A stretch of 64,000 nucleotides of DNA, taken from Ectocarpus siliculosus (taxonomy: Eukaryota; Sar; Phaeophyceae; Ectocarpales; Ectocarpaceae). The stretch is from contig FN649746.1 of assembly GCA_000310025.1 (NCBI GenBank), positions 171,754 through 235,753 on the forward strand, in the 5' to 3' direction. The notes beneath the pieces were generated by a model. The model was not told the DNA's origin. It did no database searches and saw only the letters and a program-made list of their open reading frames with translations. Below are positions 1-64,000 of this stretch, piece by piece. The stretch's first letter is position 1, and each line of letters opens with the position of its first letter. A program made the translations under genes and the position numbers.

Positions 1-430
1 GTTTTTTTTTTGGCGGGTAACCATAATGGTGGTCGAGTAGATCATGTTGTGCGGGGTGGAGAAACCTCACTTCGCGCAACGGGGGATGATCGCACCACGT
101 TGTGTTGAAATGGTCAAGCTTCCTCGAGGCAGTTACACAGTGCTTACAACTTGTCTCTGGAAGTAAAAGCACCAGAAAATAAATTAAGTCATACGTAGCT
201 GTCATCCGTACGCAAGGAAGTAAGCACAAGATGCCGAACACCCTTAGCAGGATGCAGCTCACCCTTCATGCGACTCGCCAAATACCTCACGGCGCTTCGC
301 GCTTGGTGATGTGAGAGCCTGGTCCGGTGAGAACCCGGCGTGCTCCGTCCCGGCTTTGTAGGGATGCGAGGTCAATGGTCAAACGACTACGGCATGCACG
401 ACTATGAGTACACCCCCCCCCCCCCCCCCC
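1..430 (-). repeat. G-tract repeat family, long copy (inverted)
   Basis: This stretch is the reverse complement of 20719-21135 over about 400 bases with roughly 85-90 percent identity by eye. It ends at 417-430 in a C-run (G-run on the repeat's own strand) next to the conserved end GTACTCAT...TGCATGCCGTAGTCGTT. No coding sequence was seen in it. Confidence 0.85.
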
Positions 431-669
431 CAGATGGGCGATTTTTACAGGGTATTATTGCGGAATAGGACTACAAATATGGCCATGAACAACCGCTGGC
501 CAAAACGTCACCCAAACCAGCCACCTCAGGCGGCCCGGACAGAGGAACCCCTAGGTCCTGCGTCTGGAGCGCTTCTACTGACTACGTGTGCATATGAGCA
601 TCCGTAGGCCGCAAGAAAAAGAGGTAGGTATTAGGTCCAAACGCTAAGTGGTCGGACATCATCACTCAC

Positions 670-6683
<6,014 letters not shown>

Positions 6684-8714
6684 GGTGGCGGTGACGGTAT
6701 TTCCCCCGCGCTGCCAAGGTCTCGTCACTGTTGGTGCGGGGCCAGGTCTAGCGATTCATGTGGCAAACGGGGTTGCGCAGTCCCGCTGCTGTGTTGGGGT
6801 CTGTAAAGAGAGAGGTTTGCGCAGGTATGAGGTTCAACATGTTTCCTGGCGCAGACTTGCTGGGTGTGACGCGCACAAGGTGTGTGGACTGCAGTGATGA
6901 ACATAGTGACTCCAGTACACGAAAAAGGCTCTCAAACCACGATGACTAGCAGCAGAAGACAGCTCATGTTTCGTAGCGACGGGTTGGTGCTCTGACTGCT
7001 CTCCGTGGCTGCCGTACAAGAGTTGGTTGCAGTGCGAACAGTCGCGACTTCGTTGCTGCTGTCTCGAGCATACGAAAAAAATGCGGAGAAATATGCACCC
7101 CGATGTCTTTCCGCCTCAGCAGCCCTGTATTCTCTCTGAGACTTTTGTGCCGACAGACAATATGGTACGAAGAAAGCAATGCAGTCTGCACTGTGACCAC
7201 TCTCACCTACACTCTGCTGCCTGGGTGTGCCCTCTCGTGCTTCACCCTTCAGAGAGCGAGTGTTCGCGAAAAGGCGGCGGGATAACCTCTTGTGTCATCT
7301 ACGGAGATTCGGGTGTTCACGACCCAACCAGAGGCATTTCCTAGAAAAAGCCCCGTGAAATCATTTATTTATGTACGTACCCCACGGCTTGCTTTGCCTC
7401 GCGACCGCGCTGGCTGGCGCGCTTTCTTCTCCAGCTGCCAGTGAGCGCTTGTAGCCTACACATCAGAGACCCTACAATCAGTGCATTTCAATTGAGGATC
7501 TGATATATTTCCGTGCTCTAGCGTGTAGTCGTATTCTAAGGAGGGAAAAAGGAGGCAAGGAACGCTGCTGGATTTCATCTGCGTGGAGCGGATCGGGTGT
7601 GGGGTGTGGCCACTGCGAGAGAGCGAGCGATAAGCGACGACAGAGAGCAGGGGGTGCATAACAGCTACCTCTCAGGGTTTAATCTTCCCGGCACGTACGA
7701 TGGCTCAAGCTAGGGGGTCGAGGATAGGTGAGGGAGTTGGGGGGGGGTAGAGAGGAACGGCCGACTCGTGTTTTGTACTGAGCAACTTGCTATGCGATGA
7801 GAGCGTGGTACAGAGTAGATCGTGCTTGTACACTGGTATGTAGCATGCTAGGCTTGCTGTATTTCGTCACCTTGAGAACGGCAGACAGCAAGGCCGGTTT
7901 GGCCTACGACACCCTTGCTTGTGGTGCAAGCCCCTGGGTTCGTGTCTTTCGAGAGTGCATCTGTGTTGTGTCGGTGCGGCTCTCCTTGTCGGATACGAAT
8001 TCCGCAACAACAGAGTTGCTTGTAGTCGCAGGTGCAAGCAGCTGTCTCTTCCCAAACGACGAGAGATATCTGTCTGATGGTGCCTTCTCGCAGCAACGAA
8101 ACATTCGACAGCTTGCCGTGATACCGGGGCTGAATGTTGGGCGAGTAACGAACAACGCGACACGCCTGGCACAAGCAAAATCGCCGTTGAAATCCGCTAC
8201 ATCGTGCCACTACCACCCCGTTGTACTGTGGTTTGACGGATGATACCACCCCCTCCTGAGCGAGACGAGCCCTCCCTCCCCCCCCGCCCGCATTCAAGCA
8301 AAGAACGATTGCTTCATTGCCATCTACTATTTGGAACATTCATGGCAACAATTTTTCGAACGCGACCAGTCCTGGCGTTGCTACCCTCGCCCTTGAAAAA
8401 CATTGAGCGGTCCCAATATGCACAGCAGATAGCATTTATCGTGTCTTAGTCCGGACCAGAAAGCAGTGGTATCGGTATTGCTAGGACCGCCTCTGGGGGC
8501 TAGATCGGGTCGTGGGGATTTATCCTGTGGTGAGCTCTCCCGGTTGCCATGCCCTATCAAATGTTCCGCTTTCACGCCACATTGTAGAAACATGTACCGT
8601 CCAACAACCGCAGTGGTTGTTGGGTTCGTAGGGGGCAACTGCTGCTGTTGGCGTCATCTTAGCAGTTGCATGTTGCGGTTGTATTCGTACACATGCAGGC
8701 CAAGATGGGAGAGG
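6684..8714. other. Spacer between the divergent CocE-type and eIF4A3 genes
   Basis: About 2 kb with no supported exon. The two genes point away from each other, so both promoters must lie here. No clear TATA box or known motif was picked out. Confidence 0.6.
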
Positions 8715-11700
8715 ATGGCGGCGCGATGTGATGCTTGCTGATGAGGCTTGACCACTGTAGAGACGCGAAATCCCTGTTTTTCCCCTCCTGCCTCTGCTGT
8801 CGTAGTGTAGCTGTCGAGGTGCACATCGAAGACAAACACGACCGATTTATCCCGTCTACACAACACGCAGCATCATGGGAAGACCTGCTGCAGATGCGGA
8901 AGTTTGTTTTGCTCATCATTGCACATCAACCTGGGAGTCTGGCTTCCAAGAAGACTCCGTCTCAGGCTGTTATACCCATCATCGCTGGGTCAGACACGTT
9001 GATCCTTTGTGATGGCAGTAAGGCAATATCCTCCAGTCCAACACACCGTGGGTCCAGTCTTGCGATCTACTGTACCTCAAACATGCAACAAAGCAGAGAA
9101 TGCGCCTAATCGCGCTTCTCTCTGTTGCTCGTTCTGCTGTGGTGTATCTACGTTCAGATTTCGATGAGGACGAAAACATCGAGTTCACCATCGAGGGCGA
9201 TGTCGAGGTGAGATGAACCGTAGATTACGTAGATTCCGTAGTAGGCGTGCCCGCTGTCGGGCGGGTGAATCGACCTAAGCGCGTTCCGGCCCTATTGAGG
9301 TCGGTCGACTGTAGGTGGAAGCGAGTGACATGGCAAAAACGCGGTGTGAGGTATTCATTTTGACAAACGTTTAATGTGCACAGGTAGTGGAGAACTTCGA
9401 CTCGATGGGACTGAAGGACGAACTTCTGCGCGGGGTTTACGCCTACGGGTTCGAGCGTCCCTCGGCGGTGCAGCAGAGGGCTGTCAAGCCCATCACCAGC
9501 GGGAGGGACGTCATCGCCCAGAGTCAGGTGGATCGTTTGTCACATACGTTTGGTTGGTTGGGCCCTCTTCCGATCTGTTTTCGCTTGTGTTGTTTTTCGT
9601 TCTGTTGAATGTTTGCCAGCAACAGAGACGCCAGTGCCACGGGTGGTTTATGCTCTTGCTGCTTGCGCGATCCGTGTTTCTTAGACGAATCTCGAAATGT
9701 CCCCTGGCGAAGACTTTGCAAGAAGGCGTTATATCATTCGTTCGACGACAGGAAGAGTGCCGTGTGCGATGCCCCCTGCACCGGCGACGCCTCGCAGTCA
9801 TGCGGCGGAGTTGCCGCGTTCGACGTTTACCGGCTGACCCGCAATAGACGGCCATGGACGGATCAGCCGGTAACGTCGAAGGCGGCCGCTCCGCCGCATG
9901 ACTGTGAGGCGTCGCCGGTGCTGGGGGCATCGCACAAGGCACATTTCCTGTCGTCGAACCGAACCTGACACGGAGCACCCTTTGCTTTCATCTGTTAAAT
10001 AGTCACTCCCTGTATCACCTCATCCCGTATATGAAGGACGCTGACCATTTCTGCGCGCTGTGTGTCTCGTTCTTTACCCCTACCACGTCCTTCCTTCCAT
10101 CTTCCACGACACACATCATCCACTGCCGGGTGCCATCGTCCACTTCAACTCGCCGATTGACCGCGTGATGGCAATCATGACAATCATGACAATCGTGTGA
10201 TGACAATCAGTCGGGGACTGGTAAGACGGCAGTGTTCTCCATGGGCATCCTACAGATGCTCGACACGACTTCGTCCGACACGCAGGCGCTCGTGCTGTCG
10301 CCAACGCGCGAACTGGCCGAGCAAACTCAAAAGGTACGATGCGATAAGTTTGGGTTAGGTTCGTGGATTTGACAATTGGCCGATGAGGGGCAGGGATGGG
10401 GACAGCTTTGTTGGTGTTGGTGTGATTTTTTTATTTGTTGGTGAGGTGAATATGGTCGGTGGACACTACTGTATCCGCTGCGGGTCCTCGTGGTCCTGCA
10501 GAATATTTTTCGATAGATACTTTGCACATTGTCCGCGTAGCATGTTGTGCAATTTTTTTTTTCCTCTGGGCTGTGTTTATTTCGCATGCGGCTGCTGCAC
10601 ACGGTCTTTTCTGCTACTGAACGGTGGCCTTCTGGCGTGTTGGTTGGGCACTCTGGAATTGTTGGTGATTGCATGCGTTGTTCATCCTTTTTTTGTGTTC
10701 TTGGAGCAGGTTATTCTGGCGCTGGGGGACTTCATGAACGTGCAGTGCCATGCCTGCATCGGCGGCAAGAGCATCGGAGAGGACATCCGCCGCCTCGACT
10801 ACGGGGTTCAGGTGAGGTTTTCTAGTACTTGACCGACCTTACTGCAATATTATAGTCAATGGCCCTTTCGTTCTGTGACGGACAAGAAACCGCAGGACCG
10901 TCGTGGTACTGTAGTGCACTACACTCGACTCCTGTTCCGTTGACGAGGCATATCCGTCAGTCTCACGATCGATTTGCACGTCGAGATGGCTGCAGGACCA
11001 GTGTTTCCTCGACGTCCCCTGGCTTGGTGTGCCCATCGTGTCCAGAGATGTCTTGCCACGTGCATGACGCGTCAGCCGCCTGGTACACGAAGTTGTTGTT
11101 GGCTCGTACATGCAGACCAATAGCTTGCGCGTGCGCTGTCCTGCCCTGCCCCTATCCTTGGGGTTTGATTCTCTTGGTGATCTGTTTTCGGCTACGTTTT
11201 TTTTGGACGGAACAGAAGGCCTAACTACTGTTGCGTTTTCCTGCCCTGCCCCGATCCTTGGGGGGTTTTGGGTCGACTTTCGGCTGCTGTTTTTTTTTGT
11301 CCGGAACGTTGCAGGTGGTGTCCGGAACTCCCGGACGTGTGTTCGACATGATCAGGCGCCGCAACTTGCGCACCCGCAACCTCCAGGTGATGGAGCGACG
11401 GAGCGTGCCGGAAGTGTTTGGTTGTCGGCTGTTTGCGTAATATTGTGTTTCAACCTGGCCACAGATGTGTAAACCGTGTTCTCGTTCCTGTATTGAGCAT
11501 GTCGGATTTTTGGGGTTGGCTGTTGGCGTATTGTGTTTCAATCTGGCCACAGATAAATGTGTAAATCGTGTTCTGATTACTGTATTGAGCTTGTCGGATT
11601 GTTGGGGTTGGCTGTTTAAGTATTGTTTTCCAATGTGGCCACCACATGTGTGCTTTATCATGTATGCATACCACATGCACCACGTGTTGTGAGTACTGTT

Positions 11701-14700
11701 TTCCGCACTTTGCAAGGCTCTGTCTGACCCTTGGCCCTCTACATCTAACTGCATACCACGCGCCAACACGAACACGTGTGCAGATAAATATATGCATCTT
11801 TCGTCCAGGAATTTACGCCCTGGAAAAAATTGTCTCGTTTTCGCGTGGACTTGTGTGTGTCCAGATGCTGGTGATCGACGAGGCGGACGAGATGCTCAAC
11901 AAGGGCTTTAAGGAGCAGATCTACGACATCTACAGGTACCTGCCCCCGTCCACCCAGGTGGTGCTGATCAGCGCCACGATGCCGCAAGAGGTGCTGGACA
12001 TGACCAAGAAGTTCATGAACATGCCCGTCAAGATCCTCGTCAAGCGCGATGAGCTCACCCTCGAGGGCATCAAGCAGGTAAGCAGGATACCGCCACCGTC
12101 GACATGAAGGGTGGTGAAAGCGGCAAAGGGAGCAGCATCGTCAACAACAGCAGTAGCGTCAACTGACCGAATGAGCACAATGGGGGTCCCTCAATAATGC
12201 CGGTTGACTTATGCCACTGCCCGGTATAGTGCCGATGAAATCGCGAGACACACGGATGGAATATTCCGATGTTGAAGTGGTCTCATTCTCTGAATAGTGA
12301 TACGATAGTGCTGGGTGCCCTGTTAGCGCCGGTGAATCTGGAGGGTACATTCCGCAACCGCAAGCTGAGGGACCCCAACTTTAGGAGTATGGTAATGAGG
12401 GTGTCGACGATAGCCAGAGTGACAGCGAGACACGAGAGCAAGGTGTTTGTCAAACGCGATGAGCTAAATGTTGAGGCCGTAACCAGGGTCATGGCTCCTG
12501 ACAGCAATGCTGGCCTCAAAATCATGGGGCCTCAACATCTAGCTCATCGCGTTTGACAAGCACCTTGCTCTGGCTGTCCCTGTCACTTTGTCCGTCATCA
12601 TCACTGCTGGTTGCTTCGACTCAAACGACGTTATTGTTGTTGATGCCTTGGCCAGATCTAGCCCGATGCTGTACGGCTAGGAAGGTTGGGCGAAGGCAGA
12701 CTTGGGAGGGCCAATTGCACCGTCGTTCCCGCTCAAGCCCTTCCCCTGTTATCCCTCCGCTGCCTGTTTCCTTTCCCGCAAACTCTTACCGAAACTCCTT
12801 ACCCCTGTTACCCTTGATGACCGGTTGATGGTAAAAATAACAAGTTCTTCGTGGCGGTGGAGAAGGAGGAGTGGAAGTTCGACACACTGTGCGACCTGTA
12901 TGACACACTCACCGTTACTCAGGCGGTCATCTTCTGCAACACCAAGCGGAAGGTGCGGTCAAAGTATGCATAGGACGATGCAGCAGTCGCTAGTCCGTGA
13001 GAGAGTGGGAGGGTATTTGGCGTGAATGGCGAGGGAGGCCTGTGTTGACGGTGCCTGGTGGTGTCGGTGTCGCCGTGGCATCATTCAAGCGGTCGCCTTG
13101 GGCGAGGCAGGCAACACCACAGGCTGATAACAATGGCTACGTCGGTGGTACAGCAGCAGCAGCAGCAGCAGCAGTACCACGAGCAGTACCACGACCACCA
13201 CCACCAGCAACAGCAGCAGCAGCAGCAGCACTGCGCGAATCGACGAGACGGAGAGAGAGCCTCCCTCCCCCGTCGGGTATTGTTTGTGATGTTGGTGCAA
13301 AGCGCAAGCAGGCGATGTGATGATACGGATAGATACCGCCGCGGCTGTTTTGCGGGTCGTGCCGTGCCCTGTTGCATACGGTACGCCACAAGGCGGAAGT
13401 GTTCGGCGCGATATAACCTGTTCTTGTCGAGATGAGCCATGCCATGCCATCCTCGTACATCCTTCTCATTGGAGAGTCTGGCATCATCTTTACCATTCCG
13501 TTGGCTCCGCCGTGCCGTTCTGCGAAGTACTTATGGTAGTAATGGTGTATGCGGTGGCAATAGTGCTGCTACGCTTTGTGCGGATGCCCCCATATGTGAA
13601 ACTGAAAAACGCTGAGACGCCTTGCCCTGCATGCGATGTGTAGCACATCTTTTGGCAGTCCGGCGATTGATTTTATTTGTCCCATCATGTTGCTCATGTT
13701 TGCTTCGTACTGCTGCTGTTGAAACGTTTGCTGGACCGCAGGTGGACTGGCTGACGGCAAAGATGCGCGAAGTGAATTTCACTGTATCCTCCATGCACGG
13801 GGACATGCCCCAGAAGGAGAGGGACGCTATCATGGAGGAGTTCCGCTCGGGGAGGTGAGGCGTCTTCCATCGCAACAGCAACACCTAGACCTGCTTTGTT
13901 TCATGGTGTGCCGAGCAAGTGTCGGGATGGGGATGGATTGAATGAAGACTCTGTGCGATACTTAGGCGTGCAGCTTTTGTGGCCGGTGTTTTTTTGTTTT
14001 TTTCCACACCAAGGTTAACGTAGCAAAAAACAACATGGAAGAGGTCCTCTCGGGGCGGGGAGGCATCCTCCATAGCAACTCCTATTAGCAGTACTTGTAA
14101 TAGACCTACGTTATCGGGGGTGACATGATGCAAGATACCACGCCCCGTGGACCGACTGCTTTTCAAAGGTCGAATACTTCACGACGAAAAGGACGCATAG
14201 ATGAAACGGTGCGTTTTCGGAAAGCTCTCGGCGAGGCGGCTCCAACGCCGCCTTTGCCGGCACCGCCACTGCTCTGCTGTAGAGAAGTAGAGCTTTGAAA
14301 ATCGAACCTGGCGGTTTGATAGCTTACGTCACCTATAGGATAGTTTTATGGTGTGCGGAGGTTTGGGATGGAATTGGGTTGAAGACTTGGTGCGACACTC
14401 AGAAGTTCAGCTATTGTGGCCAACACTTTTTCCCGAGCCAAGGTTAGTGTAGCAGTAATGACGATCGTTGTTGCTCGAGATCCCGATTTTGATCCGGTAG
14501 TCCAGTAGCTCGACGGCGCGTTTTTCGCTCCATGTTTCGATGCTGTTGTGCAGTATCGTGGGGGTTATGGGTATCGGACACGCTTTCACGTCCTAAACTC
14601 TTTGGTGCTATCACTGCTCGCCCACGAGCGTAACATTGATGCGCAACATCTCGTCGACAGTGCTCGGGATTCGCTCTTCATGCAACAGTACTTCGGGGAC

Positions 14701-15650
14701 GATCTCTAGATATTTTGAGTCTAGATGTCATCGCGACCAGAGTATTTTTTTGTTCGCCTCTGGCAGCGCCTGCTCACACGCGTCAATTCGCGCGGCTATA
14801 GTGGGCGCGTCTGTCATTTGTACCAAGTACCGCCTCTGTTTCGCCCTTTTTTTGATTATTATTTGGTCTTTAGAGTTGCGTACGACTTGTTTGGGTAGTT
14901 GGCCTGTAACCACGGAAGGTGTCCGCGTCAGTTGGACCGGGGGGTGTTAGGAGGAACTGAGCAGAGTAGTACCGGACCGTTTTTTTATGTAAAGATAACA
15001 ACAACAACAACTTCCGACCAACATCCAGGTCCCGAGTGCTGATCGCAACGGACGTGTGGGGGCGAGGTCTAGACGTCCAGCAGGTGTCGCTCGTCATCTG
15101 CTACGACCTCCCCAACAACCGAGAGCTCTACATCCACCGGTAGGCGCTCACGGTAGACTACATCCCCGGCAGGGTTACCCGCGGCGATAGATGGCTTGTG
15201 CCTTGTTGGTTGCTTGGCTACGGCCGATCGGGGGTTGTTGTTCGCACTAACTGCAGCGCCGCACCAGTCAACAATTCCCTTCGAACACTGCCTTGCGCGT
15301 CTATTTAGCATATTTGGACCACCCCAGCGCGGACATTATTATTAACCTACACGTGTGAAATAGAGAGGTGGTAACCCGACCCTAACCCTACCCTATCCCC
15401 GCACCGTCACCCCTACATACTAAAACCAACTGTAGAGTCCTCGTGAAGGCTACTGTTCACAATCGCGTGCCCCGTTTGTCATGTTTTTTTTTCTGTCGTC
15501 GTCAGCATCGGCCGGTCAGGGAGATTTGGGCGAAAGGGTGTGGCGATCAACTTCGTCAAGTCCGACGACGTGCGTATCCTGAGAGACATCGAGCAGTACT
15601 ACTCGACGCAGATCGACGAGATGCCCATGAACATCACCGACATGCTCTAG
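8715..15650 (+). CDS. EIF4A3: eIF4A3 (DDX48), DEAD-box RNA helicase of the exon junction complex
   Basis: Exons at 9158-9207, 9384-9527, 10211-10333, 10710-10811, 11315-11386, 11865-12077, 12845-12952, 13742-13854, 15029-15139 and 15506-15650 join in phase to about 397 residues, the normal family length. All helicase motifs are present: Q motif [10 protein letters not shown], Walker A SQSGTGKT (split by an intron), PTRELA, TPGR, DEAD (about 173-176), [18 protein letters not shown] and [13 protein letters not shown]. eIF4A3 rather than eIF4A is indicated by [25 protein letters not shown] and the C-terminus [13 protein letters not shown]. The protein clamps spliced mRNA in the nucleus as the ATP-dependent core of the exon junction complex. 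The first exon is uncertain: a 13-base exon at 8715-8727 (MAAR, donor GTGATG) fits the phase but is weak. Introns 2, 4, 5, 6 and 8 carry foldbacks or duplications listed separately. Confidence 0.96.
9740..9960 (+). repeat. Long inverted repeat derived from a WSC domain (eIF4A3 intron 2)
   Basis: The left arm (9740-9840) and right arm (9860-9960) are near-complementary over about 100 bases with roughly a dozen mismatches or single-base indels, separated by a 19-base loop (9841-9859). Read on the plus strand, the left arm encodes [15 protein letters not shown] followed by AAFDVYR, the C-terminal pattern of a WSC carbohydrate-binding domain. The right arm read on the minus strand encodes almost the same peptide with a stop near its end. 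WSC domains are common in brown algal cell-wall proteins. The structure would fold into a single long hairpin in the pre-mRNA. Confidence 0.88.
10168..10210 (+). repeat. Short ATGACAATC repeat abutting a 3' splice site
   Basis: Four imperfect copies of ATGACAATC/ATGGCAATC run directly into the acceptor of the exon that encodes the Walker A motif (SGTGKT). Confidence 0.6.
11140..11314 (+). repeat. Tandem duplication of the intron 4 acceptor region (eIF4A3)
   Basis: Two related units of about 100 bases (from about 11140 and about 11240) each begin CCTGCCCTGCCCC and end in a T-run followed by GGAAC. The second ends at the functional acceptor TTGCAG. The first ends GGAACAGAAG, a possible decoy acceptor. 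Confidence 0.6.
11428..11660 (+). repeat. Tandem repeat of about 100 bp in eIF4A3 intron 5
   Basis: Two full units and part of a third share GTGTTTCAA.CTGGCCACAGAT, TGTATTGAGC.TGTCGGAT and GGGGTTGGCTGTT. The units differ at about 10-15 percent of positions. Confidence 0.7.
12405..12592 (+). repeat. Inverted repeat derived from eIF4A3 coding sequence (intron 6)
   Basis: The left arm core 12434-12478 and right arm core 12528-12570 are complementary over about 44 bases with very few mismatches, with a 49-base loop; weaker pairing extends outward on both sides. The left arm resembles the 3' end of the preceding exon (12032-12068): the exon reads [12 protein letters not shown] and the intron copy [13 protein letters not shown]. 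So a piece of this gene, or of a close paralogue, was copied into the intron twice in opposite orientation. Confidence 0.85.
13150..13232 (+). repeat. CAG/CAC trinucleotide run in eIF4A3 intron 7
   Basis: Runs of CAG are separated by CAC/ACC blocks. The run is open in several frames and creates long apparent ORFs on both strands, but it lies between two phase-matched helicase exons, so it is intronic. Confidence 0.8.
13833..14456 (+). repeat. 200-bp tandem duplication of an exon end, split by a MITE
   Basis: Bases 13833-14032, the last 22 bases of exon 8 plus the start of intron 8, are repeated at 14033-14110 and 14343-14456. The copy of the donor region has changed from GGGGAGGTGAGG to GGGGCGGGGAGG, losing the GT. 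The MITE copy at 14117-14339 interrupts the second unit, so it inserted after the duplication. Confidence 0.75.
14117..14339 (+). mobile_element. MITE-like element, copy 1 (eIF4A3 intron 8)
   Basis: Starts GGTGACATGATGCAAGATAC with CGTGGACCGACTGCTTTTCAAA, and ends with the inverted counterpart GAGCTTTGAAAATCGAACC...TAGCTTACGTCACC. The interior has the family signature GCGTTTTCGGAAAGCTCTCG. No ORF; non-autonomous. Confidence 0.8.
14888..15012 (+). repeat. SINE-like repeat with AAC-rich tail, copy 1
   Basis: GGGTAGTTGGCCTGTAACCA, GGTGTCCGCGTCAGTTGGAC, AACTGAGCAGAGTAGTACC, AAAGATAACAACAACAACAA. It ends 16 bases before an eIF4A3 acceptor. Confidence 0.65.
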
Positions 15651-17454
15651 GGTACTGTAGAAGTAGCCGCTGTAGCTGCTGTTTCGAACGTCAGCAAGAC
15701 TTGTGTGTTGGTAAACGCTCTACAATGAGATCCGCCATGGAGGTTAATCATGATGGCCGTTGTTTTCATGGGGTGTAAGAGAATTGACCAGGGGTGGTCG
15801 GCTGAACGGGTATTGGTTCTCTCTCTCCGCCATCCGCGTTTGATCTGTGGGAAATATGTTGGAACACAGGTGGCGTGGTCTTGTGAGGAAGTACCCCGGT
15901 TGGGCGTTTTTTTTGTGCTTTCTCACCAAGTCGGCGGTATTTATGTTGTTCGGCGCAAGCTTCCCCGACCCCCGACCCAACGATGTTGTGTGTCTCTGAA
16001 AATGGGGATGAATTATGTTATCACCGCTTGTCTTGTACGGGGCGGGGGCGGTTGGCTGCACGTCCCTCATATTGGAATACTTTGCGGTGGAGGTCCGATG
16101 GCAATGCACATCTGTGAGCGTGCTGTTGCTGCCGGGCAAGTAATGTACAAATCGCATGCCGGCGGTTTCACAAAGAGCTGGGTCTAGCGGCGTTTTTTTT
16201 TTCGGAGAGGGAGGGGGCATTCTGCCGTAGCTGGATATTTCGTATTATAGGAATGGCACAAGCGTTTTAGTGGGGTGGAAGGGCAGACAAGTGCGCGGGG
16301 CGTTGGTCCAACATGCACAATCGTTGAGGTTTTTTCATGACTTTTCGGAGTGATTGGAAGACTGCGTTGCCGCAGAAAAAACTGCAGTTGCCAAAAAAAA
16401 TAGCAGGGGATTGATTGCTATATGGCGACGTTGTGGCTCGAAAGACGGCGGAGGTATTTTGTACATCTCGATGACTGGCATGTACAGCATCATCGAAGTT
16501 TCCTTTCTTCGCCCACAGCAACGGGAAGCATATGATGCCGTGTGTGCGCGGTAGTGAGTGTTGGTTATTTCTCTTGCCGCTCACAGCTGCATGACAGCGG
16601 ATGTCGACGAATTTGTGTTAGCTCTTGCTCTCCCCAACGGTGTGCATATGCATCAACTCTTTGGTTTTGGCCATCGTGTCGGGCGGTGTAATACTACTTC
16701 GGGAACCCCACTTTTAACAGCTGTTGCAACCCACAGAACACGCGCCACCGCCTGATGGGAGGTACGAAAATTAGGGTAAACGCTTCTTGGCTCTCTGGTG
16801 TAAACACGTGTATGCCCAGGCGCCGGCTTCGATGCCACACCGGAGCCACGCACGCACGTAATTCGTCCATGCCACCTGCAGAGTAGTTCAAGAAGCTCAA
16901 AAATGATGTTTGATCGATCACTGACGCTCAATTTTCATCGCGGCACTGCTACAGTTCGCCCTGGGGCATGGTGGCCATGTACCTGTTGTTGCCTTGGTTC
17001 CGGAGTATGCATGCTATGGAGGCCAAGAACGTAGCATATAAAACGGCGTCATAAGTTCTGTAGAGCGGGCTTTGTACAATAAACCGCATCCGTCATCGCA
17101 CAGGAAGCGTCTAGCACCTCGTCGGAACAAAGAACCTAGCCCGTCCTAGGTTCGCTGCACTGTCATCAAGGCCTGATTGCATCTTGTGTGTGTCAGAGAG
17201 CTCGATAACGCGATCACGCCCGCACAACGTTCGAGAGTTCACAGTTCACCTTGTTTCGCCGCCTTTTTTCTTCCCCGAACAGACACTTTCGCACTTTATT
17301 TATTGTTTCCCCGCTACCGCTCTACCCTCCCCCCGACTGGATTTCTCTCAACACCCCCCCCACCAAATATATCCTGACACTCACAGGCGCCTTTTTTCTG
17401 GCAGCAGTGCACGCCGCATCCTCACCCCGCGTCGACATCCTTTCTGCACCAAGT
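15651..17454. other. Spacer between eIF4A3 and histone H1
   Basis: Must contain the eIF4A3 3' end and the H1 promoter and 5' UTR. Apart from the possible TATA box at 17036 nothing specific was seen. Confidence 0.6.
17036..17045 (+). promoter_or_regulatory. Possible TATA box upstream of histone H1
   Basis: The string CATATAAAAC lies about 410 bases upstream of the proposed H1 start codon, in a gene-free stretch with the same orientation. It is the best TATA-like match seen there. The distance would require a 5' UTR of about 380 bases or an upstream intron, so this is only a suggestion. Confidence 0.25.
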
Positions 17455-18420
17455 ATGGAAGTCGGGAACATGGCATATCTTGCGGTGAGCAACAACAACG
17501 AACGGTTCCCCGGGGTCATGCGGTGGTGTTGGGCCGCATGCTCGCTGTGCTGCAACCGTCTTGTCCTGGCTGTTTGTGCTCGTGTTGTTGGGCTGTCGTA
17601 GGGACGCGCGTTGGTGAACAGGAAGAAGGTCGTGCCATGCATTGAGGAAGTGTTGCCTCATGGTCGCGGCGATGACTGCTGCTGTAGTATCATTACTTTA
17701 TTTTATTTTTCCAAGGAAAAACACACTCCATTTTTTTTCCCGTCATCATTCCGTTTATTATTCTGGACTCGATCCATCATACCTTGGGTACAGTGCTGGA
17801 CACAACAGCCGGGGTCACAAAGGAGGAAGGCCACGCAGATAGGAGTTGAATTCTCCGCCTTCTTTCCTGCGGTGCTTGCCTTGATTTTACAAGTACTTCT
17901 GAAACAGAAGAAAAAGGGCTTGCGTGCCATGTTTGGTCCAGACCAAAACACCCCGTATTCCAGTGGCTGAGGGTATAGGAGCACGCCCTTCCACACTGGG
18001 AGTTGCATCGTTTTCTAACCAGCAATTGACGATTGTTTGGGGTGAACGGTACCGAAATCGACCACTGCTGGTACATTCCTCCTCTGCTTCCATTCAGAGT
18101 CGTCTCACTCCCCCGGTGCGACAGTTGGTTGCGGATGTTGTGGCCTATCATATATCATAGCAGTGTGCTTGACTTGAGTTGCGATGTACAGCAGTATGGA
18201 TGTAAACAAACTGTAGAGAAGAAGATGGGTAGAGTACAGTACAGTAGTACACCTACCGCCCAACCATGCCCGACACAACAACACTACAATACAACCACAA
18301 ACGGATTATTCACACACAACACAAATCACATAATACACATTACATGCATAGTCTACATAGTGTAGTTTTTTTTTGTTGTTGTTGGGTTGATGGGATGACT
18401 TGCGGCAGGGGGGGGCAACT

Positions 18421-18460
<40 letters not shown>

Positions 18461-19663
18461 TACCATAACTTTCCCAGCTCTCTGCTCTGAATAGATATAT
18501 ATATATACCCTCTTTTCACGAAAGAAAAAAAAAGTATGCATACAATAGCCAGGAGTATTACTGCTATCAGTAGTAGTAGTACTCTACCAAAAACTATTAC
18601 TCCGTATTCTAATAGTAGGCTTGGCATTATATCCGGCGTTCGTTATACCGTACCAACTCGACCCACATCGTCACTGTGCGATCCCTCTGCCTTTGGATTG
18701 TGGCAGGTGGTTGTCGAGGCGATCATCGCGCTCGCGGAGACGGGAAAACGCGCTTCTCTCCTGCCGTCGCTGAAGAAGCAGCTGCCAAGGGTGAAGAGCA
18801 AGCTGCGGTCGGCGATACAGGCCGGAGTCGAGGACGGCTCGCTAGTGAAGGTGTTCGTCTAAGCGTGTTTGCCTATGCATATGTGACACGTTTTTCTTCA
18901 ACGTGCGTCGGTCTTGATTATGGCAGTACTTGGCGCTCTCTCCAAGGACTATCGCAAAGGGAGTCGAAGAAAAAACGAGAGCCGCGGCGAGAAAAAAAAC
19001 GGCATGGTCCAGTGTCCAATGTCCGGTTTCGGAGTAGAATTGTACAAGGAGAATACACAACAACACCACATCGAAAAAATTCTCTGCTCTTCTGCTCTTC
19101 TGCTAGCATCTTTTCCTGCAGTTGGCCACTCTCTGCCCGACACTTGTCTTGGTTCAATGGGACTCCTCTCTACACCAGTGGATTCAGAATAGTCTGGAAT
19201 CGGAATATATTTATCCCTCCCAATCGTTGTTCCTGGAACCCATTTCACTATCTAGACTAGCGTAAATGACACAAGATAACACTCCCCCTGGACAGATTTT
19301 GAAATCTGGATTTCTCAACAGCAGAAAGAGCCACAGCGCCGAAAACAGTTGCGTTGAAGCTGTCTCGTCGAGAGCTTTCCGAAAATGTATTGTTTCATTT
19401 ATGTATCCTCTTCGTCGTGGCGTATTCGAGCTTTGAAAATTGGTCCAGGGGGTGTGTTATCTTGTGTCGTATACGGTATACTCTGAAGGGCCATATACAC
19501 CTGTTGGCGTTGTTGACGGTTGTACGGAAAAAATAATGTATCGAAGCCCTTGCGTATCTTAACACCAACGTCTATCGCCCCGTTTGTGCCTGCACGAGAA
19601 ATAGAGAAAGAGCGAAAGAGCGAGAGAGATGGAGAGAGAGAGAAATAGAGAAGAGAGAGAAAT

Positions 19664-19694
<31 letters not shown>

Positions 19695-21872
19695 GAGATA
19701 GAGACGGACAGACGGGCGGACAGAGGGACGACTCGCCACCCCCTAAGTGGACAACGATACAAGGTTGTTGCTGAAACGTTCGTGTATCGCTGTTCTAACA
19801 AAAATGCCGACCCACCTAACGGGTTTGTGTGTTCCTTCTATTGTTCCAAGTTCACGAGCATGGCTATTGTGTGTATGTGAGAGCGTATTCCTCTCTTAAC
19901 AAGCGCTGAAGCAACGTAGAAGCTACCCTGAGCCATCAGCATGGACGCAAAGCTGACCAACCCTTTGCATCCCGTGCGTTTGTTGCCACCGTCGTGATTT
20001 TCCCCGGATTTTTCCTGCTTTGGCCGTCAACCTGTGTCCTCGGTACGACAAAAAAATACACGAACACAATTTGGTGGACACGACCCACAAACGAAGGCGA
20101 TCAGGGGCAGCAGGGACTCTCGACGATATGGTCCCCTTGGGAGCCTCCTCCGGACTCTCGTGCTCATTGTGAGTGATTGACCTCGGTCACAGCGGCCACC
20201 ACATCCTCCTTATGTCTGACAGAGCAGAAGGGCATGATCCACCGCGAAGTTTACTATAATAGTAATTCAAGCGTTGCAGGAAAGGGGAGCGCAGTGCATC
20301 ACAGTATAGATATCGTCAAACGTTGCAGAGAGTCAGGCAAGTCGATGTGGGAAACTGTTGGATGGGCTGTTCATCTATTCATGTTCCGGTTGCCTCTTCA
20401 AGCAGCGTGTTGAACGTTTGGTTGACGAATATGGTCGCACCTAAGAAGCGTAAAAACACGGTACATGTAGACTATGCGCTTGCTTTCTGCCATTTATGTT
20501 GCTGCGTGATCATCCTTCATTTTACGGATGTACTCTCATGTAAACGCATGCCGTAGTCGTTAGACCATTGATCTCGCATCCCTACAATGCCGGCACGGAG
20601 CGATATTCCGGATCAATGCCATCCCAGGCTGCAATTCATAAGGACGAACCAGAACAGCTGGTCATCGTCCTTGCGGTTGCTGCGCCAATCCAGATATGCC
20701 ATGAGTTGATTGGGCATTTGGGGGGGGGGGGTGTACTCATAACCGTGCATGCCGTAGTCGTTAGACCATTGACCTCGCACCCTACAAAGCCGGAACGGAG
20801 CACGCCGGGTTCTCACCGGACCAGGCTCTCACATCACCAAGCGCGAAGCGCCGTGTTATTCGGCGAGTCGCATGAAGGGTGCGCTGCATCATGCTAAGGG
20901 TGTTCGGCATCTTATGCTTGCTTCCTTGCGTACGGATGACAGCTGCGTATGACTTAATTTATTTTCTGGTGCTTTCACTCCAGGGACAGTTGTAGGCACT
21001 GTGTAACTCCCTCGAGGGTGCTTGACCAGTATTAACACGACGTGGTGCGATCATCCCCCTTGCGTGGAGTGAGGGTTCTCGACCCCGCACAACATAATCT
21101 ACTCGACCACCATCATGGTTGTACCGCAAAAAAAAAAAAAAAGCAAAAAAAAAAACGGTACCCTGGTTGCCGAGCTCACGAAGTGATCGGCTTGTTTTAC
21201 AACATCGCTGCCAAGCGACGAAAACCCAACCCCGATGGCAAACACCGGGGGGGGCGGGAGGGGTAATTCTACCGCGTGCGTGTCCATTCCGAATCGTGTC
21301 AACTCAATAGCCGCTCTGATCCGGGGCTCCTGCCAAACAACTTCACGAGCGAGCACCCTCCGCTCCACTCCTGGTGCCTAGTAGCCAAGTATCATTGATT
21401 CTGCACGGCCCGAAAAATATTTCCACAGGCCAAAACCTACAAGCTCGGCTCCGCGGGAGGAAAGACGTCAAGATCATCCGTCGCCAGGGGAAAGAAGAAG
21501 CCCATGGTTACCGTTACCAGGAGAAAGGCAGAAGTCGTCAGAGCCAGCGATTCCGCCACCGCCGCTAGGAGGAAAAGCGCCTCGAAAAGGAAGACTAGGG
21601 TTTCCACGTCGGCGAAGGCGCCCTCCACCGCCGTCTCGAACGCTGGCAAAAAGATCGCTGCTGTATTTTGGCCCGGGCGACGGACCGGTAAGTCCGCCAG
21701 AAAGACCGCTTGCGTCAAGAGAGCCGGGAAGCCGGCAACGGTAGTGTCGAGATGGACAGCGGCAGCAGCCGGGAAAAAGAGGGCGGCGGTAGCGAGAAAG
21801 AAGACCGTCACCAAGGGGAGGACCGTCGCAAAGACCAAGGCAACAACGAGCAAGAAGGTTGCCAAAAGATGA
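17455..21872 (+). CDS. Linker histone H1
   Basis: Three phase-0 exons give 205 residues: 17455-17484, 18707-18850 and 21429-21872. Residues 11-62 match a linker-histone winged-helix (H15) domain: VVEAIIALAETGKR, SLLPSLKKQL, LRSAIQAGVEDGSLVK, then AKTYKLG at the end of the fold. The remaining 140 or so residues are a Lys/Ala/Arg/Ser/Thr-rich tail ending SKKVAKR, as expected for linker DNA binding. The protein compacts chromatin between nucleosomes. The first exon (MEVGNMAYLA, donor GTGAGC) is short and inferred from phase and from how it completes the start of helix 1; it is the least certain part. The introns of 1.2 and 2.6 kb are large for a histone gene and suggest a polyadenylated, replication-independent transcript. 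Intron 1 contains a CAG run; intron 2 holds a MITE copy and two copies of the G-tract repeat. Confidence 0.85.
18421..18462 (+). repeat. CAG repeat, about 13 units (H1 intron 1)
   Basis: Uninterrupted CAG run ending CAATACC. It lies in intron 1 of the histone H1 gene. Confidence 0.85.
19259..19482 (+). mobile_element. MITE-like element, copy 2 (H1 intron 2)
   Basis: Left end ACACAAGATAACACTCCCCC; interior GTCTCGTCGAGAGCTTTCCG; right end GAGCTTTGAAAATTGGTCCA then GGGGGTGTGTTATCTTGTG. The orientation of the interior is opposite to copy 1. Confidence 0.8.
19612..19710 (+). repeat. GA-rich microsatellite (H1 intron 2)
   Basis: GAGA with AAATAGAGA interruptions over about 95 bases. No gene support on either strand. 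Confidence 0.85.
20531..20640 (+). repeat. G-tract repeat family, short copy without G-run
   Basis: Conserved end ACTCTCATGTAAACGCATGC then CGTAGTCGTTAGACCATTGA and GCCGGCACGGAGCG. This is the one copy lacking an adjacent G homopolymer. It lies about 190 bases upstream of the long copy, in H1 intron 2. Confidence 0.75.
20719..21135 (+). repeat. G-tract repeat family, long copy
   Basis: Begins with a G-run and GTGTACTCAT, and matches the reverse complement of bases 1-430 along its whole length, ending near an A-rich tract at about 21127. It lies in H1 intron 2. The long copies contain no recognisable reverse transcriptase or transposase. Confidence 0.85.
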
Positions 21873-22999
21873 GGCGGTATGTGGGGAGCCGGGAGTCCGC
21901 TGTGTGGCTGGACTGGCCATTGGCGGTGATCGTGCTGGGGCAGGAGAACAGCGACGTTTGTGGAATAGTTTTTCGTATCTCGAAGAGGGCATGCGCACGT
22001 TTGGGAGAAACGATCAGATGGATGCTATGCGATGAGCGCATAACGGTCAAGAGGCGGCTTTTTGTCGACAGTTATCATGGGTAGAGAGAGATCTTGTGGA
22101 GGGCGTTGTTGATCCCGGAGAGCTATCTCTTGCGTCTTCGTGAGAGCCAGAGATTCCGGAGATCTCTTACGTCTTCGTGAGTGGTGGGCATGAGCAACCA
22201 CGTTTCATATAGATTACTGTACCCGGAGTATGTACATTCATGATGGTGGCAATGAGTGGTACAACGGTCCCTCGTCACTTTAAAGGAGACAACAAGCAGT
22301 ATGCCGAGGGTCTGCCCCTACTTGTTGCGGCGTGTCGTTCTTAGGGATACGAGGATATTGTTGGTGGACATCCTCGACTACATAGCACTGAACTGTGACT
22401 CAGGCTCCTAAAGAGTGAAGCACTGGGATCTGCTTCCGTGTGTTGTTGTACGTCAACGTTTTTTTCGCCCTGGCGTTCGTTGTTGTTGTTGTTGTTGTTG
22501 CTGTTGCTGTTGTTCCACTATATTTCGAACGTAGGTTTCGACACCAAAACCTGTGCCTACACTCTTCTTGTAATTCTAGGTTTAGCAGGAAGAACAAGGG
22601 TGGGGATTTCTGCTGTCTATGTAAGCCTGGCTGGCACGTGAAGCGTGAAATACAACGGAACTTTAGACTGGAGCTAAATAGAGCACATGGGACGAAAATA
22701 CTGTAATCCACTCTGTTCTCCGTGTTGAGCCCCCGGCGTGATGAACGACGCTGGGCGTCAATCTGGCAGCACGATTCGAAGCAGGGTCAGGAGGAGTGTA
22801 GGACACTGAGAGTCGTAGGAACTGTACAGAGAGACGGAATGTGCGTGGTGTTCAGATGCACGTGACAAATGATCAGTCTGTATTATTATCGGCTTGCCCT
22901 TGTTTGGCGTAATAAAGTGTCGTGTACAGTACAGCGTAAAAAAGTGTCGTCTACAGTACATAGTTTAGGGCTCCATCCGTTGTGAAACTGCCGATCGAC

Positions 23000-23038
<39 letters not shown>

Positions 23039-23439
23039 ACGAACTTGTTTTCAACCCAATACAATCCATACTCAAAAAAACTAAATAGACAACTTCAATT
23101 CATTTCTGTAGACAATATCTGCTTCGTTCGGTAGAACTCTATCCATCGACAAAATCAACGCGGTGTCGCAAGGGGGTCGCGGAGTGTTCACATGACCGCC
23201 CCTCAATCTTTTACCATCGTACCTCGGAGTATGCATGTACTCACACACACGGTCGAATCAGATTATGTCAAGTCTCTCTCGTTCTTCCTTCCAAGAAGCG
23301 GCGAGACTTCATGATACGCACATGCGTGGTCTTCTGCACATATAGATAGGCACCCCAACCACAACTCCCTCGTCGGCATTCTATGCCCACCACGACGTGA
23401 CGTGCGGAGGTTCATGCTCGAGGGTAAAGACAGTATATC
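21873..23439. other. Spacer between histone H1 and the EF-hand gene
   Basis: Contains GTT/GCT repeats (22483-22515) and a GA run. No histone-type stem-loop was found after the H1 stop codon. No gene seen. Confidence 0.6.
22999..23035 (+). repeat. (GA)n microsatellite
   Basis: Pure GA run in the spacer between H1 and the EF-hand gene. Confidence 0.9.
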
Positions 23440-24949
23440 ATGCTCAACAAAGGTGCTCGTATCAACAACAGGCTCAAGAATGCCGCCCGTGCCGTCTCCT
23501 CCGCGTTAAACAAAGACAGCCGCGAAGCCGGCGCTGACGGAGATGACGATTCCAAAGTAAGTCGAGGTGTCGAGGCCCGTCGACTACTACTACGTGCTAC
23601 GACCGACCGCACTGTCGCTTAATAACTTGTCGACGACATAGTAGCAATTCAGTTGCTCCGCCGTAGATCAAGCATATGCCTTGCGTTCACGCGTTGCCCA
23701 CATGACGGCAACCCAACGACTACACTCCATGCGTGCGACGTTCGACAATAATAAATTCTCGGCCGTTCTCCTCGTTTCCTACCGGGTATGTACTTTTAAT
23801 TAACGTGTTGGACGCGGCGGTGCCACGACGGACCTTTGCGAGCGAGAAGAGCCCTCAACTTCTGTTCAGCGACCTAGAGGTGGACCGACTCAAGATCGCG
23901 TTCGACATTCATGCAAACGAAGACGAGCACGTGGTGTACGTCGAAGACTTGAAGGACCTCCTGAAGACGCTCTTTATTGTAGGTGGTCGTGATTGTATGC
24001 CTGGGAACCATGTAGATTTAATGTACGCCGCACCTCCCTCTACGCCGACTCTCACCCACAACGTGTGCATGCGTAGTCTACACATGTTGGAGACGACGCG
24101 CCTTATGCTACATAGATAGGCGATAGCTACGTGTTCCGGAGAGTTATTCGTGTTGTCATCATCGCCAAAGTTGAACAGTAGGGAGAGGTGCCGTTGAGTC
24201 CATCACCGTGTGTGTGGTGGCATTAATGATCGTCCCTCGCGATGTGCCCGTAACATTTGATATCCCGATTCTTCGGGCTCTTGTTGATGAAGGTGCCCAC
24301 CAAGGCAGAACTGAGCTCATTAACTTCAAAGATGGACTCAGACAAGACGGGCAAGGTAGACTTTGGCTCGTTCTTCGCTGCCATGGCCGCCTTCATGAAG
24401 CCGAAGTACGGGCGAGAGAAGCTCGACAGAGCTTTCGACGAAATATCGGGGTGAGCTTCGCAACAACAGCGAGAGGGCACTGCTACAATGAATAGGAGAG
24501 GTCAGCCAGCACGACCTGAACCATGAACAACCAATAAACATGTGGTCTACAAACAATGTTCATATTATTGCAGTGTATTCCTCTCTCTACGGTATTACTG
24601 CCGATCTTCATTGTTCCTCAGCACGTCACTACTACTGCGCCGTCTGCTACAGATTTCGCACGGCCAACCGCAAATAAATTTCCATTCTTAAAAAAAAAAC
24701 CGACTTACTACCGGGAAACTGCGGGCAACTTTTCTCTCGTTGTGCCATGTTCCTCTGACACAAATGTTCAGGGGGTTGGATGAAATCGACGCCACTTTTC
24801 TCCATCGGACGATGGTTCACCTGGGCCAGTCGACCATTCGCTACGCCGATTGCGAGGCTATGATCTGCGAAGTGGATCGGAATGGTCACGGGCGTATTTC
24901 GAAACGTGACTTTCATCATCTGCAAACGTGCACCACCGACAATATATGA
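23440..24949 (+). CDS. Small calmodulin-like EF-hand protein
   Basis: Four exons (23440-23556, 23850-23978, 24293-24450, 24772-24949) join in phase to 193 residues. The second exon could begin at 23847 instead. After a basic N-terminus of about 39 residues come four regions spaced like the EF-hands of calmodulin or centrin. Region 1 (DIHANEDEHVVYVE) is degenerate. Region 2 has the loop DSDKTGKVDFGS, acidic at positions 1, 3 and 9 but Ser at 12. Region 3, around FDEISGGLDEID, lacks a proper loop. Region 4 has the loop DRNGHGRISKRD, nearly canonical but with Asp instead of Glu at position 12. Probably one or two sites bind calcium (or magnesium, given the Asp at position 12). It could be a regulatory light chain or a flagellar or cytoskeletal sensor; the exact family is not recognised. 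Confidence 0.8.
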
Positions 24950-25521
24950 TTCAAAGTAAAGCAGTGTGGACACGACGCTGGACGTAGGTGTGGTCCACTA
25001 TTCAGCAACACAACATTTTGTCAGGGGTCAGGAAGGTCATGGCACAATGGCTTTACTATCGTTGGAGGGTGGAACCTCCTGGTTGCAAGAAGATCTTGTT
25101 TGTACAGTGGTCCTATTTTCGATAAACCTAGCACAGGATGCGAGCAGCAAATAAATGTCAATTGAGTATTGAATATTGAAGACGATGGTGTGATTGTGGG
25201 CGACAAGCAGAATAACGTGAGCTTCTTCTCTATTGGAATCGTGTTGAGGGCTCAATTTAGCAGCGACGAGCTTGCAACAAACTCTCTCGCACACGATCGC
25301 GCATGATCTCTTCTTGCTTAAAGCTGGCGCCCTGCCGTAGAAAAAAGTGATTACAGCTACCGCTCGAGAGCAACGCGGGTACCGAAACGCGCCGCATAGA
25401 TAGTCAGACGCGGCTGTTGGTGATGCTATTTAGTACAATAGCGCATGATTCAACGGCCAAGCAAGCCAGAAGCCGAAAAACACGAGGTACTACAGTACCG
25501 CTGTAACGAAACGATGTGGTC

Positions 25522-26116
25522 NNNNNNNNNNNNNNNNNNNNNNNNNNNNNNNNNNNNNNNNNNNNNNNNNNNNNNNNNNNNNNNNNNNNNNNNNNNNNNN
25601 NNNNNNNNNNNNNNNNNNNNNNNNNNNNNNNNNNNNNNNNNNNNNNNNNNNNNNNNNNNNNNNNNNNNNNNNNNNNNNNNNNNNNNNNNNNNNNNNNNNN
25701 NNNNNNNNNNNNNNNNNNNNNNNNNNNNNNNNNNNNNNNNNNNNNNNNNNNNNNNNNNNNNNNNNNNNNNNNNNNNNNNNNNNNNNNNNNNNNNNNNNNN
25801 NNNNNNNNNNNNNNNNNNNNNNNNNNNNNNNNNNNNNNNNNNNNNNNNNNNNNNNNNNNNNNNNNNNNNNNNNNNNNNNNNNNNNNNNNNNNNNNNNNNN
25901 NNNNNNNNNNNNNNNNNNNNNNNNNNNNNNNNNNNNNNNNNNNNNNNNNNNNNNNNNNNNNNNNNNNNNNNNNNNNNNNNNNNNNNNNNNNNNNNNNNNN
26001 NNNNNNNNNNNNNNNNNNNNNNNNNNNNNNNNNNNNNNNNNNNNNNNNNNNNNNNNNNNNNNNNNNNNNNNNNNNNNNNNNNNNNNNNNNNNNNNNNNNN
26101 NNNNNNNNNNNNNNNN
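25522..26116. other. Assembly gap (595 N)
   Basis: Run of N. The right edge begins in a C-run, suggesting the sequencing reaction stopped in a homopolymer. Confidence 0.99.
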
Positions 26117-27144
26117 CCCCCCCCCCCCCCCCCACACACAGCCGCCCCTTCCGATGCATCACCAAACGTCATACCAAACGATCCGGCGACTTGACTCCGG
26201 TGTTCAGCCGTTCGTTTGCGCGCTCCTGCGTCTCAGAATACCTACAGTGTTCATTCAGCTCAGACCGAGAAAATGATGCTGAGCCAGGCTATACGGCTGT
26301 TTTTGTCGTACCACTCGCAACTGCGGTTGACGCGTTGGGCCTCGCCCACGGGTGCATGCAAAACGAGCAATGATGGTGTAGGATATCAACCTTGAACATT
26401 CTTAAACACCAACATCAATGTCTATGTTAGTACTCTTGTGTTTCAGTCCACGTGTAAACCCAGCCCCTTATACTGTGTGTCATTCCGTCTTTCGTCGTTG
26501 GGCGCATTTTTCAATCTCTCTGGCACCACTCTCAGCACTATTACACGAATTTCTCTGGGCTAAGGAAACATCGGGCCATCTTTGGCAGCTTTGGACCTAC
26601 GTTTCTTTCCGTAAAGCAACTTTCTTGTGCTACGTGTAGTTACTCTCTTCTCTCTCACCATCGTACGATAGCACGAACACTAGGCCATCATTCCGCGGCA
26701 ACACGATGGCAGATACATGGAGCTTCGGAGCTCGAAGCAACACAGACAAGCAAACATTCAACACACAGCCGAGACCCAACTCACAAACTACCGATGGCGT
26801 TTGAGCGGCCATCACGCAATGTCATTGCGCTATCAAGCCCCATCGCTATCAAGCTCCATTCTCACCTCCAAACAGCAAACAACCTTTAGCACTAAAAACG
26901 GAAGCCTAGAGAGCACGTTAGCCCTGACGCACGAATGCGCGTGGTTTGTACTCTCATGGTATCGCTGTACTATTGTACCACATGCCAGCGGTAACCCACA
27001 ACGAAAACTCACTTCATACGGCGCGATGCCGTCTCCGACATCACATGCATCATATTTCTACACGCCACCCCAAACAGATATCAAATGAGACCAATTCCTC
27101 GACCTGAAAACACACAGAGAGCTGCGGATACGCCTCTACGCGTT

Positions 27145-27208
27145 CGGTATGTGGAACATGGTATGTGGAACACGGTATGTGGAACGCGGTATGCGGAACA
27201 CCTTGGAC
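27145..27208 (+). repeat. Minisatellite GGTATGTGGAACACG, four units
   Basis: Four copies of a 15-base unit GGTATGTGGAACAC(G), each differing at one or two positions. Confidence 0.8.
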
Positions 27209-28214
27209 TCCAAGTCGATGGCACCCCCCACACTCCTCCTGCACCACGATAATTCCGTACCGCTGTGCGCCGCCGCCTGATAGCGTCCAACACTGCTCGG
27301 GATCTACTGCACACTGCACACACAGAGTGGGGGCGGCGGCATGTGTTGCTCCATGCCACCATCCGTGGCAATAACAACCTTTCAACAACGACAAGCAAAG
27401 GAAGTCCAATTACTGTACTGCCGACAATCACGACCGCAATAAGAAACAAGAAAGCCGAGAACCAAGGCGCGCGTTCCAAACGCCCCCCTCCACCAATCAC
27501 CGACCAGCAGGATACGGGACATCCCTCCCAATGACAACATTCACGCAACAGAAGAAGCAATTGTATGTGTGCGTGATTGGCAGAAACCGCTTGTCGTAAA
27601 AAAACGAGAGACCATGGAAGGCAAACGTGAACAGGAGACGCAACAGCCGCTTCTACTTAAAAAAAGTCAAAGACCAAGGCTGGCTGACGTTTGTGATGGC
27701 ACTGATACCTCCGAGGATTCGGAATGACAAAACTCAACAGCGCAAAGGTCTTCGGGAAAAAACCTGTGAGACAACGCACGCCTGTAAAAGAGTCAACGCA
27801 CTCTGCTTTTTCACTCGACCCCTACTAAGCTCAAAATATTGCATCCACAGTAGAGGAACGGTTTTTCGGGAAACAACTAACTGTGACACCAGGTCGACAA
27901 TCGAGAGTCGACGCATCACAGCAGGCACAAAAAAACGCACACTGCAAGCTCGGCCTTCGTGCTTCAAACAACAACGCCTTCGCGCGACAGACAAAGTGCA
28001 GACACGCACCCACGCCCTGAAACCAGGCCCTTCCCTCCCTCCCTCATGAGCCGTGTACATTCATCAGAATCGGCACCAAAACGGCATGCACCACTTCAGG
28101 ATCGGTCCGAGGAATGGGCCTCCACAGAAAGTGGCACATGTATAGCGATATCTGCCAACGCTTGCCGTATCGCGTGCCGTTGGCCAGGCTCACACCGACC
28201 CCAACCATAATGAG

Positions 28215-28860
28215 CTACGTGGTGCACGCCACGAACGCTGGATCAATCTTGAGATCATCGCCCGTCACGTTCCGCCCAACCAACGCGCGATACAGAATGC
28301 CGCGAGTCTCCTGACAGAGCATGCCGTCGCCGAGCACCACCTTAGGCGGGTAGCGGTCGAGGCGGCACGCCGATCAGATGCGGTAGAGCATGCCGCTGTC
28401 AAGCATGACCTTTGACTCCACGTCCTCCAGATATTTGAGGCTGAGAGTCACCTCATTGTCGTTGAAGGGTGACGTGCCCTGGACAACCTGAGCGTTTATG
28501 TCGGCGTGCACCTTCGCCAATGATATACTGTTACAAAACAGGCCGGGGGGGGGGGGGCCCCCTGGGGTGCGTATTGTCATCATTGTCAAGGCGCAAGGCG
28601 CAAGGGGTAGGGGTAGGGGGATGTTCCTTTGTCAGTAACAAGAACAACAGAGGCTCACCACGTGCACAGCACCTAGCAATACGGCAGGTGCGACAATGAT
28701 GGACGCTTGGCGTTCTGAGGGTTCTACGTAAGCAACAACGAGAGACAAACATAATTTGCAGAGGCCTGTCTGCTTTTGTCACCAAGCGTACCGCGCGCGC
28801 GCGCGCTCGCAAAACTTACGTGTCCGTAGTGCTTTGGCGGAAGAGCGCTCCCAACGCCAA
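28215..28860 (-). pseudogene. Unidentified gene end with in-frame stop (possible pseudogene)
   Basis: Two minus-strand exons fit together: 28820-28860 (acceptor TTTCAG, donor GTAAGT) and a second exon starting at 28511 after GGCGAAG. The joined reading is GVGSALPPKHYGH followed by VHADINAQVVQGTSPFN and on to SGMLYRI, where a TGA occurs at 28374-28376. The same frame stays open for another 52 codons to a TAG at 28215, with GC-rich third positions and a phrase (KVVLGDGML) that echoes the one just before the stop (KVMLDSGML). The region may be a gene whose real end is the TGA, a gene broken by a nonsense mutation, or a recoded stop. No upstream exons and no family were recognised. Confidence 0.35.
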
Positions 28861-29799
28861 CTGAAACGCATCCATCCGCCTGCCATGAGAAGAGCGAGAG
28901 GGGACACAAAGGTGTAGACAAAAATTGAGCGTGTGTGCCGTCCGGATTTTTTCCAGGGCTTGGTTGTTTGATGCACAGCAATCTTCGCCGAGGGAGTCGA
29001 AGCCAAAAGGAAAGGAAGGGAAAAGAAGGAACAAAGTCGAGGTTTAAGGTTTACCTATATGTACCCGTTCACTGTGGACCTCGTTCTCTACAACTTTCGG
29101 CAGACATATCAGCAACATGCGGCGAGATTCCTGCCGTTTCGATTGGACACCAAAACCGCCGCTGTCTCTGTCTCTGTTTCTCTCTCCACTCACCCTGCGG
29201 AAAGCGGCGCGCTCGGTGTCTTCGTGGCTTCAACGACCTGGGAAACAACATATGCAGTTACGGTTACGGTTAAGGGTGGTTCAGCTTTTTTTTTTCATCT
29301 TCACTTCAAATCAGCCCTCACAGCATTTCTGCCGTTTTACTCCAAGCCCTGGTCACACAGAAGTGTTCCTCTCCCTGATGCCCTCTTACTTACTCCTGCT
29401 TTTCTTTGCTTTCGAAGGTTAGAATTAGGATTCTTCGGGTTGGCAACAACTGAAACAAGGAGCATCCGCCAGAACCTCCTCAGATGCGTAGTTTTGGTGC
29501 CGGTAAAACAGGGAGAAGGTAGTGTCCCCATCGCTACCATCAACTTAAGGGTTAGGGCTAGAAACAAGTCGCGACTGGTTTGGGAGCAGCGGCTTGGTAC
29601 GAAAACCGCCAGATGCAACGATGCTTTGACCTCAGCCCAGGAGGCTTTTCCATACCCTACAGCACCCTGTGCCACTCCCTACACAACAAGGACGACCGAC
29701 TTGTCCGACAGGATCAGATATCGATAAGACCTTGGCCTCATCTCGTCAACAATTCGGCATTTGCGTGGCACTTGCAGGGCTAGGACGACCGCAACACGA

Positions 29800-30200
29800 G
29801 GAATTTTACGTTACATGGCATCGCCTGTCTCACTACGGACACGTCGGTGATGGCGTGCCGTTAGGGGCTAGGACAAGTACATGAGGATTTTTCTAGGGCT
29901 AGAGGTAGGGTTGGGAAAAACATGCCATCGTCTTCTCACAGCGGACACGTCGGTGATGGCCTGCCGTTAGGGGCTAGCACAAAAGCCTTACGCTTAGCGT
30001 TAGAAATAAGGGGGTTAACATGGCATCTTCTACCTCATCACGGATAGGTTGGTAATGGCGTGCCGTGAGGGTCTAGCACGAAGACTTGAGGCTTTTGGGC
30101 TAGAGATAGGGGTGGAGATTGGGTTGGGTAAACATGTCATTGTCTATCTCACCACGGACAGGTCGGTGATGGCGTGCCGCGTCGGGTCCTCGCCTCGTGC
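29800..30200 (+). repeat. Tandem repeat of about 110 bp, four units
   Basis: Units begin near 29812, 29919, 30018 and 30131 with ACATG(G/C)CATC and share CGGTGATGGCGTGCCGT and GGGCTAGAG.TAGGG. Units are 10-20 percent diverged. Confidence 0.8.
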
Positions 30201-30305
30201 CGGCACCTACCAATATGTAGAGGAGGAGATCAACACACAAGGGAGACGAAACGACAAAAATAATGGAGGGCCACGGTAGCATAGGAATTAATTCAGCGTG
30301 AAACA

Positions 30306-30336
30306 GAGAGAGAGGGCGTGAGAGAGAGCGAGAGAG

Positions 30337-30386
<50 letters not shown>
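30306..30386 (+). repeat. GA microsatellite downstream of the NKPGG-motif gene
   Basis: GAGAGAGCGAGAGAGAGCGA followed by pure GA. Produces spurious ORFs in both directions. Confidence 0.9.
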
Positions 30387-30388
<2 letters not shown>

Positions 30389-30544
30389 GCACGATAGGGA
30401 CGAGAACAGCTCGGTTGCTCACCGACGTAGACCACGCCCAACACAAATGGTGCGTTCTGACAAAGCCTTCGGCGAGAAACACTCTCAACATTCAACCCCA
30501 CCACTACTATCAGCACCGTCACCTTTTTTACTGCGGAGCAATGG

Positions 30545-30590
30545 ACCTTCAACAAAATCGGTCCAGGGGCTGTGGTATCCTAAGCATCGT
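30545..30590 (+). mobile_element. MITE-like element, right-end fragment
   Basis: Only AAAATCGGTCCAGGGGCTGT and GGTATCCTAAGC are present, matching the right terminal repeat. The rest is missing. Confidence 0.5.
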
Positions 30591-30859
30591 ATGCATACGA
30601 AATCAGGAGCATCTTGACATCCTCCCCCCCCCATTCCCCGTCTTGTCGTACCTCCCGTTCGCGGTGCACCTCCTGGTTCTCTTTGCACTCAGACTGCGAC
30701 GACGCCTTCTTCCAAGGCCTCCCCCCCCCCTCCGCAGTCCTGGCCCTCTTGCGGGGCCCCTTGCCCTCCCGCCCGCCCGCCGCCGCCGCCGCCGCCGCCG
30801 CTATCGTTGGCTTTGAGCGCTTCACCACCGGCGTCACCTTCTTGAGGCTACGGCTGCCT

Positions 30860-33800
30860 TTAGCCTTCGCCTCTAGGGATGACAAAGAAGTATTCGCGTC
30901 TGCGCTTGATGCCAGGGGGCTCGTCCGTGTTGGCGCCGGGGGCGGAGGTGTCCGAGCCGGCTTCTGGCGGCGTGTCGTCGGCTGGTGCGGTTTGGCATGG
31001 GGTTTTCGACGTCGTTCGAAGAGGCGTTTTGACGCGTGTGGCAAAGGGGACGAGCGAGGAGGCAAGTGTGGTGTGAGACTTCGGGGGGGGAGGGGGTATT
31101 CGATAGGTCAAGGATGACATGCAGGGAGTGTTAGAGGTGTCGCGATAAGGACAGGAGCCGAATCTACACGAGCAGTGTCACACCTACGCCAGGACCAGAG
31201 CCAACAGGGGCCTACAGCACCAACACCGACCACAACGCAATATGGCACACCACCTTTACGGCCGCACAGGCGTAAGCACTGCGACAGCCACGGCTGCATC
31301 AACCAATACCACTCCACGTAGCACGACACCCACAGCCACCGAACATCATGACGGCAGCGGCAAGGGCAGCAACAAACACCACTTGCCGTCTGCAGGTTGC
31401 ACAAGATTCCACACCCCCTGGACCGACTGTCAAAAGCTCGACTAACCCATACGTTTTCCGGGAAGCTCTAGACGCGGCGGTACAAACGCCTCCCGCCATT
31501 TATCTGCACCGCCACACTATTTGTGGTGCGGAGCATATCGGGCTGTAAAACCGGTCCAGGGTGTGTGGTATCTTACGTATGCAACTACTCCGGAGTACGA
31601 TGCAACCGTCACGGCGTCGCGGCGACAAACCTACGACTTGACTATCTCTTCCTCTCTCTACGAGGCCACCGTTCAACCGGAACTTTGTTCTACCGGAGGC
31701 GCGAAAGTTTTTTCCGATGTGGCGCACAATCCTGCCACCCAGCATGACCCTAGTACCGTCGTAGGTGGCATGACACAAGATGTCACACACCCCGGGATTG
31801 ATTTTCAATACTTGATTATTCGGCAGGAAAAGCACCGATGGTGCCGGGAAATGGCGGCATTGGAGCCGTCTTGTCGAGAGCTTTTCCCGAAAACGTGTCA
31901 TTACATCCTTTCGTCGTGAAGCAATCGAGCTTTGAAAATCGTCCAGGGGGTGTGGTATCCTGCGTCACCTACTGTAGGAAGGGCGGCTACTTGTTCTGGG
32001 GAGCAACTATAGCCAACAAACAATCTCAGTCCGGGGGGGGGGGTTGTACTCATAGTCATGCATGCCGTAATCGTTAGACCATTGACCTCATTCGGGGGGG
32101 GGGGGGGGGATTGGCGCACTCATGCCCTTACTGGCGTACTTTACCTCGGGCACCTCGACGGTGAACCTGTCGCGAGGAGCCGACTGCCTGGCGGCAATCT
32201 CCAGCGGGGTGCACGAGATGTAGGTCTCCTGCACCCTCTTCTCGCTGCCGCCCAAGAGGTACTTGATATCAAAGTACGACATCTGCACCATTTCGCCGCA
32301 CACCTCTTCCTCGGCTGTCATCGCCAACACGATACGCGGTACAATAGTTAGAACCGGCGAACCAAACCTTTTTTTGAGAAGCAAAGGCTAAGATTTTGGC
32401 GGTACATGAGAAAAAGAGAAAAAAAAACTACGAGTAACAAAGGGTCAGATTTTGGCGGTAAATGAGGAGTAGAAATCGACGAAGAAGAAACACACCTCAG
32501 ACGCGGATCCTACAATAAGCTCCGTATCATGAGCTACTCGACAGTAAATAGTGGTGACGAAAAAGCCTCGACCCCAAAATTGACGTTTCTTAAACGCTGG
32601 CGCTAGCTGTATCGAGGTCGGTTCGGGGTGATGGGAAAAGATTAGAAAAGAAGATGTCGGGCTCCGGGTAGATTCGGCACTACAAGAACAAGGGTAGAGA
32701 CAGACAGGTGTTTCATAACGGTAACAAATCGATTCGAGGCGGTGAAAAGCCCGCGTGCGGGCGGGCTGGGGGTCATCCATCTACCGACTGGGGGTGATGA
32801 AGCTTTTAACCGTGCGAGTGTCTACTAACAAAACGCGACATCACCGCTTGGCCTAAACTAGCCCGACACCAATCACCAATCAACCTGATGCTCGAGGAGC
32901 CACCATAATCTATTCGTCGTGCCATGGGTAGCTGCAAAATAGAATAGAACAACATCATGGGAAAGAAAAACTTCCATGTGACGTCATGCGGCGACACCAT
33001 CTCGCCCGATTACAACACTATTCAAGAGTTAGCATACCGCTCTGGTAATATAGCAGCCATTGGGAACTCAAACGAGGAGCCACCATAATCTATTCGTCGT
33101 GCCATGTGCCACGGGTAGCTGCAAAATAGAATAGAACAACATCATGGAAAGAAAAACTTCCATGTGACGTCATGCGGCGACACCATCTCGCCCGATTACA
33201 CTATTCAAGAGTTAGCATACCGCTCTGGTAATATAGCACCCATTGGGAACTCAAACTTGTCTCCGAGCGGCCTTCATATTTCCCAACAGAGTGGAACACA
33301 CGTGTACAAGAGCTCGCGCCAAACTCAACATCCAACATAAGCAAGCATTCAACTCGGAAGACCCCCAGCAACACGGCCGGTACAACCTACGACAGGACAG
33401 CAAACGAACGAAAGACACGAAACCTAGCGGTAACAATAGCGTCGCGTCCTACCGGTGTACTTCTTTGTAATGCGGCCGATCCCGCCGGGCTTGTTGCTGC
33501 CGGGCCAGCACCGGCGCTCCACGTCCACAGTCTTGTGCGCACCGTCTGTCCCTTGCGGGCACATGCACGGTCCGAACGCGGTCCCCTGCTGAGGTTTGCC
33601 GAAAATGAGTCAAGACAAGGGCAGGGCGGCACGCAGACGATATGATGGAGAAAGTAGTCCATCGAGGTGGGCTTGTATATTGACCGTCGATGGTTATGTT
33701 GTTGACGTCCACAGCCCGTCTCAGCCAGTCTTCTCTTTGTCAACTCTCTCGAATACACTTTTCTCTTGACGGTACATACCCTACCATACCCTCCGGAGGT

Positions 33801-36800
33801 TCGTTCAACAGTCCCCTTGCAACAGAAAACAGAAAAAACTTCACTGTTCCCATGGGCGGCTTGGAAAAAAAAAATGAGACGACGCGCACATCTTGGGAGG
33901 CGCCGAAAACGATTCCCGTAGCCAACACTGGCTACGACACCAACATACTATGGGTTGCAGATTTCATGAGATATCACACCCCCTGGACCGATATTCAAAG
34001 CTTGATTACTCTGCAGGGAAAGCAGTGACGGTGCCGAAAAAGGCGGATTTGGAAACCGTCCCGTCGAGAGCTTTCCGAGCACGTATCGTTTGCCTCCGGC
34101 ATCCTCTCGGTCGTAGAGAAATCGACCTTTGAATAATCGGTCCTGGGGGTGTGGTATCTTATGCAAACTACGGTAAGTTCCACCTCACACCGCGGCTAAG
34201 ATACGGTACGATGAACCAAGACGCTACTACACCGCTCTTGTTTCACGAACCTTCCCGTCCCCCTTCGCCTTGCTCTTCGGAGCGGCCCCAGCACCACCGC
34301 CGCCGGCTCCCGCGACATCGCCGGATGCTGCTGCTGCTGCTGCTGCTCCGGCCCCAACAGGCTCCACCGCAACACCACTCCGCTCTTCAGAGGTACCTCC
34401 TACGTCACCGCCCACGGCCTTCTCTCCCTGCGTCTCCTTCAATCCGGCCTCACCGTCTACCTCCATGTTAGCCTCCCGTGCCTCTTGAACCTCTCCCTTG
34501 CCTCCTACCACCACCTCGACTTCCTCCACCTCGGCCTCACCTTCTACCTCCATGGCCGCCCCCTGGTGCGGGGTTTCCTTGCCGTTGTCCGGCCCTACCA
34601 TGTCCCCCTCCTCGGGACCTTGGACGTCCCCCTGAGGGACCGGTCCCGAAGGCTTTGGGGGCGCCGAACACGGCGTACCAGCGCCAGCCGTCGTCGACAC
34701 ACACCCCTGCGCGCCAGCCGTGGCAGCAGCACCAGCAGCAGTGGCTGCAGCGGCAGCACCAGCGGCAGCCGGAGAGAGTTCGGCGGCACATGACCGAGCA
34801 GGCTTTCCCGCAGGGGAAACGCACCCTTGAGAAGAGGTCTCCGTGCTACCTTCCACCGTGCGGGCTAGATCTACTACCCTAGCAGGCTTTTCCCCCGCGG
34901 CCGGTGCATCAGGAGAAGCGTTTCCTTGAGAGGAGGAGGTATGGGTGCTACCCTTTGCTGTGTGCGCTGGGTCTAACACCGCAGCCAGCTTTTCCGCAGC
35001 CGGCGCCTCGGGAGCAACTCCGGTCACGGTGCTGCCCTTCACCGTGCGGGATTCGTCTACCATCGAAGAAGGCTTGTTAGCGGGAGTAGGAGGTGCTCCA
35101 GCCTGTCGAAGTGGACATCAGCAATTAGTGAAAGGGAGGGATGCAGCCCAGGTTACCTCAGGGCGACGGGGGGGAGGAAGCACATGGGTCCGTAACACGA
35201 GCTGTACCAAACATTTCACCTACAACAGGTAGTGAAGGCGAAGGCCCGCACGCTGGGCCTCAGCAAGTAACGGCGATTCTCAAAGAAGCCTCTCCTGGGC
35301 TACATACTGCTACAAGCCCAAAGAGAGCCGGTTGATATCACATGGCCGTGTCGTTTCGATGCCGCAGCGCGCGGCAGGAGCAACACTGAGTATTCCCTTC
35401 GGCAACGAGCGGATGAGCACGACGACACATCTTAGACGACCCGAAGGCACAGGCAGCGTCGCGACTATCTGCAACAACAGCGGGAGAGCTCTCATCCACG
35501 GGGAGGCACAGTGTCCTGTGCCTCTTCAACACTTGTTCTTAGAAAATACACATGAAAAACAAGGAAGACTACGCGATCGAGATATTGCCACAGTCCAAAG
35601 GGAGTGCTCAAGTCTTTTCAGTGAGTGAAGGCAACCGACTGGAAACTGGGCTTGTTTCGAGTCTGTTCAAGCCTACACCCATTTTTTCACCTCTTGCGCT
35701 TGCTCTCGATCTTTGGAGGCAAGGGTTTGCTCGCCCTTCTTCTCCACTACGGCTTCCACTCCCTTGTCCTGCGGCTTTTCTTGGGGCCGGGTAGACTCTT
35801 GCGGCTTCTCCTGTTCATGCCCATCTGCCTGGCGTTGCTGCCACTCGTACTCGGCCAGGAGGCTTGGTTGGGAAACCACGTACTGCGGGAGCTGTAGCAG
35901 GACAGCGACAAGAGGGTAGGGGGGAAGCAGTGCTGTGGCCGCTGTTACACGCTCATGTCGGCAACAACCTTTGCTTGTTCATGTTGTCTTCAAGATTAAA
36001 ACCGTTCCTCCTGCGGTGTCTTGCTGAGTACCTTTTAACGTCCGTAGTCCAAGAAACCGTGCAGATGTGGATTGGCGTTCCAAGAAAGGCAAGCTTTGCC
36101 CTCACACCGACGTAGACATGTCGATGGAGGAAACGGTGAGCGTTTCCTGGTGTAGGGGTCTAAACCACTTTCTAATGGCTTCGAAGGAACGTAGACAGCC
36201 CTTTCAGAAGCCGAAATCAAAATATTTGACCAGGCAGCTCAAACCATTTAGACTAGTCAGCCCAACCCAGCAGACTACGCGTTGTAGTCCGCACTGACTA
36301 CATAGTCTAATGGTTTGGTTCGGCCTCTATAGCTCCAAGGAGCATGGCAGCACCGTCAACCCGCCAAAAAGACTGAAAAACGTGACAAGCTCACGGGTAC
36401 ATATCAGCAGTGCTCGATGCATACTAGCATCACCAGAGCCACCACATCAGAGCTACCTTCAACGGTGTCAACGCAACACGTCCATCTACCCCGCGATCCG
36501 TCCAGCACTCCACTAGCAACATCAGCGCTACCTCCACGCTTTCAACGCAACACATACCCACCTTCCCCTGAGCCATTACAGTGCCGAGAGCAGTCTACTA
36601 GCAACGTCAGAGCTACCTCAACGGTTTCGCACCCAAATCCACATTGGTATCCCAGCGCCATGACCCGACAGCAACCAAACCAGCATCACAGACCGCAGCG
36701 CCCCTCACCTCAGCGGCCTCCATGGAACTCCCACTGCCACCACCGCCTTCGGGCCCGCATACCGTCCATCCGCTACCCGTAAACCGCCAACCCTTGACTC

Positions 36801-37713
36801 CCTCCAAGAACTTCCACAAGCGTCTCTCGTCTGGCAGCTTCGAGCAGCTCTTGTCGCCCTTGCCCTCTGACGCCTGTTTCTCGACGCCTTCCTTCTCCAC
36901 CTCACGCGGTTGGGTGGCGACACGCTCGTCCGCGGTCGTGCTTGCGGGGGTTCGCTCCTGGTAGACGGCAGGGTACGTTCGTTGCAAAGGGGTACGCAGG
37001 CGGCCAGAGGGTATGAGAGAGCACAAACTGCCACCTGGTACAGCCATATGGGTGCACGCGCACTGGCCCTATCATCGTCGACAGAAGAACGGATCCAACC
37101 CATAGGGTGGCTTGGTGGAACAAAAGATAATACATGTTCAAGCCAAGCCCGTCCTCCGAACCTCCCACAGCAACCTTCTACACGTCGAAACCGGTAATCA
37201 ACCTACATACCAAAACCTGTGCTGTACCTCTGGCCGCCCTGTAGGATAAGGATGGTTGGGGGCTGTGCACGTTGACAACAATCGAGAATATCTTGGACCG
37301 AAGGCAAGAAAGTTCTATTATTCTGCTGTATACTCCACTCCTGAAGGCGACAAGCGACGGAAGGGGTGGGAAGTCTTGTACAGGTACAGCAGTACCGCTA
37401 TGTACACGACGCCATGGAGGCATGAATCCTACAATAGCGCGATGTCTTCGCAGCAAAATCGTTGCCGCGGCGAAGAGAAAGTCTCGATCAACCAGCAGCA
37501 GCAGTAGCACTAGCAACAAATGTAGAAAATTCACAGCAACACCGGCCGGAAGCTTCAGGGGAGGGGTGTGCTCACATCAGGCTTGCAAGATGAAAGTCTA
37601 CTGCGGTATCATATTATAGTAATCTCCGCGTCTCGTACAGCAGAATAGTCGCTTACCAGTGTGCGCACATTTCGCATATGCAGTGGATTCTCCGTCTGCG
37701 TTTGGGTATGTGT

Positions 37714-37771
<58 letters not shown>

Positions 37772-37867
37772 ACTCACCTTCTCAACGGTGGATGGGGTGG
37801 AGCCCGCCAACTTGGTAGGTCCGGCCACGACCTTGTCGTCCGTTCCTTGGTCGGTCGAGTCCACCAT
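30860..37867 (-). CDS. Nuclear-type protein with GWR and WPG.NKPGG motifs
   Basis: Seven phase-consistent exons (37778-37867, 36709-36957, 35691-35882, 34251-35102, 33453-33585, 32145-32314, 30860-31078) give 634 residues. The start ATG at 37867 has the context CACCATGG. Recognisable pieces are RRLWKFLEGVKGWR (residues about 76-89), resembling the LW..L...GW repeat of stramenopile PHD-type proteins, and a C-terminal block RRCWPGSNKPGGIGRI...YFDIKYLLGGSEK, a WPG.NKPGG..R / Y(D)xKYxLGG pattern that I associate with chromatin proteins of this lineage. Between them is a 284-residue Ala/Gly/Glu-rich, low-complexity exon. The tail contains basic clusters (IKRRREYF). A chromatin or transcription role is inferred, not shown. 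The last exon is the weakest: a second minus-strand frame overlapping it (30614 to about 31065, reading KRSKPTIAA...) is also GC-rich and open. Introns contain three MITE copies and a 183-bp duplication. Confidence 0.7.
31391..31590 (+). mobile_element. MITE-like element, copy 4
   Basis: Left end GCACAAGATTCCACACCCCC with TGGACCGACTGTCAAAAGCT; right end ACCGGTCCAGGGTGTGTGGT with ATCTTACGTATGC. It lies in the last intron of the NKPGG-motif gene and is followed within 170 bases by another copy. Confidence 0.8.
31758..31978 (+). mobile_element. MITE-like element, copy 5
   Basis: A full copy with matching ends: CGTCGTAGGTGGCATGACAC at the left and CCTGCGTCACCTACTGTAGG at the right, with ATTTTCAATACTTGATTATT and AATCGAGCTTTGAAAATCG as inner inverted segments. 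Confidence 0.85.
32034..32110 (+). repeat. G-tract repeat family, terminal fragment
   Basis: G-run, TTGTACTCATAGTCATGCAT, GCCGTAATCGTTAGACCATT, then a second G-run after CATTC. Only the first 60 bases of the family are present. The minus-strand gene's exon 32145-32314 ends just beyond it. Confidence 0.75.
32892..33256 (+). repeat. Recent 183-bp tandem duplication
   Basis: Units 32892-33072 and 33073-33256 are nearly identical (a few indels of 1-6 bases). Each contains TGTGACGTCATGCGG with a perfect TGACGTCA palindrome. They lie in the intron between exons 32145-32314 and 33453-33585 of the NKPGG-motif gene. Confidence 0.9.
33952..34176 (+). mobile_element. MITE-like element, copy 6
   Basis: Left end GAGATATCACACCCCCTGGA, interior GTGCCGAAAAAGGCGGATTT, right end GGTCCTGGGGGTGTGGTATC. 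Its right end lies about 75 bases from the donor of the 284-codon exon of the NKPGG-motif gene. Confidence 0.85.
37709..37772. repeat. (CT)n microsatellite at the first donor of the NKPGG-motif gene
   Basis: A CT run starts within a few bases of the intron 1 donor, so on the gene's strand the transcript reads GTGAGTGAGAGATAGAGAGA and on into a GA tract. Confidence 0.9.
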
Positions 37868-39688
37868 GGTGCAGAAAACCCTCGGCGTTGCTGATGTCTT
37901 GTCGTGGTGGGAAAAGTCGTGGCGAGACGTGGCACACGAGAGAGAAATATTTGGTAAGGTTGGCAAATGTCGGGCATAAGGCGTTCGTGAACCTGCACGC
38001 GATTTTCTGCATACGGTGTGTGTGTGTGGGGGGGGGGTCGATATAAGCGGTCTGAATAAGGCGGTTGGTCGATATAAGGCCCGCTGTAAGGCTGTGATCG
38101 ACCCTAACAAAGGTAAACCCATCCCAAGCCGGAGACACTAGCGACACAGCAGTGATTAGCGCACGTGCCTTCTCTAACTTCAGAGGGGGAGGCGGTGCGT
38201 GTGCCGTTCTTGTTCTTTACACGGTTTTAGAAAACATTTTTGAAGTTAACCAGGTGAAGGGAGTGTTCGTCGTAGAAGAATGAAGGGAGTGTTCGTCGCA
38301 CAAGAATGAACGAACACCGTCGCCGTCGCGGACATGCCCGCACCGCACAAGTCGTCCGTAGTCAATCGGAGGGAATGGGAGTAGCATGGGATGATGGCCA
38401 ACGGTTGATGATGCGGGTCGCGCCGAACACATCGGTAATGCAGCTGTACACGACGGCGGTGTGTGTGACGGCGGTACTCTCGATTGCATTGAGGAACCGG
38501 AGGGGCAACATCCGCAAACAAACCCCACGACTGCTGTGTGACACCCTCCCTCCTACACTGCGTCCACCCTATAAACAGGGCGGCAACCACCCTTTCGAGC
38601 CATCCTGAAAACCTGAAGAAGGCAACGCGGTAACCGCCTTATTATTCGCGATGAAGGCGGTTGCCCGTTGCGAGGGGGTTATGTTCAGCTGCCCCGCCGC
38701 CTGATACATACAATATCGGTGCCCGAGTGCGTGCTGGCATGTACTTCTATGTACAGAAGACGTTTATTGTAGTTAAAAGAGCAGGTTTGAAATATTTGGG
38801 TTGGACGACAGGGGGAAGAGAGAGAAAGACTAAAGAGAGAGAGAGAGAGAAAAATGCAAAATGCAGCACATCACAAATTTTGAGATTGCATTGTTAATAG
38901 TGCCGTCTCAGCGACTACAAACCCTATTTGCAGCGAGCGGTGGTGTCCTCCTGTCTAGCTGTCTACAGCAGTCCTTGAGCACTCTGGTGTCGCCCGCAGT
39001 CCTAGACTACACACCGAAAGTGGACGTTGTGATTTATCCAAAATTACAAACACAAAATTTCGGATTCGGAACGAGGCACATACATTACATGCCGGGTACA
39101 AGATGTGTGCGGCAAACGGGGCTACAGCCAGCTAGAGTGTGTGTCAGATTAGTCTATCCTCGAGCAAAGGGGCGTGAGGGCAGGCGCCGCTGCAGGCACG
39201 GCCATTTCAAACGACAGCATCCTATCCTCCGGGGCAAGATCAGAGGGCGAGCAGAGTCCACTTTCAATTACGAGATGAGTGCGCCCGAGGGGGTGGCCTT
39301 GGACTCACCGCACAATGAAGGAAAGTAGAACAACCTCGTTCTGCGGAGTCCAGATAATGTGAAGACAAGCTAGCAAGCCTAGCCACACCACTGCTGCTGC
39401 TGTGCACCTCCAACTGGCCTTCTCAACCTAGAGTCAAGCCTGCAGCCGCGGGTCCTCCCGATCCGAACCAGGGGGGATGGTGTTTGTTTTGATTATGCGG
39501 AGCCTCCCCAAAGCGAGCGATTTGATTGGCTGCGACATGCCGACGGACAAAGCAGCCATGTCATGTACATCATCGTGTTCGCTCTCGCCTTTCCGCCCAT
39601 TCTCTGCAGTGATCCCGCTGATCAAACGAAGTACTGCTGTAGCTTGGTTCCAGCACATCAACTCCTGTCAATTAACTAAGCAAGCATC
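37868..39688. other. Spacer between the divergent NKPGG-motif and C7orf50-like genes
   Basis: Both genes start from this 1.8-kb interval. It contains a 29-bp direct repeat (GAAGGGAGTGTTCGTCG at 38258 and 38283) and no supported exon. Confidence 0.55.
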
Positions 39689-42600
39689 ATGGCGAAGAAG
39701 AAGAAGAGTACGAAAAAGAAGAAGCGTGTGGCGGTTCACATCAGGGAGAACATCAAGGGCAAGAGAGAGGCCGCCGCCTCTGCGGACGGGGAAGTCGGTG
39801 CCGACAAGCGAGCGCCCCTGCTGGCGGCACCTTTGGGCGTAGGAAAGCCGAAGCGTCCTCGAGAGCCAGGTGAGAGCTGCTGCTGCTGCTGTTATTTGTT
39901 CGGTTTCTTGGCAAGCAGTACTGCTGTGGTGATGTAGTGTGAGTACAAGCGGTAGCTGCCATTGAAGGTGTGTGGTCGTCTGTGTAGTCTCCCTCTGTTC
40001 GTGTGCAAGGATGTTACTCGTGTACATGTCCGCAGGTGAGCAAAATGAGGTAGAGCAGTACACCACGACTGAAGTGTATGGTGCGGTTCTCCCTAATGGA
40101 CCACCAACATGCCTATCTCGAAAAGCAGACGAACGGTGTGATGAGACAGGACCTGCCTCGTTAGGTAGCCGAAATATAAGGCGGAGATTCGTGGTACGCT
40201 GCACTACACGACACTCAGATATACGGTCCGCTTGTGGTCACGGCGAGTCGGTCGAAAGCTTACCTCGGAGTTCACACAGCAGCTGGGTACCTACCTGCAC
40301 ATACGCTTTCGATGCAAGTGGCACCACTTGCCGTTATTGAATCGCCGCTGCTGTGCCTGTGAACACTTTCCTCGGCGGTGACTAGATCACTCATTTGCTT
40401 GTGGCTGGTTCATGATCAACGTAGGCCAGCGTGTAGTCTAGACTATGCTTCACGGTCCCTTGTTCCCTCTCTCGTCGGTGTTTGGGCCCAACGCCCCGCT
40501 CGTCGCTCCCCCGCTCCCGTCCCGAATGCCCTGCATACTTGACCCTTAACCCTCTTGCGCCACACGGACGACATCGTGTCTGATGGCATGTTGAACCACA
40601 TGGCCTCCTCTCCTGCTGTACAACCGCTGCCGCCGTTTGTGACTGCTGTTGGTACCGTTAGCAGCCGATGCAGCGTCACTGGGGAAGGCCAAAGACGACC
40701 CTGCCCGCAAAGAAAAGGAGCGCACTGACGCGAACAACTATCTCGTGGTGAGTGCGTCGCGTTTTCCTACCAAAACCGTCCAATCGTTTCGTGCACAGCG
40801 CTACCATCGTGGGTTGAATAAGATACTACGCCCTGTCGACCGATTTTCAAAGCTCGATCACCGTGAGAGGCGGAGAGATCGCACCCCCCCCCTTGACAGA
40901 TTTCAAAGCCTGATTGCTCTATACCAGGCTTGTGCCAACACCAAAGGTTGTGGTTTTGGAATTCGTCTCGTCGAGGACTTCCCGTAGATGTATCGGGCTC
41001 TTTCCGCGCCCGCTCGCAAGTGATGCAATCCAGCTTTGAAAGTCGATCTACATAGGGGGGTGTTCACCTCTCCGCCTCTTACGGAATACCACGGTACGGT
41101 ATACGGTATACGGTACGGTACAGACAATCTTGGTCGTGGAATAATCGAGCTTTGAAAGTCGGTCTAGGGGAGGTGCCATCTCTCTGCCTCTTACGGTACT
41201 CTGCAAAAAACACAGCGCTGGTGCCGAAAGTGGCGGCATTGGAACCGTCTCGTCAAGAGCTTTCCGGAAAATTTTGGTTCGATCTTGGCATCCTCTTCGT
41301 CGTGGAGTAGCCAAAGCTTTGAAAATCGATCAAGGGGGTGTGCTATCTTACGCAACGTAGGTTAGCACACTTCTGAAGCTTGGGTAGTCTCGGCTTGCAC
41401 TGCCCCGCTTTGCTGGGTACGCCAAGACTTTTTTTTGGCAGCTCCGAAGCGTGGATGTTAGACAGCGGTGGATTTTGTCAACAGCTATGTACAGCAGTAG
41501 TGGATGTGTCGTCGACCACTACTGAGCCGTGGGATGCGGGAGGATTATTCAGGTTGGCCTGTCCCTCTCTTTGTAGACGAAACATTCCGCATAAGCTGTG
41601 TAGTGGGTAGGGACGACGACGAGCAACTGCTGTGGGGACTGGACGACTTCAACAGCTACCTTACGGTAGTCCAAAAACTATCTTCTAACCTACAGCAGTT
41701 CTACCAGAAACGAGGTTCTTTCCCGGGGAATAAACTGTGCCCCCTGTTGGGGGGGGGGGTGTATTGTGTACTCATTGTCGTGTATGCCGTAGTCGTTTGA
41801 CCATTGACCTCACTTCCCTACAAAGCCAGGACCTGTTTGGGGGGGGGGAGTCACAGCCGTTTCCCTCCACGAGACAGCAGTGTAAGCGTTTACCGGGGGG
41901 GTTCAATATAGCGTGTGCTATCGAAACGCCTTCGCCGAACGCCGATACTTCGCGTGGTATGTTCCCGCTCGGGCGTTCTCTAGGTCCTGCTGGAAAATTC
42001 GACAATATTTGAAATCCCTTCTCGTCCAGCGAGTGCCATGTACGGTTAGCATTTCTATGTCGCTTGTCGAATCTGTAGCTTTCGTTATTTTACTGCAAAC
42101 CTGGGGAGTGGCACTGAGGTCGTGGATGAAAAGAGCCCCACCACTTTCTCTACACATCAAAGTTAGACCATAATTATTTCTTGTATCTACTACTAACCTT
42201 ACGTTTGTGTGTGTTGAACGGCGTGTTTCGGCTTTGTCCTTGCAGGCATGGCTGACCGTACGCAAGGCGAACGAGGCCGCCGAAGAGGCGGGAGTTGCAC
42301 CTCCTCCCGCAACCGGCGTGTGGAAGTTCAACAAGAACACACAAGCCTGGCTCCTTCGCCATGTCTTCTCTGATGATGAGGTTCGTTCCTCATGGATGCT
42401 AAGTTTTAGCGAGGAGTTGCCGCTCTGCCCGTCCCATGGGCCGCCTGTGGGCCGCCCATGGGACGATGGGTGTTCCATGGTCCGTCCCATGGGTCCCTTG
42501 GGCCGTCCCATGCATCCCATCGTCCGCCACAAGCGTTCCATGGGCTGCTGCATTCGTCTCATGGGCCGTCCGTCAATGGCAAAGCTTGCTCAATCCCGTT

Positions 42601-45142
42601 TTCCTTCTGCACAATAGACCGCCCTTTTCTCCATCACACCCGTGTGGAGGCACACGGAAGGGATTAAGGCCTTAGTTGCTTGCATATTGGCAGGTCACAT
42701 GTAACGCCATGCCTAGCTGACTTGGCGCGATACGTGAAGGAAGTGGTACTCCTGTGTTGGTTGCAGCATGGGATGAGGTCGGTGCCTCGGCAGTGTTTTA
42801 ACCAGCACCTCTCATCTCACCGATCTGTGCGCCATGTCTGGTGTAACGTTGTTGGAGGTCAACGGCAAGCAGGGACGATGCACTCAGAGTAGGCACCCCG
42901 ATGTGATGGTTGTTGGATGCGGCACTCCAACGAACGTCGACATGATGCTGTGTTGCGTCGTGTTCACTACGGTGCATGTTTTTTTTTTCGTTCTTTCTCG
43001 CTGCACCCGCTGAGATGTGTCTTGTTCGCCTTTGTGCCCCCCCCCCCTCTACCCAAGGCTATCAAACTATTGAGAGACAAATGCGCACAAGTTCACATCG
43101 TCAGTTCTGCCCGGAAGCTTCGTTTTTGCAGTATTTACGTAGCCAACAATGTCACCTCCGTTGTCTACACCTTTTTCACTGCTGCTTTGTGGACAGATCG
43201 ACGACAAGAGGTTTGAGACTCTCTGCCTGTATCTTGAAGGCCTCAAGGGAGCTGGCCGACAGGCGAGTTGTAGAGGAAAAAAAACGGCAGCATTGGGGAG
43301 TGTCTTGCGTCGACGTTTTGTCGGCAAAAGCGTTGCTGCTGGGCGGGGTGGTTATCTACCGTGTTTCTTGAATGAGAGCATCGATCGCGTGATCGACCGG
43401 GTGACCAACGAAGAGGAAGACGTTCGCCTGGGACGACACGAGGTTCTGAACTCGAAATACCCTATCCGAGACCCCCCCCCCCCCCACCCCNNNNNNNNNN
43501 NNNNNNNNNNNNNNNNNNNNNNNNNNNNNNNNNNNNNNNNNNNNNNNNNNNNNNNNNNNNNNNNNNNNNNNNNNNNNNNNNNNNNNNNNNNNNNNNNNNN
43601 NNNNNNNNNNNNNNNNNNNNNNNNNNNNNNNNNNNNNNNNNNNNNNNNNNNNNNNNNNNNNNNNNNNNNNNNNNNNNNNNNNNNNNNNNNNNNNNNNNNN
43701 NNNNNNNNNNNNNNNNNNNNNNNNNNNNNNNNNNNNNNNNNNNNNNNNNNNNNNNNNNNNNNNNNNACCCCCCCCCCCCCCCCCCCCCCCTGGACACCGA
43801 GTTGGGTTTGGATGTGCCCGTAACGGTGTTGGAACAAGCGTTTCTCCATTTTGTCTTTCCGCTAGGAGATGTTGAGGGTTGGATCACGCTTGTGAACGTC
43901 TAGAAGGGATTGATCGTGTTGTTGTTGTCTGGACGTGGTAGGGACGGTCCCGCTTGGTGTTCCAAATGGTAGCACTGATTTATGTCCCTAGCTGTTGTAG
44001 TTCAAGCAATCAAATGTTGGGAGGCACTATAATAGCTGCCCGTGGTCTTTTTTTTTCCCGTCTTTCAACAGTTCCACTATGCTTGTTGTTTTTTGTAGCA
44101 TACGCCAAACATGAGCGGTATATCTGCCTCCAAAGCTATGCACACGCTTAGTGCTTTGGCCGAGATTCATACGCAGACAAAGAGGGAAAAAGCAACCACC
44201 CTTCCGAGTGACGAAATTTTATTGACTGAACGTCGTGGTTTCTACCTCGCACGCTTGATGTCTTTATCTTAAAGTTTGTATTCTCCGACGGAAGGGGGTT
44301 CGAGTGTGGAAGTTCAGGTTGGCAGCATTTAGTAGCATGGCTGCAATCTTGTTAAAGCCCCGAACGATAGCCCTGGAGCAAGCGAAAGTCATGCGTCATG
44401 GCACCTTCTTGCCCACAGCATGATTTTCCTACTCGTAGCAGCTAACGAGTTGTCCCGCTTTTCGCTCGCTCGGCATCTTCCTGCCCACAGCGTTATGTTC
44501 CTACTCGCAACAGCTGCGATTTGTCCCGCATTTCCCTCCCCCGTCCGAAAATCGATCACGCCGCGTTTTCCTTCGTCTCAGCGCGTGCTGGCCGCCGCAC
44601 AAGCGATCATCGACAAGCACGGCCCCGATGAGGGCAAGGAGCAAACGGCGGCAGAACGAGAGGCGGCGGTGGCGGAAGTCACAACGGCTGACGACGAAAC
44701 CGTCACGAACGAAACGGCAGCGGTTGTCCCGAGCGGGTACAACAGCGATTCCACCGACGACGAGGAGGAGGACAATGATGGCGGCGCTGTTGCGGGGGCA
44801 CGGCAGACGGGAGGGGAAGGGGGGGTAGCGGCGGCACCCCCGGCGGCGGCACGAACAGGTAATGCGGGGGAATTCTCTTTCGGGTTCTTTGATGGCACCG
44901 CTGAGGAGGCGACCTCCAAGACGACCGGGAAAGAGGAATCGGATAGCGATGGTAGCAGCAGCAGTAGCGATGACGAAGAGGGTGGCGACGGTGGAGGTGC
45001 GGTGGAGGCCCTGGCGCCCGCAACCAAGAAGCCGAGGAAAGCCCGATCAGCCTTGACCGGCAAGCCTAAGGCGGAGGCAAAGGCTAAGGCTGCCGCGGTG
45101 GCGTACGAGAGAGCCCTCCAGGTAGCAGAAGTGCTCGCCTAG
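39689..45142 (+). CDS. C7orf50-like (DUF2373, WKF domain) nucleolar-type protein
   Basis: Five exons (39689-39869, 40665-40747, 42246-42380, 43197-43262, 44582-45142) join in phase to 341 residues. The N-terminus MAKKKKSTKKKKRVAVH is strongly basic, like a nuclear or nucleolar signal. Exons 3 and 4 give the WKF domain: NNYLVAWLTVRKANE, GVWKFNKNTQAWLLRHVF and DDKRFETLCLYLEGLKGAGR, closely following the pattern of animal C7orf50. Exon 5 adds a stramenopile-type acidic, Ser/Asp-rich expansion and ends KAAAVAYERALQVAEVLA, again like the family C-terminus. The family is nucleolar or RNA-associated with poorly defined function. Intron 4 appears to start with GC (CAG|GCGAGT) and contains an assembly gap. 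Intron 2 holds a nested MITE cluster and a G-tract repeat; intron 3 holds a CCATGG-rich minisatellite. Confidence 0.85.
40805..41365 (+). mobile_element. Nested cluster of two MITE-like elements (two subfamilies)
   Basis: Two left ends (40811-40865 and 40866-40925) and three right ends (41030-41082, 41130-41195 and 41315-41365) occur within 560 bases. One subfamily ends CTCTCCGCCTCTTACGG, the other ATCTTACGCAACGTAGG. This implies insertion of one element in or next to another. Between them is a short GGTAC/GGTATAC repeat at 41088-41121. Confidence 0.7.
41745..41850 (+). repeat. G-tract repeat family, fragment between two G-runs
   Basis: G-run, GTGTACTCATTGTCGTGTAT, GCCGTAGTCGTTTGACCATT, CCCTACAAAGCCAGGAC, then another G-run at 41838-41848. 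It lies in intron 2 of the C7orf50-like gene. Confidence 0.75.
42430..42580 (+). repeat. CCATGG-rich minisatellite (C7orf50-like intron 3)
   Basis: Degenerate copies of CCCATGGGCCGTCC recur about eight times in 150 bases. Most units centre on the palindrome CCATGG. Reads open in several frames but lies between two phase-matched exons. Confidence 0.8.
43491..43766. other. Assembly gap (276 N)
   Basis: Run of N with C-runs on both sides, inside intron 4 of the C7orf50-like gene. No exon appears to be missing because exons 4 and 5 join in phase. Confidence 0.99.
44400..44543 (+). repeat. Tandem duplication of about 72 bp before an acceptor
   Basis: Two units share GGCA(C/T)CTTC(T/C)TGCCCACAGC, TTCCTACTCG and TTGTCCCGC. 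They lie 40 bases upstream of the last exon of the C7orf50-like gene. Each carries a CCCACAG that could act as a decoy acceptor. Confidence 0.7.
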
Positions 45143-47658
45143 AGGCAGTTATTGTACCAGCAGTAGCGCTCGCAACCCGTACAACTCGTCATGCAGGCGG
45201 CCGAAACTCTCTACAACTCGCCACGTAGGCGGTCGAAGCTCTCGATACAGTGGTTATGCTACGAATGGGCGCTATATAGGTTGTAAAATGTAGGGCTCTT
45301 ACCCGAGCTCACAAATGGTGCTCAAGTTCTTAGATTTTTTCGTGTTTCGAGGTTCTGTTGCTTCACTGCCAAGTATAAGTACTTACGTGCGGGCGCTAAC
45401 GGTAAAGTAGTGATATGCGAGAGCGCCAGCTACTATGTTACTGCAATATCTGCCTCTTGTACCCCTCACAGACTGCCACAGCCGACTCTGAGCAGACGTG
45501 CAAGTTACGCTTATTTCGAGCTGGCTTCCGCCTGTGGCGCGCTCTGGCGTTGTTGGTGAATTTGTGTGCTACTGCTCCGTGCTTGGTGTTTGCCGATGGG
45601 GAGGTTTGGCGTGGCTGTTTTCGCCCATTTTTGTTTGCAAAGGCGAGAGCACTTGACGTGTGCTTGGATGGCGACGAGTATGCAGTAGTCGTTGGTCTCC
45701 TACTTGCGACGCCTATCATGGGTGAAACCCATTTCTGTAGATGTCGGTCTTGTGTTTAAAATCGCGGTGCGTGTGGCTGGTAGGGCATCAGGTCTGAACT
45801 AGCGTTCTGTCGTTCACGCACATGCGAGAAAACTTGTGCCTGTAAGCTAACGCACGAAGTGGTCCCATTTCTGGTGTCCGCCCTTTTTGATGTGCAAGAG
45901 CAGACGCACGGCAGTCCTTCGTTTTGCCTCAATCTTTCAAAACTATTCTGTGGCAAGCCAACCCCTGGTAGGCAACAGGGCAAAGAGGAGAAAACGCGCC
46001 CCCAGGACGGCAATGTTCGGAAGAAATGCAGTTTGCGCTCTGTTAGCCTACTGGTATACCTTTGGTCATGGTTGCGGCGTTACTTTTCTTTGATTTGACG
46101 CCACAAAATTGACTTTTTATGACACCAACTACTGTATCCACAAACGAGTGCAGGGGTTCCCCGACAACGAACGATCAGAAAAATAACGTTCTATTATTCA
46201 ACCTGCTCCGACCCCCCCCCCCCGCCCAATCCTAGAATGAGGTCGACGACGCTCCCCGCCAGCACACCGGGCTCGTAGGAAACTAGTACCAGTATGGTTC
46301 AGAAGATAGCTGTGACCATCTACATTAGTCGATTATATAATAGTCACCGGAGCAAAGCACCGGGGACGGGGGGGGGGGAGGGAGGGCGTCGGAGTTTTGC
46401 TTATGGGCGCTCAGCCACACACCGGCGATGAAATAGCCTTTACACATAATCACACTAACAACAAACGTGGTAAAGACCTACAGCCCCCTTGTGCTATTTC
46501 TTGTCCTACTTCCGTGTACTTTACACAAATCAGCCACACTGCTGTACATGTCCTACTTCCGTGTACATATTATCACATTCCATGCCGGTTGGTGTACGCA
46601 AGACGCTCACGGCACACCCAAAAAACAGCCAGGCTTCAACCAGAATGACTTTTCCATCTACTGGTTGTCTATCCCAGTAGGGACCAAATGTCCGGTCTTG
46701 CGGGCCTCACTTTGAAGGTGACACGCTTCTTGTTGACGTATTTCAGCCAACGTGCTACAATACATTCGGCGGTATTGTACAAGGCAAAAGAGCAAACAAC
46801 CCTTTGAAGAACCTAAATAGAGCCCTTAAAAACATATATGTCCCTGAACAAGTGGAATACGTCAGTTATTGCTTTAGTCAGTCATGTGCCGGGGGAACTG
46901 AGGACCAAGAATGGAGAGGTCACGACGGAGCATTTCTCATCTGCGGCGCCCCCGCTGCAAGAACAGCACGTCTTGCCGCGGCCCAACAGCGGCCTGTGCA
47001 CGCGGCGGAAAAAGATCACAAGATGCTTCGCCTTCTAGATCAATATCCCAACGACATGTACACGCCAACAACCGACAACACAGCCCCAGCACATGGCACA
47101 TCACACCAAAAATCGATCGCTTCCTGTCAACAAACTTAACACTCCCAGCATAGCCAAGGCCCCAAGTATGTCGACGGCGAACCGGTAGGCACAAAACCTA
47201 CCATAGACTTACGACGGTATAGCGGCCCCGCGGCGTCTTTTTCTTGAGGCGCGGGGGGTGTCCGTCCACGTGCCCCCTCATCCTCGACGTCGCCCAACAA
47301 CATGCACAATAACATGTACAGATGTAGATTCAAACTGCCTATAGTAACCATCACCACAAAAAAAAACGCATTCCGCGCTCTTCCCGACCAGAAATAATCA
47401 ATCGCTGAAAAGGCCACATGACGAGACGCATCGAAAGTTAGACACACTAGAAATATTTGCACGCTATTTACATCCCCCCGAACACACCAGCGACCCAATG
47501 TACGACGGTCTCGCACGACGCTGTATGCCATCATTCCATCCTCGACAACGAGATTGAGTCGGTCTGATAGGGCCATCCAACCATTTCACTAAAGATTTGA
47601 GTCTGTCTGATGGGGGGATCTAGCATCTATTTCGCTATAAGTCACCCCCAAGTCAGTG
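45143..47658. other. Spacer between convergent genes
   Basis: The C7orf50-like gene and the hypothetical gene converge here. A GC-rich open stretch at 46880-47036 could be a lone exon but has no partner. Otherwise nothing seen. Confidence 0.5.
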
Positions 47659-48666
47659 CTATGCGGTTGTTGTATCGCCGCCGCCGCCGCCGCCTGCTCT
47701 ACCCCCCTCCATCCCGGCCATGGCGTTATAGTCGTGCTCTTGCACGCCCGTGATGCGGACCTCGGTCCCCTCGATGTTGTACTTCTGGTCGGCCAAGAGG
47801 TAGTGTAGGAGAAGCACCTCCATGATCCCGTGGCTGTTGATCCTGTTCGTGCTGGCGTTGTACAGGCTGGACCCGAGCTTCTTCTCGATCTGCTTCTCCT
47901 TGGAGTCCGCGTCCACGTTGACGAATACGGCGCCGACGACCCCCACGACGGCTCCCGCTAGCCCCCCGACCACGGAGCCTGTTCCCCACGTAAACACGTC
48001 CGTGGGCCACGCCATAGCAGCCCCCGTGAGCGCGCTGGCGGCAATGCCACCGACGATGGACGTGCTGGAGGCGAGGACTTTGTACGCCAGCTGGTCGAAT
48101 GTCACCTGTTCGTAGAACTCGGCGACGCAGGAGCGGAAGACGTACTTCCCGCGGACCTTGTGGCACATGATGAGGTAGCCGGTGAGGTGGACGTTGTGCA
48201 TGCCCTGCTCGTCGCAGCAGTAGTAGGTGGTGGTCTTCTCCAGGTCCGATTCGTCGAAGTCGAACCACTTGAACCTCCTCCTGAAGAAGCTGAGCGAGTG
48301 GAGGACGCCCTCGGGCGTATCGTAGACGGCCGTCCGGGCCAGGATGGTCGACTTGAACGACGTCAGGGTCGAGATGTTGTCTACCGCCTGCTTCGCCTGC
48401 TCGTCGACGTGCTTCATGCTGTACAAAGACTCCTCGGGTTCAACAGGTCTTCTTCTTGAGGTGGGTGGAGGTGCCGCAGGCTCAGCGCGTATTGTTGCTT
48501 CTTCCGGCGACGCTGATGCCGTCGAATGAGGGTCGGCATGCGCTGTCGCCGAGCGGGGTTCTAAACAGCAGGGCCGAGAGGGAGCGAGGGTAGCAATCAA
48601 CAGCTGGCGTGGAAGTCGGCTTTTGCTTCTCGATGCGTACATGTGGTATTGGTGTGTATGCCTCAT
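47659..48666 (-). CDS. Hypothetical protein with two Gly/Ala-rich hydrophobic segments
   Basis: This is a single uninterrupted frame of 335 codons, unusual among the intron-rich neighbours, with strong GC3 bias from about residue 75 on. From SLYSMKHVDEQAKQAV the composition looks coding. The segment FYEQVTFDQLAYKVLASS precedes two hydrophobic stretches rich in Gly and Ala, around residues 205-228 and 233-252, reminiscent of glycine-zipper membrane hairpins. The C-terminus is a Gly run (GGGGGGDTTTA). The first 75 residues are of different composition and overlap a decayed tandem duplication, so the true start may be the Met at SMKHVDE or an upstream exon joined at the acceptor near 48453. No family was recognised. 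Confidence 0.55.
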   Translation of the reverse strand: MRHTHQYHMYASRSKSRLPRQLLIATLAPSRPCCLEPRSATAHADPHSTASASPEEATIRAEPAAPPPTSRRRPVEPEESLYSMKHVDEQAKQAVDNISTLTSFKSTILARTAVYDTPEGVLHSLSFFRRRFKWFDFDESDLEKTTTYYCCDEQGMHNVHLTGYLIMCHKVRGKYVFRSCVAEFYEQVTFDQLAYKVLASSTSIVGGIAASALTGAAMAWPTDVFTWGTGSVVGGLAGAVVGVVGAVFVNVDADSKEKQIEKKLGSSLYNASTNRINSHGIMEVLLLHYLLADQKYNIEGTEVRITGVQEHDYNAMAGMEGGRAGGGGGGDTTTA

Positions 48667-48882
48667 TCTGGTTCGAACCTAGGTACCAACGCAGAGCGAC
48701 CAAGTTGAAAGTTGCCGAAAGGGATCGAGGTCGCAGACAACAGCGCCGGGAGTGTAACTCGATGTGTACATGTTGTGTTGGTATGAAGTGTGTTTCATTT
48801 ATTCGTCTGGGCCTAGAGGGTCGAGACACAAACTGGTTGAAGCGCACAATTACATGAGTACGGCAAAGTTGATAGTTGCCCT
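48566..48882. repeat. Decayed tandem duplication at the 5' end of the 47659-48666 gene
   Basis: Two units share GATG(C/T)GTACATGT.GT.TTGGT and AAGTTGA.AGTTGCC. Divergence is over 20 percent, with indels. Confidence 0.55.
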
Positions 48883-51153
48883 AAAAACACACGTGCGGCT
48901 CTGCCAACATTATTGCGGCTTCGTTGTTGGAACCCATTCGCGCGTGAAGGATTTTTTACCATCAAAGCTGCCACAAACACAAAGCAAATCCTCTTTGCAA
49001 CCCAGTGCGATTTCGACATCGGTTACTGTTGAGACTGCCATGCACAGCAGTCCAGATCCGGCTAGGAAACGCGAAGTTGCGCGATCTTACTGGGTGTTTA
49101 TTGGTGACAATGATTTGTTGACTGCTGCAGCACTATCGCATAGCTTAACCCTTTTGAGTCTTCAGGCGTTCTGACTGATCATTGACTGATCATTTGCAAA
49201 TGCTGGTGTAGTGGCAAGTCGTGGAGTTGCCGCCCTGCAGCCCTTCGCGCTGTGTATTGGCAAGTCCATAGGTGTGTCTAGATTTTTAGCACCCGCGCTA
49301 ATCGGCTGACCAATGAAGAGACGTCAGTGACAGCGGGTAATATCAAGGTCTCGGGAATGGGGCCAATCAATGCCAAATCATGAACCTCTCAACGTATATA
49401 CATGAACGTGTGTGTGCATACATACATGCATACATATGTGTTCTTTCGCAGCACCACACATACACTCGCCCGAACGTAGCCACTGCTGCAAAGAGCAGAG
49501 GGCAGCGAAAGGGAGGGGTACTGCAAGCCCTGCCGAAGCCCAGATATCCAGGATATCGTGGTATGCTGCATCTCCCAACAATTTGAAAATCGTTCCCAAG
49601 ATCCAGCAGCCATTTTGTGAGCAGCTGCAACAAACGCTACAACAACACTACTTTATACTACTGCTGCAGACGAGTAAAACATATCAGCAACACATCCACA
49701 CTCACTCGTAGCGCCACACATACCCTCGCCCGAACCTAGGAAACCACGAGGTACAGGTGTGTGCTGGTGTGCTGGTGGATGTGCTTGTTGTTTGAAAAAC
49801 ACAGGAGTGCTAGAGAGCTGGCAGGGCACATTTCGGGGGAGGACAAAGACCAGAGAAGTACAGAAGTACAAATACCAGCTATGGGTCTTCACTGATCATT
49901 TTACCCTCTCTGGACTGATCATTTACAATATGCCGAAAATAGACTAGTTGAGCCAGCTAGACGACTGATCATTTCAAAGTCTGCACAGCTAACCTGCCCT
50001 ACTGACCGCAGCGCGACCACCCATCAACCCTTCTACGACCCTATCTGTGGCCACCACCCTGTCGCCGGCTTCTCTCATGGCCTACAGGTGGAGGTAGCTA
50101 TTGCGTATGCAGAAGCACTGGTGTCTTTCTCTGCACTTCTCCCTCTCCCGCTCGCTCTCGCTCTCAATTTTTTTTGTTGGCGAAAAAGAAAAAATCTGAC
50201 AGTCCAGCCTAGACCCAAAGGGGTTAAGACTATACTTGGATAAAGAAGGGACTAAAAACATTTCTGTCGCTGCGATGAACACCTGCTGTAAGTCGGTCAT
50301 CAAAGGGAGGGCCGGAGGAATGGAATGCATTCATTGTCGTTACAGAGTTGCAATCACCGCTGTCCCTCGATCCACTACTGTCTGCCTTTGAAGTCAACGG
50401 TCAACCGTGATGCAACGGCAACTTTCTATCTCCTTTCCCTCTCTCTCTCCCTCTCTCGTACGCATACCTGACAGCAGGCATCACCATGTGTGCTGTGGAA
50501 CTATGTATGTACAAGTAGTGGACACTACGTGTGAATGTCCATGAAGTGGTCAACGTGGTATGCACACCGACCGTGCCCGTAAAAGGACTACATCACTAAT
50601 GTAGATTCGTGTGCGTAGGGGCGTGAGTGCGCAAATGAAATGAAATTGAGAGGTGCAGTCTAACTCACCATCATGATTCGCAGAAGCAGACTCACCATCC
50701 CCACAGCATCTTCCACCAGCCTCCTTATCACGAGGCTCCGGCATTGCCCTCCCTGCCCAAAAGGCCGAGTTCCGAGTTCGAACTTTCGAAACTCTGCTGT
50801 GCTGTTGGGCTGTCAGAGAATTGCCCTCTGCCCTTGCGCGAGTTTCACAGGAAACAAATCACTAGGACCACCTGAAAAAGCCCCCCCCCTAGTGCTCCTC
50901 CTCTCTCCTTGCTTCTCCTGCTGCACGCACACACCACGTTGGGGTAGCGAGAGGGCGTATCAAACACGAGGAAGAGTCGACAACACGGGGACAATGTCGA
51001 TCGCCCCCTACCACCGGCACATCGCGTAGCCTCAACTTGGAAACCCTTCTTCTGCGGTCTGCGAAGCCCCCTATTTGCGGCTGGTGGGGGCTGCCACGCC
51101 ATTGCTGGCAGGTGCTGTCATCACCTCTGTGCTGGCTTTGCTCTGTGGCAACC
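48883..51153. other. Spacer between divergent genes
   Basis: Contains five copies of ACTGATCATT between 49171 and 49971 and the promoters of the genes on both sides. No exon supported. Confidence 0.5.
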
Positions 51154-54100
51154 ATGACCTATCGTCTTCCCTCGTGGTGGAGTAGAAGCCCTTGGTTGAG
51201 CCGTGCGTTGGTGCTAGCAGCATACGTGGCTTTGACCAGCACCCCGCCATCATCGGCATTTGTGCTTGGCATCGATCAAGGAGCCGCCGCACCTGCGACA
51301 CCTGTCATCAGCAGGGAGGTCGCTTTCGTGACAACAACAAGCGATGTGGCTGCTGTTCGTCGAGGGGTGGGGCTAGGGCTGGGAGGAACGCGGCGTGGAA
51401 GGAAGGTTCGGAGTTCAATTCCGGTGTGCTAGGATTCAAAAATATGCTGATATTGCTGTCGTGTTTACTGCGGTAACTTTTATGCACCTTCACAGTCCCG
51501 TAACAAGACACCACAGGAATGACCAAGTTCCCATTTTTTTCGGCCGTTCAGTCGTCCGTTCCCCCCACGCTCTTGACGCGAGAAGGTCGGTGATACCATG
51601 ATGGGCGATGCGCAGAGGAGACCCAAGCTGTAGGGATTCATGTCGCCCTAGTTTTGCTTTCCGCCGCATTGCCCGTTGCGTATGCAAACAGCAAATGGGT
51701 TTGAAGTTTGCCGCGATTTTTCAAACGAACGTGCGGCTCTTCTTGTGTGTGGCACCGCGATGATATTGCTGCTGTGCCTCTGCATGGCCGCGCGTTGATG
51801 CATGCTGCTGCTGTTTCTCCCTCACACACGCTAACAATGTTGCGCTCTTAATCGTGATTTGTTCTTGCTCTGTTGCGTACGGTACTCAGCAGGCAGCGGG
51901 CGGCGGTGGGTTGACCATGATTTTAAAGCGAAAGATGAGGAAGCGAAGGAATTCATCGGGCGATTTCTTCGTGGACGAAAGGTGACAAAAATATAACGGG
52001 TACGTGTACCTTCTGGGTGTGGGAATGTAGTTCTTTTTTTGTAGTTTTTTCTGAAGTAGTTTCAAATTTGGATTATTGGAAAGAAAAAACAGGGCATGCG
52101 ACAAACTGGACACGGAAAAGAAGTGCCAACCAACACACTCGGGGCTAAGCTAAGCCTAACCCGTTCGTTCATTTCCTTTTCCAGGCCTCCTAGCCCACTG
52201 CCCAGGTCAAGACTTCACGCCAATTGACCGCAAGCTATTCGGCAATGACGTCCCCTTTTAGCTTGCTTATCTTTCCTGTTTTGCACTTGTTAGCGCTTGT
52301 GGCGCTTGCTCATATCCCTCTCTCCTACCCCCTACCCTCACATCCAAGCATACAATGCGGATGATCTGCATCTTCCAGCTCTCTGAGTCTGAACGGCGAA
52401 CGCTCCTTGCTTCGCTAGTTGCGTGGCTCCTCCTATCCTTCCTGAGTGCAGCGCGTGTTGGGGGTCGCCTGCGACCCTGCTTGCTATGTGTTACCACCGG
52501 TTGTCGATCCAAGCGAGTCTTAAACGATCCACGAGGTTCCCTCTAGTCGAGCAGAACGGCTGCGTGCACTACATAGGTCCGTTGCCACGCGCACAGAGCT
52601 CCGACGCTCGGCCTACGTAGCAAAAAGTGCAAGACGGCACACGCTGACATCGACGCTCATTGGCTCGTGGTTGGCGAGTGGTGGTTGGTTGGGTTTTGCT
52701 GTTTTTGTTGGTGGGCTTGTGGGTAGGGCTGCTATTGCTGCTATTGCTGCTGTTGTTGCTGCTGCTGCTGCGCTGGAGGCGCTGGACGCGGGAGCGGTAG
52801 GCCAGCAACTAACCAAACGAAAGCGTTGAACAATCGGTACTGCTTCGCTGTTGCTCAGAGCACAGCGAAAGTTACACAACAGATGTTGGTGGTGGTCACC
52901 CTGAAGGAAAATATCTACCAGCTGCGGCAGCTGTTGTCCTCCTCCTCCTCCTCCTATTCCTATTCCTCCTCCTATTCCTCTTCCTCCTCCTCCTCTTCCT
53001 ACTCCTATTCGTACTGCTACGACGCGCTCGAAGCATATTTTTTCCGTACCTCGCACGCAAGTCTGCTCACCAACGCTGAGGTGTTAATGCCCTCGTGTAT
53101 GCACGCTGTCCGTAGTGCTGCTTTGCTCTCTCTCTCTCTGTCGTATCCACTCCCTTGACCGCACATGAGCATGCCTCCATCGAAATCCCAAAACTCCGAC
53201 ATCAGCATCCTGGGAACTATTGTAGCTACGTGGCCTTGAATCTATGACCCCTCTCCCCTCCCCTCGCCCTCAGCTGCGTGGACTGTGATATCTGCTGCTG
53301 GATGGACCCCCGTACCTTCAAGAGGTCGGGGCTAGGCGCTGTGGTTGCCTCGCAACCCAAATCAGAGGTACGAGGAACACAACGGTCGGTGCTGTGAATC
53401 AGTTCCATATATCCGTTGGTACGGCAAAGATCGGTACTGCTATAAGCAGGTCTGCTGGGACATATTTCTTTTTTTTGTTATCCACCTGTGTTTTGTTCTC
53501 GACGTATGCTCTTTTTTTTGTTCTCGACGTGTGTTTTCGCGAGAGTCTTGGTGTCGAGTCGTTTTCTCTCACGAAATGATGGCACTTGTTTGGAACGCAG
53601 CGCTTGTTGCTTTGACGACGGCAGCATGCACTTACCGCTAAGGCGAGGTCCTTGTTGATTTCGATGTTATTTGAGTCATTTAGCGCGTGCTCGCTGCAAT
53701 GTCCAGCCCTCTAGCGGGACCATGGTAGTGTACGCCTGAACGATGAGCAAGAATTCCCTCCGCACTTCTTGGAAGGGGTACATACCGTAGGTGACGCAAG
53801 ATACCATACCCCCTGGACCGATTTTCAAAGTTCGATTACTCCACCGACAAAGATGATGCATATATCAAACGATGCGTTTTAAGAATACTCTCGACGAGAC
53901 GGTTCCAACGCCGTCATTTTCGGCGTAACACTCGTTCTGCTGCCGAGTAGTCCATCTATCGGTCCAGGGGGTGTGATGTCTTACGTCATGTCACCTGCGG
54001 TATCTACCTGCTTCTTCTTCTTCGGCGGTGCGCTTCCTGCTGTCGGGTGTGTTGTGCACCATGCGTTCCGTGTGATGTCTCGCCCTGCGCTGTTGATCGT

Positions 54101-55270
54101 GCTGTTGGTAGAAACCTTGATGTGCGTTTCATGCACGTCTTGCTTTTTATCGATCGCATGTGCGTACAATGTGCTGCTTCGCAGGAGGACCGAATGAGAG
54201 CGTTCCAAGCGATGCTCGCGTGTCCCGCGGGATCAATCCGTGTCATGCGAGGAGACAGACAGGTGAGCTGTCGATGTCGCTGTCGGCTGGTGGTGTTTGA
54301 TGCCGCGTCAACGAGGTTTACGTTAGGAAGAGGGCTAGCATAGAGTTGGTCGAACGGGCGGGGAGTCGGACCCAACCCAAAATGTTCTCGCCGGTGGGCG
54401 ACCTCCAAAGGTTGTCGGAACGTTCCGAGGATCGTCGCCTGCTGGACTCTCTTGTGTGTGTCTACATATGGATACCTTTGCTACACGTATACCTATCTGT
54501 CGTCCGCAGAGTAATCTACATGTCTATGCGGAAGCTACCGCCTGTACCCGATGCTTGAGCAATTCCAAACGGGCGGAGTTGTTGTGTTGTTGACTTCCCA
54601 CCACTACTGTAATTCCCGTTCCAACCTCTGCTCAATACCTTCTTACGTCTGCATTGGCGCAACTGACGCGGACGCAATGCATGACCACAGGACACATACC
54701 CCGATAAAAGGTGCAATATATGGAAGCCGAAATCAAACCATTCGACTAGTCAGCGTTGATTTCGACTTCTATGAATACAACAATCAAGAAGGGATCGATG
54801 CATAGAAAATACCAACACAAAAGGTGGCGAAAAAAAAATCATTCAAAAAGTCATTTTAATTTTTTGCTGTTGCACACAACGCGGTGAACACAAGATAAAC
54901 TCAACAGTAACAATTTTTTGCCGCTGCTCTGTTGTTCAGGTGATCAAAGCTCTCGAGAGCTTCCCGTTACCTGTGGACGAAGAGCGTCTCCCCGGCATAT
55001 ACCAGCTTGGTCCCACTACCCGCGAGTCCATGGGCAACACCCCGTACCTCATCGTGAGGCCCGGAAAGGGGAACATCATGATCGACGTTCCTAGGTGATT
55101 TTGGTCAAGTCGGGGGGTGGCAACAGCTGTTGTCGTGGGAACAGCTATTGTTGTTGTACTCTTTTGGGGATAGGTAGCTTGTGAGGACGATGTTAGAAGG
55201 TACTGGGCAAAGACCGCGGCAGATCCTATTATAAAAGACAACAACATGAACAACAACAAGTTCACTGTCA

Positions 55271-55312
<42 letters not shown>

Positions 55313-58300
55313 GGCGGGCTGTCGCACACCAACTGCTATACACGAAACCGCGTCGCACCAAGTTACTATTCATTCCATGTCGACCGTTCACGATGATCTA
55401 GTCGCAACTTGTCCGCCCCATCGGGTGTCGGAAACAGACAAAGAAACAACCGACGTCCCCGTGTTCTATTGGTTAGACGACACCGTCACCAGCAGTGTAC
55501 ATTTTTTTTTGCTCGGTTATGCTCCTCTCTTCGCATTGCAAACTGCCGCGCGCACTCGGCTGGCTACATGGTGATGCTCTTGACTGTCGACTTTTTTTAC
55601 TAGCGTGGTTCTGCCCGTGTTGCCAGGTGCTTAGGCAAGGCCGCGGCGTAGGTATCCCGAGCGTGCGAGACGCGAGATGGTAGCGTACGAAAACCTGCAC
55701 CCTAAAGTATTGTTGCTGCGGCACAGCACCATGTACACACCGCTCTGCTCATTGGTGTTGCGGAGCTATACCATTGTGAACACACGGGTCTGCTCATTGT
55801 CTCTGCACCATGAACACGCGGCTCGCAGCTGCTGCGGCGCAACAGTATGAACACACGGCTCCGCTCATTGGTGCTGCGGCGCAACGCCATGAACACACGG
55901 CTCTGCTGTTTGCTGCTGCACCATGAACACACCGCTCTGCTCATGGTTGCTGCGGCGCAACAGTATGAACACACAGCTATGCTCGTTGTCGCTGCACCAT
56001 GAACAGACGGCTGGCTCATGTCTGTTACTCATCCGATATACCTTACCATCACCGCTCTGGTCAATGCACTCCCGTGCCCAGGTACCTGGAGCAGACTGCA
56101 GATCAGGTGGCGGCCCTTGGAGACGTGAAGTACATGATTGTTACAGCCAGGGATAACGCCGATGGTAAGACAAGACTAAAACAACTTTCGCCCGGGACGT
56201 ATCACTGCTGTATGTTGCTCGGAGTCGGAGATGAGTAGATACAACACACAGATAGGTATTGGCCGTAGAAGACCATGAGTTAATATGATTAATTGCTTAT
56301 TTTCCCTGGACTGTTACAGATTTCGAGTTTCGATTAAGACAAATTTTGATTGTTTTTATAGGCATATAAAGAAATATGGGTTTGCTTCAGGACCACGTCC
56401 ACGTATTTAGAGTATCCCGCACCACCACCGCGGTTTCTTTGTTCACCCTTTCGTTATTTTTGGTCTGGTTGCCACGGCCACCCTTTCTCCTGTGCGTTTC
56501 AATTTATCCAATTATACGTTTCAATTTGCGGCTTACGTTTGCCATGTATCGCAACATCCCGACCGTTTTGCCTACGACAATAATTATGTGTACGTGCGTG
56601 TTTTGTCTCTTGCTGGCCAGGGCACGAGAGGTGGAAGAAGAAATTTCCGGGAATGATCCGCATCCTGCACCGGTTGGACCTAGTCCGCAAGACGCGTATC
56701 ATGGAAGAGAGGCTGGATGGGAAGGGACCCTGGTACCTCGTTGAAGACGGCTTTGAGTCGCCAGAAGACGGCTACGTTACTGGAGACACGGGTAAAGGGC
56801 ACAACCTGTTGCGTGATACAGCAGTGTTCCTTTCCTAGGACATGGTGGGATTATGTTTTACATGGATTTCCCGAGCCGTAAGAATATTCTCAACCTATTG
56901 TGGGATACAGCAGTGTTCCTTTCCTAGGGCATGATGGAGATGACGAATCATGGAACAGCCTGGTTTTACCGAGCCGCAAGAATATTGGTCAACCTATTGT
57001 GGCATTCGGCGGTGTTCTTTTTCTAGGAAGTGGTGGGGATGATGTTTCACCGTGCAGCCTGTTTTGCCCGAGCGGTAAGATATGCCAGATTGTGTCTCAA
57101 ATGTTGTTGGTCTTTAACTGCAGATATGGAGAACATGCGAGCGTTTCTCTGTGTGTGTTTGTGTAGCCCTACCTGATCTGGATGACATTTTTCGCAGCGT
57201 TCGGTATGTGTTGGACACATCAGCAAGGAAACGGGAACAGAGGAGGAATGGAATGTCAACTCATATTTAATCTACCGTTCTACGGTGATTGACTTCATTT
57301 TTCTATGGAGGAGTTTAGGTGCGGTGCCTCTTTTCCCATCAACCGTAAAGTCGAGTTTTTTGCGGTCCCACGAACATTTTGATTTGAAGACAGCAACAGC
57401 AATGGCAGCAACACAACGACCACAACAACAAGGACATCACCCCCACCACCAACAACAACCAACCAACCCTTGTCTTGTTCTATTCCTACAGCGAGGTTCG
57501 ACTTCTTTGAGGTAGCAGACGAGGACTGCGCTCCGCATGACCCCACCGTCAAGATCGTAGGCATCCCGGGACAAACAAGGGGGTCGATCGGGGTCATCGT
57601 GGAGTGGGGAAAGAGGAAGAGGGGGGGTAAGGAGAGGCTCGGCTTCACCGGGGGCACGGTGGGGATGTCGGTGGAGAAAGAGGTGAGGGTAGGGGTTTCG
57701 TCGATGTTATTGTGGTGGTGGCAGGCCATTTTCGCGGTTGGAGGGTGTTTTTTCTGGGTCCATTTTTGTTCTCCGTTCTTCCATGTGTAGAAAAGGTGTG
57801 CCCTGTTCGGGTAGTTGGCCTGTGACCATGGAGGTTGTCCGCGTCATGTGGACCAGTACTGACAGTAGAAGATACTGAGCGGAGACAGGAACGATGTTTA
57901 GCGTAAAGAGACAGCAACAACGAGGCGTATGCAGGCTCACCGGGATTGGCAATTGATCCATACTCTTCAGGACTTCCCCAGACAACAGCAAGGCGTATTA
58001 TAGGATTTGCCAGGATTGGCAGTTGATCCATTCCCATCAGGACTCCTCTCCCAGAAACTGATGGCAGTCTAGGCTTGAGTGATCACACACAAACCGCCAG
58101 TTATTTTTCGAAAGATAGCGACAAAAGGAGAGCCCAAGATTCAGGGTCACGTGCGTCATCCAAACGACAGATACATGCCGTAGGTTACATACGACATCAT
58201 ACCCCCTTGGCCGATTTTCAAAGCTTGATTACTCGGAAGGGAAAGCAGTGACGGTGCCGAAAAAGGCGGAGTTCGAACCGTCCCGTCTAGAGCTTTCCGA

Positions 58301-59971
58301 CAACGTATCGTTTGCCCTCGGTACCCTCTTGGTGGTGGAGTGATCTAATCGAGCTTTGAAAAATCGGTCCAGGGGATGTGGTATCTTACGCAACCTACAG
58401 CACCTTGATATATATCCGTATCACGGGACCCCTTGTCTCTGTCGACCGCCCACACACACAGATAATTACCATCGTACAAAGTCCAGGTGTTTTGGGAATT
58501 TGCAACAGACGTACTGAACGGCAAGCCGGGGAAGGCCTAGTCTTTTCTTTAGCATCTGATGTACTTCTTCTGCCTTGAGCTCGCAGTGTCAACCACATGG
58601 GGTGATCTTCATGGAGGGTAGCGTCAAACGACGTTCAAGTGTTCGGTGGGTGACCGGACGTTACATGACACCTTAACGGCCGATACGTGTGGAGATACAT
58701 GTCACGTGTCTTCATTTATTTGGGCGTCAGTCGTGTACACCAAACAAACGATTGCACTTGTTGTTCCATGAACCTCATGTTCAGAGATTTGGCGATCTGC
58801 GTGTCTGTGTTCTCAACAGATCCCGCCCTCTGTTTGCCCTTGTTTATTGTCCTGTGCTTCTTTTTTAATCAGAAATTGGATACGTTTACTCGAACCTTGG
58901 AGACCGATCGGGCAACACTGGCATCTTCCGTGCGATTATTATCAAAGGTGCGTTGCAGCGACGTTTGTTGTATGTACGTACAACCGTCAGTAACGGGTGG
59001 GTGTCGACGGAGTAAAAAAATGGAGAGATGCGCGTTCGTTTTGCTGCACGTCGGAGTGTTGGATAAAAAAAAACTTACGAGCGATGTTCGTGCAAATCGA
59101 GTAGCGTCCCGAATCTGAGGCTGGCTGTCCAAGCACATGGCCAACAGGTTTGGCGAGGAAGGATGTCATGGAGATACTGCATGAATAACAGCATTGAACT
59201 ATTCGAATCTGCTGTTCACGAATAGTTTGCCGGATGATTGCGGGTGGACGCGTTTCAAGTTTCAAGGGACGGGTCGGTCCATTGGTGAGCAGCCCAACAT
59301 CCGCTCAAGCGACCACCAATCGATAACGACCAAGCAGATAAATTTAGCCCAAGGACTATCGAAACGTTTGCTGTTCTTGCTATACTCCATACTATGCGGA
59401 GGGTGTTCCGCACGGTTCCCAACCAGAGGTTTTCCTATAGATAACACTCGTCGGGTTTTTTATCCATCCGATATGTAAGGGTCATCGAATTTATCCCCAG
59501 CACACAAATCAACTACAATCATCCCTCGGTGAAGGACAACATTTTTAAGGACGCTCCGCCGGTTAAGGACAAATAATTTTTCACAGGCATGGTGGCTCCC
59601 AGAATGTACAACATATGGAGGGGTATCAACCTTAAGGACACTTGCCTGGCTTGAGGACAACCCTGTTTGAACGAAAAACCATGTGTGTGTCCTTAACCGA
59701 GGGACGACGGTAGGCCACGCCTTAGCTCGATCATGGCATCCCCCCCTCCCACTGCTGTAGGTTTCTCTTTGCCCCTCCTGACCGCCAAAATAACAAAACA
59801 AAAACTGCTGCGCAGGAGGGCATCACCTGGCTCATGCCAGGCAGGGGTGCGAGAGTGATGTACAGGACGAGAAAGGAGGGCAAGGCTGACTTGGAGAAAG
59901 CGGCCGGTAGGACGGAGGCGTTGCCGAACCTGGCGGGAAACCGTCTCCTCTTCGGAACGGAATTCTTGTGA
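51154..59971 (+). CDS. Plastid-targeted ferredoxin/metallo-beta-lactamase-fold protein
   Basis: Ten exons join in phase to about 447 residues: 51154-51405, 51893-51981, 53274-53367, 54185-54262, 54940-55094, 56082-56164, 56621-56791, 57492-57682, 58873-58947 and 59816-59971. Exon 1 could instead end at 51423. The N-terminus has a signal-peptide-like stretch (SRALVLAAYVALTS) followed by SSAFV, an ASAF-type bipartite plastid leader. Next come GDFFVDESCVDCDICCWMDP and LACPAGSIRV, a ferredoxin-like C-x2-C-x2-C...CP iron-sulfur centre, then a metallo-beta-lactamase-like domain (LPGIYQLGPTTRE, PYLIVRPGKGNIMIDVP, VGIPGQTRGSIGV, WLMPGRGARV). The order matches a plant chloroplast family with the same fusion. 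Normal zinc-binding positions are altered: TH becomes TA (VTARDNADGH), PGHT becomes PGQT, and the usual GDH position reads GGT. An Fe-S protein with an inactive hydrolase fold is therefore likely. A ring of intronic minisatellites, one MITE in each of two introns and an AAC-ended repeat lie inside the gene. Confidence 0.88.
53785..54000 (+). mobile_element. MITE-like element, copy 9
   Basis: Best-preserved ends: CCGTAGGTGACGCAAGATAC and GTCATGTCACCTGCGG. It lies in intron 3 of the ferredoxin/MBL gene. The immediately flanking bases (TA before, TA after) could be a TA target duplication. Confidence 0.85.
55163..55260 (+). repeat. SINE-like repeat with AAC-rich tail, copy 2 (truncated)
   Basis: GATGTTAGAAGGTACTGGGC then AAAGACCGCGGCAG and AAAGACAACAACATGAACAA. 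The 5' part is missing. Confidence 0.6.
55276..55309 (+). repeat. (CT)n microsatellite (ferredoxin/MBL gene intron)
   Basis: Pure CT run directly downstream of the AAC-tailed repeat copy 2. Confidence 0.9.
55715..56022 (+). repeat. Minisatellite of about 42 bp, seven units (ferredoxin/MBL gene intron)
   Basis: Units contain ATGAACACACGGCTCTGCTC followed by ATTGGTGCTGCGGCGCAAC with variation. The minus strand is open throughout (Ser/Arg/Cys-rich), which is a by-product of the unit length being a multiple of three. Confidence 0.85.
56812..57080 (+). repeat. Tandem repeat of about 100 bp, three units (ferredoxin/MBL gene intron)
   Basis: Units share CCTATTGTGGGATACAGCAG, TGTTCCTTTCCTAGG and CCGAGCCG(T/C)AAGAATATT. 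The array begins about 20 bases after the donor at 56792. Confidence 0.75.
57797..57922 (+). repeat. SINE-like repeat with AAC-rich tail, copy 3
   Basis: GTTCGGGTAGTTGGCCTGTG, GTTGTCCGCGTCATGTGGAC, AGATACTGAGCGGAGACAGG, AAAGAGACAGCAACAACGAG. Closest in layout to copy 1. Confidence 0.65.
57915..58045 (+). repeat. Tandem duplication of about 66 bp (ferredoxin/MBL gene intron)
   Basis: Two units share AAGGCGTAT, GGATTGGCA(A/G)TTGATCCAT and TCAGGACT. They follow the AAC-tailed repeat copy 3. Confidence 0.65.
58178..58400 (+). mobile_element. MITE-like element, copy 10
   Basis: Ends CCGTAGGTTACATACGACAT and TATCTTACGCAACCTACAG; interior nearly identical to copy 6 (GTGCCGAAAAAGGCGGA). It lies in intron 8 of the ferredoxin/MBL gene. 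Confidence 0.85.
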
Positions 59972-60116
59972 CGGATCGAATAGTGTCGTCAGAAGAAATC
60001 TACGGAAGTAGTTTTTTTTTTAGATTTTATCAAAACAGTTCTTGTGACGGATCGAGTGGTGTCGTCAGAAGAACTCTACGGAAGTTTTTTTTTTTTTTTA
60101 TTAAAACAAATTCAAT
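59961..60116 (+). repeat. Tandem duplication starting at the stop codon of the ferredoxin/MBL gene
   Basis: The 80-base unit TTCTTGTGACGGATCGA, TGTCGTCAGAAGAA, CTACGGAAGT, T-run occurs at 59963-60040 and 60041-60116. The first copy contains the actual TGA stop, so the duplication forms the 3' UTR. Confidence 0.8.
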
Positions 60117-61823
60117 CTGCATGCACAGACGAAGAGTCAAGGACAATTAGCAAGATTGCGATAGTGTTCTATGGCTTAGCAAGAAATCATAGTATTGTGT
60201 GACGTATGCATACCTGTAGTTTTGCTTCTGTTATCTGAGCAACTGTAGTGTTTTCTGTAAAACAGTTCCGTGAGATCGTTGGAACGACCGAACAGCTAGC
60301 TCATTTGTTGTTTATCCTTAGCAGCAGTGGTGGGGGTATTGGGCGTGCGATGCTGACGGTCGTTTTTTGGTTTGTTTCCATGTGTTTGTGGGCTTCGACG
60401 GTACAATGCTGGCCGGGAGCCCGCGATCAACCCCTTGTTTGTGCATGAACATCAAGTTCTCTGGCGCAGATTGTGTGTGGGATACCGCTGCCTTGCCATC
60501 GCGCACTGGGCAACAAATTTGCTAGAGTTTTCCCTCTCGAGCTACAGCGCACACCAAACTGACGGGGCGAGCGTGCTGAGCAGAGGATCACTCTTGCAGG
60601 ATTTTGTAACCGAGGGACAAAACCTCACGAAGAGATGGAGAAAAGGGGTCTACCACAGCAGTGCTGCATCAATCACAGAGCGGTGTTGCCATCATCAGCA
60701 ACCCAATGACGCATGTCCCGACATCAACAACAACAAAAGCAGAGCGTCAGGCAATGACGCCTGCCTCCAGATCAACGGTGAAAGCACGGCGATTTCATCG
60801 GTAATATTTGGCTTATCAGTTACTGCTGCCACATATAACGCTTCTTTTCGGGCGTTCCATAAACAGGCGTTAGCCTTGACACGCAACACTACCAACAACT
60901 CGTACCAACATAATGCAGAGACAGACAGACATAGACAAGAGATGGGGCGACAAGATGAGCATCGACCCCATGTTACAGAGAGAGAGAGAGAGAGCGACCG
61001 ATCCTGCAGCACAATTGGGTCTCGCACAGCAAGCCACCGCCGTACCCTACGTAGCACACGTTCATCGATGCACAATACCAGGTGGTATGTGATGTCCTCT
61101 ACAGAGTCTACTCTCGACGATGCTTCAGACAAAAAACTGTGCGGCCTAGCCCACTACAGCACTTGGTGCTTGAGATGCGCTACAGACCTACGACACCAGG
61201 GCTACAGGACGAAACGTCTGCAATGCAGGTGCCACCGCTATCCTCGCCCGGCCTACCTTTTAACCGCCCACGGCGCAACGCGTTTATCTTCTCTGTGAGG
61301 AAGAGTAGCATGGATGAGGATCCGCCAGCTACACAAGCTAGAGGCCTGCGTCAAACGTCACTTGGGCCAGCTGTTAATGTCAAAAAGTAACACGCAGACG
61401 CGTCGAATAAGCTACTCACAGCAGACACCTACACCTACAGTAGTTGTATAACACAGCACAATAAAGACGCATTCATAGTACACACGACACTGCATGCAAC
61501 CGGCAGGAGTGCTTCTTTCAGCCCCCCCCCCCCCCTCCCAAGATGCGATCACACACTGAGCCCCCGGACAGCTATCTTTTTCGAAGTTCTCCAGAGACAG
61601 TAGTCTACGGCCCAGCTTCCATTGGGAGGGTCTTCAGATCCCCCCGACCCCGACCCCATAAACGCTTATCCCTACTGCAAATTCCCATACTTTGTCCTCA
61701 ACACATGTCTGTCAAGTTAACACAGGCGCTCTTCATCTAAAACACACCTACCGTAGATCCGCTTTGGACTCCAACAACGGCATTCAAGACAACAGAAAAA
61801 AAAAGCAGCAGTTTGTCCGAGTA
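60117..61823. other. Spacer between convergent genes
   Basis: A 308-codon open frame (60372-61298) is present but lacks coding composition, recognisable domains and third-position bias. C-run at 61522-61536. No gene supported. Confidence 0.5.
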
Positions 61824-62595
61824 TTACTTGTCCGTTGCGGTCAATTCACGCAATACCGCCACACCGGCAAGGGCCCCGAGCAAGATAATGTTCCAAAAAC
61901 GTTCCAATCCAGGCGGGATGCGGGTAGTGGCCGGCTACGCTTGGCTGTCCGCGGTGGCACCAGTCTCTCCAAGGCCCACCGTGTAGACCGCCTGTTGAGC
62001 AAGTAGCGGGTAGACCAGCCAACGAGGGGGGAGGGTTTGGTTTTGATTCGGAGTGTCTGCAGGCTGGGCTCACGAGAGGCCTCGCACGAAAAAATGTTTG
62101 TGTATACTCGGCAGAATACGAATATCCGAGATCTCCAAGATCTCCGACATCTCCAGGATCTCCGAGATCTCCGGGGGTGACGTGGATGTTTTAGGTGTCA
62201 TGGACTTGGCTCGCGAGTTTCCACATGACCTTGCCCCTGTCTGCCACTCGCCAAACTCTCTCTCTCTAGAAAAAGGAACTTGAGTCAATCCTATTCTGTG
62301 TAGAAACGCCCTCGACAAGAGCCCGCGAGCCTGATAACCAACTACATGCGCCGACACCCCAAACAAAAAAGAGCATACTGTATCCACGCCATCAGGTGGA
62401 CCGGGACGGATGTTAGAAGGTGCTGAGCAGAGACCCGTTTCAAACGTGGAGACAACAAGAACAACAAGAACAAACACAACAAGAACAAGCACAACATAAC
62501 CAACAACGACGACGACGACGACGACAAAAACACCAACAAAACCTCAACCACCACCACCACCACCACCAACAACATCGCCAACAACAACGACGACG

Positions 62596-62673
<78 letters not shown>

Positions 62674-62898
62674 CGTCAACCACCGCCACCACCACCAACA
62701 ACTCGCCTTGTCCGGCAGTGGTTCCGAAACCGCTCCCCCCTCTTCTCCGGAGAACCTCCCCTGCCCCCGCCCCTCCGCCTCTTCCTCCTCCAGCAAGGCG
62801 CGCCTGTCGAACACATCGCTCACCGCCTTAGCCGCGTTGGATACGTGATACTTCACGTCTGTCCACCAGTTGTGCATGCAGATGATGCCCACAATCAG
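61824..62898 (-). CDS. Unidentified partial gene, C-terminal exons
   Basis: Two minus-strand exons can be proposed. Exon 62707-62898 follows a good acceptor (CCTTGGCAG) and reads LIVGIICMHNWWTDVKYHVS, an amphipathic region DVFDRRALLEEEEAEG and a Gly/Glu-rich stretch ending PLPDK, with a possible GC donor (AAG|GCGAGT). Exon 2 starts at 61991 after CTCAACAG and reads AVYTVGLGETGATADSQA to a TAG at 61935. The same frame then continues PATTRIPPGLERFWN and a hydrophobic segment (IILLGALAGVAVL) to a TAA at 61824. Either the protein ends at the TAG, or TAG is the end of an intron, or the stop is read through. Upstream exons would lie in or beyond the damaged 63-64 kb region. The family was not recognised. 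Confidence 0.35.
62118..62182 (+). repeat. 9-bp repeat (GATCTCC-based), about six units
   Basis: Units such as GAGATCTCC, AAGATCTCC, GACATCTCC and AGGATCTCC follow one another. The minus strand reads EILEMSEILEIS. The array lies between the two proposed exons of the 61.8-62.9 kb gene. Confidence 0.8.
62390..62680 (+). repeat. SINE-like repeat, copy 4, with long AAC tract
   Basis: CAGGTGGACCGGGACGGATG, TTAGAAGGTGCTGAGCAGAG, then ACAACAAGAACAACAAG expanding into a (CAA)n/(CGA)n/(CCA)n tract to about 62680. The tract generates artefactual poly-Gln and poly-Cys ORFs. Confidence 0.65.
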
Positions 62899-62936
62899 CT
62901 GCCAAGGGGCACAAGGGAAGTGTCAGTACTTGTATG

Positions 62937-63005
62937 GGGGGGAGGGGGGCGTACTCTTGTTTTGCATGCCTTAGGCGGTTAGACCATGGACACAATCGCC
63001 GATGG
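62937..63005 (+). repeat. G-tract repeat family, terminal fragment
   Basis: G-rich run then GGCGTACTCTTGTTTTGCAT, GCCTTAGGCGGTTAGACCAT. More diverged than the other copies. Confidence 0.6.
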
Positions 63006-63205
63006 CCAATCGTCCCTTCCAACGTGGCCAAAGGTGCTCAAAAACGTTTTCCCTATCCTATCTACATCCCTTCTCGTCTACTTAAGCCACTTCTTAAACC
63101 CCAGTATTAGCTACCGTCTTTCCTGGCTGTCCCATGCCGCAAAATTCTCTCTGCAGCATCCTTCTACCCCCCTCCCAAAAACAACTTGATACGCATTTAT
63201 ATCTA

Positions 63206-63665
63206 TGTTAGAATATTGCGGGGGGGGGGGGAGGTTTACCACCGGGGGGGGGGGGGGGGGGGGCCAAAAAAAAACCCCCCGGCCAATTAAATCGGGGTTT
63301 TGCCCGGGTCCCTATTGATACCCAACCGGGAGGGGAAAAAAACCTTCCCCCCAAAAAAAACCAAAAAAAAAAACTGCCCCCCGAATGGGGGGAAAAAACC
63401 CCCCCCAAAAAAACCCGGAACTACAAAAACCCGTCCAAACCCCCAAAAAAAAAAACCTTTTCCGGGGAAAAAAAAGGATTCCCCCCCCCCAAAAAAAAAA
63501 ATTTAAAAAAAAAAAAAAACCCCCGCCCTGAAAAAAGGAAAAACCCCCCCCCCCTTCCCCAAAAANNNNNNNNNNNNNNNNNNNNNNNNNNNNNNNNNNN
63601 NNNNNNNNNNNNNNNNNNNNNNNNNNNNNNNNNNNNNNNNNNNNNNNNNNNNNNNNNNNNNNNNN
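63206..63665. other. Low-quality sequence and assembly gap (100 N at 63566-63665)
   Basis: 63206-63565 consists of long smears of identical bases; it is a corrupted copy of 63680-63985. The 100 N are a gap of conventional size. Nothing in this stretch should be interpreted biologically. Confidence 0.9.
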
Positions 63666-64000
63666 GGGGGGGGGGGGGGAGCGTGCACAATACAGAGCTC
63701 TCGGTCGATTGAAGTCGGTGTTCTGCCTGTGTCACTATTGATACCGATCGTGACGTGTAGAATAACCTTCCGCCAAAAAGCAGCCGAAACAAGTAGCTGC
63801 TCTCGGACTGGGGGCAACAACACCCCAGCAAAAAATCGCGGAGCTACAATAGCCAGTCGAAACCGCCAAAAAAAAAAGCCTTGTCCGTGGATAGAGATGG
63901 ATTCGCCAGCACCAAGAAAAAAAATTGAAAAAGAAGAAGAACCACACGCCGTGAAAAATGGAAAACCCACCCTCCCTCTCACCAGAATCGGGAACAAGAC

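Follow-up and report, generated by a model that had tools for sequence, protein, structure and literature searches.

Plants make new small regulatory RNAs from hairpins of copied gene pieces. An independent origin of miRNAs is generally assumed for brown algae. An intronic foldback in Ectocarpus, both arms of which resemble a WSC-domain coding sequence, raises the question of whether a hairpin of this kind is a nascent small-RNA locus, as was proposed in an earlier note on the same DNA, or an inert insertion. A foldback with a recognizable donor inside a housekeeping intron provides a concrete test case for the plant-style inverted-duplication route in brown algae, and this route of origin would be testable with the existing Ectocarpus libraries of AGO-bound small RNAs.

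Within the window, that is, the entire 64-kb stretch of DNA analysed here, a gapped self-alignment revealed a palindrome at positions 9740-9959 in which 194 of the 222 columns match (87%); the ungapped arms, 9740-9827 and 9872-9959, are 91% complementary. Among the 25 longest of 35 pairs with copies no more than 1500 bases apart, this is the longest inverted repeat in the window, and the runner-up overlaps a run of Ns. The low-complexity poly-C/poly-A sequence at 63400-63680, around the N run at 63566-63665, yields a false inverted repeat. The predicted RNA fold of 9700-10000, which the earlier note had suggested examining, is a strong hairpin with a minimum free energy of -216.9 kcal/mol, compared with a mean of -111.6 (sd 5.19) for 100 dinucleotide shuffles, none of which reached the native energy (z -20.3); the opposite strand folds to -223.8. 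The foldback is thus real, but its description as a pair of near-perfect complements was overstated, given that arms 1 and 2 differ by 11 substitutions and one indel over the 103 columns aligned with the related exons of contig C19 that are discussed below. Similarly, the loop of only 19 bases depends on how the weak inner pairs are counted, the terminal loop in the minimum free energy structure being 8 nt long with weak closing pairs. On the plus strand, we place arm 1 at 9740..9843, the weakly self-complementary loop region, with approximate limits taken from this fold, at 9844..9860, and arm 2 at 9861..9959.

The foldback resides in a predicted intron of what looks like a housekeeping gene, in agreement with the earlier proposal. 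When six exons around it are joined, a single open frame results, and the best solved relatives of the spliced protein are eIF4A-III (phmmer search of PDB, E 5e-136), followed by eIF4A-I (3.8e-107); the gene model is based on homology, reading frame and splice ends. The intron (9528..10210, plus strand) is 683 nt long and has GT-AG ends (GTGGAT...AATCAG), the introns of this gene ranging from 376 to 767 nt. It is flanked upstream by an exon at 9384..9527 (plus strand) that ends with ...RDVIAQSQ in front of the GT donor, and downstream by an exon at 10211..10333 (plus strand) that starts with SGTGKT..., assigned by frame, splice ends and the PDB search. Arm 1 has its WSC sense frame on the strand of the eIF4A-III gene.

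The claim that both arms encode a WSC-domain fragment is borne out by comparison at the DNA level, the Pfam hit itself being below the cut-off. Arm 1, in sense orientation, contains a 35-residue reading (frame 9741, plus strand) that matches positions 64-82 of the Pfam WSC domain with E 0.0013 and 19.3 bits, under the curated cut-off of 27.8, and a Pfam scan of the five other frames tried produced no match. Arm 2, which carries the same fragment in antisense orientation, encodes a similar peptide on the opposite strand, with one Cys replaced by Ser and one base lost. The DNA of arm 1 matches a WSC exon of contig C19 with 128 bits (E 7e-32; 90 of 103 columns identical), and arm 2 is identical to this exon at 81 of 100 columns. 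In the genome scan, this C19 exon reaches 29.9 bits for WSC, which exceeds the cut-off; a 99-residue reading of it gives 27.4 bits, slightly too few.

Searching the genome with 9740-9850 at E 0.001 (189,456,909 bases in 492 contigs, withheld stretches read as N, matches taken from the best candidates scored) produced six matches, namely the two arms themselves, a pair of places on C19 (87 and 86%) and another pair on contig C482 (77 and 76%), so the arm search that had been called for did find related WSC genes. In the family scan, all of these places outside the hairpin but one lie above the WSC cut-off. The exception, C482:102597, is absent from the hits listed there and has a stop codon in frame. 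The two C19 exons (L007 and L008) lie in opposite orientation about 90 kb apart on their contig; the two C482 exons (L009 and L010) are also oppositely oriented, about 77 kb apart, and in one of them the exon is interrupted by a stop codon. When proteins were searched with the peptide of arm 1, the C19 pair likewise ranked first and the C482 pair next, with others below (best 150 of 159 candidates). The WSC family is indeed numerous in this genome, with at least 133 domain hits at E 0.01 among the best 150 of 244 candidates scored.

Because coding sequence continues on both sides of the matched stretch in the C19 exons, the arms correspond to an internal exon fragment that lacks the splice sites of the exon. 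Both arms align with the same internal stretch (103 and 100 columns), as expected of the proposed inverted duplication of a WSC coding fragment, and, judging from these alignments, we consider it very probable that the foldback is gene-derived and arose by inverted duplication of roughly 100 nt from a WSC exon. At 8 columns, both arms share a state that differs from both C19 copies; at the 7 of these that are comparable with C482, the latter sides with the arms in 5 cases, with C19 in one and with neither in one. The 5 cases suggest changes on the C19 line and a donor that was probably either ancestral to the pair of WSC genes on C19 or a sister of them that has since been lost. The common outer end of the two arms favours a single capture followed by inverted duplication over two captures. 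Derivation of the arms from two different WSC paralogues is disfavoured by the same common end and by column 20, where C482 sides with C19, but the tree is a short one, and the node that separates the arms from the rest has 57% support.

The two arms have decayed unequally. At columns where both C19 copies agree, arm 2 has 8 private changes and arm 1 has none, counting clear changes only, with three columns undecided; the two-sided sign test for 0 versus 8 gives 0.0078, and the respective branch lengths in the tree are 0.100 and 0.002. At column 54, one of the 8, arm 2 carries the C482 base. Two further columns differ three ways and two contain gaps, one of these gaps marking the base that arm 2 has lost. 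In the first three-way column, 16, it is arm 1 that agrees with C482; in the other, 98, it is arm 2, so arm 1 may have changed once. The changes in arm 2 include the loss of a cysteine and of one base and, accordingly, are not of the coding type. Simple drift of two equal copies is a poor explanation of the 0 versus 8 asymmetry; the intactness of arm 1 could possibly reflect error-prone synthesis of arm 2 at birth, or chance. Among the 11 substitution differences, three are G-U-compatible on the plus strand and two on the minus strand, and six are mismatched on both. The arm differences show no G-U bias and give no indication that pairing within the RNA stem has been under selection. Moreover, selection for silencing should preserve the antisense arm 2, yet this is the arm that decayed, so regulation of WSC genes is not supported. 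Judging from these patterns, the foldback appears to be drifting rather than selected to silence WSC genes.

The earlier note went further and proposed that a product of the hairpin could target WSC genes. Complementarity does exist on paper. Counted on the native sequence, 24 of the 211 21-mers in the foldback reach a plant-style mismatch score of at most 4 against 250-base stretches around the four related exons. Each of the 24 begins in arm 2. The best pair with both C19 exons except for a single mismatch, and the one at 9888 combines one mismatch with two G-U pairs. When up to 3 mismatches are allowed, nine places in the genome match a 23-mer taken from arm 1, of which three are exact (arm 1 and both C19 exons), one has a single mismatch (arm 2) and five have three mismatches, two of these being the C482 places. 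These observations, in particular the low-scoring 21-mers and the restriction of exact 23-mer matches in the searched genome to arm 1 and the two C19 exons, would be in line with a young miRNA or siRNA locus that is functional and represses C19-type WSC genes. However, the arm that would supply the guides is the decayed one, which differs from C19a at 19 of 100 columns; the 21-mers that start at 9911-9916 share a mismatch at guide positions 12 down to 7, near the usual cleavage site; and only 4 of the 24 begin with U. We therefore regard such a working locus as improbable and, from the sequence, would be surprised by real regulation of WSC genes by this foldback.

Two other sources of the hairpin also had to be weighed. 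The assembly does contain gaps, such as the N run at 63566-63665, and the foldback could in principle be a chimaera produced by a foldback read or by assembly. Divergence between the arms at about 10% of sites, together with an indel, is not expected from a foldback read, and we reject this explanation as extremely improbable. The foldback could also be a transposable element of the MITE type or a fragment thereof, given that MITE-like palindromes are present in this DNA: with up to 3 mismatches allowed, the core of one dispersed family, CCCCTGGACCGATTTTCAAAGCTCGAT, matches six places in the window, starting at 19425, 33980, 40832, 41144, 53810 and 58203, compared with none in 100 shuffles, and is found in two of the six palindromes of the census described below. 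Nevertheless, the foldback matches this core at just 12 of 23 positions, and the WSC coding sequence reaches the ends of the hairpin. The genome was also searched for identical hairpins at many loci, the pattern of an ordinary transposon, which was not seen. Among the best candidates scored, the arm search found no second copy of the hairpin, only the hairpin itself and the four exon-like places, and the 23-mer search at up to 3 mismatches detected no other place with both orientations adjacent. No exact direct repeat of 4-12 nt that could be a target-site duplication flanks the insert (ends tried, 9725-9748 and 9952-9975), the sole exact repeat near the foldback ends being 4 nt long and located inside the arms. 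As these searches found neither a second copy nor a target-site duplication, we reject a dispersed transposon, leaving a MITE origin highly improbable, and interpret the foldback as a gene-derived inverted duplication.

Nor does the foldback appear to be a member of a known miRNA family. In an Rfam scan, mir-1451 (39.7 bits; curated score, 85), VA (33.6; 62) and isrG (25.9; 100) all fell short on the foldback, and we rejected a known Rfam miRNA on the grounds that all six listed hits are under the curated scores. The strongest hit, MIR7125, was to a second foldback at 12415-12590 (49.9 bits; curated score, 100) and is taken to be a generic response to a long stem.

The machinery that might act on such a stem was sought in the genome as well. 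A single Argonaute locus, represented by six exon hits, was detected, and two places gave RNase III hits; for Dicer_dimer, there was no hit in this genome and none in the control genomes either. A single AGO locus, together with the many WSC genes and the intron lengths of 376-767 nt, is in keeping with a brown alga. A published Ectocarpus small RNA, the putative moRNA of esi-MIR11352, is absent from the searched genome at up to 2 mismatches. RISC-bound RNAs of Ectocarpus are reported to be mostly 21 nt long with a 5' U and to be enriched in introns and miRNAs, a large share being intronic or intergenic, and the transcriptomes of ago mutants are described as showing minimal change in target transcripts (PMC12867755), which warns against expecting strong target effects.

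Taking into account all these observations, we consider it somewhat better than an even bet that the foldback as a whole is best explained as a single-copy, fairly young, WSC-derived hairpin in an eIF4A-III intron that constitutes a proto-MIR or hairpin-siRNA locus and is drifting. Under this scenario, some 100 nt from inside a WSC exon would have been duplicated in inverted orientation fairly recently, would sit in the intron as a single copy and would be transcribed along with eIF4A-III, assuming transcription through the intron. The intron RNA would then form a stem of about 100 bp of double-stranded RNA that Dicer would be likely to accept, and the most probable activity would be the low-level production of mixed, siRNA-like RNAs of about 21 nt from both arms, provided that Dicer cuts the stem and the products are loaded onto AGO. 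We rate the existence of any 21-nt products from the foldback at close to, but short of, an even chance. In its form, the foldback looks like a hairpin locus recently born from a gene, and the sequence evidence points towards drift.

The main competing explanation is that the foldback is inert genomic debris, namely an inverted insertion generated by repair that is spliced out and degraded without any small-RNA output. This is a substantial possibility, albeit appreciably below even. It accommodates the 8 private substitutions and the lost base of arm 2, the lack of G-U bias in the arm differences and the presence of another single-copy palindrome elsewhere (L048:810-1063). Against it, a stem of about 100 bp in a transcribed RNA would be a likely substrate given Dicer and AGO, and intronic small RNAs are reported to be enriched in Ectocarpus RISC (PMC12867755). 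On balance, we prefer the drifting proto-MIR or hairpin-siRNA locus.

Additional foldbacks provide some context for this reading. A second, older one (12415..12590, plus strand; 75% self-match) lies in a later intron of the eIF4A-III gene (12078-12844) and has no other match in the genome at E 0.001. The segment 12400-12610 folds to -125.9 (z -12.8), and none of 200 shuffles was as low. The best match of this foldback in the window is to the preceding eIF4A-III exon (11865..12077, plus strand; assigned by frame, splice ends and the PDB search), with 16 of 17 nt identical, equalled by 1 of 1000 shuffles; the corresponding peptides are KVFVKRDEL in the foldback and KILVKRDEL in the exon. In a protein-level comparison of six loci, its own exon (E 6e-4) ranks ahead of the paralogue on C2 (0.036). 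Given that the match was noticed first and tested afterwards, these comparisons are suggestive of a foldback copied from its own exon.

In a census of 263,883 non-N bases from 49 of 59 sequences (ten were dropped as copies or overlaps), a non-random sample that includes many WSC loci and some overlap, we found six palindromes that measure 100 bp or more and run through their own centre. Both eIF4A-III foldbacks are among them; the one at 9740-9959 ranks first in identity and folds to the lowest energy per base. Two others carry the dispersed core mentioned above. The 254-bp palindrome L048:810-1063 (contig C4) has no other copy detected in the genome, no Pfam hit in the one 64-residue reading scanned and no recognized donor. 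At a WSC locus of C482, the 358-bp palindrome L009:5830-6187 matches the nearby segment 5362-5492 (85% over 133 columns), which on the strand of the WSC gene contains an open, Ser/Thr-rich frame (TTGNNDALPV...) that we take to be a putative linker of this gene. More inverted repeats, in which the arms measure 49-75 nt and the loops are longer, were observed at WSC loci of C456 (L015:926-1132 and L016:924-1132) and C482 (L010:3246-3832). It is conceivable, although we consider it rather unlikely, that this genome repeatedly spawns foldbacks through the copying of exon fragments back to back into introns, and that these form a nursery of the intronic miRNAs of brown algae. The arms of older foldbacks would drift past recognition, which is perhaps why the 2015 Blast survey found no evidence of a coding route for Ectocarpus pre-miRNAs.

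In the titles and abstract openings retrieved from the open-licence PMC literature, we found no report of a coding-derived foldback in a brown alga. The closest counterparts are described small-RNA loci. The miRNA criteria cited for Ectocarpus include pairing of 15 nt or more of the miRNA to the other arm, reads of both miRNA and miRNA* with a 2-nt offset, and at least 66% of the reads sharing the same 5' end (PMC4513859); the stem of the foldback is long enough for 15-nt pairing, a criterion that presupposes a mature miRNA. According to the same report, 75% of Ectocarpus miRNA loci are in protein-coding genes, principally in introns, and the foldback resembles them in being an intronic hairpin on the strand of the host gene. 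Unlike the pre-miRNAs of that survey, for which Tarver et al., in the passage cited, found no coding-gene origin by Blast and deduced hairpin regions as the source (PMC4513859), the foldback has a detectable coding origin. As a palindromic region, it is also similar, by description alone, to the 65 'weak candidates' in extensive palindromes, suggested to be transitional, newly emerging loci (PMC4513859), and to the 295 putative miRNAs obtained in Ectocarpus by a search that included a palindrome-based strategy (PMC12867755). With pseudogene-derived miRNA genes, as described in PMC3237417, it shares the adjacent placement of two opposed gene fragments, but differs from them in that both of its arms have the same outer end.

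Another comparison is with Arabidopsis, where 16 recently evolved MIRNA loci, including MIR824, were attributed to inverted duplication of coding sequence, with MIR161 and MIR163 as controls (PMC1790633). As in these young loci, the arms of the foldback resemble a coding gene family well past a 21-nt site; compared with the C19 exon, arm 1 is identical at 90 of 103 columns and arm 2 at 81 of 100. Unlike the Arabidopsis loci as reported there, the foldback is located on the sense strand in an intron of an unrelated gene and is known from DNA alone. Its anatomy, a gene-derived inverted duplication inside an intron, nevertheless matches the structure proposed for newborn plant MIR and siRNA loci, as the earlier note had recognized.
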